Shown here: positions 1 through 64,000 of the stretch, in pieces
Position numbering within the stretch: position 1 is the first letter of the stretch
Layout of the letters: every line of letters starts with the position of its first letter
The notes under the pieces: model-generated
Seen by the model: only the letters and a program-made list of their open reading frames with translations
What the model was told of the DNA's origin: nothing
The model's database searches: none
Position numbers and translations under genes: made by a program
Assembly: GCA_030430495.1 (NCBI GenBank)
Contig: JAUIKM010000003.1
Span: 186,001 to 250,000 of the forward strand
DNA length: 64,000 nt
Direction of reading: 5' to 3'
Source of the DNA: a bacterium
GTDB lineage: Bacteria; Bacteroidota; Ignavibacteria; Kapaibacteriales; UBA7675

Positions 1-846
1 GCGGATGTTGTGCCGACCCGGAATCTTCAGCGTCATCTCCCCCAGCTTTTCGCCGTCGTACAGGACGTCGCATCTGGTTCCGAAGCCGGCGGCGCGGATG
101 CGCACGGCGCGCACTTCACACTGCGGCGAGAGGCCGAAGGTGATTTTTTTCTTGTTGATCTCGGGCAGGATTTCCATCACGCCGGGATCGTCGAGGCAGA
201 CGGCGACGATGCCGTAAAACGGCACTTTGTTGGCAAACTCGATGAAGGTGCGTTTCAGATCCTCAAAGTCTGTGTAGATGTCGAGGTGTTCGAGTTCGAG
301 GTTGGTTATCACGGCGATCGTCGGCGCGAGCTGCAGGAAAGAGCGGTCGTATTCATCGGCTTCAACGACGGTCCAGGAGCCGTGGCCCAGGCGCGCGTTT
401 GTGCCGCCGAGGCCGCTGAGTTTGCCGCCGACGATGACGGTGGGATCGATGTCCCCGTTCATCAGCACGAGGCCGGCCATTGACGTGGTGGTGGTTTTGC
501 CGTGCGTTCCGGCGATGGCCACGCAGTATTTGAGCCGCGTTACTTCGGCCAGCATCTCGGCGCGGCGAATCAGCGGGATGCCGCGGCGGCGCGCCTCGAC
601 GCATTCCGGATTGACGGTCGGCACGACGGCGCTGGAATAGACCACCACCTCGGCGTCGCCGATATTGTCGGCTTCGTGGCCCTCGTGAATGACGGCCCCC
701 ATCGAACTGAGGCGGTCGGTGACTTCAGAACGGCTGATATCGGAGCCGCTGACGTGAAAACCCTGATCCAACAGAATTTCGGCAATACCGCTCATGCCGA
801 TTCCGCCGATGCCAACGAAGTGCAATCGCTGAATCGTTGAAAACAT
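1..846 (-). CDS. murC: UDP-N-acetylmuramate--L-alanine ligase, N-terminal 282 residues (runs off the window)
   Basis: MurC adds L-alanine to UDP-MurNAc, the first step of the peptide stem of peptidoglycan, in the cytoplasm. Reading leftward from the ATG at 846, the frame stays open to base 1. It begins with a glycine-rich nucleotide-binding stretch (HFVGIGGIGMSGIA) and later carries the Mur-ligase ATP loop AGTHGKTTTT near residue 110, followed by EADEYDRSFL and ITNLELEHLD, all typical of MurC. The C-terminal part lies outside the window. Its upstream neighbour on the same strand is a receiver-kinase gene, not a cell-wall gene, and ftsQAZ lies more than 40 kb away, so the usual murC-ftsQ-ftsA-ftsZ order is broken here. 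Confidence 0.97.
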   Translation of the reverse strand, partial: MFSTIQRLHFVGIGGIGMSGIAEILLDQGFHVSGSDISRSEVTDRLSSMGAVIHEGHEADNIGDAEVVVYSSAVVPTVNPECVEARRRGIPLIRRAEMLAEVTRLKYCVAIAGTHGKTTTTSMAGLVLMNGDIDPTVIVGGKLSGLGGTNARLGHGSWTVVEADEYDRSFLQLAPTIAVITNLELEHLDIYTDFEDLKRTFIEFANKVPFYGIVAVCLDDPGVMEILPEINKKKITFGLSPQCEVRAVRIRAAGFGTRCDVLYDGEKLGEMTLKIPGRHNIR

Positions 847-990
847 AGTGCTCCAGATTTCAGATTGCTTCGGGTGCGACAACACCCTCCAGACACAGTG
901 ACAAACAAAAAGAAGGCCAAGCCGCATGCGGCGAAGGCAATCAAGCAGTTTTTGCAGTCCGCAAGCGCCAAAGAGCGGACCGTGACGGGT

Positions 991-2127
991 TTAGTCCCCG
1001 GAGATCTCCGCAAAAGAATCAAAGGCCAGCAGATTGAGGCGAACGGACGTTCCCGCGCCCAGCTTGCTTTCGATGGTCAGGCTGCCCTCGTGCAATTCCG
1101 CCAGCAGCCGCGCCACGGTCAGCCCCAGGCCGACGCCCTGCTGCTCGTACACCTGCCGTTCGAATTGATTGTACGCGCCGATTTTGGCAATCTGATCCTC
1201 GCTCATGCCGCGTCCTTCGTCGCGGATTTCAATTTCACAGGTCGAGCCGTGATTGCGCAGGCGAATTTCAACGCGGTCGCCTTTTTCGGAGAAACGAAAG
1301 GCGTTGTCGAGCAGCTCACTGAGAATTTTGGCGTAGTTCTCGGACGTCATGCGCACGCCTGTATCGTCGACATCCACTTTCAGATCGGCGCGGCGTTCGT
1401 ACTGTTCGGCCGCGGCCTGTGCGCGCTCCACGAGGAAATCGTGTGCGCCGTAGACTTTGTTGGCGCGAATCTCGGCCAGGCGCTCCGGCTGCGTTTGCAG
1501 TATTTGTATCTGCGTGTAGACGAGGAAATTTTCGGTCAGTTTTTCGAGGCGACGTCCGGCTTCCTTGATGGCGTGGGCCAGATCGTTGATATCGGCTTTA
1601 TCCATGGTCGTCGTCGAGGTGTCGGCCGTGGCGCGCACAATCTCCTCGGAATAGCCCAGGATGCCGCTGAGCGCGGTGCGGAATTCGTGCGGCAACGCAT
1701 AGGTGATATTGCCGCGCAGTTCGTCGAGTTTCTCCTCGTATTTTTCGTCCAGCAACTGCTTTTTGCTGAACTGGGAGGTGACGGCGTTGATGAGTTCAAC
1801 GGTGGTGAAGGGTTTGGTCAGATAGTCGTCCGCGCCCAGTTCCATGCCGCGGCGCATGTCGGTTTTCTCGGCCTTGGCGGTCAGGAAAATAAAAGGCGTC
1901 GTGCTGTGTTTGTCGCTCATCTTGCGCAGCTCGGACAGCACGCCGAAGCCGTCGAGGCGCGGCATCGAGACATCGCACAGAATCAGGTCGGGATCGAAGT
2001 CGCGCACCTCCTCCAGTCCGTCCACGCCATCCTCGGCAATACGCGTGGAATAGCCTTCAAAACGCAGAGTTGTAGCGATGTTCTCGCTGATAAAATCTGT
2101 GTCCTCTATTATCAGAATCTTCTTCAT
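991..2127 (-). CDS. Receiver-histidine kinase hybrid (response regulator domain first)
   Basis: A two-component signalling protein of about 378 residues. It starts with a CheY-like receiver domain: the acidic pair near the N-terminus (IIEDTDF), a phospho-acceptor Asp in LILCDVSMPRLDG, and a conserved Lys in DDYLTKPF. A histidine kinase module follows: H-box LPHEFRTALSGILGYSEE, N-box SELLDNAFRFSEKGD, G1 DEGRGMS and G2 GVGLGLTVARLL. There is no membrane segment, so it is cytoplasmic and probably receives its input through the receiver domain. The ATG at 2127 (MKKILII) is preferred over one four codons upstream because homologous receiver domains begin this way. The partner and target genes are not evident. 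Confidence 0.92.
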   Translation of the reverse strand: MKKILIIEDTDFISENIATTLRFEGYSTRIAEDGVDGLEEVRDFDPDLILCDVSMPRLDGFGVLSELRKMSDKHSTTPFIFLTAKAEKTDMRRGMELGADDYLTKPFTTVELINAVTSQFSKKQLLDEKYEEKLDELRGNITYALPHEFRTALSGILGYSEEIVRATADTSTTTMDKADINDLAHAIKEAGRRLEKLTENFLVYTQIQILQTQPERLAEIRANKVYGAHDFLVERAQAAAEQYERRADLKVDVDDTGVRMTSENYAKILSELLDNAFRFSEKGDRVEIRLRNHGSTCEIEIRDEGRGMSEDQIAKIGAYNQFERQVYEQQGVGLGLTVARLLAELHEGSLTIESKLGAGTSVRLNLLAFDSFAEISGD

Positions 2128-2444
2128 ACACTGAGGCATTGCATTGTATCCGGGCCCGGCTCCCGGAGAATTGACCGACTAGAGTAGGATCAAAAATATG
2201 GTATTGAGACATTAAATCGATTTCTTTTTTCGCGAGCGGGCGATACACGTGGCTTAGCGGGCGAAATTACACGACAATCGCACAGTAAACTCGCTGCTGA
2301 GTCGTCCATATTGTCTTCTGTCCCGCAGGCCGCGGCCCGGAGGCCGACGCCGCGGAAGGTGGAAACCGGCGGAGAGCGCAGCAGGAGCGCAGCCGGACCA
2401 CACATCACGCCGCACAAGCGCAGAACAATCCGAGGGTGAATTTT
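2128..2444. other. Divergent intergenic region between the kinase gene and icmF
   Basis: About 317 bases with no supportable gene. It should hold the promoters of the leftward kinase gene and the rightward mutase gene. I could not identify convincing -35/-10 pairs. The only clear signal is the GAGGG ribosome-binding site of the mutase at 2432-2436. Confidence 0.5.
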
Positions 2445-5400
2445 ATGGAAACTGCTCTTTACGAACCCAGGCACAAACTCCGCATCGTCACCGCAGCCTC
2501 CCTGTTCGACGGGCACGACGCTTCGATCAACATTTTCCGGCGGATCATGCAGGGTTCGGGCGTGGAGGTGATCCATCTGGGGCACAACCGCTCGGTACAG
2601 GAAATTGTCGACTGCGCCATCCAGGAAGACGCCCAGGCCATCGCCGTGACGAGTTATCAGGGCGGCCACGTGGAGTACTTCAAGTACATGCGCGACCTGT
2701 TGCTGGAGCGCGGCGCGGGACATATCAAAATATTCGGCGGCGGCGGCGGTACGATCCTGCCGGAGGAAATCGAAGAGCTGCACAAATACGGCGTCACGCG
2801 CATATACTCGCCCGAAGACGGACGGCGCATGGGCCTGCAGGGCATGATCAACGACCTGCTGAAACAATCGGATTACGACACGGCCGCCGCGGGCAACGGC
2901 GTCGCACCGGAAACCATTCTGCAGCGCCGCCCGGGCGCACTGGCGCGCACAATCACACTGCTTGAAAATCACCCCGACCGCGCCGAGAAAGTCATCGCCT
3001 CGCTGAACGGCAGCGCGCAAACGACGCGCACGATCCCGATTATCGGCATCACCGGTACGGGCGGCGCGGGCAAAAGCTCGCTGACCGACGAACTGGTGCG
3101 GCGTTTTCTGAACGACTTCGAAGACAAATCCATTGCGATCATCTCCGTCGACCCGTCCAAACGCAAGACGGGCGGCGCGCTGCTGGGCGACCGCATCCGC
3201 ATGAACGCCATCGGCAGCGAGCGCGTTTACATGCGCTCGTTTGCGACGCGGCAGGCGCACCTGGCGATGAACAAAAATGTCAGGCCGACGATCGACATCC
3301 TGAAGGCGAGCGGCTTCGACCTGATTATCGTCGAGACGGCGGGTATCGGCCAGAGCGATACGCAGGTGACGGAACTGGCGGACGTCTCGCTCTACGTCAT
3401 GACGCCCGAGTTCGGCGCGGCGACGCAGCTCGAAAAGATCGACATGATCGACTTCGCCGACCTGATCGCCATCAACAAATTCGACAAACGCGGTGCGGCC
3501 GACGCGCTGCGCGACGTGCGCAAGCAATACCAGCGCAGCCACCGTTTCTTCGACAGGGCCGTCGACTCAATGCCGGTCTACGGCACCATCGCCTCCCAAT
3601 TCAACGACGCGGGCGTCAACTCGCTCTACCGCGCCCTGATTGACTTGCTTGTCGAACGGCTGGAACTCGACTGGACCTCACGTTATGAAATCACGGCGGA
3701 GATGAGCCGCAAGGTCTACGTGATTCCACCGGAGCGCACGCGTTACCTGGCTGAAATCGCCGAGGACATCGAGCGCTACGACGCATACGTCGACCGGCAG
3801 GCCGAGCTGGCATCGCAGCGCTACAAACTTTCGTACGCGCTGGAGCAGCTGGAGGCCGGCGGCGCGGCGCACAGAGAGCTGAGCGCCAAGCTGCAGGACG
3901 TGGAGCGCAATATGGACGCGGCCGCCGGCGCCGTGCTGGCCGACTGGGCGGACAAACGCGCGCGCTACCAGGCCGACGAATTTGTGTACACGGTGCGCGG
4001 CCGTGAAATCCGCGTGCAGAATTACACCGAATCGCTCAGCCACAAGCGCATACCAAAAATCTGCCTGCCGACCTACCGGGACCACGGCGACATCGTGCGC
4101 TGGGCGATGCAGGAAAACGTGCCCGGCGAATTCCCCTTCACCGCCGGCGTGTATCCCTTCAAACGCACGAATGAAGACCCGACGCGGATGTTTGCAGGCG
4201 AAGGCGGGCCGGAACGCACGAACAAACGCTTCCACTATCTGAGCGCGGGCATGCCGGCGGCGCGCCTGAGCACGGCTTTTGACTCGGTGACGCTCTACGG
4301 CGAAGATCCGGCGGTGCGCCCCGACATCTACGGCAAGATCGGCAACTCGGGCGTGAGCGTCGGCACGATCGACGACGCCAAAAAACTGTACTCGGGCTTC
4401 GACCTCTGCAAAAACACGACCTCGGTCTCGATGACGATCAACGGCCCGGCGCCGATGCTGCTGGGCTTTTTCCTGAACGCCGCGGTGGATCAGCGCTGTG
4501 AGCAGTACATCCGCGCCGAGGGCCTGGAAGAGGAAGTCGAACAGAAAATCGAATCAATCTACGCGGAGCTGGGCGCGGAACGTCCGCGATACAACGGTGA
4601 ACTTCCGAAGGGCAACGACGGCCTGGGGCTGATGCTTCTGGGCGTCAGCGGGGATGAAGTCCTGCCGCCGGACGTCTACGCCAGGCTCAAAGCCGAAGCG
4701 CTGCAGAGCGTGCGCGGGACGGTGCAGGCCGACATCCTCAAGGAAGACCAGGCGCAGAATACCTGCATTTTCTCGACCGAGTTTGCGCTGCGCCTGATGG
4801 GCGACATCCAGGAATACTTCATCGACAGGGGCGTGCGAAATTTCTACTCCGTGTCGATTTCGGGTTATCACATCGCCGAGGCGGGCGCCAACCCAATCAC
4901 GCAGCTGGCCTTTACGCTGGCCAACGGCTTCACCTATGTGGAGTACTACCTGAGCCGCGGCATGGACATCAACAAGTTCGCGCCGAACCTCTCGTTTTTC
5001 TTCAGCAACGGCGTCGACCCCGAGTACGCCGTGATTGGTCGTGTTGCGCGGCGCATCTGGGCCAAGGCGCTCAAACTGAAGTACGGCGCGGACCAGCGCT
5101 CGCAGATGCTGAAGTATCACATCCAGACGTCGGGCCGTTCGCTGCACGCGCAGGAAATCGACTTCAACGACATCCGCACGACGCTGCAGGCGCTCTACGC
5201 GATTTACGACAACTGCAACTCGCTGCACACCAACGCCTATGACGAGGCAATCACGACGCCGACGGAAGAGTCGGTACGGCGCGCCGTGGCGATCCAGTTG
5301 ATTATCAACAAGGAACTGGGCCTGGCCAAAAACGAAAACCCGCTGCAGGGCGCGTTTATCATCGAAGAGTTGACGGACCTGGTGGAAGAAGCGGTACTGA

Positions 5401-5813
5401 GCGAGTTCAAACGCATCACCGAGCGCGGCGGCGTGCTCGGCGCGATGGAGACGATGTATCAGCGCGGCAAGATTCAGGAAGAATCGCTCTACTACGAAAC
5501 GCTCAAACACAACGGCGACCTGCCGATCATCGGCGTCAACACCTTTTTGAACAAGGACGGCGGCAGCTACGAAACGCCGGAGGAAGTCATCCGCTCGACC
5601 GAAGATGAAAAGCAGGCGCAGATCAAAGCGGTGCAGGCGTTTCAGCAGCGCAACCGCAATCGCGCGGCCGATAAAATCGACGCACTTAAACGCGCGGCGA
5701 TCAATAATGACAACATCTTCGAGCAGTTGATGGACGTGTGCAAGGTGGCGTCGCTGGGCGAAATTTCACAGGCGCTCTACGAGGTCGGCGGTCAGTATCG
5801 AAGGAACATGTAA
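2445..5813 (+). CDS. icmF: Fused B12-dependent acyl-CoA mutase with built-in G-protein chaperone (IcmF)
   Basis: IcmF interconverts isobutyryl-CoA and n-butyryl-CoA (some members act on related acyl-CoAs) using adenosylcobalamin. All three modules are visible in the usual order: a cobalamin-binding domain with LFDGHDAS (the His that ligates cobalt), a MeaI-type GTPase with [14 protein letters not shown] and later INKFDKRG, and a TIM-barrel mutase domain ([17 protein letters not shown], then [11 protein letters not shown]). The length of 1122 residues fits the family. Start: a GTG lies three codons upstream, but the ATG at 2445 has GAGGG eight bases before it. The gene appears monocistronic and ends in a strong terminator. 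Substrate preference cannot be read from motifs alone. Confidence 0.96.
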
Positions 5814-5841
5814 CAGCGCTTCCCCGGCAGATGCAATACAA

Positions 5842-5872
5842 AAGCCCGATGCAAATGCGTCGGGCTTTTTTT
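5842..5872. terminator. Intrinsic terminator after icmF
   Basis: An 8-bp perfect stem (AAGCCCGA / TCGGGCTT) with a 10-nt loop is followed by a T-tract on the plus strand. On the other strand the stem is followed by a short T-run as well, so it may also serve the converging transporter gene. Confidence 0.9.
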
Positions 5873-5926
5873 GTTTAAGGGCGCGCGGCGCTATCGGCAG
5901 CTATTCGACTTGCCTGCACGCGGGGC

Positions 5927-6850
5927 TCAGTGACTGTGATTGTGATGCGCGTGGGCGTCGATGCCCGAAAGTTCGTTGTGGCAATCTTCGTCTTCGAACT
6001 CGATTTCAATGGTCGTGTGGCTGATCGGAATTTTGCGCAGCATGCCGCGCACGGACTGTTTGATGGTAAATATCTGTCTGACGCTGAGGCTGGGGCTGAC
6101 GACGACGTGCACGCTCATCACGTGATCGATGCCGTCGAGCGACCAGACTTGCAGATCGTGGACGGACTTGACGTTGTCGACGGTCATGAGTTTGTGTTCC
6201 AGCGAGGGTATATGGACGGTTTCGGGCACGCCCTGCATGAAGATACGGACGGTTTTGCGCGTGTGGCGCAGCACGTTAAACAGGACGTAACTGGTGATCA
6301 ACATCGAGAGCAGCGGATCGAGGATATACCAGTCGGTAAACAGAAACAATCCGCCGACGATGAGCACCGCCACCCATCCGAGCACGTCTTCGATCAGATG
6401 CCAACTGACCATTTTTTCATTTAAACTTTTGCCTTTGCTCAGGAAAAATGCGGCAAAACCATTGACGGCAATCCCGAGGACGGCCAGCAGCACCATGCCT
6501 TCGCCCGAAGCCGGTTCGGGGTTAAACAAACGCGGAATGTTGTTGGCAAAGATGAAGAGCGAACCGATTATCAGCACCATGCCGCTGAACAGCGCTCCGA
6601 GCAAGGAAAAGCGCTGATAACCGAAGCTGAACTTGTTGTCGCCTCCCCGTCCCGACTTGTGGTGCAGGTACCAGGCCACGCCGAGGGTAAGGCTGTCCCC
6701 CATATCGTGCAGCGCATCGGAGAGGATGGCCATGCTGTTGGTCATCACGCCGCCGACGGCTTCGATGATGGTAAATCCGAAATTCAGGAAAAAGACGAGG
6801 CGCAGTCGTTTGCGCGCATCGTCGTTTTGTTTGGTTGGGATGAAGTGCAT
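5927..6850 (-). CDS. Cation diffusion facilitator (CDF) metal exporter, CzcD/ZitB type
   Basis: An inner-membrane antiporter that exports Zn2+ or similar divalent ions using the proton gradient. The 307-residue protein has about six hydrophobic segments. The metal-site signature of CDF proteins is seen in segment 2 (SDALHDMGDS, an H-x3-D pattern) and again in segment 5 (HLIEDVLGW). The cytoplasmic C-terminal domain carries the expected VHDLQVWSLDG and HVVVSP strands and ends in a His-rich tail (HAHHNHSH), which often binds metal. It converges with icmF, with a terminator between them. Metal specificity is not decidable from the sequence. Confidence 0.94.
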   Translation of the reverse strand: MHFIPTKQNDDARKRLRLVFFLNFGFTIIEAVGGVMTNSMAILSDALHDMGDSLTLGVAWYLHHKSGRGGDNKFSFGYQRFSLLGALFSGMVLIIGSLFIFANNIPRLFNPEPASGEGMVLLAVLGIAVNGFAAFFLSKGKSLNEKMVSWHLIEDVLGWVAVLIVGGLFLFTDWYILDPLLSMLITSYVLFNVLRHTRKTVRIFMQGVPETVHIPSLEHKLMTVDNVKSVHDLQVWSLDGIDHVMSVHVVVSPSLSVRQIFTIKQSVRGMLRKIPISHTTIEIEFEDEDCHNELSGIDAHAHHNHSH

Positions 6851-6986
6851 GGGCGCATCGCAGCTAATGAGACATGCGGCCTGCGGCGCAATGGCGCGGT
6901 TCAGGCGGGGCGCTATATGCGGAAAAATTCGGGGATGGCAAAACGGGTATGCATGACGCGTTCAGACTTTGCCTGTTTCGCTGCCG

Positions 6987-7405
6987 TCATCTCGTATCTG
7001 ATTTTATCACGTCTGACGCAAAAGCCCACGCATTGCCGTCGGGATCTTTGACTTCCACAGACACCACAATGCCGTCGGCAAGAGATGCCGGTTCGTCCTA
7101 GCGCATTGGGACATCATGTTCACGACATCTGGCCGGAACGGCCTTCAGACCTGGAACGAGAATGGTGAGATGGGCTTCCAAAGAATCGTTCGCGTCAGGA
7201 TGTTCAGGCCATCGCGCCCTGCCACTTCTGGGTACCAGCTCCTCCGTGGCTCGCACCAATGCGAAAATCAGCGCACCCTACTCGCCGCAAGTAGCATAGG
7301 GCTGTTCTCCCATCTCCGTCAATGCGACGATGTCGGTGAAAAAGTGCCGGCTTTTGGGGACGTCATTAGCCGCAGGGAAAGGTTCGTAACTCTGACTTGT
7401 GTCAT
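6987..7405 (-). pseudogene. Broken VOC-superfamily (glyoxalase/bleomycin-resistance-like) gene
   Basis: On the minus strand an ATG at 7405 with AAGGTG upstream opens MTQVRVTNLSLR, then the frame shifts. The continuing frame reads ANDVPKSRHFFTDIVALTE, the classic start of a VOC domain, and runs to the VOC ending VVSVEVKDPDGNAWAFA before its stop at 6987. Two in-frame TAG codons interrupt it (about 7278-7280 and 7098-7100). Restored length would be about 139 residues, normal for a one-domain VOC protein. The gene is therefore inactivated by one frameshift and two stops. It lies exactly where the AT-richer region begins. Confidence 0.75.
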
Positions 7406-7812
7406 CGAGTCACCTTACTGGACTCATAGTGTTTTCAATGATTGGTTTTCAGGGATCGGTAAAGAGTACAGTTGGTTTTGGAGACTTTTGCAGTTCAGGT
7501 ATGTGAATAGATACCTGCAATTAGTATTGTGTACTATGCTGATGTGAAGTTGGGGTGGTGTAGAAAAGCGCAGAGGTGCAAGTCTGTCTAATCCGCCGAA
7601 TACAAACGACGAAATACGCTTGACAACGCCGATGTGAGCGGCCATGCTGTAGAGTCGCCGACCAAGTTGGTTTGGTTTGTGCCATACTATTCAACGATCC
7701 CTCCCTCTATTGTGTCGTTCAACACTGAACAATAGCTACAATTTCTACTACTTTTATTATATTTATCAACTGATTATTTTCAGCACACTACAAAGTAATT
7801 ATTTGCTGCCCA
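7406..7812. other. AT-rich intergenic stretch before the anticodon-nuclease gene
   Basis: About 400 bases with no convincing gene. It becomes strongly AT-rich towards 7,740-7,800, where the promoter of the following gene should lie. No tRNA fragment or integrase remnant was found here that would mark the left border of the imported segment. Confidence 0.4.
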
Positions 7813-10017
7813 ATGATTGACTCCATCTCTTTGGCCAATACTGCTTCATATTCACAGACTCCGCAAGTTCTGAAAGAACTGAAGTGCATCAACTATATAT
7901 TCGGGGCTAATGGCACAGGTAAGACGACCATTTCCAGAGTAATTGCCAATTACAGAGAGTACCCGGCCTGTACCGTTGCCTGGAAAGACAACACCCCCCT
8001 AGATTCTTTTGTGTACAACAGTGACTACGTAAATCGAAATTTCAATCAGTCTGTTGAAATACCGGGTGTATTTACACTTGGGCAAGACAGTATTGAACTA
8101 GAACGGAAAATTACTGAACTAAAAAATAATCTCGAAACTGCCCGCAAAGATAAAGCAAGACTTCTCATCACACTCAAAGGGAATGACAACACAAATGGCA
8201 AGACTAACGAGCTTGCTCAAGTTCAGGAGGCATTTCGGAAAGCATGTTGGAATTCAAAGCTTAGTTTTGGGGAATTGCCCAATGAAGTTTTCAGAGGGTT
8301 TCACAGTGACAGCAAGAGGTTCGTAAAAGAAGTGCTCCATCGCCACGACAACAATGATGACACTGTAGTTGAATCGTTTGAGCATCTCAAGGAGCAAGCG
8401 GAAAAACTGTTCAGCAATGAACTGAACGCCTTCCCACTTATTCGCAATCTACAGAATAAAAAGGTTCTTGGACATGAAAACAATTCGGTATTACAGATAA
8501 TCATTGTCGGCAGACAGGATATAAACATTGCATCAATGATTGAGCATCTTGACAATTATGGCTGGGTAAACACGGGGCGTCACTACTTTGAACAAAACAA
8601 CGGCATTTGTCCATTTTGCCAACAAAAAACAACAGATCAATTTCGGCGAGAAATGGAGAAGTACTTTGATGAACAATCTGAAAACAATAAAAGGCTGATT
8701 GAAGAATTGCGCGTCCAATATGAACGTGATGCTACACTACTAGTTGAAGAACTAGATGACTTTTTATCACTTAGCTCAGACTTTCTTGACAAGGAACAGC
8801 TTAGGCAGGTCACCGAAAGAGTTAAACTAAAACTGGATAAAAATTCATCGATAATATCCAAGAAGCAAGACCACCCCCACCAGAGATTTGAGTTGGACTC
8901 TCTGGAGCGGGAATTAGGCGAGATCGAATCGATTCTGGAGACCACAAACAATGAAATATCAGCCCACAATGACATTGTTCACAATGTTGATGAAAAGAGA
9001 ATGGAGATCAAATCAAAGGCATGGAGACTTGTCACACATGAGTTAGGAGCCAAAATAGATGATCACTTGGAAAGTGTAAACGACTTGGAGTCGGCTATTA
9101 GCAGTCTTAACAAAAAAATCTCGGAAAAAGATCACGAAATCAGAAATATTACACAAGACATACAAATTCTTGAGCAGCAGGTTACGGGAGTAGATTCAAC
9201 TGTCACTGAGATCAACGAACTTCTCCTTTCACTCGGATTTAACGGGTTTAAATTGAAAGTTGCTGGAAATTCAAATGCATATAAGATAGTTCGAAATGAC
9301 GGTCAGGACGCAAAGGAAACACTCAGCGAGGGCGAAAAAGCCTTTGTGACATTTCTGTATTTCCATCAATCTCTAAAAGGAAGCCATTCTCCAGATGGAA
9401 CGACCTCGGATCGAGTAGTAGTGTTTGATGATCCTGTGTCCAGTCTTGATGCAGATATACTGTTCATCGTGTGCAGGTTAATCAAGGGATCCATTGAAGA
9501 AGCAGTGCACAATACTGGCAACATCAAACAGGTCTTTGTCTTAACTCACAACATCTACTTTCACAAGGAAGTCACGTTTGATCAGAACAGAGGCGTGAAG
9601 AATAAACGAAATTCTGAAACGTTCTGGATTGTACGCAAACTCCAATCAATATCAGAAGTTGAGTACTATGAATACAATCCAATCAGATCATCTTACGAAT
9701 TACTGTGGAGTGAGATAAAAGGTGACAAGATTAATTCTCTCACGATAAGAAACACTATGAGAAGAATCCTTGAATACTATTTTAAAATGTTAGGCAGCAC
9801 CAATCTGAAAGATCTTCCCGGTAAATTTGAAGGTCAGGATAAAATGATCTGCAACTCACTCATTTCATGGTTACAATCGGGCTCCCACGATGCAGGTGAA
9901 GACTTGTATGTTAGTACTACTGATAGTGAAATTCAAAGAAATAAAGTTGTTTTTCAGCAGATATTCGTAAAAACTGGACATGAAGCTCATTATCAGATGA
10001 TGATGCGAGAGACTTGA
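7813..10017 (+). CDS. rloC: RloC-like AAA_13 ATPase, probable anticodon nuclease
   Basis: RloC proteins are SMC/Rad50-like ATPases fused to a nuclease that attacks the tRNA anticodon loop, giving abortive antiviral defence. Visible here: Walker A at residues 31-39 (GANGTGKTT), long coiled coils either side of a C-P-F-C motif at 266-269 that matches the RloC zinc hook, an ABC signature (LSEGEKAF) and Walker B (VVVFDDPVSSLD). A C-terminal domain has Arg650, Glu654 and His692, spaced much like the Arg-Glu-His triad of PrrC/RloC nucleases. The length of 734 residues fits RloC. No restriction-modification genes flank it, as known for RloC but not for PrrC. Cleavage specificity is not predictable. 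Confidence 0.82.
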   Translation: MIDSISLANTASYSQTPQVLKELKCINYIFGANGTGKTTISRVIANYREYPACTVAWKDNTPLDSFVYNSDYVNRNFNQSVEIPGVFTLGQDSIELERKITELKNNLETARKDKARLLITLKGNDNTNGKTNELAQVQEAFRKACWNSKLSFGELPNEVFRGFHSDSKRFVKEVLHRHDNNDDTVVESFEHLKEQAEKLFSNELNAFPLIRNLQNKKVLGHENNSVLQIIIVGRQDINIASMIEHLDNYGWVNTGRHYFEQNNGICPFCQQKTTDQFRREMEKYFDEQSENNKRLIEELRVQYERDATLLVEELDDFLSLSSDFLDKEQLRQVTERVKLKLDKNSSIISKKQDHPHQRFELDSLERELGEIESILETTNNEISAHNDIVHNVDEKRMEIKSKAWRLVTHELGAKIDDHLESVNDLESAISSLNKKISEKDHEIRNITQDIQILEQQVTGVDSTVTEINELLLSLGFNGFKLKVAGNSNAYKIVRNDGQDAKETLSEGEKAFVTFLYFHQSLKGSHSPDGTTSDRVVVFDDPVSSLDADILFIVCRLIKGSIEEAVHNTGNIKQVFVLTHNIYFHKEVTFDQNRGVKNKRNSETFWIVRKLQSISEVEYYEYNPIRSSYELLWSEIKGDKINSLTIRNTMRRILEYYFKMLGSTNLKDLPGKFEGQDKMICNSLISWLQSGSHDAGEDLYVSTTDSEIQRNKVVFQQIFVKTGHEAHYQMMMRET

Positions 10018-10163
10018 GATTCAATTTCAAACTATAGGTTTCAATAATCCAGACATGTTTCATCTTTCCTGACATAACGACTTGGTAATTTTTCGAATTT
10101 GAACTGCCAACAATTCAACCGGCCTGCAGATTCAACTGGCTATTTCGACTGTCCAAAAAACAA

Positions 10164-10194
10164 AACCCCTGCAAGTTGTTAACCTACAGGGGTT
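10164..10194 (-). terminator. Displaced original terminator of the tRNA-Phe gene
   Basis: An 8-bp stem (AACCCCTG / CAGGGGTT) with a T-rich tract on the minus strand. It has the same layout as the hairpin beside the intact tRNA-Phe at 32,285-32,317. It lies immediately outside the left att copy, so it is most simply the chromosome's own tRNA-Phe terminator, separated from its gene by insertion of the element. Confidence 0.75.
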
Positions 10195-10208
10195 CGTCAG
10201 CTCTACGC

Positions 10209-10233
10209 TGTGGTCAGGGAGGGAATTGAACCC
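10209..10233 (-). repeat. Left attachment core (attL): 3' fragment of tRNA-Phe
   Basis: These 25 bases match 32,319-32,343 at 24 positions (the only change is T for C at 10,227) and correspond to the acceptor and T-arm 3' side of tRNA-Phe. Beyond base 10,233 similarity to the tRNA stops, so this is not a second tRNA gene. It is the duplicated core expected after integration into a tRNA 3' end. Confidence 0.9.
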
Positions 10234-10345
10234 ATGTATTGATCGATTCTGTTCTTTGTCATACTTTACAGTAAAACGTCGATTACGAAAGAAAAACGGC
10301 ACTTATTGCAAAGTACTCGCCCGTTTCCGCCACCCCAATAAATGA

Positions 10346-10377
10346 AAAGTGTATGAAATGTGTATGACACTCATACG
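10346..10377. promoter_or_regulatory. Left arm-type repeats, likely integrase-binding or operator sites
   Basis: Two copies of GTGTATGA start exactly 11 bases apart (10,349 and 10,360). The second is part of a perfect inverted repeat, GTATGA-CAC-TCATAC (10,362-10,376). The block 10,346-10,368 matches 32,252-32,274 at 21 of 23 positions in the same orientation. Its place between the core and the integrase start suits either integrase arm sites or autoregulation of the integrase gene. Confidence 0.6.
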
Positions 10378-10418
10378 TTTTCACCACCAGTATTTCCGCC
10401 ATTTAAGAGAGAAGGATA

Positions 10419-11855
10419 ATGACCACAAATCTCTATATTAACGAGCATTCCAAATCCAAAGAGTGCGGCATCTATGCCTACGTTCGAGGCGTGAGCAAAG
10501 GTAAAACCATTGTCATTCACACCGGGCAAAGGATTCCAGCGAAATATTGGGACTCGAAACGTCAAATTGCCAAACGGGCATATACGGGAAGCCCTGAACT
10601 GAATTCCCTCTTGTCCAAGATACGAGAATCCATCAAATCCGAGTATCGCCAAACGATCACGAATGACGAAACAGCCAGTTTTGAAAGCATCAAAAACATT
10701 CTCAAAAACTTGGTTGCCCGCATCAATGGCGAACAGGAAGAGACGGTTTCGAATCCTGAACAGGAGCAAGAAACCCACTCAACTCTGATCCAAGTAGCGG
10801 ACGACTTTCTGGAAAGCAGAAAGACGGATTTAGGGCAAGCCACCATCAAGAAGTACAAGGCACTCAGGAACATTCTGATTGACTTTGACCAGTCGCTCAA
10901 TCCACATCAGTCTTCAGAATATAGTGACAATGTCACCACTAAGACGATACCAACAGGACTTCCAATTCACCAATTCAACTTGAGGCAATTTGATTCGTTC
11001 AAGCAGTTTCTCATAGAAGAAAAAGGACACGTCAACGGCACCGTTCATAAGTATACAGCATTGCTTAAATCCCTACTTAAGTGGTCGAAGAAACGCGGTT
11101 ATCACAATTCAACGGAATTCGAAGAATTCAAAGCCAAACACGAAGCAACCGACATAGTCTATCTTTCCGAGTCAGAGCTATTCAGACTACTCGACTTCGA
11201 TTTTTCAGCCGTTCCGATAGAAGTAACCGGCGAAGACTTGCAAGCTCATCTTCGTTTCACCAAAGCAAGTTCTCTCCCACCAGACCGCGAGCAGGAAGTT
11301 CGGCAAGTCATCACCCAGCGAAAGCGAAACAAACTCAAAACGCTCGAAGGCGTCCGGGACGTTTTCTGTTTTGGCTGCTTTTCCGGGCAGCGGTTTTCAG
11401 ACCTTGCGAATCTCAAACATACTGACATCCGCAATGGCTACTGGCATTTGCGACAAGTAAAAACAAAAGACCCGCTGAAAATTCCGTTGAATCAATTTGC
11501 TTTGGAGATTCTCAGCAAGTACCGAAATGACAATAAAGCTTTGCCGACCATCAGTGCTCAGAAGTCCAATCGCTACCTGAAGCTCATCGCATCAATGGTG
11601 GGAATTGACGAACCCGTAACCATTGTCCGCTACCGAGGTTCGGAGCGAATTGAAATGACCGAACCAAAACATCAATTCATCACAACGCATACCGCTCGTC
11701 GTACGTTCGTGACCCTTTCGCTCCAACGCGGCATGCGAGCCGAAACGTGTATGGCTATAACAGGTCACCGGTCAATGAAGTCATTTGCCCGCTACATAAA
11801 AATTAGCGACACAGTGAAAGAAACCGAAATGAACCACATTTGGAGTAAAAGATGA
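10419..11855 (+). CDS. int: Tyrosine recombinase (element integrase)
   Basis: Catalyses integration and excision of the element at the tRNA-Phe 3' end. The protein has 478 residues. The N-terminal part resembles the arm-binding and SAM-like domains of Bacteroidetes integrases, and the catalytic C-terminal domain shows the active residues: Arg325 (SGQRFSDL), His424-Arg427 (HTARR), His450 (ITGHRS) and the nucleophile Tyr459 (FARYIK). AGAAGGA lies just before the ATG. Facing inward right next to the left core is the classical position for the element's own integrase. Confidence 0.95.
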   Translation: MTTNLYINEHSKSKECGIYAYVRGVSKGKTIVIHTGQRIPAKYWDSKRQIAKRAYTGSPELNSLLSKIRESIKSEYRQTITNDETASFESIKNILKNLVARINGEQEETVSNPEQEQETHSTLIQVADDFLESRKTDLGQATIKKYKALRNILIDFDQSLNPHQSSEYSDNVTTKTIPTGLPIHQFNLRQFDSFKQFLIEEKGHVNGTVHKYTALLKSLLKWSKKRGYHNSTEFEEFKAKHEATDIVYLSESELFRLLDFDFSAVPIEVTGEDLQAHLRFTKASSLPPDREQEVRQVITQRKRNKLKTLEGVRDVFCFGCFSGQRFSDLANLKHTDIRNGYWHLRQVKTKDPLKIPLNQFALEILSKYRNDNKALPTISAQKSNRYLKLIASMVGIDEPVTIVRYRGSERIEMTEPKHQFITTHTARRTFVTLSLQRGMRAETCMAITGHRSMKSFARYIKISDTVKETEMNHIWSKR

Positions 11856-12195
11856 GCCAGAAAATGTGCGTTTACTCAAACGCACAAATCTTTACTCATT
11901 GGCACCGCGTTCATTAAACAACTGTTAAGATTACTTCCGATTCCTATTGTTGTGAAAAGTGCAACATCCACCGACGGAATTGAGAGTTAATACAGGTAGG
12001 CGACGCAGCTTAGACGCTCAAGCGTACGTCGCAACTTCCAATTACCGTCGTCGTCTGTTAAACTGAGCCTGCGGGGGCAGGGCAAGTTTGCCTTTTTGTA
12101 CGAATCCCAATTGGGAGTAGACAAAAACGCGAACTTGCTCAGGGAATTCTTCCCTAAGAACCCTTTGCGGTTGTGCCGTTTAACAGTCAGCCGAG
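11856..12195. promoter_or_regulatory. Non-coding region upstream of mobC; candidate oriT
   Basis: About 340 bases without a supportable gene. Between 12,060 and 12,160 it carries several short inverted repeats: GGCAA-GT-TTGCC (12,081-12,092), CCCAATTGGG (12,106-12,115) and AGGGAA-TTC-TTCCCT (12,141-12,155). Relaxase operons commonly have their transfer origin immediately upstream, so this is the best place for oriT. No nick site was recognised. Confidence 0.4.
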
Positions 12196-12636
12196 ATGAG
12201 AACCATGCCATTCAAATCAAATGAAAAGAAACAATCCTACCAGCGGCACTACCGCGAGAACTACAAAAAAACTAAACGCAGAATTGGCGTTACCGTAACC
12301 ATCGACGAGTACACGTTGATACAGAAATTGGCCGGCGATCTTCGTAGCGTTCCCGCACAGTTAAAAGCTATGGCGTTTGCCTATCACACTCAGGAATATC
12401 TCGTGCCGCCAGACATCAAAAAGAAGCTCGATGAATTTGTGTACCACCTACTCAAAATCGGGAACAACATTAATCAATTGGTACGTGAGGTTCATACCGC
12501 CCGAAAGAGTCGATGGAAGTTTGGACGGGAACTGAGCGTCGGAAAAATGACACGATACGTGGAAGGCATATTAACAAAGCTGCACGCCATTGAACAATTC
12601 ATCAACGAGACGCTCACCAAGCCGCCGCGGAGATAA
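12196..12636 (+). CDS. mobC: MobC-like mobilisation accessory protein
   Basis: A 146-residue basic protein. The N-terminal part resembles a ribbon-helix-helix DNA-binding region (RRIGVTVTIDEYT). The segment HLLKIGNNINQLVREVH is the characteristic MobC motif. MobC proteins bind near oriT and help the relaxase open the strands. A second ATG three codons downstream (12,205) could be the real start. Only three bases separate its stop from the relaxase gene, so the two are co-transcribed. Confidence 0.85.
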   Translation: MRTMPFKSNEKKQSYQRHYRENYKKTKRRIGVTVTIDEYTLIQKLAGDLRSVPAQLKAMAFAYHTQEYLVPPDIKKKLDEFVYHLLKIGNNINQLVREVHTARKSRWKFGRELSVGKMTRYVEGILTKLHAIEQFINETLTKPPRR

Positions 12637-12639
12637 GGT

Positions 12640-13482
12640 ATGATAATAAAGGAACTCAGCCGAAAGTCACCGTCATTTCGACAACTGCTCAATTACATCA
12701 ATCGTGACCGTGAAACGAATGAACATGTAATCTTGCACAACTTCAATCTGCCTGACAACGCTCGTCATTCACAAATCGAAGCTCGATTTTTGGAGAATCA
12801 CGCCTACCTTTCCAAGCGTCAAAACGGTAATTCGATGTACCACACCATTGTCAGTCTGAAACGTGATCCGTCCATTGACGTGGAAGTCCAAATGCAAATA
12901 CTTCGAGAACTTACCAACCGCTACATTGACCGGCGGGCCGGAAACATGTTGTGCTACGGCAACGCACACATAGAGGCCGAGCAATTGCATTATCACGTAA
13001 TCATTTCCAGTAACGAATATCGCAGTCGGCGGCGGGTACGACTCACCAAAGCCCAATTCGCGGACATACAGAAAGACATTGAACGCTACGCCCAAGAGCG
13101 TTACCCAGAGTTGGAGTTGCCGTCACGCTACAATCGAACTGAACGAACAACCGAACGTTCAATCGGAGAAAAGGAATATCAGCTCTCACGGCGAACCGAC
13201 AGAAAAACGAAAAAAGAGCTATTGCGAGAAAAGCTCCAACAGATTTTTCGGAGCGTCGGAACGTATCAGGAACTTGAAGCCGCACTCCAAGAAGGCAACC
13301 TTTCACTCCACCAACGCGGTACAAATGTAGTGATAACGTCAGGACAAATGAAGGTTCGTCTTTCTACTATCGGACTGGAAGAAGACTACCGACGATTACA
13401 CCGGAGTTTTGAAAGGACATACCGTGAATCAGTGCCGGAATTGAATCGTGACCATGAACGAGAACACGGACTGAGTCGCTAG
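12640..13482 (+). CDS. mobA: Relaxase (MobA/VirD2-type DNA-nicking protein)
   Basis: Nicks oriT and leads the single strand into the recipient. Of 280 residues, the first 150 form the relaxase domain. Tyr18 (LLNYINRD) is the likely nucleophile, YHTIVSLKRD follows, and the metal-binding triad is in NAHIEAEQLHYHVIIS. The rest is highly charged and probably helical. At 280 residues it is short for the family and lacks a primase or helicase extension. GGAG lies seven bases before the ATG. It converges with the HTH gene to its right, stop to stop within five bases. Confidence 0.9.
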   Translation: MIIKELSRKSPSFRQLLNYINRDRETNEHVILHNFNLPDNARHSQIEARFLENHAYLSKRQNGNSMYHTIVSLKRDPSIDVEVQMQILRELTNRYIDRRAGNMLCYGNAHIEAEQLHYHVIISSNEYRSRRRVRLTKAQFADIQKDIERYAQERYPELELPSRYNRTERTTERSIGEKEYQLSRRTDRKTKKELLREKLQQIFRSVGTYQELEAALQEGNLSLHQRGTNVVITSGQMKVRLSTIGLEEDYRRLHRSFERTYRESVPELNRDHEREHGLSR

Positions 13483-13486
13483 ACGT

Positions 13487-13810
13487 TCACGAGTTCTTCC
13501 GTGTACCGATTCGTTTCAATACCGCCATTACTTCATCACGTTTAAAGTACACCCGCTTCGATCCGGGCATGCGAAAAAATGGGAGCTTTGCCGTTCTCTT
13601 CCAATTGTGGATCGTCACTTTGGAGACCTTGAAAATGGCACACACTTCCTCAATGGTAAGCAGGTCGTCACGTCCGGCGTTTCCGTCAAACAAATCAACA
13701 AGCTTGTTCAGTGACGCTTCAATGATCTGTTTAATCCGTTCTTCCAATTCCGCGAGCGTGATAGGCAACAGCACGATTCGATTTGATCCTGTCGGTGAAC
13801 TATTCGTCAT
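13487..13810 (-). CDS. HTH_17 / excisionase-family DNA-binding protein
   Basis: A 107-residue protein ending in a MerR-like winged helix of the 'excisionase family': LLTIEEVCAIFKVSKVTIHN, then an Arg-Tyr-rich wing (GSKRVYFKRDEVMAVL). A helical stretch precedes it. Such proteins in mobile elements act as recombination directionality factors or transcription regulators. The ATG at 13,810 is chosen because GGGAG lies six bases upstream. A longer frame to 13,852 would run into the coupling-protein gene. It is the last gene of the leftward transfer operon. Confidence 0.82.
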   Translation of the reverse strand: MTNSSPTGSNRIVLLPITLAELEERIKQIIEASLNKLVDLFDGNAGRDDLLTIEEVCAIFKVSKVTIHNWKRTAKLPFFRMPGSKRVYFKRDEVMAVLKRIGTRKNS

Positions 13811-13838
13811 TGGAAACTCCCAAAAAAGTGTTGTGATA

Positions 13839-15374
13839 CTACCGCCGTCCAATTGTTCTGAGAAAGCGTTTGTTTTTGAAATAGGGTTTAACTTTGCTGA
13901 GTTTTACAGGATTGAGCGAACGATAAAGATAGATCATTTCTCCGTCCGACATAGTCCTGACCTCTTGAGCCGTAAAGAGCCGACGTTGCATGTGTTTATC
14001 GCGTTTTGACTTGTCGGCAAAACCGGCTTCAGAATAGCTTACCGTAGCATCTCCAATCGTCTTCGAAATTCGTTCCGCACTATCAATACTCAGACCGGGC
14101 ATCACCAGCAAACTGCCGATGTTTTCGAAAATCACTTGTGCTGCTTCTTTCCCATACAAGAGACCTAATTGCTCGAATGATTGCAGCCCGACGCAAAGGC
14201 TGATCCGAAATGACCGAACATAGCTGATATACCGGTCGAGCTGCGGAACAGCCGGCATTTGAGCAAACTCGTCACAGAGGCAAAACACGTTTAGATCTTT
14301 TTTGCCCGGAGCGACCATGAGATTGTCTAACAGCACCTTGTACAAGACTGTTAATATAAAATTTAAGTGCGGTTTCGCGGGCGAAGTAATGATATAAAAA
14401 GCCGTTTTCGTGCGTCGAAATGACGGAATATCGAGATTGCTTTTTCCACTCGTCGCCGACTGCAAGGTCGGATCGTTTAACGGATCAAGAGCAATTCTGG
14501 CACTTGACGTAATAGATTTGCGAGCGTTATCGCCCTCTGATTTATAGGCAACCCACGCTCGATACAAGCGGTCTGGCAAATGAAGTTTAATGAGCTTGTC
14601 GAGCGATTCTTGCTCCGGCGTGTCGATCATATCCAAGAAGTCGACGACCGTCATGAGATTCTGACGCTCTTCGTCGAGTTCTTTCACAAGTGACAACAAA
14701 ATAGAAATGAGTTTCTCCGCCCCTGAATTAAAATAAATCTGGTCTCCACTGGATTTCGCGTAGGTCGCTTCAACCAATATCTTACTTAGCAAGCGAATCT
14801 CAGAATAGTCTTGAAAGTAGTCCAGCGGATTGAACACCACATCACTATTTGACGGATCATTGAGATTGAAACGAAGAACGCGAAAGCCGTGCTTTTTCGC
14901 GAGATAGTCACTTGTTAAGTCATACAATTCCGCTTTGGGATCGGTAATAATCTGTGTGTCTTCTGTTAAGCCGGCACAATTATAGGCGTAGGCAAACGAC
15001 GATTTGCCGCTACCGGTCGGCCCAACGATGGCCATGTGCGTCATAGCCCGTTGTTTGGAAATACGCAGTTTGTGTCCAATGAAATGTCCCTTGTTTCGCG
15101 AGGATAGAACACGACGGCGTTCACCAAATTTCAGCCAACGTGCCGCACCAAAAAGCGTATTTGGGCCACGCAACCAACGAAAAATATGCGGGAACGGCAT
15201 TGCAAGCAGTTTAACGCAAGAGACCACAAGACGCCAGAGAAGGACAACAATTCGTAGAACGATCCCAGAAATACCACCCATACGTTCGACCGTCTTTGGA
15301 AACACTTTCTCCAGACAAAAGAGTACCAAAAGTATCAATGCCGCCAGTTCCACACTTCTCCCCAAAAACGTCAT
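13839..15374 (-). CDS. Type IV coupling protein (TraG/VirD4 family)
   Basis: A hexameric ATPase that connects the relaxase-DNA complex to a secretion channel at the inner membrane. The 511-residue protein has two or three hydrophobic segments at the N-terminus. Walker A is GPTGSGKSS (about residue 118-126), then TDPKAELYD, Walker B (FCLCDEFAQMP) and the family motif near VGLQSFEQLGLLYG. Start: the ATG at 15,374 has GGAGGAGAGA directly before it. The upstream GTG lies within that ribosome-binding site. It is the only transfer ATPase found in the element. Confidence 0.93.
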   Translation of the reverse strand: MTFLGRSVELAALILLVLFCLEKVFPKTVERMGGISGIVLRIVVLLWRLVVSCVKLLAMPFPHIFRWLRGPNTLFGAARWLKFGERRRVLSSRNKGHFIGHKLRISKQRAMTHMAIVGPTGSGKSSFAYAYNCAGLTEDTQIITDPKAELYDLTSDYLAKKHGFRVLRFNLNDPSNSDVVFNPLDYFQDYSEIRLLSKILVEATYAKSSGDQIYFNSGAEKLISILLSLVKELDEERQNLMTVVDFLDMIDTPEQESLDKLIKLHLPDRLYRAWVAYKSEGDNARKSITSSARIALDPLNDPTLQSATSGKSNLDIPSFRRTKTAFYIITSPAKPHLNFILTVLYKVLLDNLMVAPGKKDLNVFCLCDEFAQMPAVPQLDRYISYVRSFRISLCVGLQSFEQLGLLYGKEAAQVIFENIGSLLVMPGLSIDSAERISKTIGDATVSYSEAGFADKSKRDKHMQRRLFTAQEVRTMSDGEMIYLYRSLNPVKLSKVKPYFKNKRFLRTIGRR

Positions 15375-15524
15375 TCTCTCCTCCACGAACCGTCAATGAA
15401 CTGTCTATTAACATTCAACAGAATACACTCAGAAACGCACCGGAACGGTTTTGACTCCAGTGCGTCTCTGGTCGGTCACATCGTTGACGCCCCGCCAAAG
15501 TGCGTCAACGAGTTATGCACTCTC

Positions 15525-15734
15525 CTACCGCCGCGTAAACGAACTGCGAACCAACGAGTCGAACAGGCGGAACGGGATGCGGGCGAGGTTGTACAATGCT
15601 TTGCCAAGAAGCGTCCACCAGCTCTTCCGGCGAGGTCTGTATTGCCGAGGAGTATCGTCAATCTGGTAGGCAACGAAGATCGACAGCAAGAACATGCTCA
15701 TCACCACGACAATTATCACTTGCGATTCCATCAT
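15525..15734 (-). CDS. Small single-pass membrane protein in the transfer operon
   Basis: A 69-residue protein with one hydrophobic segment near the N-terminus (SQVIIVVVMSMFLLSIFVAY) followed by a basic, aromatic tail (RRKSWWTLLGKAL). AAAGGA six bases before the first of two adjacent ATG codons supports the start at 15,734. It lies between the coupling-protein gene and a larger membrane protein gene on the same strand. The family is not recognised. A role in the transfer complex is inferred only from position. Confidence 0.65.
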   Translation of the reverse strand: MMESQVIIVVVMSMFLLSIFVAYQIDDTPRQYRPRRKSWWTLLGKALYNLARIPFRLFDSLVRSSFTRR

Positions 15735-15806
15735 ATTTATTCCTTTCTGATAACAGCGTTCAGAGATAGTGCGGGGCATGTATCTGCCCCGCATGAGAGC
15801 AAACGA

Positions 15807-16703
15807 TTAATTCAGATTCGTACGACGGTGAACATGGGAGTCAAAGCCAAGATGTTGCTTCAGGAACGCTTGTTCCTCGGATGTCAATTCGAGCTGAAAA
15901 TGGGGCATGTAGGAAGCTCGATAGGATTTCAAGTGTGCCACCATTTCCGTCGCTTGTTGCTTTGCCGTTTCAAGCAACTCAAAATACCGGTTTACCTTGC
16001 GTTCGACTTTCAGCCCCTCAATGAAGTATGCTAGACGCCGCAACGACCCAAGAACCATCGTACTACTCAGGATAAAGCAGATATGAACGGTCGCCACGAC
16101 CAACGTGAATATCAAATAGGCAGTGGCCGAAGGATCACCCATTGACGCTAGCAATACGTACTCATAAACAAACGCACCACAAGCCAGGAATGCAGGGATA
16201 AGTTTAAGTAGCGATAACAGAACATATTTCGAACGGAGCCGCAAAAGATGGCGTTTCACAGCGTCAGGGCGAGGGCTGCCATCCTTCTCATTTTTCTCCG
16301 CCTCATGCTTTGCATTCACATACGACTTTCGAGCTTCATGGCAGTGCTTAAACAAAAGAATGTAGGCGAGTATTAACACGAGGGGAATAGCCACCTTGCC
16401 GGCAAACTTGAATCCGGCGGGAATCACGCGAGCAACCGTGTTTGCCAAACCGAAACAGTCGGTAGTGAAGGTCGCACCGCTGATCAATACGGAGCCAACA
16501 TCGTGCAAGATGTTCCACTTGTATCCTTGGTTGTCTTTTGTTTTGCGTTTGTGCGAGTATTTCTCACGCACGGCTTCTGAGCGTACCGACGTCGAAAGGG
16601 CCAGACTTCTGCGAAATTTCACCAATGCTCGTTCGAGTGCTTGCCGAGCTACCTCAGGCAGTCGATTCCTGTGCTGTTCGTATAACTTGTTAATCTGACT
16701 CAT
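15807..16703 (-). CDS. Multi-pass membrane protein of unknown family (transfer operon)
   Basis: 298 residues. A charged N-terminal third is followed by four or so hydrophobic segments (AIPLVLILAYILLF, LLKLIPAFLACGAFVYEYVLL, AYLIFTLVVATVHICFIL and a weaker one near residue 90), with a charged C-terminal domain. The start overlaps the end of the upstream VWA gene by 14 bases and has AGGAG six bases before the ATG, so translation is probably coupled. I do not recognise the family. Operon membership suggests it works with the VWA lipoprotein and coupling protein. Confidence 0.8.
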   Translation of the reverse strand: MSQINKLYEQHRNRLPEVARQALERALVKFRRSLALSTSVRSEAVREKYSHKRKTKDNQGYKWNILHDVGSVLISGATFTTDCFGLANTVARVIPAGFKFAGKVAIPLVLILAYILLFKHCHEARKSYVNAKHEAEKNEKDGSPRPDAVKRHLLRLRSKYVLLSLLKLIPAFLACGAFVYEYVLLASMGDPSATAYLIFTLVVATVHICFILSSTMVLGSLRRLAYFIEGLKVERKVNRYFELLETAKQQATEMVAHLKSYRASYMPHFQLELTSEEQAFLKQHLGFDSHVHRRTNLN

Positions 16704-17529
16704 GGTCGTCTCCTGCCATTAAGGTGTCGTGAATCATCTCAGCCTCAACAATCGGACGAATACCGAGGATACGAAAGGCACCGTCAAGATCAACCACACG
16801 GGTAATGTCAAACCGGTTTGCCCACTCACCTTTGAGTTCATTGGCACCATGCACCAGCAGAACGCACAGGCTGTCCGTATTGGGAAACAATGGCACCGGT
16901 GTTGCACTGTAGTGCTGACCATCGGAGACAAGAATTATCGCTTTTTTGGCAATCGCACGCTGCGTATGCAGAAACGTAATGGCACGGTTTAACGCACCAT
17001 GAATGTCACTCCCACGAGCGTCAATTTTCGATTGACGATCAAACAGCTCAGTGCCGTCACGTTGAAACTTGCGTGCAATACGTGAGCGTTCGGCCGCGTA
17101 GGCATCAAGCACGGGCGACAGGCTATCACTCAACCGTTTTTGTGCCGACGCTTTCGCCAGAATATTGTCGATGTTCTTGACGCTGGCACCATTCGGAAAA
17201 ACTGGACGGTCGCAATACAGAGCGACACCAGGTCGATCCGAATCACGGGTAACAAAGTTTAGGCTCAAAGCCCCACCATTCCGCAGGATATGCTGTTTAA
17301 CCGGTTCAACGTCCGTCAATGTGTACGGGGCAATGAACAAAGAGTCCATACTAGGCGAACGGTCAATGATAAACGCGACGGCAATGCTCTCAGCATATGG
17401 CAACACCGCCTCGACCTTGTTCGAAAGTGCGTTGAACGACTGGTCATTCATATCTACACACGCCATCGAGATAGCTACGATTGGCACGGAGAAAAGCCAG
17501 ACCGTCAACGGAATACGTTGAAGTTTCAT
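16690..17529 (-). CDS. Von Willebrand factor A-domain lipoprotein (transfer operon)
   Basis: 279 residues. A signal peptide ends in a lipobox (ISMAC, Cys24), so the mature protein should be lipid-anchored outside the cytoplasm. The metal-ion-dependent adhesion site is visible: D-x-S-x-S at residues 56-60 (IIDRSPSMDSL), GSDIHGAL in the middle, and LVSDGQH. VWA domains bind protein partners. In a conjugative context it might contact the recipient or organise an envelope complex, which is inference. It overlaps the next gene by 14 bases. Confidence 0.82.
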   Translation of the reverse strand: MKLQRIPLTVWLFSVPIVAISMACVDMNDQSFNALSNKVEAVLPYAESIAVAFIIDRSPSMDSLFIAPYTLTDVEPVKQHILRNGGALSLNFVTRDSDRPGVALYCDRPVFPNGASVKNIDNILAKASAQKRLSDSLSPVLDAYAAERSRIARKFQRDGTELFDRQSKIDARGSDIHGALNRAITFLHTQRAIAKKAIILVSDGQHYSATPVPLFPNTDSLCVLLVHGANELKGEWANRFDITRVVDLDGAFRILGIRPIVEAEMIHDTLMAGDDHESD

Positions 17530-17578
17530 TTTCCTATTCTCAAGTAAAAGTTTTAGAAAACAGTGAGTTAAACAAGAA

Positions 17579-17794
17579 CTACCGCGTCAATTGAAGGTTC
17601 GGCGACGGAATAGAAATGCCATTGGAATTCGTGACAAAGTTGATCGGATAGTATTGATCCTTGCCGATTCCAGTACGGCAGTACACACGGCGTTCAACGA
17701 TAATACGGTCGGTGATCCGAAGTTCATCGTTGCCCCATTCGTGAGTATAGGTCTTGGAGTCAACGGACTTTTTGTTGCGAGAGAAACCCAACAT
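17579..17794 (-). CDS. Small hypothetical protein, first gene of the transfer operon
   Basis: 71 residues beginning MLGFSRNKKSVDS, hydrophilic, with no recognisable domain and no signal peptide. The start at 17,794 is supported by GAGGTG four bases upstream. Its stop lies 50 bases before the VWA lipoprotein gene on the same strand. The long leader upstream holds the first of two 180-bp repeats, so it could be the first translated gene of this operon. Confidence 0.55.
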   Translation of the reverse strand: MLGFSRNKKSVDSKTYTHEWGNDELRITDRIIVERRVYCRTGIGKDQYYPINFVTNSNGISIPSPNLQLTR

Positions 17795-17887
17795 AAGACA
17801 CCTCTGCGAGTAAGTAAAACAAGAATAGGCAACCCCGACACGTCGTGCCAAAGCCACCTTTCGATCATCGCAGAAATGTTAAATTTG

Positions 17888-18068
17888 CATTAACACACTT
17901 GACGGTACACACCTTGACATCATCAACAAAATCATGATGATGCGGGCAAGGTTCGGTCAAGTTTCTTACGTGCTCAAGTTTGGGCTTTTGCACTAAGACA
18001 GATCGACCATGTACCACTCGATAGTTGTCGCTATCGGGTGGTTTGATAGTCTGTCGGATATATCGGAG
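17888..18068. repeat. 180-bp direct repeat, copy 1
   Basis: Copy 1 of a pair (181 bases here, 184 in copy 2 at 18,337-18,520), with the difference in one hairpin loop. It contains two stem-loops: CATCATCA/TGATGATG (17,918-17,942) and an 11-bp stem CCACTCGATAG/CTATCGGGTGG (18,014-18,041). It lies in the leader of the leftward transfer operon. A minus-strand reading frame of 60-odd codons is open in both copies, but most changes between copies would alter amino acids, so a structured RNA or protein-binding DNA is as likely as a gene. Confidence 0.85.
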
Positions 18069-18177
18069 ACCTTGAAAATATGTTAATAAAAGCAACATCT
18101 ATTCCGTTCGTGGAATAAGCACCCTAGCTTTATCTTGTTGAAGATGAAGTTTCCCTTAAAAGCCGAGACAGTTGCTA

Positions 18178-18206
18178 TTGACATTCTCACTAAAGAGTGA
18201 GACAAT
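18178..18206 (+). promoter_or_regulatory. Sigma-70-type promoter with palindromic operator in its spacer
   Basis: TTGACA (18,178-18,183) and GACAAT (18,201-18,206) are separated by exactly 17 bases. The spacer holds a perfect inverted repeat CTCACT-AAAG-AGTGAG extended by one T/A pair. This suggests a repressed promoter for the short transcription unit ending at 18,307. Confidence 0.65.
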
Positions 18207-18212
18207 CAAAAC

Positions 18213-18307
18213 AAGTATGTCCAGCTTTTATGGTTCATAAGGGTATGTCTTATAGCCATAAACGGATATGCATATGCCTCCGACGTTCCAGCGTCGGAGG
18301 TTTTTTT
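18213..18307 (+). ncRNA. Candidate small RNA between the two 180-bp repeats
   Basis: About 95 nt from the predicted start to the T-tract. It contains a long hairpin (TTTATGG..CCATAAA at 18,227-18,262, continuing inward to about 14 pairs with one bulged C) and ends in the terminator at 18,277-18,307. No ribosome-binding site with a worthwhile reading frame is present, only a possible seven-codon one. Its target and function are unknown. The two direct repeats flank it on both sides. Confidence 0.6.
18277..18307 (+). terminator. Strong intrinsic terminator of the candidate small RNA
   Basis: A 9-bp perfect stem CCTCCGACG / CGTCGGAGG, six-base loop, then seven T on the plus strand. Confidence 0.93.
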
Positions 18308-18336
18308 CTACCTATGTGATTGAGTTAAACTACTTT

Positions 18337-18520
18337 CATTAACACACTTGACGGTGCACGCCTTGACATCACCAACAAAATCATGATGATGCGGGCAAGG
18401 ATCGGTCAAGTTTCTTACGTGCTCAAGTGGCAGCTTTTGCACTAAGACAGATCGACCATGTACCACTCGATAGTTCTCTAGGCTGTCGAGTGGTTTGATA
18501 GACTGTCGTATTTGACGGAG
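18337..18520. repeat. 180-bp direct repeat, copy 2
   Basis: Copy 2 of the repeat at 17,888-18,068. Its 11-bp stem (18,463-18,493) keeps full pairing on the plus strand because the two changed 3'-arm bases swap an A-U pair and a G-U wobble between copies. The loop is three bases longer. It sits between the LuxR-type regulator gene (ending 18,628) and the small-RNA terminator. Confidence 0.85.
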
Positions 18521-18627
18521 TTCTGAATTCGGAGCGTTTAACGTACGCTCATTGGTGGAAAGTATACGTAATCTAATCGGTGAATGTACCACTCAAACGT
18601 CACCACGAATCGATACTCATTTACTAC

Positions 18628-19407
18628 TCACATTGAGGGAGACGATAAGTGTAATTCGTGTTGTAGATATTCTCTCAGGGTGGGCGTCTTTGGCGGAAGT
18701 CCAAATTTCCCCCGCAGTTCCGCACTTCTGCGATTGAAGGTGCCTCGCGATATGCCTAATATACTCTCGATTTCACGTTGTGGTTCTCCAGCGTGCAACC
18801 TTGCACATAATTCGACTTCAGCGTCAGTCATTCGAAAACTTTTCGCAGAGGCGTGGGACTCGATTAAAGCACACAATTCGGGGTTTAACACTCTGTAGCT
18901 TTGAATCAACCGCGAACCCTTTTCAATGAAGTGTTTAAGATTGGCTTCGAAGTCGACGAGGAACTTGTTCCTGAGAATATCTTGCAAATAGTCGTCTGAA
19001 TCTTGCTTCTGGGTTTCAAGATCACGAACGAGCTTATCCGACTTCAGATTCTGAGACGCGAGTTGTCGGGTGCAAAAGAGCCGAAGGGTTTCATGAGCTT
19101 TGATGAGAGTCGTTGCTTGTTTAACATATTGAATTGATACGAGGAGCGACTGGCTTGTCACATGATACCAATTTGGCGAAGGTTCAGGATGATGCGTGTT
19201 AATATACGACAGCTCTTCCCCAAGAGCACCATACTCGTCGGTCGTTTCTTCGAAACCACGAGTCGCACGACGAACGAGTTGTCGAACTTCGTCCAAGTGT
19301 TTCCTAACAGCATTGTCAGGAAGTATTTTTAGATTTCTCAACTTACCGAGAGCGTCATCAAGTTTTCGGTTAATTTCTTCGTCTTTTTCGTAGGCATCGG
19401 GAGTCAT
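18628..19407 (-). CDS. LuxR/GerE-type helix-turn-helix regulator
   Basis: 259 residues. The C-terminal 60 residues form a LuxR-family DNA-binding domain: MTDAEVELCARLHAG, REIESILGISRGTFNRRSAE, then LRGKFGLP. The N-terminal part is long, helical and charged, probably coiled coil, and matches no sensor domain that I recognise. AAGGTG lies eight bases before the ATG at 19,407. Standing upstream of the transfer operon, repeats and small RNA, it is a plausible controller of transfer (inference). The palindromes at 18,185-18,202 and 24,492-24,507 are candidate sites. Confidence 0.8.
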   Translation of the reverse strand: MTPDAYEKDEEINRKLDDALGKLRNLKILPDNAVRKHLDEVRQLVRRATRGFEETTDEYGALGEELSYINTHHPEPSPNWYHVTSQSLLVSIQYVKQATTLIKAHETLRLFCTRQLASQNLKSDKLVRDLETQKQDSDDYLQDILRNKFLVDFEANLKHFIEKGSRLIQSYRVLNPELCALIESHASAKSFRMTDAEVELCARLHAGEPQREIESILGISRGTFNRRSAELRGKFGLPPKTPTLREYLQHELHLSSPSM

Positions 19408-20171
19408 GGTTACAACACCTTGAGAGAGTTGCTTCGGTAGTAATAACGCTATATGCGTGTTTCCGAGGAGCGGCGGCATCAAGCTCCAAGCTGGTTGACG
19501 TAGCCTGAATCACATGACGGCACCATAGTGCATGGTCCCGGTACAGTCACCGTAATGCTGAAAATAAAATTATCGTGGCTCAAAACGAAATCTTGGTGGC
19601 GTATTCGTTGAAATGACTATTGACGGTGTCATTCTATTTCGGGCGGGCCATTTGTTATGGCTTTTCCAATCGTCTATATTCGCTCGTGACCAGCCAAATA
19701 GCAGCATCGTTGGGCTTTTACCACACTGCCAAAAAGTCCCTCGATTGCAGTGCCTCTATCAGAGTCATTCTGGCTCTAGGTCGTGATACAATGGCTCCAC
19801 ACGCGGGAGGAGTGCAACCATGGCATACTGCCGGCCATGTGTTGTACAACTCTCTGTTATTCGATTCGGGGCAGCAATTTGCGAGTCGGTATGGCTCAAG
19901 CTGAAAATTTTTCGTTAATTGCGTCCATACCGAGCCAGAAGATACTGGTATAACGCAACGGTCAGCGTATTCAGAAACTGCCACTGAAGAGACCAAATCA
20001 AATGCCGGTATGAGCGATAGAACTCATACGCTCTCACTCTATATGCAGGAGGAATCCGAATCTCAACAACAGACTCCAATCGAGAGAAAGGTACTCTGTT
20101 GAATGAGCCTAGCTGAACGCCGTCGCCACACTGCCAAATCCGGGCGGCTGATCGAAGACCGATTGTAGCAG
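19408..20171. other. Gene-free stretch upstream of the regulator
   Basis: About 760 bases where short open frames exist on both strands but none has a plausible start site, domain or codon pattern. It probably contains the promoter of the regulator. No strong hairpins or repeats were noticed. Confidence 0.4.
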
Positions 20172-20390
20172 CTAGTTAACGATGCAATCTTCATCGATGA
20201 TACCAATGAACTCCACTTGAGAACTGTAGGTCGTTATGACGTAGTTTTCAAGCGGCGGATCGTTGTGGATGGCATCGATTTCGGCTTGATTTTGCTGCTC
20301 AAAAGTATCGATCTCACATTGGTAGTATTCTCCCGGACTAACTATTACGGCCAGGTGAAGGAGGATGCAGAGGAGTGTTTCAAGTACCAT
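20172..20390 (-). CDS. Possible small exported protein
   Basis: 72 codons. A hydrophobic start (ETLLCILLHLAVIVSPG) resembles a signal peptide, followed by an acidic region with two Cys. The ribosome-binding site is weak, and I recognise no family. It is retained as a low-confidence gene because it has a sensible exported-protein layout and sits alone in the gap before the helical-repeat gene. Confidence 0.35.
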   Translation of the reverse strand: MVLETLLCILLHLAVIVSPGEYYQCEIDTFEQQNQAEIDAIHNDPPLENYVITTYSSQVEFIGIIDEDCIVN

Positions 20391-20563
20391 TGTTGCTCAC
20401 TCACGATTCGATACGACTCTAGTTGCTTGGTTCGAACAGGAAAAATAGGCATGACAGATTAAGCTCGCATCCATAAATCGGATCGGCTGTCATGCTATTA
20501 TTTGTAACGCTTACGACCAGTGAAGGACAGAACTGCCGATTTTCAGGCAATTCGGGGCATATC

Positions 20564-22123
20564 ATGAAGATTTTGCAAGAACTCTGTCACGTCATTTCTA
20601 AATATACCAGCCAAAAAGACGCTGTCCGAAAAGCACTGATACCAGATGATGGTCGGAGAAAGCGGCTCTATGAAGGCGTTGCGAGCGGCATATACAAATC
20701 TGATGGCGAAGCCGCACAAGATATTTACAACAAGACACTTGAGCAATCAAATTACCGAAATCTTAAGTATTCTCTTATTAATCGACTGCTTGACGTATTT
20801 TATCTTCTCCACATGAAAAAAGAAAATCGCGGACAGTTTGTTTCCGTGTACTACAAAACGGCGAAAGAGTTATTTGCGGCGGAGATATGCGAATGGCTGC
20901 ACCTCTACAGTACGCTCGTCCTGCTGTGCGACCGAATCGAAGAATCAGCTCAGAAATACGATTTTACGCGGCTTAAACTCCGGTGCTTCGAATTACTTCG
21001 CAACTACTACAGTAAACATGGCTCAGTCTCAGACTACGACAAATACGCCGCCCTTGCACATGAAGCACTACTCGTTTATACCGCCGAAGCGAAGTCCGAG
21101 CGAGTCCGTACCGAACTTGTGAAACTCCTTTCCGTTCACTTAACGCCATCGGCAAAAGATGTCCGGCAAATCGCCGCAAAAATCCCGGAACTGCAACAAG
21201 ACCTGAAACAGTACGGAACACGGACGCTCTATGTTAACTACTACAACGTAACGGGTAAAATCGCTCGATTGACCGGCCGATTCGCGGAAGCCCGGAAGAT
21301 TTATCAATCATACTTGCACTATTTGGACGAGCATAAACACTTTGACTACGAAGCCCAACGAATAGTTGTACTTCACTTTATTTCCAAGTGTTGCTTTGCC
21401 TCCGGCGACTATCAAGGCGTCTTAAAACATACCGACGCGGCCCTTGAGTTATTGGAATCGAAACCGCCCAACTGGTTCGCAGTTGTAGAAGTACGGCTCA
21501 TGGCGTTGATTCATTTGCAACAGTATCAGGAAGCGGCAGATTTATTCGTTATTGGCATTCACCAACCCGAATTTGAATCGAATGAATTACGCCGCGAGGT
21601 ATGGAGTATCTTGGAAGCCTATCTCCGGTTGTTAAGCGAGACGTGTTTAAATCCAGCGGAGACCATCCGAGGGACGAAGTTTTCGCTGAGTTATACCTTG
21701 GAAGAACTAAGCGAGACGATGAAAGATAAACTTGGCATGTACATAGCTATTTTAATCTTTCAGATCATTCACTGGCTGCGACAACGATCCTTGTCACTCG
21801 TAGAATCTCGCATCCGAACATTGCGTGACTTACTGTACAAACACGCACGCTCAACAAAATTTGAAGGTCAGTTTTTTCGGACTGACTGCCTTGTGAAAAT
21901 GTTAACCATTATGGTGAACTGCCAGTACGATTCATCATTGACAACCACGAAATCGAAACCCTACTGCGAGCAACTGGAAGCAGCCCACGCAAACGATACG
22001 ACGACCGACGAAGGAGTGACACTTCCAATCGAAGAAATCGCTCCCTACTCTCACATTTGGAACTGTGTTCTTCAAGAGCTTCGTACCATCGAAGTGGAAA
22101 TGAAGACCGCAGATTCATGGTAA
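20564..22123 (+). CDS. Helical-repeat (TPR-like) protein of unknown function
   Basis: About 519 residues from the ATG at 20,564 (GGGG six bases upstream). A start 24 codons earlier is possible. The protein is almost entirely alpha-helical, with repeating hairpins of TPR character (GRFAEARKIYQSYLHYL, GDYQGVLKHTDAALELLE, QQYQEAADLFVIGIH). No enzymatic motif or signal peptide is seen. Such proteins scaffold or sense partners. It precedes the BNR-repeat/VOC cluster on the same strand and may regulate or assemble its products (inference). Confidence 0.75.
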   Translation: MKILQELCHVISKYTSQKDAVRKALIPDDGRRKRLYEGVASGIYKSDGEAAQDIYNKTLEQSNYRNLKYSLINRLLDVFYLLHMKKENRGQFVSVYYKTAKELFAAEICEWLHLYSTLVLLCDRIEESAQKYDFTRLKLRCFELLRNYYSKHGSVSDYDKYAALAHEALLVYTAEAKSERVRTELVKLLSVHLTPSAKDVRQIAAKIPELQQDLKQYGTRTLYVNYYNVTGKIARLTGRFAEARKIYQSYLHYLDEHKHFDYEAQRIVVLHFISKCCFASGDYQGVLKHTDAALELLESKPPNWFAVVEVRLMALIHLQQYQEAADLFVIGIHQPEFESNELRREVWSILEAYLRLLSETCLNPAETIRGTKFSLSYTLEELSETMKDKLGMYIAILIFQIIHWLRQRSLSLVESRIRTLRDLLYKHARSTKFEGQFFRTDCLVKMLTIMVNCQYDSSLTTTKSKPYCEQLEAAHANDTTTDEGVTLPIEEIAPYSHIWNCVLQELRTIEVEMKTADSW

Positions 22124-22243
22124 AAACCAGCACGTAAGAGTCTCAATTCGAGTGGATTGGTACGCCCTACCGTACCATGCACTCAAACTGGCTACCACAG
22201 CCAATTAATAAACCTTCTTACACCTGTTAAAGGATAAGGCACT

Positions 22244-23794
22244 ATGTCTTTGAATTTCGTAACACGCGGAGACCAAGATCAAACACTTGGACTCACCGAC
22301 AACACACAAACGTTAAGTGATGAACTGTTCGATGGAATACCTATTCCCAGCGGCTTTGAAGCCTTGAATTGGATTCCCGAAAATGCAATCCATCAAAGTA
22401 TCGTGTTAACCAATCAAATCGATTCGACCCGGAATTTTCTTGGTGCACAAATTAATACCGTACGCGATGAAGTCAGAGGCAAAACCTGGGCAACCGCGAT
22501 TGAACATGGACAACTGAGTTTGTGGGAAATTGACGGTTCCGGTCAAACGAAGTCGGTGGTATCAACCGATAACGTCTGGCGGAGTCACATCGTACTGGAC
22601 AAATTCTCAGGAACTGTGAAAGCCGCTTGGATTACCAATGGTGGTGCTGGCAAAGTCTTGTTTTTCGATGGTGCTCAAGTTGCTACCGCCGGAACCGATA
22701 TTGATTTCCCGTTTTTTGATCTGGCCCAAGCTCCAATTGGATCAGCTCAAACAACGCCGTCTCCATACGGCGTTCTGACGTATAAAGATCGATCCAGCGG
22801 AACCATATACTACCGCCGGTTCACGACGACAGGCTTGGACGCGGAGCAGATACTCACGACCGACCCGACAATCGGCGGAGCGTCATTAGCGATTTATGAC
22901 AATCGAGTAGTTATCCGAATCGATGCGTTTGTGGGAGGAAAAATCGTTCCTAAAATCGCTGAATCGACAGACGACGGCCAAACGTTCACATCCTTCGTGC
23001 CGATCGTACTTCCCTTTGATCCTGAATACAGTGTCTTGCCATCACCGCCGGTCGTGGCCGACATTGCCGGTAATTTTCACGCACCCGTTGGTGCCCGCCA
23101 TGAAACGCAAGGCAACGGCATGATTGCAGACGTTATCCTCGATCATGCCATAGTAGAAGCAATACCGGTAACGGTTCTTGCTCTCACTGATAAATTTGCG
23201 GTTGAGCGATTCCCCAAAAAAGACGTTAAGCCGGAACCAGACAATTTGTCCAACCCATTTGGCAACGGTATAACTGACGGTGCAGGGCTTATCATGGTGG
23301 CACTCAGTGAAGATGGGGCGTTGTTTACCAGCAATTCCCAAGCAGGAGGAATCTTGTATCCACCGGCACAGCATTTGAATCACGAAATGCCGCATATCTA
23401 CGGCTACGATTCGACGGAGTGCTATACGCGAGGCATTGAACCAAATGTCGTCTCAATGGACTATATTTACATCGAACGCGATCCGACGACGCTGCTACCG
23501 GTCAATGGTGAGCTTCATTTGGAAACGTGGGATATGCCTTTGCCGATCCCGGTATTTACAGCGACAGCAAGCGGACAAGAAATTCAGGTGCACATCGAGC
23601 AGGATGCAAATTTCTTTCCCGGAGAAACGACGTTTACGTTTCTCGATTCCGGCACTACGATTACCAGTGTGCAGGTAACGGGAGATCGAGACGCTGTAGT
23701 CCAAACGTCCGGTGAATCACCGGTCGGAAAACGTTTACGATTTACCGTACAAAACGTCTTCTACTATCATCAAGCCGAAACGGTGGTGCAGTGA
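22244..23794 (+). CDS. BNR/sialidase-like beta-propeller protein, cytoplasmic, function unknown
   Basis: 516 residues with no signal peptide. The composition is beta-rich, with an Asp-box (STDDGQTF near residue 240) and further propeller-like strand repeats. The C-terminal 100 residues look like an immunoglobulin-like or carbohydrate-binding module (IPVFTATASGQEIQVHIEQD). AAGGATAAGG precedes the ATG. The catalytic residues of true sialidases could not be assigned. It overlaps the next gene (VOC) at GTGA, so both are translated together. Being intracellular is unusual for a BNR protein. Confidence 0.72.
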   Translation: MSLNFVTRGDQDQTLGLTDNTQTLSDELFDGIPIPSGFEALNWIPENAIHQSIVLTNQIDSTRNFLGAQINTVRDEVRGKTWATAIEHGQLSLWEIDGSGQTKSVVSTDNVWRSHIVLDKFSGTVKAAWITNGGAGKVLFFDGAQVATAGTDIDFPFFDLAQAPIGSAQTTPSPYGVLTYKDRSSGTIYYRRFTTTGLDAEQILTTDPTIGGASLAIYDNRVVIRIDAFVGGKIVPKIAESTDDGQTFTSFVPIVLPFDPEYSVLPSPPVVADIAGNFHAPVGARHETQGNGMIADVILDHAIVEAIPVTVLALTDKFAVERFPKKDVKPEPDNLSNPFGNGITDGAGLIMVALSEDGALFTSNSQAGGILYPPAQHLNHEMPHIYGYDSTECYTRGIEPNVVSMDYIYIERDPTTLLPVNGELHLETWDMPLPIPVFTATASGQEIQVHIEQDANFFPGETTFTFLDSGTTITSVQVTGDRDAVVQTSGESPVGKRLRFTVQNVFYYHQAETVVQ

Positions 23795-24219
23795 GTTTAA
23801 GCCACATCTCCCTTAACGTTTCCAATCTTGAGGCTTCGACTGAATTCTACCTTGCCGTTCTTCAACCTATGGGGTACGCCAGGGCGGATGGAGTTACCGG
23901 AGACTACCAGCGTATTACCAACAATCGCGATGTTGTCATAACGCTGGGACAGGTGGAGAACGAGTTGAAGAACGTCCCATACAATCAAGTGGCGGTGGGT
24001 CTCTATCACATAGCCTTACTTGCTGAATCGAAAGCCCAGGTAGATAGGTTGGCAAGCCACATTTCCAACCTTGGTATCGAGTTAGTTCCGCCCGGTGTTG
24101 ATTTCATGGATTACAAAGGCGGATACTACTCGTTCGCATTCCGTGATCCAGACGGCATCGAAATTGAAATCACCTACCACGGTTCCCAATACTTTGACGC
24201 CACTGAAGAAGCGTCGTAG
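23791..24219 (+). CDS. VOC-superfamily protein with an intact metal-binding triad
   Basis: 142 residues starting at a GTG that overlaps the stop of the upstream propeller gene (GTGA), so it is translationally coupled. The VOC fold is clear: LSHISLNVSNLEASTEFY, then LYHIALLAES, and FRDPDGIEIEITYHG at the end. His near residue 5, His near 73 and Glu near 127 fit the usual metal triad. Members act as glyoxalases, dioxygenases or drug-binding resistance proteins. The substrate is not predictable. Coupling to a propeller protein is not a known glyoxalase context. Confidence 0.88.
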   Translation: MSLSHISLNVSNLEASTEFYLAVLQPMGYARADGVTGDYQRITNNRDVVITLGQVENELKNVPYNQVAVGLYHIALLAESKAQVDRLASHISNLGIELVPPGVDFMDYKGGYYSFAFRDPDGIEIEITYHGSQYFDATEEAS

Positions 24220-24253
24220 CATGCCGGACACTGTAAGTACGTGAATGAACTGA

Positions 24254-24287
24254 CAACACGCTCGATTCTGCAGGATCGAGCGTGTTG
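24254..24287. repeat. Perfect 13-bp hairpin after the VOC gene
   Basis: CAACACGCTCGAT / ATCGAGCGTGTTG with an 8-base loop. No T-tract follows on either strand, so it is not a standard intrinsic terminator. It may stabilise the mRNA end or be a protein-binding palindrome. The remaining bases to 24,555 hold no gene. Confidence 0.85.
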
Positions 24288-24491
24288 CGTATATAGCCCT
24301 GCTGGAGTCGACAAAGCGTCTTAAATGAAGCGTTTTCTGTCATCCTGTTATTTTTTTTCATGAAGTGTAAGTTTTCCAGCATTCATGCGGAGAGTACACG
24401 TCAGAGAGCAACAGAATTGTAATGCGATTTAACAAAGGGCATTTTCTTTCAAAAATATGGCACTGTAGTTTGCTGACGCAACCAAATGAAC

Positions 24492-24507
24492 ACACTCAGG
24501 GGAGTGT
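24492..24507. promoter_or_regulatory. Inverted repeat upstream of the three-gene cargo operon
   Basis: ACACTC-AGGG-GAGTGT, perfect 6-bp arms with a 4-base spacer, about 50 bases before the ATG at 24,556. It resembles the CTCACT-AAAG-AGTGAG operator in the promoter at 18,178 in spacing and in the CACT/AGTG core, so the same regulator may bind both. Confidence 0.4.
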
Positions 24508-24555
24508 CATTCATAGACCAGTTATTTCCAGCATTCGCTCCAGTGGAAAAAGTGT

Positions 24556-24975
24556 ATGTCACGATTTGAAATTGCCGATCCGGTAGTTCGCAACATTATT
24601 CAGGATAAAACCAGCCATATCCGTTTAATACAAGAACATCCGTTCGACGTTGCCAACCAGCTCTGTCAGTTTGTAACCGAAAATGCCGAGTATTACAACC
24701 GCTTAACGTATATCGATCAAACCTACATAAGGTACTTCAACGAGTTCTTCGAACACGTTGGACACGACTATGACCCAACGTCTCAGCAATATATACATGG
24801 CTTAGCGTTACGAATGATTCCGGTATTCTTCGACCAACATCTCAAACCACACGACAAGATTTACATCTACTTATATATTGGCAATCTTCATCAGATGATT
24901 CGGTTTCTCATTGACTGTGTGAACAATACCACCACAAACCCAGACGCTACAACCAACGGCGAAACTCCCGAATGA
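24556..24975 (+). CDS. Hypothetical protein, first gene of a three-gene cargo operon
   Basis: 139 residues, predicted largely helical and rich in aromatic residues (TYIDQTYIRYFNEFFEHVG), with no signal peptide and no family that I recognise. Its stop overlaps the next start (ATGA), so it is coupled to the 227-residue gene. It stands alone at the head of an operon that ends in a VOC-like protein. Confidence 0.7.
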   Translation: MSRFEIADPVVRNIIQDKTSHIRLIQEHPFDVANQLCQFVTENAEYYNRLTYIDQTYIRYFNEFFEHVGHDYDPTSQQYIHGLALRMIPVFFDQHLKPHDKIYIYLYIGNLHQMIRFLIDCVNNTTTNPDATTNGETPE

Positions 24976-25655
24976 ACTTGACTGGTGTACTATACGAGCC
25001 GAGCCGGCTCTACGAATTCTATACACTCATTGCCATTCTTTCCGGCGATGGTTATCTCCCACTGTCTGAAAAATATTTCCCGCAGGCATCCGGGAAACGC
25101 ATTCTCATGAACCTGCTCCTGAAACATAAAGGATTTGTCGATCCAGACGTACTTCATCAAGAACTTGAGCAGACGGTCGCAGACATCAATAGCAATAAAT
25201 ACGTTGTGCTAAGAGACGTTGCCTTAAACACGTTTCGAAGTCTCGTAGACTGGCTGCGAGAAACATTTGAAAAAACGCAGCTCATTCCACCGCCACTGCT
25301 AACCATTGAACGCTGGTCAACCGAAGTGGATACTTCGACCAGCGACATGATAATGCTGAAGGTTTGCCACGAAATTGGAAGCTCCGGCGTTGCCATGCTA
25401 CTGGCACTTGATTTGGCTGACCGTCGCCAGGTGTTCCCGAATCAATCCGAGCAAGCACACAAACTGGAGAAAACAACCTTGTTGGACGGGATCGAAATTG
25501 GTGAAATATTTGGATCAAACGCCTATAAACTGATTTCAGGGGCGAGTAATCCAACCAGATTAGCCGATCTGTATCGAATTGATTTCTTCTTTGAACGCTG
25601 GCTTGCCACAGATGGTCGCTTTGTGTTTGCCTTTGAACCGGGCGAAGAGGCATGA
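24972..25655 (+). CDS. Hypothetical protein, second gene of the cargo operon
   Basis: 227 residues. The protein looks globular, mixed helix and strand, with no membrane segment, signal peptide or recognised motif. It overlaps both neighbours with ATGA-type junctions (24,972 and 25,652), the tight packing of subunits of one complex or of a toxin-antitoxin-like set. No function is assigned. Confidence 0.7.
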   Translation: MNLTGVLYEPSRLYEFYTLIAILSGDGYLPLSEKYFPQASGKRILMNLLLKHKGFVDPDVLHQELEQTVADINSNKYVVLRDVALNTFRSLVDWLRETFEKTQLIPPPLLTIERWSTEVDTSTSDMIMLKVCHEIGSSGVAMLLALDLADRRQVFPNQSEQAHKLEKTTLLDGIEIGEIFGSNAYKLISGASNPTRLADLYRIDFFFERWLATDGRFVFAFEPGEEA

Positions 25656-26149
25656 ACCAGCAGCAGGAGTCTTTCTCTCGAATATTGGCAAGAAGTCATT
25701 CCGATAGTATTTTTCATCAGGTAAACATTATGTCCTCTCTCCTCCTCGATCAAACCAAACTCACGTTGGTCATGTATGTGAACAACCTTGCAGACAGTAC
25801 CGAATTCTTTGAAATCATAGGCATGAGAACCATCTCCGAAAGCCGGTATCATGTGATGTTTAACCTGAACGCCATAACATTGGTACTCTATGAAACGGAT
25901 GAGGAAATACCGCAGCAGGAGTCGTGGTCTGCGACACCTTACCTCAATCTGCGAGACAGGCATAAGAGCAAATCCATAGATTATTCATACTTCCATATGA
26001 TCGGTGTTCGCAACCTAGATGATATTGCCAAAAAGTTAAACAATGCCGGGTATGAAATGCTGCAAAAGAAACCGATCAAGTACAACCGTCACGTCCGGGC
26101 GATCTATGTCAAAGACTTGCACGGGAGACCCTTTCTTTTGGTAGAGTAA
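25652..26149 (+). CDS. VOC-like protein, third gene of the cargo operon
   Basis: 165 residues. After a hydrophilic N-terminal stretch, a VOC half-fold begins (KLTLVMYVNNLADSTEFFEI), with a second strand carrying His (YFHMIGVRNLDD) and a C-terminal Glu (GRPFLLVE). The first metal-binding His of active VOC enzymes is missing, so it may bind without catalysing. Two starts are possible: the overlapping ATG at 25,652 or ATG 25,730, which has a better spacing to an upstream AGG. It is the second VOC gene within 2 kb. Confidence 0.75.
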   Translation: MNQQQESFSRILARSHSDSIFHQVNIMSSLLLDQTKLTLVMYVNNLADSTEFFEIIGMRTISESRYHVMFNLNAITLVLYETDEEIPQQESWSATPYLNLRDRHKSKSIDYSYFHMIGVRNLDDIAKKLNNAGYEMLQKKPIKYNRHVRAIYVKDLHGRPFLLVE

Positions 26150-26209
26150 ATTGAGGAAGAAGCGGCTCCGTGCGGCACCTGTTACCAATAACAAACATTT
26201 TAGCAGAGG

Positions 26210-26722
26210 TCAGTCATGATGTTGTCGGAGGTCGTCTTGTAACACGTATTCTGACTCGTCCGGTCGTGGCTGAATCACTTTGTCCAAATTAATGTCAAGC
26301 TCTTGTAAAAATCTCTGCAACAGAACCATTTCCTTGATCATTTTAATCTGGTCTTCATCAGCAAAGAACAAAGCTTCCTTCAATCGCTCCATACTTCCGG
26401 GGCTTGACTCGTAGAATGTCGCACAGTATTCACCGTGCGTATAAAATTCAGCATCGTTCTGAATATCAAAGTCCAGAACTTTATCGAGAGCCGTTCGTGC
26501 CTCTTGGAGAATTGCCTCGTACGCTACGTAACACGGATCGGCTTTGTCAAAGCCAATGCCGTACATTTCGCAGAAATTTTCAAGGTGTTCAAAAAGTTCA
26601 CCTGGTCTTTTGTCGAACTTACGAAAAAAGGCAACAGCCGCTTTTACATCCGTATAACCATACGGACAGAACTGAACCTGAAATTGTTTAATATCGGAAT
26701 CGAGAGGATGTTCAATTGACAT
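26210..26722 (-). CDS. Hypothetical acidic protein
   Basis: 170 residues, acidic and mostly helical, with no signal peptide, membrane segment or known domain. It converges on the cargo operon (the stops are about 60 bases apart) and is transcribed in the same direction as the odd tRNA to its right. I do not recognise it. Confidence 0.6.
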   Translation of the reverse strand: MSIEHPLDSDIKQFQVQFCPYGYTDVKAAVAFFRKFDKRPGELFEHLENFCEMYGIGFDKADPCYVAYEAILQEARTALDKVLDFDIQNDAEFYTHGEYCATFYESSPGSMERLKEALFFADEDQIKMIKEMVLLQRFLQELDINLDKVIQPRPDESEYVLQDDLRQHHD

Positions 26723-26841
26723 GAGAGCAAAGTAGATTAGGATTACTTTGCTTCACAAATCCAAGCGTGAATTAAGTGGCGAGGTGCCAACTCTCTGGTG
26801 GCTCAGAGAATGTGGCTGAAGGCGTAATTTTGTACCCCTGC

Positions 26842-26918
26842 TGGTGGAGGCGACGGGTGTCGAACCCGCATTGCTCGGTTGTCAAAACGGAGTGTTTTAC
26901 CTATTAAACTACACCCCC
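26842..26918 (-). tRNA. Unusual tRNA gene with aberrant anticodon arm (CCA encoded)
   Basis: Acceptor stem GGGGGTG/CGCCTCC (seven pairs, two wobble), D-arm GTTT..AAAC, T-arm GCGGG-TTCGACA-CCCGT, discriminator A and an encoded CCA (26,842-26,844) are all canonical. The anticodon arm is not: it has 19 bases instead of 17. It folds as five pairs with a 9-base loop, six with TTTGACA, or seven with TTGAC, each with one C-C mismatch. The isotype is therefore unclear (TTG, i.e. Gln, is one reading). The host tRNA-Phe lacks an encoded CCA, which fits a foreign origin for this one. It may be a defective or specialised tRNA. Confidence 0.7.
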
Positions 26919-26946
26919 GACCAACCAGAGGTGAGCGTATCGTAAC

Positions 26947-26976
26947 AAAAAACCTTGCTTTTGGGCAAGGTTTTTT
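26947..26976. terminator. Bidirectional intrinsic terminator of the antisense-like small RNA
   Basis: Perfect 12-bp arms AAAAAACCTTGC / GCAAGGTTTTTT around a 6-base loop. T-runs occur on both strands. For the leftward small RNA it is the 3' end. The odd tRNA begins 28 bases beyond it. Confidence 0.93.
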
Positions 26977-27016
26977 ATTGACAACCGAGATGTAGTTTAA
27001 CAACACTCCGTTTTAT
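26947..27016 (-). ncRNA. Candidate 70-nt small RNA complementary to the adjacent tRNA
   Basis: Transcribed leftward from a perfect consensus promoter to the terminator at 26,947-26,976. Its 5' 40 nt contain three blocks complementary to the downstream tRNA: AAAACGGAGTGTT against the 5' anticodon-arm side, TTAAACTACA against the D-arm 5' side, and CTCGGTTGTCAA against the 3' anticodon-arm side. The order is circularly permuted relative to a straight antisense copy. Whether it acts on the tRNA, on its host counterpart, or is a relic is unknown. Confidence 0.65.
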
Positions 27017-27022
27017 GCACTC

Positions 27023-27051
27023 ATTATAGGTTCGCATCAACCGTCTGTCAA
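27023..27051 (-). promoter_or_regulatory. Perfect consensus sigma-70 promoter of the small RNA
   Basis: On the minus strand TTGACA (27,051-27,046) and TATAAT (27,028-27,023) are separated by exactly 17 bases. Start of transcription is expected at about 27,016. It is the best promoter match I noticed in the window, which implies a high constitutive transcription rate. Confidence 0.85.
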
Positions 27052-27257
27052 TGTTTTTTGCCAAAGTCGGCGGCATTTCTGGCACTGCCGTCGTTAGATC
27101 ATTCGACAACTTTATCGTCCGCGTTTCCACTCGATCAACTTTAGCGGCATTCAATATGCTCGCAGACCCACGTGAATTTGGACACACCCATAGCACAGCA
27201 AAGTTGAATCCGTGAACGTAGTCCCCGAAACAGACTTGACCAACATAACCACTCGCA

Positions 27258-27301
27258 CCGGAAAAGCAAGGTAGTGCAGAGCCTCCACCTTGCTTTTCCG
27301 G
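27258..27301. repeat. Perfect 15-bp inverted repeat upstream of a small cargo gene
   Basis: CCGGAAAAGCAAGGT / ACCTTGCTTTTCCGG around a 14-base loop. It shares the 11-mer ACCTTGCTTTT with the terminator at 26,947-26,976. No T-tract follows, so it is more likely a binding site, a recombination site or an RNA structure than a terminator. The rest of 27,052-27,351 holds no gene. Confidence 0.85.
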
Positions 27302-27351
27302 CTTTCCGAGCGGTGAATTTGTCAGCGTCAGTTTCTTAACACTAATTTCAC

Positions 27352-27717
27352 ATGACAACTATTACTGATTGGCTTTTGTACGAACTTCTACAATGTAGGT
27401 CACTCGATCTACACTTCTTTGAGTGCCTTGTTTCACGATACGATCCCGTAGAATTTTTGGATGAAGTATATCTCTATTGGGGAGCTGAAGAATCACTCAC
27501 CTTAAACCACCTCATTTACGTTGCATTTGAGAAAATTCGACAGGACTTTCTTTCTGAAAAATGTGACGAGCTGGAGCATTTAACAGAGTCCCCAGATGTC
27601 TTTGAATTGGAATACGACATCCATGCCAATTGCTTGGATAGCTCTCTCCAATTCAAAGATGACGCAGTTCAGAGCTTGTATGAAGATTGGTACTACTATA
27701 ACACCACCACTTTCTGA
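27352..27717 (+). CDS. Hypothetical small acidic protein
   Basis: 121 residues, strongly acidic (the second half is rich in Asp and Glu), with no membrane segment or signal peptide. The start is not well supported by a ribosome-binding site, but codon use is like its neighbours and the frame is open throughout. Together with the following small gene it ends at a terminator. The family is not recognised. Small acidic proteins on mobile elements are sometimes inhibitors that mimic DNA, but nothing specific supports that here. Confidence 0.6.
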   Translation: MTTITDWLLYELLQCRSLDLHFFECLVSRYDPVEFLDEVYLYWGAEESLTLNHLIYVAFEKIRQDFLSEKCDELEHLTESPDVFELEYDIHANCLDSSLQFKDDAVQSLYEDWYYYNTTTF

Positions 27718-27815
27718 ATGCGGTGAGCCATTCGACAGCTTTACAGTTGTGCGGTAAACTCAATCCCGTTCCATGTTATTCACTGTGCCTACAGACCAAA
27801 CAAGGAGTTGAGTAT

Positions 27816-28127
27816 ATGGCTTGGAAACGCAAGGAACAGGAAGACGGTTTGCCGTCAGAATTTCTTTTCAGCGGACGCGGTTACTACACAGTTGGTGTTA
27901 AAAGCGTGCTCGCGATTGAAGAAGTTGTGGCGATCCAATGGGCTATAAAACGTCAGGTGCATCGTACCGGCGGAGCACAAAGAATTGAAATCTATGAGTG
28001 TTCAGATGGACGAGTTGTCTGGTGTGTGGACAACCTCACAATTTCCGATCTTGCCGGCAACGAATTGACGCCTGCCGAGAAAAAGGAATACAACTACTGG
28101 ACAATGATGTTGCCTGATGAGTACTAG
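27816..28127 (+). CDS. Hypothetical 103-residue protein
   Basis: The start at 27,816 is supported by AAGGAG eight bases upstream. An earlier ATG at 27,723 has none. The protein is mixed alpha/beta (YYTVGVKSVLAIEEVVAIQW, RIEIYECSDGRVVWCVDNL) and soluble, with no known domain recognised. It is followed directly by an intrinsic terminator. Many mobile elements carry such single-domain proteins as regulators or anti-defence factors, but no role can be assigned. Confidence 0.65.
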   Translation: MAWKRKEQEDGLPSEFLFSGRGYYTVGVKSVLAIEEVVAIQWAIKRQVHRTGGAQRIEIYECSDGRVVWCVDNLTISDLAGNELTPAEKKEYNYWTMMLPDEY

Positions 28128-28140
28128 CCCGATCCACCTA

Positions 28141-28172
28141 CAGCCAATGCATGGGCATTGGCTGTATTTTTT
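28141..28172 (+). terminator. Intrinsic terminator
   Basis: A 10-bp perfect stem CAGCCAATGC / GCATTGGCTG with a 4-base loop, then TATTTTTT. It ends the two-small-gene unit. Confidence 0.93.
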
Positions 28173-28249
28173 CGGCACGCTTGCATTAAAAATCAGTTAA
28201 ACCATAGCATTGACTCTCTTCGATAGTTTGATTATCAGCGTGTATCACT

Positions 28250-28408
28250 ATGGATCAGACAAGTTTCACCACACGCAGAGGCAATCGATACGTCATCACA
28301 TTCAACTACCCGGAGACAAACCCACCGACCTACCTTTCAGATGTTAGTAAATGCCTGGCATACAGCGGGCTATTTCAAGGCGTGCGGGATTTGTGTCAAG
28401 AAGAGTGA
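28250..28408 (+). CDS. Possible 52-residue protein before the serine recombinase
   Basis: A short frame (MDQTSFTTRRGNRYVI at its start, CQEE at its end) between the terminator at 28,172 and the recombinase. A weak promoter (TTGACT, 17 bases, TATCAG) lies just upstream at about 28,210. It has no recognised family. It could be a small DNA-binding partner of the recombinase, but this is only suggested by position. Confidence 0.4.
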   Translation: MDQTSFTTRRGNRYVITFNYPETNPPTYLSDVSKCLAYSGLFQGVRDLCQEE

Positions 28409-28429
28409 TTCGACAGTTGACGCCAAATA

Positions 28430-28453
28430 ATGGTTTAAATATGTTTAAACCAT
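28430..28453. promoter_or_regulatory. Palindrome overlapping the recombinase start codon
   Basis: ATGGTTTAAA-TATG-TTTAAACCAT: perfect 10-bp arms whose right arm includes the first two bases of the recombinase ATG (28,452). Its position suggests autoregulation by blocking transcription or translation. It could also be part of a recombination site. Confidence 0.55.
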
Positions 28454-30275
28454 GAACAGTGAATATTCAGAATCGAACCGAAGGCGAAGAATCGCCATTT
28501 ACATACGAGTTTCAACGCAAGAACAGAAAATCGAAGGGTACGGACTGGAAGCACAGAAGCAAAAGTTACTTGCCTACGTCAACGACAACAAGGGACTCAA
28601 TTTGATGACCAAACCTGAATGGTTCTTTGAAGACGTACACACAGGCTCCGAACTCAGCCGCCCCGGACTGGACGCACTGCTAGAGAGAGTCAAGCAGAAA
28701 GAGTTTGACGCGATACTCGTTTGGAAAATCGACCGCCTTTCGCGGAGTCTGAAACATCTACTGGAGATTTTCGAGACCCTGCAGAAAGCCGAAACCAGCT
28801 TCATCAGTGTGCAGGAGAACATTGATTTTTGCGGGCCAATCGGTCAGCTCATTTTTCAGATATTCGGTGCTATCGCCCAATTTGAACGTGAGCTGATTAA
28901 AACCCGGACGAGAGGTGGAATCATTGCCTCCGCAGAATTAGGAAACTTTACCGGCACCACCATTCCATACGGATTCAAAGCTGTTGCGAACCCTTCCGGT
29001 AAAGGCAAGAAACTTGCGACTATACCCGCAGAGAAAAAATGGATAGAGAAGATATTTGAGTGGTACATATTCGAAGAAATGGGATACATGCAGATTGCCA
29101 AGAAGCTCAATATTCTCAAAGTTCCTCGCGGTCAGTGTGCCAAGCCAAGCGAGCAAAGCAAGCGGTGGACGAACAGACATATTGAAACGATCATCCAACA
29201 CCCCATTTATCGCGGGGAGTATCTGGCAAACTGCAAAGACGAGTACGGTAAATTGCTTCGTGAAGACCAATGGACAGTCGTTTCCGTGCCTCCCTGTGTT
29301 TCGGAACTGGTTTTCCTCATGGCTCAGCACAAGCGTAACGAGCGATCAGGAGCTACGCAAAGCACACATGTGTATCTGTTGTCAACAAAGCTGTTTGACA
29401 CCACGACCAGCCCCAACAAGAAGTTCACGGGCTGCAAAAGGTACAAAGGTGGTCGAAGTTATCGACGCAAACAATTTAAACGTGACGGACAACACCATTC
29501 CGTTTTTGAGATTCCTTGTGAACCTTTGGAGAAAGCAATTTGGGAGAAGGTTAAATTTGCCCTTCGTTCACCAGAGCCATTTATCAAACAGTATCTGAAT
29601 GAGGAAGTTGTTGAATCCAGACTCGACGACATTTCGCAAGAACTTTCTTCACTGAGAGAACAGCGAATAAACATTGAGTTGCGAGCGTCGCGAATAGAAC
29701 TGGCATACGAAGAAGGCTCATACACGCGGGAAGCAATGGATTCCAAAATTGAAAGAATCAATGCTGAGCTTTCAGAAATTGACAAAAGAAGTAAACGGCT
29801 GACAGATGAGCTTCATACAGCCGGTATGGCACACAAGGAAGCTGAAGGAATCCGCAGAGCGTCCAAACTCGTTCAATTGAATTTGGACAACATTTCCCGA
29901 AAACAACAGAAAATCTTGATTGATCTTTTTGTGGATCGAGTAGAGCTTCATCGCAAGCCGATTGACAGTGACGGAATCCAGCAACAATGGGAAACTACCG
30001 TAACGGTCTTTTTCCGATTTGTACCCGACTCAATACTAACACCATCCAAGGTGGGTAGAACCACTTGTGCCGGTAATACTCACGATTATGACGGTTTGGT
30101 GCGGAAAAATCCGCTACCTGGTGGGCGAGCGTACTGTGGGTACAATTCGATTCGTTGTAAGTTTGAGGTAAAGAAGCGAGCGTTTTTCAAGCAGGGAGCG
30201 GGAATAACGAATACAGTGAAGAAGATTGTCTTGGAAGAGCCAATACTGCGTAAAAATAGCTTTGAAAAATACTAG
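28452..30275 (+). CDS. Large serine recombinase with degenerate zinc ribbon
   Basis: A site-specific DNA recombinase of the resolvase/invertase superfamily, 607 residues. The N-terminal catalytic domain has the nucleophile Ser21 (IYIRVSTQEQ), the Arg-rich active site (KIDRLSRSLKHL) and the helix ending REGIKTR-like (ERELIKTRTRGG). A 'recombinase' domain follows (IPYGFKAV.., NIL..YRGEYL) and a long coiled coil near residues 400-480. The Cys residues of the usual zinc-ribbon domain are mostly absent (TKLFDTTTSPNKKFTGCKR), so DNA recognition may be altered. It is the second recombinase in the element and may move an inner unit. Confidence 0.9.
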   Translation: MNSEYSESNRRRRIAIYIRVSTQEQKIEGYGLEAQKQKLLAYVNDNKGLNLMTKPEWFFEDVHTGSELSRPGLDALLERVKQKEFDAILVWKIDRLSRSLKHLLEIFETLQKAETSFISVQENIDFCGPIGQLIFQIFGAIAQFERELIKTRTRGGIIASAELGNFTGTTIPYGFKAVANPSGKGKKLATIPAEKKWIEKIFEWYIFEEMGYMQIAKKLNILKVPRGQCAKPSEQSKRWTNRHIETIIQHPIYRGEYLANCKDEYGKLLREDQWTVVSVPPCVSELVFLMAQHKRNERSGATQSTHVYLLSTKLFDTTTSPNKKFTGCKRYKGGRSYRRKQFKRDGQHHSVFEIPCEPLEKAIWEKVKFALRSPEPFIKQYLNEEVVESRLDDISQELSSLREQRINIELRASRIELAYEEGSYTREAMDSKIERINAELSEIDKRSKRLTDELHTAGMAHKEAEGIRRASKLVQLNLDNISRKQQKILIDLFVDRVELHRKPIDSDGIQQQWETTVTVFFRFVPDSILTPSKVGRTTCAGNTHDYDGLVRKNPLPGGRAYCGYNSIRCKFEVKKRAFFKQGAGITNTVKKIVLEEPILRKNSFEKY

Positions 30276-30344
30276 GGCGGCGTGAGGGGTACAAAAGTTA
30301 AATTGTTATGAATACAGCTTAAATGTAGTAGTCACGACTTAAAT

Positions 30345-32114
30345 TTACTTAAGTTTGTTGAATTTGTCATTGAGCTTCGATACACCATAGAGTGCTTGCA
30401 CCATATCAGCCCAGCTTTCACTTTCTTGTGCTTTTTTTGCTTGCAAAGCAATATTTATTAAATCTTCAAATACACCAAAGTGCGGGGATGCCTTAAGCTC
30501 CTTTAACAGCGTTTCTTTATCAAAATCACCTGGAGAATTCTCGATAGTGTGTTCTAACTGAAAGTCTATTGCCTGTCTTACTTTCCCAGAATACATTAGC
30601 ATAATGCTCATATTCTCTATTGATTTGTTATCGTATCTATTAACGTTTAGAGCGTCTTGACAGGCTTGAATTCCTTCATCAAATCTCTTGGATTGACCTA
30701 ACAATGCCTGAAGGTTGTTCCAAGCGACCATCAAATTAGGCTCTAATTTCACAGCTTTTCTGAACAATGACTCAGCAAGATCAAGCTTCTCGAATCTTGA
30801 GAATAGTTCGTAGCCAAAATCATTATAATCGTTTGGGAGAATCGGAAATTGTTGATCGATTTGTTGAAGCCACGTTATTGCCTCTTCTATTCTTCCAGAT
30901 TTTGACAAGCAGAATAGTTTGAGGATAACTAAATTGTAGTCAGATGTTCCGTCTCCAATGGCTGTGTTAGTTTCAGCTAACGCTTTATCAAACTTTTCCA
31001 TCTTGTAGTAAACTTTGGCTTTGGAATTTGCCATTTCATATTCATCCTGAATGTGACTGTCTGCGAGTTGCAATGCTTCATCAAACTGCTTTAGAAGACT
31101 CAAAGACAAAACCAAATTTGAATATGAAACATCGCCAGGGAATTTTTCGACAGCCATCTTTGCCCAGACTAGAGCTTCCGTATAATCTGCCTTTGACAGA
31201 TAGCACGCGAACAGGTAATGCAAAGCTTTTTCCCGATCCTCATTCTTTTCAATCGATTTCTTAAGTTCCTTAATCGCGTCTTCAGTTCTACCAGCTAGGT
31301 AATAGTGCCTTCCGATATGATACAATGTAGAATCTGATTCTGGATTAAGCTCTAAAGCTTTTCGAAAGCTGTGATAAGCCTCTCTGTCCAGCCCCATTGA
31401 TTCTAGTATTACTCCCCGATTGTGATAGTGCACCCAGTTATTTGGCAATTTGTGCATTGCGAGTTCGATCAACAGCAATGCCTCTTTATAATTTCCACGG
31501 ACATCTATCCAAACAAGAGCCAATGCTTCTAATTGATCTGCATCCACGGATCGGAATTCTTCACTTTGAGCCAACTCTATGATTGTGTGCAGAGGATAGT
31601 AGTGATACTCCGAACTTGGAGATGTATCGATCGAAACAGTTGAGAATGACTGTTCCGAGCTATTATTGGCTAAAGTTTTCTCGTAAGACTTTAATAAATC
31701 TCGCACCAAGTCTTTCTTAATCTTTTGTGACAGATCAACAGCGTCATGAAACATGCCCGCAGTGTAACTATACACCTCGTCGAGGATAAACTGCTTCAAT
31801 TCTTCGGAACGGTCACTGTCATCCGTGCAGACATAGGCGAAAATCTTTTTCCCTTTTTCTTTTGCTTCCAGAAATTCCTTTTTAACGGCTTCTCTAAGCT
31901 TTTCCTTGAATAGTACAATAAACACACTGGAGTCGTTGACTTCATCTAGATATGTTGTTTCGATGTCATGAGGACCCGAGTGATCTTCAATAGCGTAAAG
32001 TTCATAGAACTCTTTCAAAGTTGGTTCAACCTGAAAAAGCGTACGTAGTGTCTGTCGTTCGGATTTGAGTTCTCCAGTCATCGCAGAACTCAAAAACACC
32101 TGTAAGTATTTCAC
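30345..32114 (-). CDS. DUF4062-TPR protein, candidate defence gene
   Basis: 589 residues from a GTG start (AGGA four bases upstream). The first 90 residues resemble DUF4062 (VFLSSAMTGELKSERQTL, then FIVLFKEKLREAVKKEF), a TIR/SLOG-like domain found at the front of many conflict-system proteins. The remaining 400 residues form about ten TPR repeats (for example EAYHSFRKALELNPESDSTL). Known DUF4062 fusions pair this domain with sensor or NTPase domains. TPR may sense an invader or scaffold a complex. It lies against the right att site, where element cargo is common. Antiphage activity is inference. Confidence 0.78.
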   Translation of the reverse strand: MKYLQVFLSSAMTGELKSERQTLRTLFQVEPTLKEFYELYAIEDHSGPHDIETTYLDEVNDSSVFIVLFKEKLREAVKKEFLEAKEKGKKIFAYVCTDDSDRSEELKQFILDEVYSYTAGMFHDAVDLSQKIKKDLVRDLLKSYEKTLANNSSEQSFSTVSIDTSPSSEYHYYPLHTIIELAQSEEFRSVDADQLEALALVWIDVRGNYKEALLLIELAMHKLPNNWVHYHNRGVILESMGLDREAYHSFRKALELNPESDSTLYHIGRHYYLAGRTEDAIKELKKSIEKNEDREKALHYLFACYLSKADYTEALVWAKMAVEKFPGDVSYSNLVLSLSLLKQFDEALQLADSHIQDEYEMANSKAKVYYKMEKFDKALAETNTAIGDGTSDYNLVILKLFCLSKSGRIEEAITWLQQIDQQFPILPNDYNDFGYELFSRFEKLDLAESLFRKAVKLEPNLMVAWNNLQALLGQSKRFDEGIQACQDALNVNRYDNKSIENMSIMLMYSGKVRQAIDFQLEHTIENSPGDFDKETLLKELKASPHFGVFEDLINIALQAKKAQESESWADMVQALYGVSKLNDKFNKLK

Positions 32115-32251
32115 ACTATCCTCAAGAATATATGAGTTGTGAACTGACCTTTAGCACTGTCGCCACGAAATTCTATAATGGTGCAGTTGTATTGTCGTGT
32201 GTCGCAGGCGGCAAATTGCCAAAAAATCGAAATATTTCTCAAAAAAGCCAC

Positions 32252-32274
32252 AAAGTGTATGATATATGTATGAC
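32252..32274. repeat. Right arm-type repeat matching the left end
   Basis: Matches 10,346-10,368 at 21 of 23 positions, same orientation, with GTGTATGA at 32,255 and ATGTATGA at 32,266, again 11 bases apart. It lies 45 bases inside the right core. Probably an integrase arm site. Confidence 0.65.
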
Positions 32275-32284
32275 GGAAACTAAA

Positions 32285-32317
32285 AAACCCTTGCAGATAT
32301 AGAATCTACAAGGGTTT
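32285..32317 (-). terminator. Element-supplied terminator of tRNA-Phe
   Basis: A 9-bp stem AAACCCTTG / CAAGGGTTT with an inner AGAT/ATCT pair, then a T-run on the minus strand. It lies inside the element just past the tRNA 3' end, replacing the original one now at 10,164-10,194. Confidence 0.88.
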
Positions 32318-32318
32318 A

Positions 32319-32343
32319 TGTGGTCAGGGAGGGAATCGAACCC
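32319..32343 (-). repeat. Right attachment core (attR)
   Basis: The 3' end of the intact tRNA-Phe. It matches the left core 10,209-10,233 at 24 of 25 bases. The exact crossover cannot be placed within the 18 identical bases. Confidence 0.88.
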
Positions 32344-32393
32344 CCGACACAAGGATTTTCAGTCCTTTGCTCTACCGACTGAGCTACCTGACC
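32321..32393 (-). tRNA. tRNA-Phe (GAA)
   Basis: 73 nt with a full cloverleaf: acceptor GGTCAGG/CCTGACC, D-arm GCTC..GAGC, anticodon loop CTGAAAA (anticodon GAA), T-arm with TTCGATT, discriminator A, no encoded CCA. It is the integration target of the element to its left and has been regenerated by the element's copy of the 3' end. Confidence 0.98.
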
Positions 32394-33695
32394 TTGTCTG
32401 CGCCGTCGCAAAAACAAGACTGCAAATATAGCGCCTTTGCAATCGACGCCAAAAGAAAAATGCACCCGGAGGTAAAAAAAATATCGCGGGGCATTCGGGT
32501 CCATCCAGTGGGTTTATCCCCGAACCCAGCCGTGATTGCAGCGCCGATGCGCCCTGACGGTCTTCCGGCTCGCTTTTTGACTTTCCTGTTTGCCATCGAG
32601 TCTCAAACCCCAAACCACCGAGCCGCAAGTCTCTCAGTCCCAAACCTCCGAGTCGGTCTTTGAGCCCCAAACCAATCAACTCCGGCCAAAAAGCCTCAAT
32701 TACATGCGCCGCCATGCCTGAAACCGCGGTGACAAACAAAAGCGAGAAACAAGCCGCCGAGCAAAACGAGGAGGCGAAGTGCTCTTGAGCGGGCAAAGCA
32801 GACGAGTCAGAGTAAACAAGCTGCAAACTTGTTGCTTAGGCAACTAGTTTCATGTTGCCGTCCGGCTGTTGAATCTCCCTTGCGCCGGCTATCCTGCCCA
32901 TGAGTGAACCAACAGAGCCGGCCGGCGCCAAAACCTGTATTCAGAATGCGACATCGGAGCAAAACCAGTCCTTTTTGCCCACGCTGCACCGGGCGGACGC
33001 CGGTACAGAGTCGGCGAGTCCGGTCTCAAGCATTTGAGTCGAGTTGTTAAACTCAAAGTCTGTTGTGGGATTCAGTGACTGAGTCTTGAAACTACAAGAC
33101 AGTCTGAAGTCTTTAAACATGTTTAAAACTCAACAGTGAAGTTAATAGACAAGAAGCTTGAAACTACTTTGAAATCATTGGTTCTTTGAGTGAAATCAAT
33201 GGGCCCCTACCCCCGCCGCCTCCGCCAAAAAATCAACAACCACAAGCCACGCAATCCCCCACCCACCCACAAGGTCGGCCGCAACTGCGCTTCCACGCGA
33301 TCTCCGTCTATCTCTGTCGACGCACGCAGTCTACGCAGAACACCGCCGCACCGCAACCACAAAAAGTTAAACGCGTGCCCAACACCGACAAACGGGCCGA
33401 TTTTCCGTGTTAACGCGATTGTCCGCCAGTGTTCTGGCGATTCACAACCGATTGTACAGCGCCCGGCCCCCCACACATCAGCACAACGCGGTAGGCGCAC
33501 ATCGCCGTTACTGACACCATTGCCGATGACGTTGCCCATGACGTTGCCCAAGTCGTTGCCCATGACGTTGCCGATGTACGCGTCGCCCCTACGCGACCGC
33601 TCATCAACAAAAATGGCCCGCCGGAGCAGGCCCTGCGCCCGTTTAATTTTTTAGCCTGCCATCCTCTTCATTTTTTCGCGACATTTGCGGGAGAT
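32394..33695. other. 1.3-kb gene-free region with short repeats
   Basis: No supportable gene. It contains a 27-30-bp degenerate repeat, about three units, around 32,605-32,675 (CCCAAACC recurs at 32,609, 32,639 and 32,666). A 16-bp palindrome TTTAAACATGTTTAAA lies at 33,112-33,127, and a 12-bp tandem repeat with five units at 33,520-33,579. AT-rich and GC-rich patches alternate. It may include the tRNA-Phe promoter at its left edge. Confidence 0.5.
33520..33579. repeat. 12-bp tandem repeat, five units
   Basis: Units TTGCCSATGACG repeated with small changes (CCC/CCG, ATGACG/AAGTCG/ATGTAC). Too short and too regular for a CRISPR array. Function unknown. Confidence 0.9.
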
Positions 33696-36600
33696 ATGCG
33701 CAATCACGATCAACGACTGTTGGAAGAACGCCGCGCCGGTCTGTACTTCAGCCGGCTGCGCGAGATTATCGAAATGCACGCCGCCGGACCACGTGAGCGC
33801 CTGCTGCGCCTCTGCGAATGCCAGGCCGAATTCGCCGTCGAAATGCTGCGCGAACACCCGCAGCTCTTCGGCGACTCCACCGCGCGCCTCCTCTACCTCG
33901 TCGATCGCTACGACATCCACGCCAACCTGGCCGAGGAAAATGCCGCGCTCGACGCCCTCGGCCGCCACGTTGAGCTGCACCCCGAAGCGTTCGTGTCCGA
34001 CGCCACGCTGGAATCCGCGCTGCGCGCCGTGGCCCTGCTCATAACCCAGATTACCGCCGTGCGCGCCGATGCAGACCTCTACATGCTCTATCGCAACGCG
34101 CGGCCGCTGCAACGCGAAGGCGTCGGCAACCAGGCCGAACGCATCGCCGCTCTGCGCGCCACCATCCTGCACTTTGAAGAGCCGGAACAGCGCGACTCCG
34201 GCGCGCGACGCGTCTGCGTGCACTGCCGCGCCGACGAACTGGGTGAGTTCCGCCTGATCCTCTGGAACGAATGGAGCGACCTCAGCAAACTGGCCTGGCC
34301 CTTTGCCTCCGTCCAGCTGTTTAATCTGGTGCGCGCCGAAGACGATCCGACGCTCTGGTCCACCAGCACCAACTCGCTCGTCGTGCTCGAACCCGACATC
34401 CTGATCGACGCGACGGAAGTGGCCGACTGTTTTCTGCACAACGGCACCAATCCCTGGATGGCGCTGCTGCGCAAATTTGTGCTGACCGAAGCCGGTGCCG
34501 CGATGGTGCTCGGCAACGTCGTCAACTACCTGCTGGACGACCTCGTGGCCCACGGCCCGCGCGAAGCCGACGACGTCATCAATGAAGGATTGCGCCAACG
34601 CCTGATTACCACCCTGACCGTCTTTGCGCGACGGCCCGAGTCGGCACTGGAACTGCGCGACCTGGCGCGCCTGCACTACGACAACCTGCGCGATTGCCTG
34701 CGCGAACTGCCGCTGGACCACGCCGACGTCGAACCCAGTTTTGCCGCGCCGCGCTACGGCCTGCAGGGTCGCCTGGACCTCATGCTCGCCTTTCCCGATG
34801 AGCCGCAGCGCCGCGACATCGTCGAACTCAAAAGCGGCAAACCGCAATCCGGCGCCGAAGGCATCTGGCGCAACCACCTCGCCCAGGTGGCCTGTTACGA
34901 TCTGCTGCTGGACGCTTCCATCCCCGGACGCCGCGGCTCCAGTTCCATCCTGTATTCGCGTGCGGTGGAACACGCCATTCGCCCCGCCCCGCGCAATGCG
35001 TCGCTGCGTCGCGAAGTCATCGTCGTGCGCAACTGCATCGTCGCGCTCGAATATCTGCTGGCCAACCGCCGCGCCAAAGTGCTCAAACGCCTGCGCCCCG
35101 GCCACGCCGGCCGGATGCCCTCCTATGCCGAGCCGGATCTGCTGGGTTTTCACACGGATTACTCCACCGTCGGCTCGCTCGAAAGAAAATACTTTTTGCT
35201 TTTCACCGCGTTTACGGCGCGCGAGCACTGGGCCGGCCGCCTGGGCGGCGAGCGCAACGACGGTTTTGCCGACCTCTGGCGGCGCAGCCTGAGCGAAAAA
35301 GTGAGTGAGATGCGCGCCCTTGCGCCGCTCGCGATCGATCCGGAAACAAGCGACTTCGAACGGCTGCGACTGCGCCTCAACTTCGACGGCCGCGACGGAC
35401 GCCTCTCGACCATTCGCCGCGGCGACGTGGCCATCCTGACGCCCTGCCCCGACGATCCGCAGGAGCGCCGCGAGCCGGGCATCCTGCTGCGCGTGCTCGT
35501 GCGCGAGATCGATCAGGACGGCGTCTACGTCAGCGTGCGCAGCCGCCGCGTCGATCCGAATCTGTGGACGCGGCACGCGGCCTGGGCGCTGGAGCACGAC
35601 TTCATGGGCACGCCTTTCAAGTCCATGTATGAATCGCTGCGCGAGTTCATGGCCGCCGACCTGAGCACGCGCCGGCTGATCCTCGGCCTTGAAGCGCCGC
35701 GCGTCGATCCGATTCGCACAGTGACCGTTGACGGCCTGACGGATCAGCAAAACGAGCAACTGGCGCGCGCCCTGGCCGCACGGGATTACTATCTGCTGCA
35801 GGGGCCGCCCGGCACCGGCAAGACCTCGCGCATGCTCCGCACGCTCGTGGCGCAGCTCTACGACGATCCCTCGGAAACCGTGGCCGTCATGGCTTTTACC
35901 AACCGCGCCGTAGACGAAATCTGCGAAGTGCTGCTCAAAGCCGAGCCGCCGCTGCCCTTCCTGCGCCTGGGCGGCATCGACAGCACGAGTTTTCCGGAGA
36001 CGACGCTCTCGGCGCAGACCGCCGAGAGCGATTTCGAAACAGCGGCGCGGCTGATCCACTCCACCCGCATCCTCGTCGGCACGGCCGCATCCATGTCCGC
36101 GCAGCGCGAATTGATGGAATTGCGCGAATTCACGACGGCAATCATCGATGAGGCCGCTCAGATCCTCGAACCGCAGATTGCCGGCCTGCTGACGCGTTTC
36201 AAACGCCGCATTCTCATCGGCGATGAAAAACAAATGCCCTCCGTCGTGACGCAGCCCGAGAGCGGCCTGAGCGTCACCGACGCCGAGCTCAACGCCATCG
36301 GGCTGCGCGACCTGCGGCGCTCGCTCTTTGAACGCCTGCTGGAGCGCTGCCAGGCCGAAGGCTGGGACCACGCCTGGGGCGCCATCAGCGTGCAGGGACG
36401 CATGCATGCCGACCTGATGCGCTGGCCCAACGAACGGTTCTACGGCGGTATCCTGCGCACCTTTGCGGACTGGCAAAATGCCGCTTCTGTTCACCCCGGA
36501 GTTGAAATCGACGCGGCGACGCAGCGTCCGCTGACGCGCGCGCTGCTGGAGCAACGCCTCGTGTTCATGAATTCAGGAATTGAAAACGGCACGCAGATTC

Positions 36601-37022
36601 ACCGCTCCGAAGCGCGCGCCGTCGCCGAGATCGTCAAACGACTCGCACAGCTCCTGGGCGAAAATTTCCAGGAACAGTCGATCGGCGTCATTACGCCCTT
36701 CCGTACCCAGATTGCCGCCATCCGCCAGGCCCTCGGCGAGGAACTCGCGGACGTCGTGCGCGTCGAAACCGTCGAGCGTTTCCAGGGCGCCGAACGCGAC
36801 GTCATCATTCTCTCGACCGCAATCAGTCATCCGGCGCGCCTGCCCTCTATGACGGCGCTCAATATCGACGGCACGGTGGATCGCAAACTCAACGTGGCGA
36901 TGACGCGCGCACGTCGACAATTTATTCTCGTCGGCGTCGAAGAAATCCTGCAGCTGAGTCCGCACTACGCCGACCTCATCCGGCATATCCGCGCCCACGG
37001 AGCCGTTTTTGACATGCCCTGA
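33696..37022 (+). CDS. Cas4-like nuclease fused to Dna2/UPF1-type SF1 helicase
   Basis: 1108 residues. The middle holds a PD-(D/E)xK nuclease: GLQGRLDLML, DIVELKSGK and the Q-x-x-x-Y motif in HLAQVACYDLL, as in Cas4/Dna2. The C-terminal half is an SF1B helicase: LLQGPPGTGKTS (Walker A, about residue 702), IIDEAAQI, GDEKQMPS, VITPFRTQI, VERFQGAERDVIILS and NVAMTRARRQF. The order nuclease then helicase is that of eukaryotic Dna2, so a role in end resection or flap processing is likely. Conserved Cys for a Cas4-type iron-sulfur cluster were not obvious. It stands alone upstream of pyrG. It could also be a defence helicase-nuclease. Confidence 0.88.
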   Translation: MRNHDQRLLEERRAGLYFSRLREIIEMHAAGPRERLLRLCECQAEFAVEMLREHPQLFGDSTARLLYLVDRYDIHANLAEENAALDALGRHVELHPEAFVSDATLESALRAVALLITQITAVRADADLYMLYRNARPLQREGVGNQAERIAALRATILHFEEPEQRDSGARRVCVHCRADELGEFRLILWNEWSDLSKLAWPFASVQLFNLVRAEDDPTLWSTSTNSLVVLEPDILIDATEVADCFLHNGTNPWMALLRKFVLTEAGAAMVLGNVVNYLLDDLVAHGPREADDVINEGLRQRLITTLTVFARRPESALELRDLARLHYDNLRDCLRELPLDHADVEPSFAAPRYGLQGRLDLMLAFPDEPQRRDIVELKSGKPQSGAEGIWRNHLAQVACYDLLLDASIPGRRGSSSILYSRAVEHAIRPAPRNASLRREVIVVRNCIVALEYLLANRRAKVLKRLRPGHAGRMPSYAEPDLLGFHTDYSTVGSLERKYFLLFTAFTAREHWAGRLGGERNDGFADLWRRSLSEKVSEMRALAPLAIDPETSDFERLRLRLNFDGRDGRLSTIRRGDVAILTPCPDDPQERREPGILLRVLVREIDQDGVYVSVRSRRVDPNLWTRHAAWALEHDFMGTPFKSMYESLREFMAADLSTRRLILGLEAPRVDPIRTVTVDGLTDQQNEQLARALAARDYYLLQGPPGTGKTSRMLRTLVAQLYDDPSETVAVMAFTNRAVDEICEVLLKAEPPLPFLRLGGIDSTSFPETTLSAQTAESDFETAARLIHSTRILVGTAASMSAQRELMELREFTTAIIDEAAQILEPQIAGLLTRFKRRILIGDEKQMPSVVTQPESGLSVTDAELNAIGLRDLRRSLFERLLERCQAEGWDHAWGAISVQGRMHADLMRWPNERFYGGILRTFADWQNAASVHPGVEIDAATQRPLTRALLEQRLVFMNSGIENGTQIHRSEARAVAEIVKRLAQLLGENFQEQSIGVITPFRTQIAAIRQALGEELADVVRVETVERFQGAERDVIILSTAISHPARLPSMTALNIDGTVDRKLNVAMTRARRQFILVGVEEILQLSPHYADLIRHIRAHGAVFDMP

Positions 37023-37169
37023 GCCGGAAACAAAATTTCAGTATCGTGCTGCTTGGTAAAAAATTCGTAGTTTTGCGCTTTTGAAAATTGCCGAATTGTC
37101 CTGTCTGAAATTATTCGCAATCCAGTCTTTTCCTGATACACTTGTCCAATTCTAGCCCGGAGTTGTCGC

Positions 37170-38783
37170 TTGGCGAAGAATACGCGTTATCTCTTTATTA
37201 CCGGTGGTGTCCTTTCCTCTCTCGGCAAAGGCATTGCGTCCGCCTCGCTCGGTCTGTTGCTGCAGGAGCGCGGTCACACCGTAACGATAGCCAAATTCGA
37301 TCCCTACATCAACGTCGATCCCGGCACGATGAGCCCGTACCAGCACGGGGAGGTGTACGTAACCAGCGACGGCGCTGAAACGGACCTCGACCTTGGCCAC
37401 TACGAGCGCTTCCTCGACATACAGTTGAGCCGCGAGAACAACACAACCGCGGGGCAGATCTACTACGATGTGATTACCAAGGAGCGCCAGGGCAAATTTC
37501 TGGGTAAAACGGTGCAGGTGGTGCCGCATATCACCAACGAAATCAAAAAGCGCATGACCGCCTTCGAGGGCAAATACGATGTCGTCATCAATGAAATCGG
37601 CGGCACCGTCGGCGATATCGAGTCGCTGCCCTTCCTGGAAGCCAGTCGTCAGATGACGATCGAAAAAGGGCGCAGCCGCGTCCTCAACGTGCACCTGACC
37701 TACGTGCCCTACATCAAGTCCGCCGGCGAACTCAAGACCAAACCCACGCAGCACTCCGTCAAAACGCTGATGGAGTACGGGATTCAGCCCGACATCCTGC
37801 TCTGCCGCTCCGAACACAAACTCTCGCGCGACCTGCGCAACAAAATCGCACTCTTCTGCAACGTGGAAGAGCAGTCCGTCATCGAAGCGCTGGACGTCGA
37901 GACCATCTACGAAGTCCCGCTCTCGTATCGCCGGCGAAACCTGGACGAAATCGTCTGCAAAAAACTCGACCTGAAAAGCGAGCGCCCCAAAATGACGACC
38001 TGGTCGCGGTTTGTCAACAAGATCAAAAACCCGACCGACGAAGTTGAGATTGCCTTTGTCGGCAAGTACACCGAGTACCACGACGCCTACAAGAGCATCA
38101 TCGAAGCAATGGTCCACGCCGGCGCAGTGGCCAACACGCGCGCCAACCTGCGCTGGGTCGACAGCGAGCAGCTCCAGGGCGAGGAACTGCTGAAAGAACT
38201 GGAAGGCATCCACGGCGTGCTCGTGGCGCCCGGCTTCGGCAGCCGCGGCGTGGAAGGTAAAATCCAGGCCATCGAGATGGTGCGCAGGAAAAACATTCCC
38301 TTCTTCGGCATCTGCCTCGGCCTGCAGTGCGCCGTCATTGAATACGCGCGCAACGTCTGCGGCCTGAAAGACGCCAACTCCGGCGAGTTCGGCAAGTTTG
38401 AACACAACGTCATCGATCTGATGCCCGACCAGAAGGGACTCGTCAACAAAGGCGGTACCATGCGACTGGGCGACTACCCCTGCGTGCTCAAACCCGGTAC
38501 GCGCGCACGCGACGCCTATAAAAAAGATGTGATTAACGAACGTCATCGCCATCGTTACGAGGTCAACAACGAATATCGCGGCCTGCTGGAAGAACACGGT
38601 ATGGTGTTCAGTGGGCTCTCGCCCGACGGCAACCTCGTCGAGATGATCGAACTGTCCGATCATCCCTGGTTCGTCGCCGGACAGTTCCATCCGGAATTTG
38701 AGTCGACGGCCGTCAGCGGGCACCCGCTTTTTGTCGGTTTTATCAAAGCAGCGCGGGCATACAAGTCCGGTCTGTCCGACTGA
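37170..38783 (+). CDS. pyrG: CTP synthase
   Basis: Converts UTP to CTP with glutamine as nitrogen donor. 537 residues. The synthetase domain starts [20 protein letters not shown], with [20 protein letters not shown]. The glutaminase domain has the nucleophile Cys ([12 protein letters not shown]) and the His-Glu pair ([10 protein letters not shown]). Start: the TTG at 37,170 is required to include the conserved N-terminus, with GGAG seven bases upstream and no ATG or GTG in frame nearby. A single gene with no operon partner, following the helicase by about 150 bases. Confidence 0.98.
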
Positions 38784-38912
38784 CGCGACGACGACACCGG
38801 GAGACGAGCGGGCCTGCGCGCACTATTTTGTGCGGCGGCGCAATCAGGACGGGGCCGCACGCGTCTGAAATCGCATCGCTCCCGGACAGTCGAACCTCAG
38901 ACAGCAAATCGT

Positions 38913-39416
38913 ATGACTTATTCCACAAACAATCTGGCAGCCCGCATCAAATCCTTCACAAAGTGGGCGCTCGCGGCAGCAATTGTTCCGATGTTATTTG
39001 TAGTTTCTGGCGCGTCGCATCTTTCCGCCCAGAAAAAAGACAGCGTATACATGGGGAAACCTCGCACAACCGAGGGCGATACGCTGACGAGCAAGACCGG
39101 CCTGAAAACGATCGACATTCGGATTGGCAAAGGCAAGCCGGCCGTTAAAGGATCCTCCGTCTTTGTTCATTACGTCGCCAAACTTGAGGATGGAACGATC
39201 TTCGACAGCGCGGATGACAAGGCCAGACCGTTTGTCTTTAAACTCGGAAAAGGCAAGGTCATCAAAGGATGGGACGAAGGCATCGTAGGCATGAAAGTCG
39301 GAGGCAAACGCATTTTGATCGTTCCGCCGGAACTTGGTTACGGCGGCGAAGCTTATGGTCCGATACCGGCCAATTCGACGCTTGTCTTTGAAGTCGATTT
39401 GGTCGACGTACGTTAA
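38913..39416 (+). CDS. FKBP-type peptidyl-prolyl isomerase, exported
   Basis: Speeds prolyl isomerisation in exported proteins. 167 residues: an N-terminal signal segment (WALAAAIVPMLFVVSGASHLSAQ) then a single FKBP domain with VFVHYVAKLEDGTIFDS, GKVIKGWDEGIVGMKVGGKR and IPPELGYGG-like (VPPELGYGGEAYG), ending LVFEVDLVDV. It is an envelope protein, periplasmic or lipoprotein-free. It follows pyrG on the same strand but is probably transcribed separately. Confidence 0.94.
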   Translation: MTYSTNNLAARIKSFTKWALAAAIVPMLFVVSGASHLSAQKKDSVYMGKPRTTEGDTLTSKTGLKTIDIRIGKGKPAVKGSSVFVHYVAKLEDGTIFDSADDKARPFVFKLGKGKVIKGWDEGIVGMKVGGKRILIVPPELGYGGEAYGPIPANSTLVFEVDLVDVR

Positions 39417-39466
39417 CAGAGCATGCCATGAAGTGTTAAGTTTCGCAATTTGCACAAGGTATACAC

Positions 39467-40735
39467 ATGCGCGTCAGCAACATTATTCTGTGTGAGTGCG
39501 TCCGCACCGATGCCTTTTACCCCTTCACGGTGCTGCACACTTTGTGGGAACTGCGCATCGGCGCAATCAGTAGCATCGACAAAATCCGCCACTTTTTCCC
39601 CGACGCGCGAGTTAACTTTCACGGCCGTCCCAAACAAATTGCCTCCTGGCGCGAGCGTTTCAAGACGCCCGTCCTCGAAGTCGCCGAGGGCGACATCCTG
39701 ATCATGCGCGCCGATATGTTAATTAACACGGAGCTGTACAGCCGGCTTAAAAACATCATCGAGGGCCGGCGGCGGCTGGACGACACGGGCGGCATCGTGC
39801 GCCTCGAATCGGACGGCGCGATGGTCGGCATGTACCTGCCCGCCAACAGAGTGCAGCCTGAATGGCGCAACGACATCGACCGGCTGACGGACTTCGGCGA
39901 TGAAATCTACCGCGATGCAGCCATTGTTAACATCCCCGCCGTCATGCCCGCCTACCTCTGGCACTGCATCAATCTCTGCGGCGACGCACTGGAGGACGAC
40001 TTAAACATTCTGGGCGCAACGCCCGACCACGAGGCGCTGAAACAGCAGGGCGTGTTTGCCGTCAACCCCGATAATATTCACCTCGGCCGCAACGTTGCAA
40101 TTGCGCCTACGGTAGTGCTGGATGCCTCCGAAGGACCGGTAATTATCGGCGACAACGCAGTAATCATGCCGCAGTCCACAATTCTGGGCCCGGCTTTTAT
40201 CGGTGCAAATTCCACCGTTAAAATTGGCGCAAAAATTTACGGCGGCAGCAACATCGGCCCCGTCTGCAAGGTCGGCGGCGAAATCGAAGCTTCGATTATC
40301 CACGGTTATTCCAACAAACAGCACGACGGTTTTCTCGGTCACTCGTTCCTGGGCGAATGGGTTAACATCGGCGCCGACACCAACACCTCCGATCTGAAGA
40401 ACAACTACACGACGGTTAAAGTCTTTCTTCCGATGGGCCCGGTCGACACCGGCAGCCTCTTCCTCGGCGTCTTAATGGGCGATCACTGCAAGACCGGAAT
40501 TAACACGATGTTAAACACCGGCTCCGTTATCGGCGTCTCCTGCAACGTCTTCGGCGGCGACTACTGCAAAAAAACCATGCCCTCATTTTCCTGGGGTTGC
40601 GGCGACGGATCGACTATTTTCAGCATCGAACGCGCACTCAATCTGGCTCGCACAGTAATGGCGCGCCGCGGTAAAACACTGGCCGAAAACGAGGAACTGC
40701 TCCTGCGCATGGAGTACGAGGAATGTTACGACTGA
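39467..40735 (+). CDS. Alternate GlmU-like UDP-GlcNAc diphosphorylase/acetyltransferase
   Basis: 422 residues. The N-terminal 180 residues form a nucleotidyltransferase-like domain, with the C-terminal part a left-handed beta-helix of hexapeptide repeats (VVIIGDNAVIMPQSTILGPAFIG-type, then SNIGPVCKVGGEIEAS) and GHSFLGEWVNIGADTNTSDLKNNY. This matches the 'alternate' GlmU family of Bacteroidetes/Chlorobi, thought to make UDP-GlcNAc for the cell wall and LPS. AAGG seven bases before the ATG supports the start. It lies close to the ftsQAZ group, which is compatible with a cell-wall role. Confidence 0.85.
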   Translation: MRVSNIILCECVRTDAFYPFTVLHTLWELRIGAISSIDKIRHFFPDARVNFHGRPKQIASWRERFKTPVLEVAEGDILIMRADMLINTELYSRLKNIIEGRRRLDDTGGIVRLESDGAMVGMYLPANRVQPEWRNDIDRLTDFGDEIYRDAAIVNIPAVMPAYLWHCINLCGDALEDDLNILGATPDHEALKQQGVFAVNPDNIHLGRNVAIAPTVVLDASEGPVIIGDNAVIMPQSTILGPAFIGANSTVKIGAKIYGGSNIGPVCKVGGEIEASIIHGYSNKQHDGFLGHSFLGEWVNIGADTNTSDLKNNYTTVKVFLPMGPVDTGSLFLGVLMGDHCKTGINTMLNTGSVIGVSCNVFGGDYCKKTMPSFSWGCGDGSTIFSIERALNLARTVMARRGKTLAENEELLLRMEYEECYD

Positions 40736-40914
40736 GCCCGCCTGTTCACTCCGCACTTCTTTCCTGACAGCCTTTTAAATCCGCTTTTGTTTGGCCCGCT
40801 CCGGTCGCGTGTCCGGTCGTGTTAAACGCAAGGCATCCGGGTCGCGCTGCGCGTGAACAGCTGTGAGCCGACCAATCCGGTTGTGCAGCCCGTATGCCCT
40901 GATCGGCCCGGTTT

Positions 40915-40955
40915 GAACAAAAAAGGGCGTCATTGTTCAATGAACAATGACGCCC
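40915..40955 (-). terminator. Intrinsic terminator of the ftsQAZ operon
   Basis: A nearly perfect palindrome: stem GGGCGTCATTGTTCA paired with its complement around one base. Six T follow on the minus strand. It lies about 40 bases after the ftsZ stop. Confidence 0.92.
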
Positions 40956-40993
40956 GGCGTGTTTATGCAATCGCCTGTATTGCCGTGTTTTGT

Positions 40994-42343
40994 TTAATCC
41001 ATAATCTTGCGCAGGAATGCGGGCTTTTCGCGGCTGGCGGCCGCCTGGCGCGCGGGGCCGAAATCGCTCTGCTGCTGTTGATCTTCCTGGCTGTCGTGCT
41101 CGTCATTCGCAAAATCCATATCGCGCGAGACGGAATTAAGCGTGTTCAGACGAATCGTTCCGCCGCCGCTGCGCCGCTGATACGCGGGCTCGTCGTACTT
41201 TTGCAACTCCTGAACGCCCGAAGGGCTTTCGTTCGGCATAGGACGCGAGACGCGATAGGTCTGGCGCTGGGGCTCTTCGTCCATTTTCTGCTCTTCATCG
41301 GCCTCAACCCGCTGACTGCGCTTCATGTCGGGGTGAATGTCCTGCACCTTGGTCGCCGCGGCGGCGTAGGGTTTGGACTGCGCGCTTTCGCGACGGAAAC
41401 CCGTCGCTACAACCGTCACCATCAGCTGATCTTCCAGTTTTTCGTCAAAGACGATACCGTGGATCAGGTTGACGTCCGCGCCGGCGGCGCTTTCGATGAC
41501 GGAGATGGCTTCACCGATTTCGAACATCGTCATGTTCATACCGCCGGTGATGTTGACGAGCACACCCTGCGCGCCTTTGATGGACACGCCTTCGAGCAGC
41601 GGCGAGGAAATGGCGTTCTGGGCCGCATCCACCGCGCGGTTTTCACCGCCGGCCGTGCCGGTGCCCATGAGCGCATCGCCCGTGCCGCGCATGATCGTGC
41701 GCACGTCGGCAAAATCGACGTTGATATAGCCGTGGCCCGAGATAATGTCTGCAATGCCGCGCGTGGCGTCGTGCAGGACGTTATCAACTTTCTGGAAAGC
41801 ATCGACAAACGAGGTGTGTTTGTCGATGATCGACATGAGCTTCTGATTGGGAATCACGATCAGCGCGTCAACGTGCTTGCGAAGCTCGGCTATGCCGGCT
41901 TCGGCCACGCCCGCGCGCTTGCCGCCTTCCCACAGGAAGGGTTTCGTCACGATGGCGACCGTCAGCGCGCCGAGTTCCTGCGCGGCCTTGGCCACGACGG
42001 GCGCACCGCCCGTTCCCGTTCCGCCGCCCATCCCGGCGGTGAGGAACACCATGTCGCTGCCCGTCAGAGCTTCGCGGATTTCAGCCATGCTTTCCTCGAC
42101 GGCCAGACCGCCGACGGAAGGATCCGCGCCCGCGCCGAGTCCGCGGGTGGACTCCGATCCCACCTGGATTTTCACCGGCGCCAGGTTGTTGTCCAGCGCC
42201 TGTGCATCGGTATTGGCGGCCACAAAGTCAACCCCGGTCAGACCGCGGTTAATCATGCTGTTGATGGCGTTGCCGCCGCCGCCGCCAACACCCACTACGC
42301 GAATTTTCGCGCCTTGTGAATACGAAGTGTCCAACTCTATCAC
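40994..42343 (-). CDS. ftsZ: Cell division protein FtsZ
   Basis: The tubulin-like GTPase that forms the division ring. 449 residues from a GTG start preceded by GGGGAAGAGG. The GTP-binding loop GGGTGTG is at residues 106-112, with VGVGGGGGNAINSM near the start and the synergy region DADLINFADV-like (GYINVDFADVRTIM). A variable linker of about 100 residues rich in Gln and Arg follows, ending in the conserved C-terminal peptide PAFLRKIMD that binds FtsA. It is the last gene of ftsQ-ftsA-ftsZ. Confidence 0.98.
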   Translation of the reverse strand: MIELDTSYSQGAKIRVVGVGGGGGNAINSMINRGLTGVDFVAANTDAQALDNNLAPVKIQVGSESTRGLGAGADPSVGGLAVEESMAEIREALTGSDMVFLTAGMGGGTGTGGAPVVAKAAQELGALTVAIVTKPFLWEGGKRAGVAEAGIAELRKHVDALIVIPNQKLMSIIDKHTSFVDAFQKVDNVLHDATRGIADIISGHGYINVDFADVRTIMRGTGDALMGTGTAGGENRAVDAAQNAISSPLLEGVSIKGAQGVLVNITGGMNMTMFEIGEAISVIESAAGADVNLIHGIVFDEKLEDQLMVTVVATGFRRESAQSKPYAAAATKVQDIHPDMKRSQRVEADEEQKMDEEPQRQTYRVSRPMPNESPSGVQELQKYDEPAYQRRSGGGTIRLNTLNSVSRDMDFANDEHDSQEDQQQQSDFGPARQAAASREKPAFLRKIMD

Positions 42344-42488
42344 GTCCTCTTCCCCTGAATGGTGCGAATATATTGTTCTTTATACTGCTGCTTGCGTTTG
42401 GGTCCGCACATGCGCCGCCGGGCTCTCGGCCGCGCCGCGCGGAAGTTTTCTGGAATTGGATCGTCTCGTCGGAATTCCGTTAAACGGA

Positions 42489-43820
42489 TCAGAGTTCCTG
42501 GAAAAAGGATTTAACGCGATCGAACACGCCGGGTTTGGCGCTCGAGTCTTCCTCAGCAGGCGCGGCAGTGCTGCGCAGCGGCTGGTGGACCGAGTAGTCG
42601 TCATACGAACGATTCATCGCGTAGCGAATCAAACCCATTCCCGTGGCAAACTGCGGGTTGCCGACTTCCGGCGTCAAACCGTCTTCGCCGAAGCCATTGG
42701 GAATGCCGAGTTTAACCGGCAGGTCAAAAATGTCGCGCGCCAGTTCCTGCGTGCCCCGCAGCAGCGCCCCGCCGCCGGTTAACACCAGGCCGGCCGACAG
42801 CTGATTGAGGAATCCCGAGCGTTTAATTTCGGCAAACGCAAACTCGAGGATTTCCTCCATGCGCGGCTGAATAATCTGGCACAGCACACTCTTGCTGACT
42901 TCCATCGGCTGCCGTCCGCCCACGGCGGGAATCATGAAAATTTCATCGCGCATAATCGTGTCCGCATAGGCGTGGCCGTAGCTGCGTTTAATGCGCTCCG
43001 CCTGCGAATTGATAATGCCAAGTCCGCGGCGAATGTCTTCGGTCACCTGCCGCGCCGCTATGCCGATAATCGACGTGTAGCGGATAATGCCGTCGTCAAA
43101 AATGGCGATGTCCGTCGTGCCGCCGCCGATGTCGATCAGCGCCACGCCTATTTCCATTTCTTCCGGCTCAAAAATTGCGTGCGAACTGGCGATCGGTTCA
43201 AGCACCAGGTCACGCACCTGATAACCCGCGCGTTCAACGCAACGGTAGATGTTCTGCAGCGCCGTGACGAGCCCCGTCACCACGTGTACATTGCCTTCCA
43301 TGCGAATCCCGCTCATGCCGACGGGGTCGCTGATGCCGTCCTGACCGTCGATGATAAAGTCCTGCGGTATAACGTGCAGGATGCGCCGGTCCGAGGGAAT
43401 CGCAATTTTTTTGGTGTCTTCAATCAAACGCGAGACATCCTGGCGCGTGATTTCGCGATCGGGGTTTGAGATCGCGACAATTCCCGTCGCCTGAATCGAC
43501 TGAATGTGATCGCCGGCGATGCCGACGAGCACGTCGTCCACTTCCACGCCGGCCTGCTGCTCCGCCTGGGAGACGGCTTCTTTGATGGCGCGGACGGTTT
43601 TTTCGATGTTAACAACCACGCCGCGGTTTAAGCCTTCGCTCGGGCTCTGGCCCAGGCCCAGAACGGTACAGGTGCGGCCGCCTTCGCTCGGTGCGGCGAT
43701 GATGCAACAGACCTTGGTCGTGCCGATGTCGAGGCCGACAATGAAGTCGGGTTCGGAAGCCGCCTCGCCGTTCTGCTCGGCGGTCCGTGTCAATCGTTGT
43801 ATGGTTTTGCGCGCGTTCAT
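42489..43820 (-). CDS. ftsA: Cell division protein FtsA
   Basis: An actin-like protein that tethers FtsZ to the membrane. 443 residues with the ATPase core: FIVGLDIGTTKVCCII (phosphate 1), VALIDIGGGTTDIAIF (phosphate 2) and SAGLVLTGGGALLRGT (adenosine). The subdomain 1C signature (VTGLVTALQNIYRCVERAG) is present. The C-terminus ends in a short amphipathic helix (GVFDRVKSFFQEL), the membrane anchor. It lies between ftsQ and ftsZ, all on the minus strand. Confidence 0.98.
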   Translation of the reverse strand: MNARKTIQRLTRTAEQNGEAASEPDFIVGLDIGTTKVCCIIAAPSEGGRTCTVLGLGQSPSEGLNRGVVVNIEKTVRAIKEAVSQAEQQAGVEVDDVLVGIAGDHIQSIQATGIVAISNPDREITRQDVSRLIEDTKKIAIPSDRRILHVIPQDFIIDGQDGISDPVGMSGIRMEGNVHVVTGLVTALQNIYRCVERAGYQVRDLVLEPIASSHAIFEPEEMEIGVALIDIGGGTTDIAIFDDGIIRYTSIIGIAARQVTEDIRRGLGIINSQAERIKRSYGHAYADTIMRDEIFMIPAVGGRQPMEVSKSVLCQIIQPRMEEILEFAFAEIKRSGFLNQLSAGLVLTGGGALLRGTQELARDIFDLPVKLGIPNGFGEDGLTPEVGNPQFATGMGLIRYAMNRSYDDYSVHQPLRSTAAPAEEDSSAKPGVFDRVKSFFQEL

Positions 43821-43880
43821 TGTATCTGCTGTTTAATTCCGTGCCGGGAGTAGCTTGCCGGAGAGGTTTAAACGACCGCG

Positions 43881-44732
43881 TCAGACGCCGCGGCCACCGC
43901 GTTTTTTAACTACCAGTTGTCCGTTCCAGCGCAAATCAATATAGTCGAACTTCACCGTCGAGTCCCGCCGTTCCGGCGTCCGCCACCAGGCGCGCAGTTT
44001 GCCGATCTGATCGGCGTCCGCAAAGTTGCGGCCCAGGTAAATGGGCGTCGCGCCGTCGGCGCAGATCAGCGTAAAATTTCCGTTGTTTTCTCGGCGAATC
44101 TCCGAGATGCCGGCAAAGACGTGATCGCCCGCCGCGCGCAGCCGGCGCCCCAGCGCCAGCGCGGCGTCCAGCGCCGAGCGGTTAAACCCGTCTTCCGCTT
44201 CAAATCCACTTAACACCGGCAGATCCCAGCTCTGCGCCGTAAAACGATGTTGCAGGATTTCGCCTTCGTCGTCGATAAAATGCAGGCCGCGCGCACGGTG
44301 AACCAGATAGGCCGCCGGCACGCGCTCGCGTATGCGCAGCGCCAGTTCGTCTGCGCCGCGCGACATCAATGACGCCGAATGCACGAAGGGATGTTGCTCA
44401 ACGCGTCGTTCAACCTCGTCAAAATCGATCTGGTCAAAACGCAGACTGTCGAGCGGAATGTCAGCCAGGTCCAGTATCTCACCCGCTTCTATGGCACTGC
44501 ATCCCTGCACCTGGACGGCGTGCACGCGAACAGCGTCGCGCCACTGCATCGCCACCACGACCAGGAACACAAATACCATGACGCCGGCCAGCATCATTGA
44601 GAGCGAAAGCGCGCGACCACTGCGTCCTGCATTGGATCGAACCACGACCTTGCCTCCGTAACGGCCCAAACGACGCGTGGCGGTGCGACGCTTGTTAACA
44701 AGGTCGAACCGCTCCAAAAGGGCGTTGCGCAA
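43881..44732 (-). CDS. ftsQ: Cell division protein FtsQ
   Basis: A bitopic division protein that links the cytoplasmic ring to the periplasmic synthases. 283 residues: a basic cytoplasmic segment, one transmembrane helix (LSMMLAGVMVFVFLVVVAM), a POTRA domain (VHAVQVQGCSAIEAGEILDL.. PFVHSASLMSRGADELALRI) and a FtsQ beta domain (RARGLHFIDDEGEILQH). The start is uncertain: the frame begins with TTG at 44,732 and no ATG lies upstream. The spacing to ftsA (60 bases) and orientation support one operon. Confidence 0.9.
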   Translation of the reverse strand: MRNALLERFDLVNKRRTATRRLGRYGGKVVVRSNAGRSGRALSLSMMLAGVMVFVFLVVVAMQWRDAVRVHAVQVQGCSAIEAGEILDLADIPLDSLRFDQIDFDEVERRVEQHPFVHSASLMSRGADELALRIRERVPAAYLVHRARGLHFIDDEGEILQHRFTAQSWDLPVLSGFEAEDGFNRSALDAALALGRRLRAAGDHVFAGISEIRRENNGNFTLICADGATPIYLGRNFADADQIGKLRAWWRTPERRDSTVKFDYIDLRWNGQLVVKKRGGRGV

Positions 44733-45313
44733 ACGTTAAGCACATATCAACGGTCGATGCCGCACGTTTAATGCCGCGCGGACCTGCCGATGACACAGGC
44801 TGAGAGATTCTGGATTTTGTATAGAAATGACGGGATCCTGTTATGCTGCTTGGCAGGCTCCCGGGCCCTCCGATCAACATCCCGACGCGATTGCCGGTCT
44901 GTTTTCACGGAGTATTGCGCGTAAAAGTAGCACGGTTTATGCGCTTTGTCAAATAAAAAATGCGCGGCGCGCAACATCATTGCAGCGGACCCGCACTGGA
45001 GGCCGTTCCGCGCAAGCTGTTAAAGCTCGATTACACGCGTTTCCGGTCTGTTTGCGGCCGTTGGCGGCGCATCCGCTAGCGATTGTTAAATTTTTGTGCG
45101 CGGCGCATTTTTGTACCCGCCGATTCGGCGGCGGACGCAAAACGCCGCGGCGCGACGACTTCACGCAAGAAAACTGTTCACCCCGCGGCGCGGCGCTTCC
45201 GGCCGCGGGACTAACAAGAGGGGCTTTGTCAGGTCGGGGAAAAATTTGATCGGCGCGCCGGACGTTGTATTTTCGCGGCAATTCTGTTTAAGCGCTATTC
45301 AGCTGGAGTCCAG
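44733..45313. other. Divergent intergenic region between ftsQ and the Xer recombinase
   Basis: About 580 bases, no supportable gene. It must contain the promoters of the ftsQAZ operon (leftward) and of the recombinase gene (rightward), but no convincing promoter pair was found. TTAA-centred words recur (for example at 44,735, 45,020, 45,084 and 45,287). Confidence 0.45.
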
Positions 45314-46213
45314 ATGCGGTATGCCGCGGCCCTGCGCGAATTCCTGGAGTATTGTGAAACGATCCGCGCCTATTCGCCGCGCACGATCGACAGCTACCGT
45401 CTGGCGCTGGAACAGTTTGCCGACAGCTTGAAGGAGTGGTACGGCGAGATTCCTTCCCCCGCCGATATCGATGCGGACGCCGTGCGCCAGTTCAGCGGAT
45501 ACCTGCACGACCGCGGCCAGAAAATCAACAGCATCCGCGCCAAAACGGCCGCGTTAAAGTCATTTGTGAAGTTCCTGCGCAAACGCGGTTACCTGGACGG
45601 CGATCCGGCCGCCGGCACAATAATCCCCAAACGCGAACGCAAACTGCCGGCGTTCCTGCAGGCCGCCGAAGTGGAAACCATGATGCGGCGGTTCGACCGC
45701 GAGACGCCCACCGGAGCACGCGATGCGGCCATCGCCGAGTTGTTGTACAGCTCCGGCCTGCGCGTCAGTGAATTGCTGGCGCTGACGACGGCAAGCATCG
45801 ACGGCGCGGCGGGACAGGTTAAAGTGCGCGGCAAAGGCGGCAAAGACAGAATCGTGCCGGTCGGCGGCAAGGCGCTGGAAGCGCTGCGGAACTACCGATC
45901 CAAACGCGCTGAATTTGTTAACAACCACTCGGGCGAGGCGCTGTTTTTGGGCGTGCGCGGCGCTCCCCTGAGGGCCGCCGGCGTCTACCGCATTATTAAC
46001 GCGGCCATGCGGGACGTGACGGAATCGCGCCAGAAAAGCCCGCACGTGCTGCGCCACAGCTTTGCCACGCACCTGCTGGACGAAGGCGCGGACATCAACG
46101 CCGTGAGCGAGATGCTCGGCCACGCCTCCCTCTCCACCACCCAGATCTACACACACGTCTCCGTCGAACGCCTTAAGTCGGTCTACAAAAAGGCGCATCC
46201 GCGCGGCGAATAG
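45314..46213 (+). CDS. xerC: XerC/XerD-type tyrosine recombinase
   Basis: Resolves chromosome dimers at dif together with a partner recombinase at division. 299 residues, the family's size: an N-terminal SAM-like domain (YSPRTIDSYRLALEQFADSL) and a catalytic domain with Arg (SGLRVSELL), His-x-x-Arg (HVLRHSFATHLL), His (LGHASLSTTQIYTH) and the nucleophile Tyr in QIYTH. GGAG five bases before the ATG supports the start. Whether it is XerC or XerD cannot be settled. A dif site was not recognised in this window. Confidence 0.9.
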   Translation: MRYAAALREFLEYCETIRAYSPRTIDSYRLALEQFADSLKEWYGEIPSPADIDADAVRQFSGYLHDRGQKINSIRAKTAALKSFVKFLRKRGYLDGDPAAGTIIPKRERKLPAFLQAAEVETMMRRFDRETPTGARDAAIAELLYSSGLRVSELLALTTASIDGAAGQVKVRGKGGKDRIVPVGGKALEALRNYRSKRAEFVNNHSGEALFLGVRGAPLRAAGVYRIINAAMRDVTESRQKSPHVLRHSFATHLLDEGADINAVSEMLGHASLSTTQIYTHVSVERLKSVYKKAHPRGE

Positions 46214-46500
46214 TCGCCTCTGTTTAAGCGCCGCGGGGACGCCGACGCCATTCCCGCACAAATACCCCGCCGCGCCGGGGCGAGTGGTCGGACTTGTCGC
46301 GCCAATTGTTTCGGTCCGACCGGCTTGCTCTTTTTCTTTGCTTTGTCCACCGAACTGCAAATGCGTAAATTGCGAGGCTGTTCGCGGTTTCGCAACCAAC
46401 GTTGCCAAGGTGCGAACGACATCTGCGCAGGCACGCACGTCACATCTGCGATTCGGCGCAAACTCACGGCAGCGAATTACGAGTGGAGATTTTTCGGCAT

Positions 46501-47499
46501 ATGGAGCAAACGGATACAAAATTGCGAGTCGGCATTATCGGCATCGGCCATCTGGGCCGGATTCACGCGGGACTGTGGCAGCGCATCGAGGGCGCGGTTC
46601 TGAGCGGCGTTTTTGACGTGGATGAAGAAAAGGCGACGGCGGAAGCCGCGGTACTGGGCTGCTCCACCTTCGGCTCCGTCGCGGAACTGCTGGAAAACGT
46701 CGACGCGGTCACGATCGCTTCCCCCACCTCGACGCACTTCGAGATTGCCGCTCAATGTCTGCGGGCCGGCAAACACTGTCTGATTGAAAAACCGATCACG
46801 GCGACCTACGCCGAGGCGCAGGAGCTGCTGAAAATCGTCGAAGAAAGCGGCCTCGTCGTGCAGGTGGGCCACGTGGAGCGCTTCAACCCGGTGCTGGAGG
46901 CGCTGCGCGACTACGATCCGAAGCCGATGTTCATCGAGGCGCACCGCCTGGCGCAATTCAAACCGCGCGCCACGGACGTCTCGGTGGTGCACGACCTCAT
47001 GATCCACGACATCGACATCGTGCTCTGGCTGGTAAAAGACACGGTGGAATCGATCGACGCCAGCGGCGTGGCCGTGCTGACCAAAACGCCGGACATCGCC
47101 AATGCGCGCCTGCGCTTTCGCAACGGCTGCGTCGCCAACCTGACGGCTTCGCGCATGTCCGTCAAACAGATGCGCAAAATCCGCCTCTTCCAGAAAAACG
47201 CCTACATTTCCCTGGACCTGGGCAACACGACGGTGGACGTCTTCCGCATCCGCGAAGAAAACGAGCGCGACAGCGCCGTGCCGGCCATGATGCTCGGTCA
47301 GATCGACGAAGGCACGCACAAACGCAACATCGTCTACGAACAGCCGGAAGTGCTCTCCGCCAACGCCATTCTGGGCGAGCAGGACGCATTTACGCGCGCC
47401 ATCCTGAACGGCGCACCGATTCCGGTGACGGCGGCCGAAGGCGCTGAAGCGCTGCGCATCGCCGAGGAAATCGCCGCGCTGGTGGAACACAGCGCCTGA
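46501..47499 (+). CDS. Gfo/Idh/MocA-family NAD(P)-dependent oxidoreductase
   Basis: 332 residues from the ATG at 46,501 (GGAG upstream). The Rossmann start LRVGIIGIGHLGRIH is followed by the family motif IEKPITATYAEAQ (Lys-Pro in the active site) and VGHVERFNPVLEALRDY. The C-terminal half carries VSVVHDLMIHDIDIVLWLV. Related proteins include UDP-GlcNAc 3-dehydrogenase (GnnA) of lipid A synthesis, and the HDLMIHDIDIV motif resembles that group, but the specific sugar substrate is not established. No sugar-transaminase partner gene is adjacent. Confidence 0.85.
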   Translation: MEQTDTKLRVGIIGIGHLGRIHAGLWQRIEGAVLSGVFDVDEEKATAEAAVLGCSTFGSVAELLENVDAVTIASPTSTHFEIAAQCLRAGKHCLIEKPITATYAEAQELLKIVEESGLVVQVGHVERFNPVLEALRDYDPKPMFIEAHRLAQFKPRATDVSVVHDLMIHDIDIVLWLVKDTVESIDASGVAVLTKTPDIANARLRFRNGCVANLTASRMSVKQMRKIRLFQKNAYISLDLGNTTVDVFRIREENERDSAVPAMMLGQIDEGTHKRNIVYEQPEVLSANAILGEQDAFTRAILNGAPIPVTAAEGAEALRIAEEIAALVEHSA

Positions 47500-47809
47500 C
47501 GCGCGAACGAAGACGGGGACAAATTTTGGATGTATCCAAATGTCCCGCATCTGGTTATTCGAGGGTGAAATGTCCGGCACGTACACATGCGATGGGAAAT
47601 TTTTCCGAATGGTAACAACATTTCCGCCGGAAGTTTTGTAAATTCGGAGATTCTCAGATATACACACAGCGCGCGTTCGGGCTACTCCGCCGCGAACAGG
47701 GGCAAATTTCGACCTTGATCGGAACGCGCCCAAAGCGCACTTTTGAACGGAATTGGGGCCAGACACCGCCGGACGATACACGTACTACGTCAGAGGCCAG
47801 GAATTACGT

Positions 47810-48232
47810 ATGAGATTTTCACTTGCAGTTTTGCTCGTTTGTATCGCGTCGACAGTGGCATTTGCCGCCGCCAAGGTGGATATCGCAACGCTGGACGCCC
47901 GCTCCGACGGTGACAACATCACGGTCGAATGGCGCGCCGACGTCGAACAGGACGTCGAACGCTACGAGGTACAGCGCTCTGTGCAAAACACGCGCAACTT
48001 CAAAAGTATCGGCGACGTCGATGCAATCGGCGCCGGCAGCTACTACCGCTACGTCGACGAAAACGCTTTCATGAAAGGCGAGCAGGACCAGATAGCCGGG
48101 ACGATGTACTTCTACCGCCTCAAAATTGTGGCGCAGGACGGCAGCACGAGCTACACGAGCCACACGCCCGTGACGCACACTGTATCCAGCGTCCGCCAGA
48201 CCTGGGGCATGATCAAGGAAATGTTCCGCTGA
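47810..48232 (+). CDS. Small exported FN3-like protein
   Basis: 140 residues. A signal peptide (MRFSLAVLLVCIASTVAFAA) is followed by one domain with the pattern of fibronectin type III (DNITVEWRADVEQDVERYEV, then TMYFYRLKIVAQDGSTSYTS). Such domains mediate binding outside the membrane. AGGA eight bases before the ATG at 47,810 supports the start, and an intrinsic terminator follows. No T9SS sorting domain is present. Confidence 0.75.
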   Translation: MRFSLAVLLVCIASTVAFAAAKVDIATLDARSDGDNITVEWRADVEQDVERYEVQRSVQNTRNFKSIGDVDAIGAGSYYRYVDENAFMKGEQDQIAGTMYFYRLKIVAQDGSTSYTSHTPVTHTVSSVRQTWGMIKEMFR

Positions 48233-48260
48233 GACCTGCGGCTCATCGAAATCTGAATAT

Positions 48261-48297
48261 CAACGCCTCCTTTGAACAAGGGAGGCGTTGCCGTTTT
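48261..48297 (+). terminator. Intrinsic terminator
   Basis: A 10-bp stem CAACGCCTCC / GGAGGCGTTG with a 10-base loop, then CCGTTTT. It ends the FN3-like gene just before uvrB. Confidence 0.8.
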
Positions 48298-48421
48298 AAA
48301 GCGCCGCGGCCGACCTTGCACGACCGTTCAGGGGGCAAAAATTGCCCACAATATGCGGCGCGGCCGTTCGCCTTTTGATCTTATCCGCTTTACTCCAGCA
48401 GAACCCCATTTCAGGACGGGC

Positions 48422-50452
48422 ATGCCTCCTTTTCAGCTCGAATCGCAGTACAAACCGGCCGGCGATCAGCCGCAGGCCATCGAACAACTCAAACAGGGTC
48501 TGGAACGCGGCGACAAACATCAGGTCCTGCTCGGCGTAACGGGCTCCGGCAAGACTTTCACGATGTCCAACGTGATCGCGCAGACGCAGCGCCCCACCCT
48601 GGTGATCTCCCACAACAAAACGCTGGCTGCGCAGCTCTACGCGGAATTCCGCAACTTCTTCCCGAACAACGCGGTCGAGTACTTCATCTCCTACTACGAC
48701 TACTACCAGCCCGAGGCGTACATACCGAAATCCGACACGTTCATCGAAAAAGACTTCTCGATCAACGACGAGATCGACCGCCTGCGGCTCAAGGCCACCA
48801 GTTCGCTGATTGAAGGACGGCGCGACGTCATCGTCGTGGCGTCCGTTTCCTGCATCTACGGCATCGGCAACAAAGAAACGTTCAAGGAATTGATACTCTC
48901 ACTGCGCGTCGGCCAGAAAATCGAGCGTCAGGAACTGCTGTACAAACTGACTGACATCCAGTTCTCACGCAACGACTTCGACTTTACGCGCGGGACTTTC
49001 CGCGTACGCGGCGACGTGATCGACATCATGCCCGGTTTTGAGACCGACACGGCCATCCGCGTGGAACTCTTCGGCGATGAAATCGATCGACTCTCCTACA
49101 TCAGCCGCGTCGAGGGCCGCGTGCTGGAGGACATCCCGGCAATCGTGATCTACCCCGCCAAAATCTTCGTGACGTCCAAGGACGACCAGAAACGGGCGAT
49201 TGTCGGCATCGAAAAGGAGCTGCGCGAACGACTGATCGAACTGCGCGACATGGGCAAGCTGCTGGAGGCGCAAAGGCTGGAGCAGCGCACGCTCTTTGAC
49301 CTGGAGATGATGCGGGAAGTCGGTTATTGCTCGGGCGTGGAAAACTACTCGCGCCACCTTTCGGGCCGCAAAGCCGGCGAACGTCCGGCCTGCCTCTTTG
49401 ACTATTTCCCCGATGATTTTCTCTTGTTAATCGACGAGAGCCACGTAACGCTCCCGCAGATACGCGCCATGTACAACGGCGACCGCATGCGCAAGATGAC
49501 GCTGGTGGAACACGGTTTCCGGTTGCCTTCGGCGCTTGACAACAGACCGCTCAAGTTCGAGGAATACGAGAATCTGATCAAACAGGCGGTTTATATCAGC
49601 GCCACCCCGGCGGACTACGAGCTGGAGCAGTCGGCCGGCGTCGTCGTCGAACAGATCATTCGCCCGACGGGCCTGCTGGATCCGCAGCTGAGCATGCGCC
49701 CGATCGCGACGCAGGTGGACGACCTGCTGGGCGAAATCCGCATCCGCGTCAAGAAAAACGAACGCGTGCTGGTCACGACGCTGACCAAACGCATGGCCGA
49801 GGACCTGACCGACTACCTGACCAACCTGAACATCAAGGCGGCGTATATTCACTCGGACATCGACTCGCTGGAGCGGGTGGAGATTCTGCGCGATTTCCGC
49901 ATCGGCGAGTACGACGTACTCATCGGCGTCAACCTGCTGCGCGAGGGCCTCGACCTGCCGGAAGTGTCACTTGTGGCTATACTCGATGCCGATAAAGAAG
50001 GTTTTCTCAGGAGTGAAAGGTCGTTGTTGCAGACGGCGGGCCGCACGGCGCGGAACGCCGAGGGCCTTGTAATTCTCTACGCGGACAAAATCACCAGGTC
50101 GATGCAGATATTGATCGACGAAACCAACCGCCGGCGCAAATTGCAGAGCGAGTACAACAAAAAACACGGCATCAATCCCAGGACGGTTTACAAGTCGCTC
50201 GAAGAAATCCTGAGCAGCACGTCGATAGCCGATGTAGCCAAAAAACGCAACGACCGGCGCCAGACGATGGTGGAAGAAAAGGCGCGCCGCAGGGCCGCCG
50301 CGGACCCCACGGTGAAGTTCATGACGCCGGAACAGCGCGGCGAGCTCATTGAGCAGATGACAAAGGAAATGAAAACGGCGGCGATGGAACTGGACTTTGA
50401 GCGCGCCGCCGAATTGCGCGACGAAATTGAGCGGCTGCAGGCGGTTGCGTAA
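48422..50452 (+). CDS. uvrB: UvrABC excision nuclease subunit B
   Basis: UvrB verifies DNA damage and loads UvrC for incision. 676 residues from the ATG at 48,422 (AGGA five bases upstream). Earlier in-frame ATGs lie in the leader. Motifs: Walker [11 protein letters not shown], the beta-hairpin region [38 protein letters not shown]-like helicase motif V, and a C-terminal UvrC-binding coiled coil ([25 protein letters not shown]). uvrB is often a single gene, as here. Confidence 0.98.
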
Positions 50453-50568
50453 AAGCCGTCAAAGCCGTAATTTTCGGTTTCCGTTACCCGTTTCAGTCGC
50501 GTTTTCCATAGGCGGCGACGCGTCAGTCAAGAGCCGGCGCGCATCCTGATCAGAAAGGACTTTCCAGC

Positions 50569-50916
50569 ATGGCGATTTACATAACCGACGACTGTATCAA
50601 CTGCGGAGCATGTGAACCCGAGTGCCCGAATACGGCCATCTACGAAGCCGGCGCACCCTGGTCGCTGGCGGGCAAGGAATACGAGGACTCAACTTCCCCC
50701 GGCAATTTCAAGGGCGAGTTCTTTTCGGAAGACTTTTACTACATCGTTCCCGACAAATGCACGGAGTGCGAGACCTTCCACGACGAACCTCAGTGCGCCG
50801 CCGTCTGCCCCGTGGACTGCTGCCTGCCCGACCCGAACAACGTCGAGACAAAGGAGCAGCTGGAGGCCAAGGTGGAACACTTAAACACAATCGACTCGGA
50901 TCGCCTGCGCGATTGA
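50569..50916 (+). CDS. 2[4Fe-4S] ferredoxin (YfhL/Fdx-like)
   Basis: A small electron carrier, 115 residues. The first cluster motif is C-x2-C-x2-C-x3-C-P (DDCINCGACEPECPN). The second is C-x2-C then C-x3-C-P further on (KCTECETFHDEPQCAAVCPVDCC), i.e. with an insertion between Cys two and three, as in Alvin-type ferredoxins. An acidic tail follows. AAAGGA lies nine bases upstream of the ATG. The partner enzyme is not evident in the neighbourhood. Confidence 0.93.
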   Translation: MAIYITDDCINCGACEPECPNTAIYEAGAPWSLAGKEYEDSTSPGNFKGEFFSEDFYYIVPDKCTECETFHDEPQCAAVCPVDCCLPDPNNVETKEQLEAKVEHLNTIDSDRLRD

Positions 50917-50942
50917 CATTTTGTTGCATGTGAGATACTGTG

Positions 50943-50973
50943 CGCCGATTTCGTGCAAACGCGATCGGCGTTT
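50943..50973 (+). terminator. Probable intrinsic terminator after the ferredoxin gene
   Basis: CGCCGAT paired with ATCGGCG, with partial inner pairing, followed by TTTC. Moderate, because the T-tract is short. Confidence 0.5.
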
Positions 50974-51059
50974 CTGGTTAAACACTTTGCCCGGCGCAAA
51001 AAGATATTAAACATGACAGGCGTTAACATCTTTGCGGGCGTACAGCGGGAACGCGATCA

Positions 51060-52613
51060 ATGCAGATTCTACAGGCCAGGATAAAAGTTGCGGGCGGACG
51101 CATTCAGAAAATCGAACCGCAGTACGGCGGCGTGACGATCGTGAACGAGCGCGATCAGATTAACCATTTCCGCGACGCCTGGGTGATGCCCGGACTGGTG
51201 GAGTCGCACGCGCACCTGCACGGCCTGGGCCGGCGCCTGTTGGGACTTAAACTGTACGACTGCACCGGCGCGGAAGAATGCGTGCAGCGCGCCGCGGATC
51301 ACATTGCCGACGGCGAGTGGCTGCACGGCATGGGCTGGAATCAGGAAAAATGGCCGGGCGGCCAACTGCCCACGCGCGCCCTGCTGGACGAAGCCTTCCC
51401 CGACCGCCCCGTCGTCATGCGCCGCGCCGACGGCCACGCCGTCTGGGTTAACAGTCTGGCGCTACAGCGCGCCGGCATCACGAGCGACACGCCGGATCCG
51501 GCGGGCGGGCGCATCCTGCGCGACGACAAACGCCAGGCGACGGGTGTGCTGGTGGACAATGCGATGGACCTGGTACTTAAACACGTACCGCCCCTGAGCC
51601 CCGAGCAGATGCGCCGTCACATCGAACATGCCGCGGCGGAATACGCCCGGCTGGGCGTGACGGAGGTACACGACATGGATGTTCACCCGAGTCTGCTGGA
51701 TCACTTCCGCGAGCTGGCGGAGCGCGGCAACCTGGCGGTGCGCGTGCAGTCGCACATCAGCGGACAGAACAACGAGTGGCTGCACGAGCGTCTGCTGCCG
51801 GCGGGCGGCGAGTTTCTGCGCGTCTACGCTGTTAAACTCTACGCCGACGGCGCGCTGGGTTCGCGCGGCGCTTATCTCTTGCAGCCCTATGCCGACGACG
51901 CTTCGACGCGCGGCCTGGAAATGTTAAGTGCGGCCAATCTGCACTCCAGGATCAAAACAATTCTGGAGTACGGCTGGAACGTGAGCGTGCACGCCATCGG
52001 CGACGCGGCGAACCGCAACGTGATCGACGCTTACGAATACATGCGCCGCGAGCGCATAGCGGACGACCAGACGATTCTGCGCATCGAGCACGCGCAGATC
52101 GTGACGCCGCAGGACCAGGAGCGCCTCGGCAAGGTCGGCATCATACCGGCGGTGCAGGCTTCGCACTGTGTTTCGGACGCGCCGATGGCGCGTTTGCGGC
52201 TGGGTGAAGAGCGCTGCAGGTACGCCTACCCCTGGCGCAGCCTGCGCAACAACGGCGCGCTGCTGGCGGGCGGCTCCGACGCACCGATCGAATCGCCGAA
52301 CCCGCTGATCGGCATCGACGCCTTCTGCCGCCGCATTCCCTTCGGCGAAGAAGAATCGTGGAACCCGCAGGAGTGCATCACGCGTGAGGAAGCGCTGCTG
52401 GCCTACACTGAATGGGCGCACGCCGCCGCCGACATGGACTACCGCCGAGGCAAGCTGAAAGAGAAATACGACGCCGATTTTGTGGTTATGGACAGAAACC
52501 TGTTGACTTGTCCGGACGAGGAGATCAAGGGCGCCAAAGTACTTGGAACGTGGAGCGGCGGCGTGAGAAGGTGGGTGGATGAGAGCAGAGTGGAGAATCA
52601 GCCGCCGGGGTGA
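51060..52613 (+). CDS. Metal-dependent amidohydrolase (YtcJ/Amidohydro_3 type)
   Basis: 517 residues. The amidohydrolase barrel motifs are visible: H-x-H after strand 1 (MPGLVESHAHLHG), RADGHAVWVNSLAL, a Lys in AVKLYADGALGSRGAYL, His in VSVHAIGDAANRNVIDAYE, His in RIEHAQIV, and Asp in LAGGSDAPIESPNPL. Members hydrolyse amides or formamides, or are exoenzymes of unknown substrate. No signal peptide was seen, so it is cytoplasmic. The substrate cannot be inferred from neighbours. Confidence 0.9.
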   Translation: MQILQARIKVAGGRIQKIEPQYGGVTIVNERDQINHFRDAWVMPGLVESHAHLHGLGRRLLGLKLYDCTGAEECVQRAADHIADGEWLHGMGWNQEKWPGGQLPTRALLDEAFPDRPVVMRRADGHAVWVNSLALQRAGITSDTPDPAGGRILRDDKRQATGVLVDNAMDLVLKHVPPLSPEQMRRHIEHAAAEYARLGVTEVHDMDVHPSLLDHFRELAERGNLAVRVQSHISGQNNEWLHERLLPAGGEFLRVYAVKLYADGALGSRGAYLLQPYADDASTRGLEMLSAANLHSRIKTILEYGWNVSVHAIGDAANRNVIDAYEYMRRERIADDQTILRIEHAQIVTPQDQERLGKVGIIPAVQASHCVSDAPMARLRLGEERCRYAYPWRSLRNNGALLAGGSDAPIESPNPLIGIDAFCRRIPFGEEESWNPQECITREEALLAYTEWAHAAADMDYRRGKLKEKYDADFVVMDRNLLTCPDEEIKGAKVLGTWSGGVRRWVDESRVENQPPG

Positions 52614-53284
52614 GGGGGAAGAACGGCCTTTTTGACCAATTGAGTCGATTTTTATTCGCATGACTTGCCTGATCGGTCTCTGCTCCTTCACCGGGCGGCA
52701 CGGGACTACTAAGGGCCAGAACAATATTCGCATCGTTCTTTATATTACGTCACCAGCAGCATTCTGCACTAATGTGAAGAACAACATTTGCACTATTGTC
52801 ATATTATCATTACTTTCACATCGCTTTTGCAACTTGACTGGCCTTCACTTATCAGCCCAAACCGAGACCAGGCAAGGAACGAGACAACAATCCGTTCTTT
52901 TTCTTCCCCCAGATGCTCACGCACGCTGAGAGTATTTTCGTTATCCATAAACCTACACGGGAACTGCGCTCTACCGCTATAATATAACCTCGGTATATCT
53001 TGTTTTTCTCTGCCGACCGCGTGTTTTGCGGCGATAAAATGACCGCAATACGACATAAGCGGGCTCGTGAGAAGAGCAAACTGCAATAACAACGCACAAC
53101 AACTCGCTGTAGCAAATGCTGCCAGGCGTCTGTACTGCCGCCATTGAGTTGAATGTCCAAAACAGCCTCTTGTACTTTTATATACTGCCAATTCCACGCC
53201 GGCCGGCGACCAATTCAGCCGGCGGGAATAGACATTTCCATCAATGCTTATTAAACACAATTTCAGATCAGGAGTAGTATTCAG
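52614..53284. other. Gene-free stretch before the secreted-protein block
   Basis: About 670 bases, less GC-rich than its neighbours. No frame has a convincing start or domain. The promoter of the secreted protein gene at 53,285 lies at its right edge (GGAG ten bases before the ATG). Confidence 0.45.
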
Positions 53285-54217
53285 ATGTTTAAAAACCTTT
53301 ATCCCAAATGCTCAGGATTTTTCGGCGGCATCATTGCCATTGTTCTATTGGTGACTTACTCAACTCAAAGCGCTGAATCTCAGTGCTTCCCGGATTGTAA
53401 CGGCGATCTCTGGGGACCGCCGGAAAAGAGAATTCTGCCGCTCGATCCTTGCCCGCATACTGGCTGCGTCGTTGAAGTCACGTATGTAAAGCGAATAGCG
53501 TGCGGAATATTTAAAGATGTGCAGATTACCAAGATTGAACTGATTCAAGAATGTTCGTGTACCAGTCAGGATCTCTTTGAGGCGACATTTGAAGCTTTGA
53601 TTCTCGATTCACCGCCGGTGTATCAACTCCCGCCTCCGGGCTCATGTGACGACTTCTGGCGCATTTCCTCCTCCAACTGTTTTAGCGAATTCGAGGTGGA
53701 AGGCCCCACTGGTCAGAACTACAGGTTTCTGATCCCATGCCTGGGGGAAGCCTGCTGTTATACCGGCTTAACTATATGTGTATCACACAGTGGGAACAAT
53801 GTTGAAATTTACACGGGCGCTTCACATGCAGAGGCTGACTGCGCCGACGCCGTGCCCGCGCAGGGACTGTCAAGTTGTTTCACAACATGCGAATTTAACC
53901 AACTTGGCAAAGGAACCCACCTTCCCCGGAATAAAACAAAAGCGTCCATCGACAGCTTTAGTCACGCAATCGCTCTGCCGAACCCGGCTCCGGGTTCGAC
54001 TGTGGCATTTGACCTGACTTCAGATATAATCGGCCCTGCAAGTCTGATCGTTTTTGACATGCAGGGGCGTCGAGTTGCCGGGACAGACGTTGAGTTAAAC
54101 GGCGGGACTACGCGCGTCGCGCTTGACGTTTCGCACCTACTGCCAGGCACGTACATCTACGAATTAAGCGCTGCCGGAAAAAAACTCATTAACGACAAGC
54201 TCATCATTAACTACTAA
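53285..54217 (+). CDS. Secreted protein with T9SS sorting domain, N-terminal part unknown
   Basis: 310 residues. A signal peptide (FGGIIAIVLLVTYSTQSAES) directs export by Sec. A Cys-rich middle (about 14 Cys) of unrecognised fold follows. The last 75 residues form a type A T9SS sorting domain: LPNPAPGSTVAFDLT, LIVFDMQGRRVAG, LLPGTYIYELSAAGK. Type IX secretion would place it at or beyond the cell surface, and the many Cys suggest disulfides. A terminator hairpin overlaps its last codons. Confidence 0.85.
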   Translation: MFKNLYPKCSGFFGGIIAIVLLVTYSTQSAESQCFPDCNGDLWGPPEKRILPLDPCPHTGCVVEVTYVKRIACGIFKDVQITKIELIQECSCTSQDLFEATFEALILDSPPVYQLPPPGSCDDFWRISSSNCFSEFEVEGPTGQNYRFLIPCLGEACCYTGLTICVSHSGNNVEIYTGASHAEADCADAVPAQGLSSCFTTCEFNQLGKGTHLPRNKTKASIDSFSHAIALPNPAPGSTVAFDLTSDIIGPASLIVFDMQGRRVAGTDVELNGGTTRVALDVSHLLPGTYIYELSAAGKKLINDKLIINY

Positions 54218-54228
54218 TGATGAGCTTG
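54194..54228 (+). terminator. Terminator-like hairpin overlapping a stop codon
   Basis: A 15-bp perfect stem around a 5-base loop. It covers the last five codons and the stop (54,215-54,217) of the preceding gene, followed by TGCTTTTG. Unusual, because the hairpin is partly coding. Confidence 0.75.
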
Positions 54229-54366
54229 TTGCTTTTGCGGCAACTTCCTCACAAGAATTGAACACAATCCAACGCAAAAAACAGCTGCCTGGGACTTAAC
54301 TAAACACAAAAGCTCTCAGGCAGCTTAATCAACGAACAAAATACACAACCATACAGGTAAGTACCG

Positions 54367-55695
54367 ATGTCTGTCATATTGTTAAATGATCGTAGCACCC
54401 GACTTTATCTGCTGGCAATACTGCCGGCGGTTTTGGCACTCTCATTCTGCGAATCATCAGCCCAGGCACACAACTGGGACCTTGTCGATTTTGTCGACAA
54501 CCTTGACTACCGCGACATTGTGTTTGCCGACTCACTTCACGGCATGGCGGCCGGCAACTGGGCCGAATACGGACGCCCGACAATCCGACGCACGCAGGAC
54601 GGCGGCAATACCTGGGAGTCCGTCCTTGAACTCGAAATTAAACGCGACCAGGAAGGGAATTTCGTAAGTTTGCCTACAAGATTTCACGCTTTAAGCCACC
54701 CGACGCCACAGCTTGCAATCGCTGTCTGCGACAGTGGGACAATGTATCGCAGCTACGATAGCGGTACGACCTGGGATGTCATTGACTTTGACTTTGATGA
54801 AAATTTCAGAGACATTTATATGAGCGATGCACTGAACGGCATGGCGTCCACTAACACAAATCTTGCTTTCCATACCGTTGATGGAGGCGACAGCTGGAAC
54901 AGAATACAAATACCTCAAAATCTGAAATTGTTTGACATTGCGTACTTTGACGGTGAAGAAATCATGTGGAAAACTGTTAAATCCGACGGCGTTGGATTTT
55001 ATGTCGCCAAACTGAACCTGACTAACAATTCCTGGACAGTATATCCGACGCCGCAGGAAAACGGACAACTTTATTTCGTCACTCCTTTGCAAGGATGGCT
55101 CGTCGGATTTGACGCCGGAAATGACAAAATCCACTATACGACGGATGGAGGCGAATCCTGGAGCTCAGCTCTGGATGAAAAAATCGATCCGCCTTTCGGT
55201 CTGGTAAGCATCAACTTTGCAGATGAAACACACGGAATTGCAGGGGGCCTGGACGGTAAAATTTTACGGACACATGACGGCGGTAAAACCTGGATAGTGG
55301 ATCACTCCGCAGATCTGCTGTCGGCATATCAGGCGGTGACCAGTGTGGACTACATCAGCCCGAACCTGGCCTTTGCAGTCGGAAACAATGGGTATATTGT
55401 GCGTTATGAAGCACAGATCACATCTGTCGACGAACAAGACCTAAAGTCCTCACCCAACGCCGCCTTCATCTACCCCAACCCGACCAGTCAAAAGATTACA
55501 ATTTCAACTCCCTGGCATTGCGCCGACAAACACTTTGAGTTGTTTGATTCGGCCGGCCGCACTGTCATTGCGTCCAGCGGACATGCCGGCACAGAACAGT
55601 ACATTGACGTTTCAACTGTTCCCCCCGGCGTCTATCATGTTCACATCAGTGGATGCGGGGAGTCTTCAGCGCAAAAAGTTGTAATAACGAGGTAG
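54367..55695 (+). CDS. Secreted BNR/YCF48-type beta-propeller with T9SS sorting domain
   Basis: 442 residues. A signal peptide (LAILPAVLALSFCESSAQA) is followed by at least five BNR repeats (RRTQDGGNTWESV, YRSYDSGTTWDVI, HTVDGGDSWNRI, YTTDGGESWSSA, RTHDGGKTWIVD) and a type A sorting domain (IYPNPTSQKITIS.., ELFDSAGRTVIAS, VPPGVYHVHIS). Likely a surface-exposed propeller on the same secretion route as its neighbour. The ligand is unknown. Confidence 0.9.
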   Translation: MSVILLNDRSTRLYLLAILPAVLALSFCESSAQAHNWDLVDFVDNLDYRDIVFADSLHGMAAGNWAEYGRPTIRRTQDGGNTWESVLELEIKRDQEGNFVSLPTRFHALSHPTPQLAIAVCDSGTMYRSYDSGTTWDVIDFDFDENFRDIYMSDALNGMASTNTNLAFHTVDGGDSWNRIQIPQNLKLFDIAYFDGEEIMWKTVKSDGVGFYVAKLNLTNNSWTVYPTPQENGQLYFVTPLQGWLVGFDAGNDKIHYTTDGGESWSSALDEKIDPPFGLVSINFADETHGIAGGLDGKILRTHDGGKTWIVDHSADLLSAYQAVTSVDYISPNLAFAVGNNGYIVRYEAQITSVDEQDLKSSPNAAFIYPNPTSQKITISTPWHCADKHFELFDSAGRTVIASSGHAGTEQYIDVSTVPPGVYHVHISGCGESSAQKVVITR

Positions 55696-55912
55696 GAGGG
55701 GCGTAAATGGGTTTAAGTATTTTGCACATTGCTGTGAAAATACCCTGTCAACGAGTCGCTCTCACTTTTGCCAAAGGATGGCCGCCAGGTTAACTGGCCA
55801 AAGTGGGCGTCTTGTGACTTCAAACACACCCCTCCCCCGCCGCTCACAGCGACGAGGGAGTTAACTTGGCGAACCAATATCTGGACGTTAAACACAAACT
55901 TCCGACCGTCAT

Positions 55913-57631
55913 CTACTCCTCGTTTGAAGATGGCTCGTTTGCCTGCTGACCGGAGGTTCTGCCCTGATCATCCACAGATGCAAAACGCGAATCGTCCGCA
56001 TCTTCCCCCTTTGTATTGGAGTCCGGCACAGGCGCAAAACCCGTTTTCTTTGAGTTTGGAATCTGATCCAGCGGTGTTGACTCAGAACCGGATGGCATGG
56101 CGTCACGCGGCGTGGCCGGAGTGCTGTTAAATCCCTGAGACGGTGAACCATCCAGTCCTCGCGCGGCAGGCATGATCGGCGGACCGTCAACGCAGATTTC
56201 AGTGCGAATAGTGCCAACGGTATAGTTGATTGTCGTGCAAAACACAACGTTGGTGGTGGACATGGACAGAGTCCCAAACGTTGAGCTTGTCCCGATTGCG
56301 GTGTTAAGTACAACCGCCATTCCGCAATCTTCGGAAGCAACGGCAAATCCATCCAGATCGGTCCGCGCAAGATATTGATCGCCGCCGCCCGCGCCGAAAC
56401 TCAACGTACCGCCGGCCAACAAATAACCAGGAGGGCACAATTCGTTAATCGATCCGATTGAGCGGCGCACCTGCCTGCCAAAGTCGTAGGTCGTACCGCC
56501 GAAGATTCTGCTCCAGCTTAACACTCCCGCGTCGGTGACAGTAAAAATCAAGGCCTCGCCGTTCTCGAACGAACCGGGGACGTCGAAACTGTTTGTTTCA
56601 CCGCCGAGAACATAGCCCTCCTCGTCCAGACGCAGATCGATCGACCAACCGGCGTCATAACCGTCGACGCCGTACAACCTGGACCACAAATATCCGCCGG
56701 CCGCATTCAGCTTAAGAACAAACGATTCGCCTTCGATGCGCCCAAAACTGTGCGTAAGTCCCGTGACGGCAATGTCCCCATTTTTGTCGACAACCAGATT
56801 GCGCCCGATGTCGTTGCGGTCGCCGCCCCAGATGGCCGTCCAATTGTGAATACCCGTACCCGCTGCAATTGACGTCACAAAGACCTGATTGTCCTCATTG
56901 GGTGGGCCGCCATTGTTAAAACTGGTGGTTTGCCCGGCAATGTAATAGCTGAGCCCGTCCGCGCTCTCGCGTACCGCCCAGGGTTTTTCGTCCTTGTCGC
57001 GTCCAAGTATGCGTTGCCAGAGTACAACTCCGGCAGGCGTCAGTTTAACCGCAAGAATGTCCGCCGCCCCAATCCCGTTGTCATTGTTAACAGTCCAACC
57101 GACAGCCAGGATGTTGCCGTCTGAAGTATTGATCACCGAAGTACCGCCGTCCTCCTCTTCACCGCCGAAAAAGCAGGCCCACACGGGATAACCCTGAATA
57201 TCTGTTCGCACTACGACCATGTCAAAACTCTGACGGGCATTGACATCCTGTTCGCTGGTGGTATACATTCCGGTCGTCCAGACACAACCAGGGCTGCAAT
57301 AGTCAGTCAGCCGGACTATGGAATAGTCGTGCTCCCAGCTTTGTCCTTCATATGTCAGTGCATTTACAACCATGCCATTGACATTGTTTACTACTAGATG
57401 AGTATTGGGCGGCGCAGGCGAAAACTTTCCGTAACTGCTGGTCTGGCCGATGATGTATGAGTTGCCGGCAACGTTTTGTTCAGTCAGCCCAAATGCATCG
57501 TCGTAAAACGCACCGCCGTAGGCATTTGCCCAGGTTTGCGCGTCTACGCCGACAGCACAAAGAAACAGTACAGTAAAAGCGAAGAAGTTTAATGCGAATA
57601 CAATTCGTCGGGGTTCGGTCGGTTTGAACAT
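55913..57631 (-). CDS. Secreted beta-propeller protein without sorting domain
   Basis: 572 residues from the ATG at 57,631 (AGGAGG seven bases upstream). A signal peptide (VFALNFFAFTVLFLCAVGVDAQ) is followed by repeated units of about 50 residues of the SBBP/delta-60 kind (WSRIFGGTTYDFGRQV, WSRLYGVDGYDAGWSI, VDKNGDIAVTGLTHSFG). The last 80 residues are Pro/Ser/Asp/Glu-rich low complexity and no T9SS domain is visible. Surface location is plausible but the export route beyond Sec is unclear. The next gene on the same strand has the same plan. Confidence 0.85.
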   Translation of the reverse strand: MFKPTEPRRIVFALNFFAFTVLFLCAVGVDAQTWANAYGGAFYDDAFGLTEQNVAGNSYIIGQTSSYGKFSPAPPNTHLVVNNVNGMVVNALTYEGQSWEHDYSIVRLTDYCSPGCVWTTGMYTTSEQDVNARQSFDMVVVRTDIQGYPVWACFFGGEEEDGGTSVINTSDGNILAVGWTVNNDNGIGAADILAVKLTPAGVVLWQRILGRDKDEKPWAVRESADGLSYYIAGQTTSFNNGGPPNEDNQVFVTSIAAGTGIHNWTAIWGGDRNDIGRNLVVDKNGDIAVTGLTHSFGRIEGESFVLKLNAAGGYLWSRLYGVDGYDAGWSIDLRLDEEGYVLGGETNSFDVPGSFENGEALIFTVTDAGVLSWSRIFGGTTYDFGRQVRRSIGSINELCPPGYLLAGGTLSFGAGGGDQYLARTDLDGFAVASEDCGMAVVLNTAIGTSSTFGTLSMSTTNVVFCTTINYTVGTIRTEICVDGPPIMPAARGLDGSPSQGFNSTPATPRDAMPSGSESTPLDQIPNSKKTGFAPVPDSNTKGEDADDSRFASVDDQGRTSGQQANEPSSNEE

Positions 57632-57860
57632 GGGAGTTCCTCCTGTCATCCGATGACAGTTAATGGTAATTGTTATGAGTTAAAATCTCAGACCTGATTT
57701 GTGCTATTCTGCACACAAACCGTAGCTTACAATTTCTGACCGACATTCAGTCAGCCGGGCACAGTTTGGCGCTACGCTGTTCGGGCAGCGCTGGTAGAAA
57801 TTGCAGGTACATACCGCCGAGTGTAACACGACGGACTGTTTTATTAACACGCGGTCTGTG

Positions 57861-59486
57861 TTAACGCACAATTATCTGTTGCGCAACAGTTTGTTTCGTC
57901 GTAGCAGCTTCAACCAGATAAAATCCGGTCTTCAGCACCTGATTTCGTATGCGAAGACTGTGTTCGCCCGCCGTCAGGGAACCACGCCAGGTGTAGACGG
58001 TACGCCCAAGCATGTCCAGTATTCGAATGTTTACTGTTTCGGAATCTGTCAACTGCAATGCAACTGTCAATCCATCTGTTTCTTCCAGTGGATTGGGGTA
58101 TGCCTTCATTGTCAGGCCACCGGACAGCAGGTCAGGTTCCAGCGAGGGAACGCCTTCGGCCGGAACTTCCGTGACGGACGACGGACCGCCCGTTCCGTCT
58201 GTTGAACCCACACCGCAGAGCGGCTCTTGCAACCACAGTTTTTCGGCAGAAACGTTAACATTGCGCCACTGACCGTGCAGCGCTCGTTCTGTCAATTTTA
58301 ACTTTTTCATGTTTGGTCGCCACTCCAGAGCACGGAATTCCAGCGGTGTACCGCAATCGCCGCGCCGCCTTGCATTGAGCAGCCACATATCACCGGCGCC
58401 GGGTGTGTCCGTCATGGTAAATCCGGCCGCGTAAACACTGGTGGGAATTGGCGACATTACCACATCGTTGATTCGGTCGAATCTGTCGCGTCCATAGCGG
58501 CGCGCGTTTAACACATTGCCGCTGCCGGCCAGCAACCAGGCAACAAATCCGTCACTTCCCGCCTGCCCGGCCATGACGGCCAGCGCGCCGCGCATATCGA
58601 GCGATCGGCCCCAAACGGGCACAATACTCGAATAGCGCCGGGCCCAACGCAATGTCAGCTCTCGTGAAAGCCGAACCAGAACCGCCGTTGCAGCGCCGGA
58701 CGAGTGGGTCCAGCCGGCGAGCAGAATGTCATCGTCTGGAAACAGGGCCATAGCGTCAAACACATCAAGTCTGATCCCTTCCGTTTCAACTGCATTGACA
58801 AAGTTTGCATTGGGACTGAATCTGGCGACAAATGCATTGGTTCCATGACTCCCGGCCACAATGATTTCGTTGCGCCTGTTAACCGCCGCCGCGTGCGGCG
58901 CCAGGTCGTTATCGGCTACAAATTTGCGAACCTGCATCGTGTGACCGGACGAAGTTAATCTGCTGATCAGGAGTTCCTGCCGCTGGTATTTAACATCGCC
59001 AATCACCAGGATTTCCGCGCGTCGCTTCAGCAAAACATTTGCTTCGGATTCACTGCCTCCGGTCCAGCGACGCGTCCACAGAATATCCCCTCCACTGCTC
59101 AACATTCCCGCAAGTGCTTCGGGCCGGTCCGTATATGGCAACAATCCGGCCCCGGCCCAGGCGACGGAGCCGTTGTCCAACAGGCACACATCACCTTCTT
59201 CACCGGAACTGACCGGGGACAGCACGCGCCGCCACGCGGCGTCCGTGGTCGAAAGGTCGACTTTGACGACAGCGATGTTCGCTCCCAACAAACGAGCACG
59301 GGGCATCGAATGACCGGGCCCCATCACGACCGCATCTGTGCCGTCGACGTCCATGGCCAGTGCGGCATCGCGCCAGGGGCTACCATAAACCGTCTCCCAG
59401 CCGGCGGCCGGCACCGCCGGTGCATTAAACAACAGCAGCAACAGCAACAACCGTCCCATACACAGACAGGTCAAAAACGCCTTCAT
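57861..59486 (-). CDS. Secreted beta-propeller protein with T9SS sorting domain
   Basis: 541 residues from the ATG at 59,486. The signal peptide has a Leu run (GRLLLLLLLFNAPAV) encoded by a CTG/TTG-type simple repeat. Propeller repeats follow (ADNDLAPHAAAVNRRNEIIV, FDAMALFPDDDILLAGWTH, INDVVMSPIPTSVYAAG), and a type A T9SS domain ends the protein (AYPNPLEETDGLTVALQL, VNIRILDMLGRTVY, GFYLVEAATTKQTV). A 7-bp inverted repeat TTAACAC/GTGTTAA lies across its stop. Confidence 0.88.
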   Translation of the reverse strand: MKAFLTCLCMGRLLLLLLLFNAPAVPAAGWETVYGSPWRDAALAMDVDGTDAVVMGPGHSMPRARLLGANIAVVKVDLSTTDAAWRRVLSPVSSGEEGDVCLLDNGSVAWAGAGLLPYTDRPEALAGMLSSGGDILWTRRWTGGSESEANVLLKRRAEILVIGDVKYQRQELLISRLTSSGHTMQVRKFVADNDLAPHAAAVNRRNEIIVAGSHGTNAFVARFSPNANFVNAVETEGIRLDVFDAMALFPDDDILLAGWTHSSGAATAVLVRLSRELTLRWARRYSSIVPVWGRSLDMRGALAVMAGQAGSDGFVAWLLAGSGNVLNARRYGRDRFDRINDVVMSPIPTSVYAAGFTMTDTPGAGDMWLLNARRRGDCGTPLEFRALEWRPNMKKLKLTERALHGQWRNVNVSAEKLWLQEPLCGVGSTDGTGGPSSVTEVPAEGVPSLEPDLLSGGLTMKAYPNPLEETDGLTVALQLTDSETVNIRILDMLGRTVYTWRGSLTAGEHSLRIRNQVLKTGFYLVEAATTKQTVAQQIIVR

Positions 59487-60060
59487 TATTATCTCGCACA
59501 TAATTGGGTTGAATATTAACGGATCAATACCTGAGTCGCGTTGATACAGCTCCACCAACAGGTTAAAGGCATGGACAGCGGCAAACAATGGCTCAGATTG
59601 CAGCGGACAACCGAGATCGGGGAGTGAATACATGTGGTCCCCGGTTTTCCGGACAGATTAACACGTTCGGACCAATCGACATGCAATGGTACGCACAGGG
59701 GCAGAACCAGGCAGCCGCTTCAAAACGAGCGCGTAAACAGGCAGTGTATTTTTTGATTGCATCCTGTTGTTCAAGAGCGATCGTTTGACTGCTCAAGTCG
59801 CACAACGCCTTACTTCGAGGATACTTCACCAGGTCCGGACTTATACTGACGGCAACACAAATTCTCCGGCATTCCGGGTGACGGTCGATTGGCGATGAAG
59901 GTACAAAGGATTAACCCGCATGTCAAGTTTATTTTAAATTAAGCGACACAAGTCCGTTTCGGAATTACACGGACGGAGTTTCATAGATCTCCAACTGTAG
60001 TAAAAATTCTTTGTCTGCCTCGTTGCCGGCGCCGGACTTTGCTGCTTGTACCGGAACTGT
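59487..60060. other. Gene-free region between a propeller gene and the desaturase pseudogene
   Basis: About 570 bases, no supportable gene. A poly-(CAG/CAA) stretch at 59,430-59,450, just left of it, belongs to the neighbouring signal peptide. The region likely holds the promoter of the leftward propeller gene. Confidence 0.4.
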
Positions 60061-60703
60061 TCACTCCAGGTCTGAAAGGCCCGGATTGTACCGCTTAACG
60101 ACCTCCTTGGCCATGGCACTTTTTCGGGGATTCGCACGAAAGGCATATAAAAACTGCCTCCAATAACTCCCGTGCGGAAACTCATCGCTGCGTTTAAGTC
60201 CGTAGCGGCCGACAGGCTCCGAACCCGGTTCGGGATAATAGGCCGTGCCCCGGATCCAATCCCAGAGTGCAAATTTCGTGGAGAAATTGCAGCCTCCGGC
60301 AGGCGCGCCGAGTTCGTGCTGCCGGCGGTGCAGTTCCGGTCCATTAAACAGGTAGAGCAGCGCGCCCATGCGCACGCGAATGTTCGAGTGGTTAAACATT
60401 CCCCAGCTTGAGTCGCGGCAGGCTTTGAGCACGGCTACCTCGGGCGAGGAGTTGCAGCGCTATCGGCCAGTCGCTGACCAGTTCCAGGCGCGAAAGGCCC
60501 ATGCCCGAATCTATCGCGCGAATGAAAAACGCATTCACGAGCGCCGACAGATAACTCTGGACAAAAGTGTACAACAGCAGGTCGTTCCAGAACTCGCGGC
60601 GGAAAAAGTTGCAGCCCGGAATGCAGGGAAATCGACGCTCAAGCAGTGTTAACAGAAGCGCCCAGGCAACGACAATGAGCGGGCAGAGGACTTCGATCGG
60701 CAT
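60061..60703 (-). pseudogene. Broken sterol-desaturase/fatty-acid hydroxylase family gene
   Basis: The N-terminal frame (ATG 60,703, MPIEVLCPLIVVAWALLL, then FFRREFWNDLLLYTFVQSYL) stops after about 100 residues. A second frame, shifted by one, resumes with FNHSNIRVRMGALLYLF and continues to LHRRQHELGAP, NFSTKFALWDWIRGTAYYP and a stop at 60,061. Between the two, the usual HDxxYYWxHR-x-H-x3-H-HSx block of the family is missing, so an internal deletion of roughly 200-300 bases plus a frameshift is likely. The later His motif also reads HRRQH instead of HRxHH. The gene should be inactive. Confidence 0.72.
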
Positions 60704-60897
60704 GACACACGACCCCGGCCGGGTTTGCGGCCGCTATATTGTGATTTGACTTTATTGTGGAGCAGATGGCCCTGAATCGGCAGAATGTATTCCTTCCAAA
60801 CAAGCCCGAATTGACGTTTTCAGTGCGCGTTCCATCCAGCCGCTTGTTGGCGCACCGGCGGAGTTGAAAACGCGGCAGGCGTCAGCAGTGACAACGG

Positions 60898-61995
60898 TCA
60901 TTCCGCCGTGTACCACGCGCGCAGCAGGCCGGCGGCGCTTTTGTTCTGGACGCCGTAGTCGGTGCGCGGCGCGCTGTTAACATCTGCCGGCCAGTTCCAC
61001 CAGAAAAAGCCGTGGCAGCGCGGGCGATTCGCAAATGACTCCAATACGGCCTGATAATACAAATACTGGGCGGCTTCGTCAACAAACTGTTCGTCAGGCG
61101 GGGATGTTAAACTCCACGGCCCGATCAGTGCGCCGCGCGCCGAACGTGCGCCGACTTCGGTTAACAAAAACGGGCGGTTAACATCGCGGGAAAGCAATTC
61201 GATATCGCCGGCGATGGGCAGCAGACGAAGCTGCGCCATATCAATCGTCGGCAGCTCATCCACGACGGCATCCTGCAACGGAGTGTAAAGACTTACACCG
61301 ACGTAGTCCAGCTCGCGCCAGAATTCAATGCGGCGGTACTCGGGCTGCGTTCCCTCTTCCCCACGCGACCAGTTGGCCGAATAAGTCAAGTCACCGCTGT
61401 AGACTTCGCGCACGGCGCCGATCAGATTCCGCCATTCGGTTGTAAACTCCGCCCCCGTCACACCGACCATTTCCACGCCGAGGCACAGCATGGGAATCCC
61501 CTGTTCTTCGGCCAGGCGCGCGTATTTGAGCATCATAGACGTGTAGGATTTAAACCAGGCGGCGGGGTCGTCGGGGCGGATGGAGCCGCGCCAGCCGCCG
61601 TCGTAGCGATCGACGTGCGGTTTTAACATCACGCGCAGGTTTACTTGTTCGGCCTGGCGGCAGCCGCGGCGAATGTCGTCAATCGAGCTGGTGCTCATGA
61701 ATGCGGCGCCGGTACGCGGGTTGACGCCGCTGTAATTCGATTCGATTGCGGAGGAGTTTGCATTGTCCTGGAATTCAAACACACAGAGAGCCACCCACTG
61801 CGCGGCGGTCTGTTCGACCAGGATGTTTAAGCTGCCGTTGTTTTCGCTGTCGACAAAAGCGCCGTCGTAAAACGATGCGTGGGAATACCCCTTTATTTCT
61901 ATGCGCGCGGCGGGCAGGTCGGCGTCCAGCGGCGCATCTTCGCAGGACGTTAACAGGAATACCCAGAAAAGGCCGGCTATTGTTAGTCTTCGCAT
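60898..61995 (-). CDS. GH113-like glycoside hydrolase lipoprotein
   Basis: 365 residues with a lipoprotein signal (LFWVFLLTSCED, Cys18), so lipid-anchored. The mature part is a TIM-barrel of the GH113 or 'GTA-TIM' type: KPHVDRYDGGWRGSI, CLGVEMVG (candidate acid/base Glu), SANWSRGEE, DYVGVSLYTPL, LLTEVGARSARGA (candidate nucleophile Glu) and FFWWNWPADV. GH113 enzymes are beta-mannanases. Substrate is not certain. It is upstream of a methyltransferase/prenyltransferase pair but reads in the same direction with a gap. Confidence 0.8.
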   Translation of the reverse strand: MRRLTIAGLFWVFLLTSCEDAPLDADLPAARIEIKGYSHASFYDGAFVDSENNGSLNILVEQTAAQWVALCVFEFQDNANSSAIESNYSGVNPRTGAAFMSTSSIDDIRRGCRQAEQVNLRVMLKPHVDRYDGGWRGSIRPDDPAAWFKSYTSMMLKYARLAEEQGIPMLCLGVEMVGVTGAEFTTEWRNLIGAVREVYSGDLTYSANWSRGEEGTQPEYRRIEFWRELDYVGVSLYTPLQDAVVDELPTIDMAQLRLLPIAGDIELLSRDVNRPFLLTEVGARSARGALIGPWSLTSPPDEQFVDEAAQYLYYQAVLESFANRPRCHGFFWWNWPADVNSAPRTDYGVQNKSAAGLLRAWYTAE

Positions 61996-62672
61996 GCGGG
62001 GTCTTTGCGGTACAATCTGGTTTCAATCATTCCCGTTAAACGTTTGCGGCGCATCTCCAGCTTGTAGTTCATGGCTTTAAACATCGTTGCAGTGTCCGGC
62101 AGGCGATGCGCGCCAATACCGCAGAGTACCTTGAACACGCCGTACAATGCGCCTATGGTCGTGCGCGAGACAATCCTGCCAACGCCCCGCTCCCGGTAAA
62201 AAAAGTCGGCTTCCAGCCAGAGGCCGCCGGGACAAAGAGCGGCGTCGAGTATTTGCGTCTGCGCGCACAGCTGCGGCTGGTCAAAAAGGTCGAGAAAAAA
62301 CGGCGTGCAGATCAGATCAAAGTCGGAGTCAAGGGCGGCGTCTTCCAGTTTGTCGGCTACAAATGAGACGTCGAGTCCAAGGCGGGCGGCACGGCGCGCG
62401 GCGCGACGGCGCATTCCGGCCGCCGGTTCGATGAATGTTACCGCTACGCGCGGGCGGGCCGCGGCCAGCGGCTCCAGCGGGAGCCCCGTGCCGCCCCCGA
62501 CGATCAATACCCTGCGCAGCGGACGCGTGATTTCCGCGTGCGCCGACAGATCGGCCAGACAGTCCTGCTGCGCGCGGCGCACGGAGCCGAAAGTGAGTAT
62601 TTCCGCGGCCAGATCGTAAAAAGGCGACAGCGCAGAGAAACCGGCGGCCGTAATCGATGATGACCGCTTCAT
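61983..62672 (-). CDS. SAM-dependent methyltransferase
   Basis: 229 residues. The start at 62,672 overlaps the stop of the prenyltransferase gene (ATGA), so the two are co-translated. SAM motif I is VLIVGGGTGLPLEPL, then VTFIEPAAGMRRRA (motif II) and DLICTPFFLDLF (motif IV). The C-terminal part has several hydrophobic segments. Coupling to a UbiA-type gene suggests a lipid-soluble product such as a quinone or carotenoid-like molecule. A longer upstream extension in frame lies within the neighbour and is not used. Confidence 0.82.
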   Translation of the reverse strand: MKRSSSITAAGFSALSPFYDLAAEILTFGSVRRAQQDCLADLSAHAEITRPLRRVLIVGGGTGLPLEPLAAARPRVAVTFIEPAAGMRRRAARRAARLGLDVSFVADKLEDAALDSDFDLICTPFFLDLFDQPQLCAQTQILDAALCPGGLWLEADFFYRERGVGRIVSRTTIGALYGVFKVLCGIGAHRLPDTATMFKAMNYKLEMRRKRLTGMIETRLYRKDPACED

Positions 62673-63589
62673 TGCAGCCACTCCAGCAGCGGAATCAGGG
62701 CCGGGAAGAGAAACACGGCGTCGCCCAACGCGCGGTAGTGGCGCTGCACAAAGGGACGACGCGCGCCGAAAATCAAAGCCAGCAAGGTCAAAGACATCAG
62801 GCCGACAACCGGCAAAATGGTTTCCAGACGCGGCGGCCCGAAATAGGCCCGATGACCTTGATCCTGCAACAGCAGGACTAACAAAGATGGTATGAAAGCC
62901 GCCAGGCAGAATGCGGCGGCCAGAAGGTCGCTGCGAAAAGGCCCCAGAACCTGCGCCAGCGAACTGTGTCCGTCGCGACGGTCCGCTTCGATTTCCATGC
63001 GCGCAAAAAAAATGAGATTGGCCGAAGCGAGGCACAACACTGCAAAGAAGGTCAGCCAGGCGTGAAAATGCGTCCAGCCGCCGTAGATGAGCGGGCCGCC
63101 AAAAATTCCGGCCGCATAGACAAAAGCGACGGCCAGTTCCTTGGTGAGCCAGGGCCGCACCGTAGCGCCGATGCGGCGATTGAGCCAGAGATGCAGACCG
63201 CACACGGCGATCATTGCCAGTCCAAATATCCACAGGTCGGCTGGAAGAAACAGCGCGGCCAGACAAGCGGCCGAAAATACGGCTATCGCGGCACGTCGGA
63301 TCGCGCGAAAATGGAGGGCGTGAAAGCGGTGACGAGCCGTTTGCGCCAAAGGGCCGACCCTGGCGGCGTCCAACAAATGATCGAGCGTGTAGGTGAGCCA
63401 GACGCCCGCGGGAAGCAGAAACCACCAGACCGCCGGTAGTGCTGCGTGAGAAATATCAAGGGCCATCGCGGCGACGCAGACGCTGCCCAGCACGACGTCC
63501 AGACTGAGATGGCGCGCAATGGCCAGCCGGCCTTCGGCCTTGTGCTCACGGGCAGGCGATTGAACGACGGCCATGTGTTCGTCGGTCAT
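62669..63589 (-). CDS. UbiA-family prenyltransferase-like membrane protein
   Basis: About 306 residues from ATG 63,589; other starts are possible. Nine or so transmembrane segments. The first Asp-rich motif is weak (YTLDHLLDAARV), and the second is clear (NLIFFARMEIEADRRDGHSSLA, matching D-x3-D-x2-D..). UbiA enzymes attach prenyl chains to aromatic acceptors in the membrane. The weakened first motif may mean another substrate. It is coupled to the methyltransferase (ATGA overlap), as in quinone biosynthesis pairs. Confidence 0.75.
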   Translation of the reverse strand: MTDEHMAVVQSPAREHKAEGRLAIARHLSLDVVLGSVCVAAMALDISHAALPAVWWFLLPAGVWLTYTLDHLLDAARVGPLAQTARHRFHALHFRAIRRAAIAVFSAACLAALFLPADLWIFGLAMIAVCGLHLWLNRRIGATVRPWLTKELAVAFVYAAGIFGGPLIYGGWTHFHAWLTFFAVLCLASANLIFFARMEIEADRRDGHSSLAQVLGPFRSDLLAAAFCLAAFIPSLLVLLLQDQGHRAYFGPPRLETILPVVGLMSLTLLALIFGARRPFVQRHYRALGDAVFLFPALIPLLEWLQ

Positions 63590-63733
63590 GATTGTGAACC
63601 GCCCAAAAGTTGTTCCGCGCAGGTATACCGGCCGTAGCGCAGGGCAGATTGCTGTTTTTGACGCCAAAATGCTAATTTTGCGCTCGGGTATTTCCTTAAA
63701 GTGCTGTTAATTTTTCCAGTGGAAACTGCGTGT

Positions 63734-64000
63734 ATGGGGCGTGTACTGATAACGGGAGGCGCGGGCTTCCTCGGATCGCATTTATGCGACAAATTCATAG
63801 CGGAGGGCCATTCGGTCATTTGCATGGACAATCTGGTCACGGGTTCACCGGACAACATCGCGCATCTGATAGGTCACGAACGATTTGAATTTGTCCGGCA
63901 TGACGTAACGAATTACATCTATGTTGCCGGGGAACTGGATTACATTCTGCACTTTGCCTCACCGGCGTCACCGATCGACTACCTGAAACTCCCGATACAA
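63734..64000 (+). CDS. UDP-glucuronate decarboxylase-like SDR enzyme, N-terminal part
   Basis: 89 codons run off the right edge. The start [20 protein letters not shown] is the extended short-chain-dehydrogenase NAD site, and [19 protein letters not shown] is characteristic of UDP-xylose synthase (UDP-glucuronate decarboxylase). The product UDP-xylose is used for surface sugars. The catalytic Tyr-x3-Lys lies beyond the window. Confidence 0.9.

Follow-up and report, generated by a model that had tools for sequence, protein, structure and literature searches.

What is a small RNA gene doing immediately upstream of a tRNA-like gene to which its product appears to be complementary? The locus lies in a 64,000-nt stretch of DNA (the window) belonging to contig C64 of a draft genome of 5.6 Mb. 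A preliminary description had reported a perfect promoter, a predicted RNA of approximately 70 nt, a 12-bp terminator and, 28 nt further on, a tRNA gene, and all of these are found on the minus strand at the places it gave. The -35 hexamer TTGACA (27046-27051) and the -10 hexamer TATAAT (27023-27028) make a 12/12 TTGACA-17-TATAAT promoter, which is the sole perfect match in the window. This promoter is E. coli-like and differs from those of the host tRNA genes, which are of the TTG-N19/20-TAnnTTTG type and point to Bacteroidota. Because of this difference, transcription of the small RNA has to be called predicted. The putative transcript (26947-27016, minus strand) would fold into a hairpin followed by a predicted intrinsic terminator (26947-26976) made of the 12-bp hairpin AAAAAACCTTGC/GCAAGGTTTTTT with T6 at its end. 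The fold is stable (z = -4.73; 0 of 200 shuffles were equally stable). Most of this stability comes from the terminator, and the upstream hairpin alone is unexceptional (z = -1.4). An Rfam search with the small RNA returned no family above the cut-off. Separately, there is a perfect 15-bp inverted repeat, CCGGAAAAGCAAGGT/ACCTTGCTTTTCCGG, at 27258-27301, which has the 11-mer AAAAGCAAGGT in common with the terminator hairpin 300 bp away.

The preliminary description listed three blocks of the small RNA that are complementary to the tRNA-like gene (26842-26918), and all three are exact. Block A (27002-27014) matches the 5' strand of the anticodon stem and the loop (13/13; target 26884-26896), block C (26978-26989) matches the loop and the 3' strand of the stem (12/12; target 26874-26885) and block B (26991-27000) matches the 5' side of the D arm (10/10; 26904-26913), with blocks and targets all on the minus strand. 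Dinucleotide shuffling of the small RNA produced a complementary run of at least 13 nt in 2 of 5000 trials for the window copy. When one script was applied to 193 distinct tRNA genes, antisense to the anticodon arm of at least 10 nt within 400 nt was found only for this tRNA-like gene and for the paralog introduced below. The small RNA is a separate upstream gene on the same strand as its target, and so it is not a cis-encoded antisense RNA in the sense of one transcribed from the opposite strand. The suggestion that it might also pair with the matching tRNA of the host was not borne out. No match between either small RNA and any host tRNA detected by the Rfam search, or the host tmRNA, exceeds 6 nt.

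The most informative evidence comes from a second copy. Searching the genome for the module uncovered a paralog on another contig (C28:14916-15091) that is 72% identical and is embedded in unrelated flanking DNA. The paralog keeps both the layout and covarying A and C blocks. TTGACA is in the same place, the spacing to the -10 hexamer (TACACT) is again 17 nt, and a 70-nt RNA (fold z = -5.75), a terminator and a tRNA-like gene follow. The terminator hairpin differs in sequence and is equally sound (AAGCCTTGC/GCGAGGCTT plus a T run). The bodies of the two tRNA-like genes are nearly invariant outside the anticodon arm, including the acceptor and D arms. The anticodon arms themselves (positions 26-48) differ at 11 of 23 positions. 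Also in the paralog, the 5' leader of the tRNA-like gene (L002 1586-1600) reads TGGTGGAG, the exact complement of that gene's own 3' end, CTCCACCA; the corresponding complement is only partial in the window copy.

Pairing of blocks A and C is standard in both copies at 22 of 25 positions, of which 14 are unchanged, seven have changed on both sides and one has become G.U. Five of the double changes are in block C, which pairs 13/13 in the paralog, and two are in block A, which pairs 10/13 there including the G.U. All three broken pairs belong to block A. Two of them, opposite tRNA positions 33 and 35, are near its tail end, in or next to the stretch that block C also covers, and the third is at the inner end (position 23). 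The stem mismatches are mirrored as well, with C.C on the tRNA-like side and G.G on the small RNA side in the two copies. The predicted energies of the cognate blocks are -18.1/-19.0 kcal/mol for the window and -15.4/-25.2 kcal/mol for the paralog, compared with -5.5 to -9.0 when partners are swapped, and 0 of 5000 shuffles of the paralog small RNA gave a run of at least 13 nt. Compensatory changes between homologues are expected of a trans-acting antisense RNA, and here there are seven double changes among 25 pairs, drawn from two homologues only. The complementarity is beyond chance, and the pairing looks selected rather than accidental because a second element carries the pair with both partners changed in step. 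This independent paralog is the strongest support for the original observation, and it supports the earlier idea of a tRNA-directed antisense RNA. The other earlier idea, a rearranged relic, is strongly disfavored because two diverged copies keep their complementarity by paired changes.

Block B behaves differently from A and C. It does not covary with the D arm, and in the paralog it forms a perfect palindrome (TGTAGTT-T-AACTACA) that mismatches the cognate tRNA at one position. For these reasons it is more likely to be the apical hairpin stem of the small RNA itself than a pairing block. This simplifies the proposed topology. The preliminary description saw a circular permutation of three blocks; the order of the blocks is real, but the permutation reduces to a two-strand inside-out hairpin, with A and C as the strands and B as the apical stem. 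In the tRNA-like RNA, anticodon stem strands A' and C' are connected via the anticodon loop. In the small RNA, their complements A and C are connected at the opposite end, and the complement of the anticodon loop is found in the two tails. Standard folding programs cannot score the full hybrid because A-A' crosses C-C'.

What kind of RNA is the target? ARAGORN names the window copy Ser-TGA (the Rfam score is 48 bits) and the paralog Thr-CGT. An elongator tRNA was taken to have an anticodon stem of 5 bp closed by a 7-nt loop, a purine at position 37 and matching identity elements. Neither name holds up against this, given C37, an anticodon stem of 6 bp (one extra pair) with a C.C mismatch, and G3:U70 and A73, which point to alanine. 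Serine identity is further contradicted by the lack of a long variable arm. Position 37 is a purine in every detected host tRNA and C in both element copies. The tRNA-like RNAs are probably poor decoders because of C37 and the 6-bp mismatched stem. Both copies have G3:U70, A73 and an encoded CCA, and the combination of G3:U70 with A73 is that of an alanine-accepting RNA. Among the detected host tRNA genes, G3:U70 is confined to tRNA-Ala and tmRNA, and in tmRNA it is the AlaRS determinant (PMC3985003). These sequence features are most naturally read as those of an RNA that would accept alanine and decode poorly. A further oddity among the tRNA genes is one at C64:43362-43432 with a 6-nt anticodon loop, to which ARAGORN assigns no amino acid and for which it shows the anticodon as 'tg'.

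We think it reasonably probable that the locus encodes a dedicated antisense small RNA paired with the downstream tRNA-like RNA, and that the two form an RNA module carried by related integrative mobilizable elements. What can be read from the DNA is the anatomy, the covariation, the predicted cognate specificity and the element context. We infer the rest: that the RNA is transcribed, that a hybrid forms in cells, that strand exchange leads to it and that the tRNA-like RNA is charged with alanine, as well as the choice of effector between the two partners and any role in addiction. Strands A and C of the small RNA are reverse complements of the anticodon stem strands joined via the apical hairpin instead of the anticodon loop, and because of this its single-stranded tails could dock on the anticodon loop. 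The two stems might then swap strands stepwise through a four-way junction. Stepwise exchange is possible because the C.C mismatch of the tRNA-like RNA and the G.G mismatch of the small RNA would become C-G pairs in the hybrid. The outcome would be an opened anticodon arm, with the alanine-type RNA inactivated or marked for cleavage. The terminator between the genes would keep the small RNA in excess, and the pair would most likely set the level of free tRNA-like RNA. The promoter, which is not of the host type, counts against an antisense pair, as does the failure of block B to act as a pairing block.

What if the small RNA is not a separate molecule at all? It could be the leader of the tRNA-like transcript, with free or nascent tRNA-like RNA pairing with the leader to alter termination, as in a feedback attenuator. 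The arrangement is suggestive: one strand, a single clear promoter, leader and gene separated by a terminator and, in full-length transcripts of both copies, a predicted cis pairing between leader and tRNA. However, inspection showed no conserved antiterminator that would compete for the terminator stem, A and C could pair together in cis only as a pseudoknot, and there may be a weak second promoter inside the terminator. We regard cis control as unlikely, although it ranks first among the rivals.

Another idea turns the relationship around, so that the tRNA-like RNA would serve as a stable decoy sequestering the small RNA, the true targets of which would be other RNAs of the element or host. 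A tRNA body would make a stable and abundant scaffold, and an anticodon arm with C37 and a 6-bp mismatched stem looks unfit for decoding. However, no second target common to both copies was found. The next best complementary sites within each element are mostly 11-14 nt (one, at C28:5864, is 16 nt) and are unrelated between copies. This makes a sponge rather improbable.

It is also conceivable that the covariation says nothing about RNA. Covariation of inverted arms is at the same time sequence identity at the DNA level, and both elements recombine at tRNA or tmRNA genes. As there are two sequences only, copying between inverted arms might in principle have produced the covariation, with recombination or gene conversion keeping the arms similar and no RNA function involved. 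However, the permuted order of the blocks makes such copying hard, as simple inversion or conversion would not maintain it. Furthermore, promoter and terminator are conserved along with the strand, one change yields a G.U pair and the apical hairpin is retained despite its imperfect tRNA match. Such a structural footprint is a quite improbable origin for the pattern.

The alanine features raise a further possibility, which is a tagless two-piece tmRNA-like complex of tRNA-like RNA and small RNA acting on stalled ribosomes. It would account for G3:U70, A73 and two RNAs joined by pairing, and the last part of the molecule is close to the 3' ends of tmRNAs in the phylum, with 93% identity across 30 nt. 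However, the host has an intact ssrA, the D stem of the tRNA-like RNA is normal, unlike that of tmRNA, and inspection revealed no tag reading frame common to the two small RNAs. The Rfam tmRNA model gives the two copies only 25.3 and 27.2 bits, below its 47-bit cut-off and similar to host tRNA-Ala. We give this possibility very little credence.

Both modules are carried by related integrative mobilizable elements, one integrated in tRNA-Phe (the window) and one in ssrA (C28). The window element extends from a 25-nt partial copy of the tRNA-Phe 3' end (10209-10233, 96%) to its right end inside the tRNA-Phe gene (32319-32343). It encodes a tyrosine integrase (10419-11855, plus strand; 48% identical to that of the C28 element), a MobC-like mobilization protein (12196-12636, plus), a MobA/VirD2-like relaxase (12640-13482, plus) and a T4SS coupling protein (13839-15386, minus), and these four proteins are common to the two elements at 33-48% identity. 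For the C28 element, the evidence for ssrA is that 30 nt of the gene's 3' end recur without change beside the integrase (C28:23722-23751, C45:2707-2736). A relaxase search found a third related mobilizable element (C49:54936-70455), which adjoins tRNA-Ser(TGA) and has a relaxase, a coupling protein and MobC without the RNA module, and a distant related element in genome G354. A gene at 27352-27717 (plus) encodes a small acidic protein that matches no Pfam family and is conserved, at 32-39% identity, on each of the three related elements. It was considered as a partner of the module and set aside, being present on the module-free C49 element too. Apart from the integrase, no protein is specific to the two module-bearing elements. 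The element genes that were examined include no cas genes; in CreTA, CreA carries CRISPR-repeat handles and the system depends on Cascade. The preliminary description had drawn attention to a RloC-like gene. It encodes a 734-aa AAA_13/PADLOC PDC-S06 protein (RloC/PrrC-like) at 7813-10017 (plus), directly left of the element end at 10209. Its proximity is what would favor a decoy or antagonist of a RloC/PrrC-type anticodon nuclease, but it is outside the element (10209-32343), and therefore no partner of the module, and comparison with the C28 contig detected no homologue beside the other module, which leaves this the least credible reading along with the tmRNA-like one.

The module is known from two copies only, both in one genome, and this too counts against the antisense-pair reading. 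No third member was found by BLASTN or covariance model in approximately 480 distinct genomes of the order and phylum, or with patterns or BLASTN in IMG/VR, 84,980 genomes, phages and plasmids, although divergent members could be missed by either survey. When a covariance model of the pair was run on 123 genomes of the order and 395 of the phylum, the two copies scored 206 bits, and ordinary tRNAs elsewhere scored no more than 58 bits. The pattern AACTACA-N65-95-GTGTAGTTTAA matched 84 stretches of IMG/VR and the 84,980 genomes, of which 0 had antisense blocks. The block B pattern found no member in 391 genomes of the class; a match in G404 is one 17-mer within an unrelated hairpin. BLASTN matches in G263 and G235 are tmRNA 3' ends, and in plasmids and phages the only ones are to tRNA-Lys of two Mycobacterium phages (77%).

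To return to the antisense pair, what might it be for? One tentative answer, to which we attach a minor share of our confidence, is an RNA-only addiction module. A stable tRNA-like RNA that accepts alanine and is harmful when free would be restrained by an inside-out antisense RNA, itself short-lived, entering via the anticodon loop, and element-specific arms would keep co-resident modules independent. Within the antisense reading this possible toxin-antitoxin role is attractive because of the mobile element, the stable type of RNA partner, the terminator that would favor antisense excess and the element-specific pairs. More generally, if the antisense pair works as proposed, it would add a tRNA-shaped partner to RNA-only control systems and an antisense hairpin topology that invades a folded RNA loop-first through strand exchange. 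It would also account for the presence on some mobile elements of tRNA-like genes unable to decode normally. Two diverged pairs in one genome provide a ready test of specificity.

Our literature searches found no described system of matching form, and the searchable papers describe no dedicated antisense RNA gene whose target is tRNA-like. In the antisense control of plasmids and type I toxins (RNAI/RNAII, Hok/Sok, SymR), the antisense RNAs are straight opposite-strand copies that meet their targets loop to loop. The pair described here resembles them in its predicted hairpin-to-hairpin recognition and in cognate specificity between co-resident elements. It differs in having its gene on the target's strand and a hairpin joined at the opposite end. 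There are also parallels with type VIII toxin-antitoxin systems, in which two adjacent small RNAs, the same strand being allowed, are proposed to include one that neutralizes the other; here the two RNA partners are encoded 28 nt apart. In CreTA, the tRNA supply is what CreT acts on, and creT is repressed by CreA together with Cascade; the RNAs of SdsR/RyeA, a type VIII system, are encoded on opposite strands (PMC10767807, PMC8501985). Unlike in either, the partner here is tRNA-like and the antisense RNA comes from a separate inside-out gene. RNAs complementary to tRNAs are also made in Streptomyces ambofaciens, where cis-antisense transcripts over normal tRNAs arise by ordinary opposite-strand transcription with no separate gene (PMC8388888), in contrast to the dedicated gene found here. 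Finally, two-piece tmRNA (PMC3985003) likewise has an alanine-type acceptor RNA paired to another RNA, whereas the present pair has no tag and no tmRNA-type D loop, and its host has a normal one-piece tmRNA.
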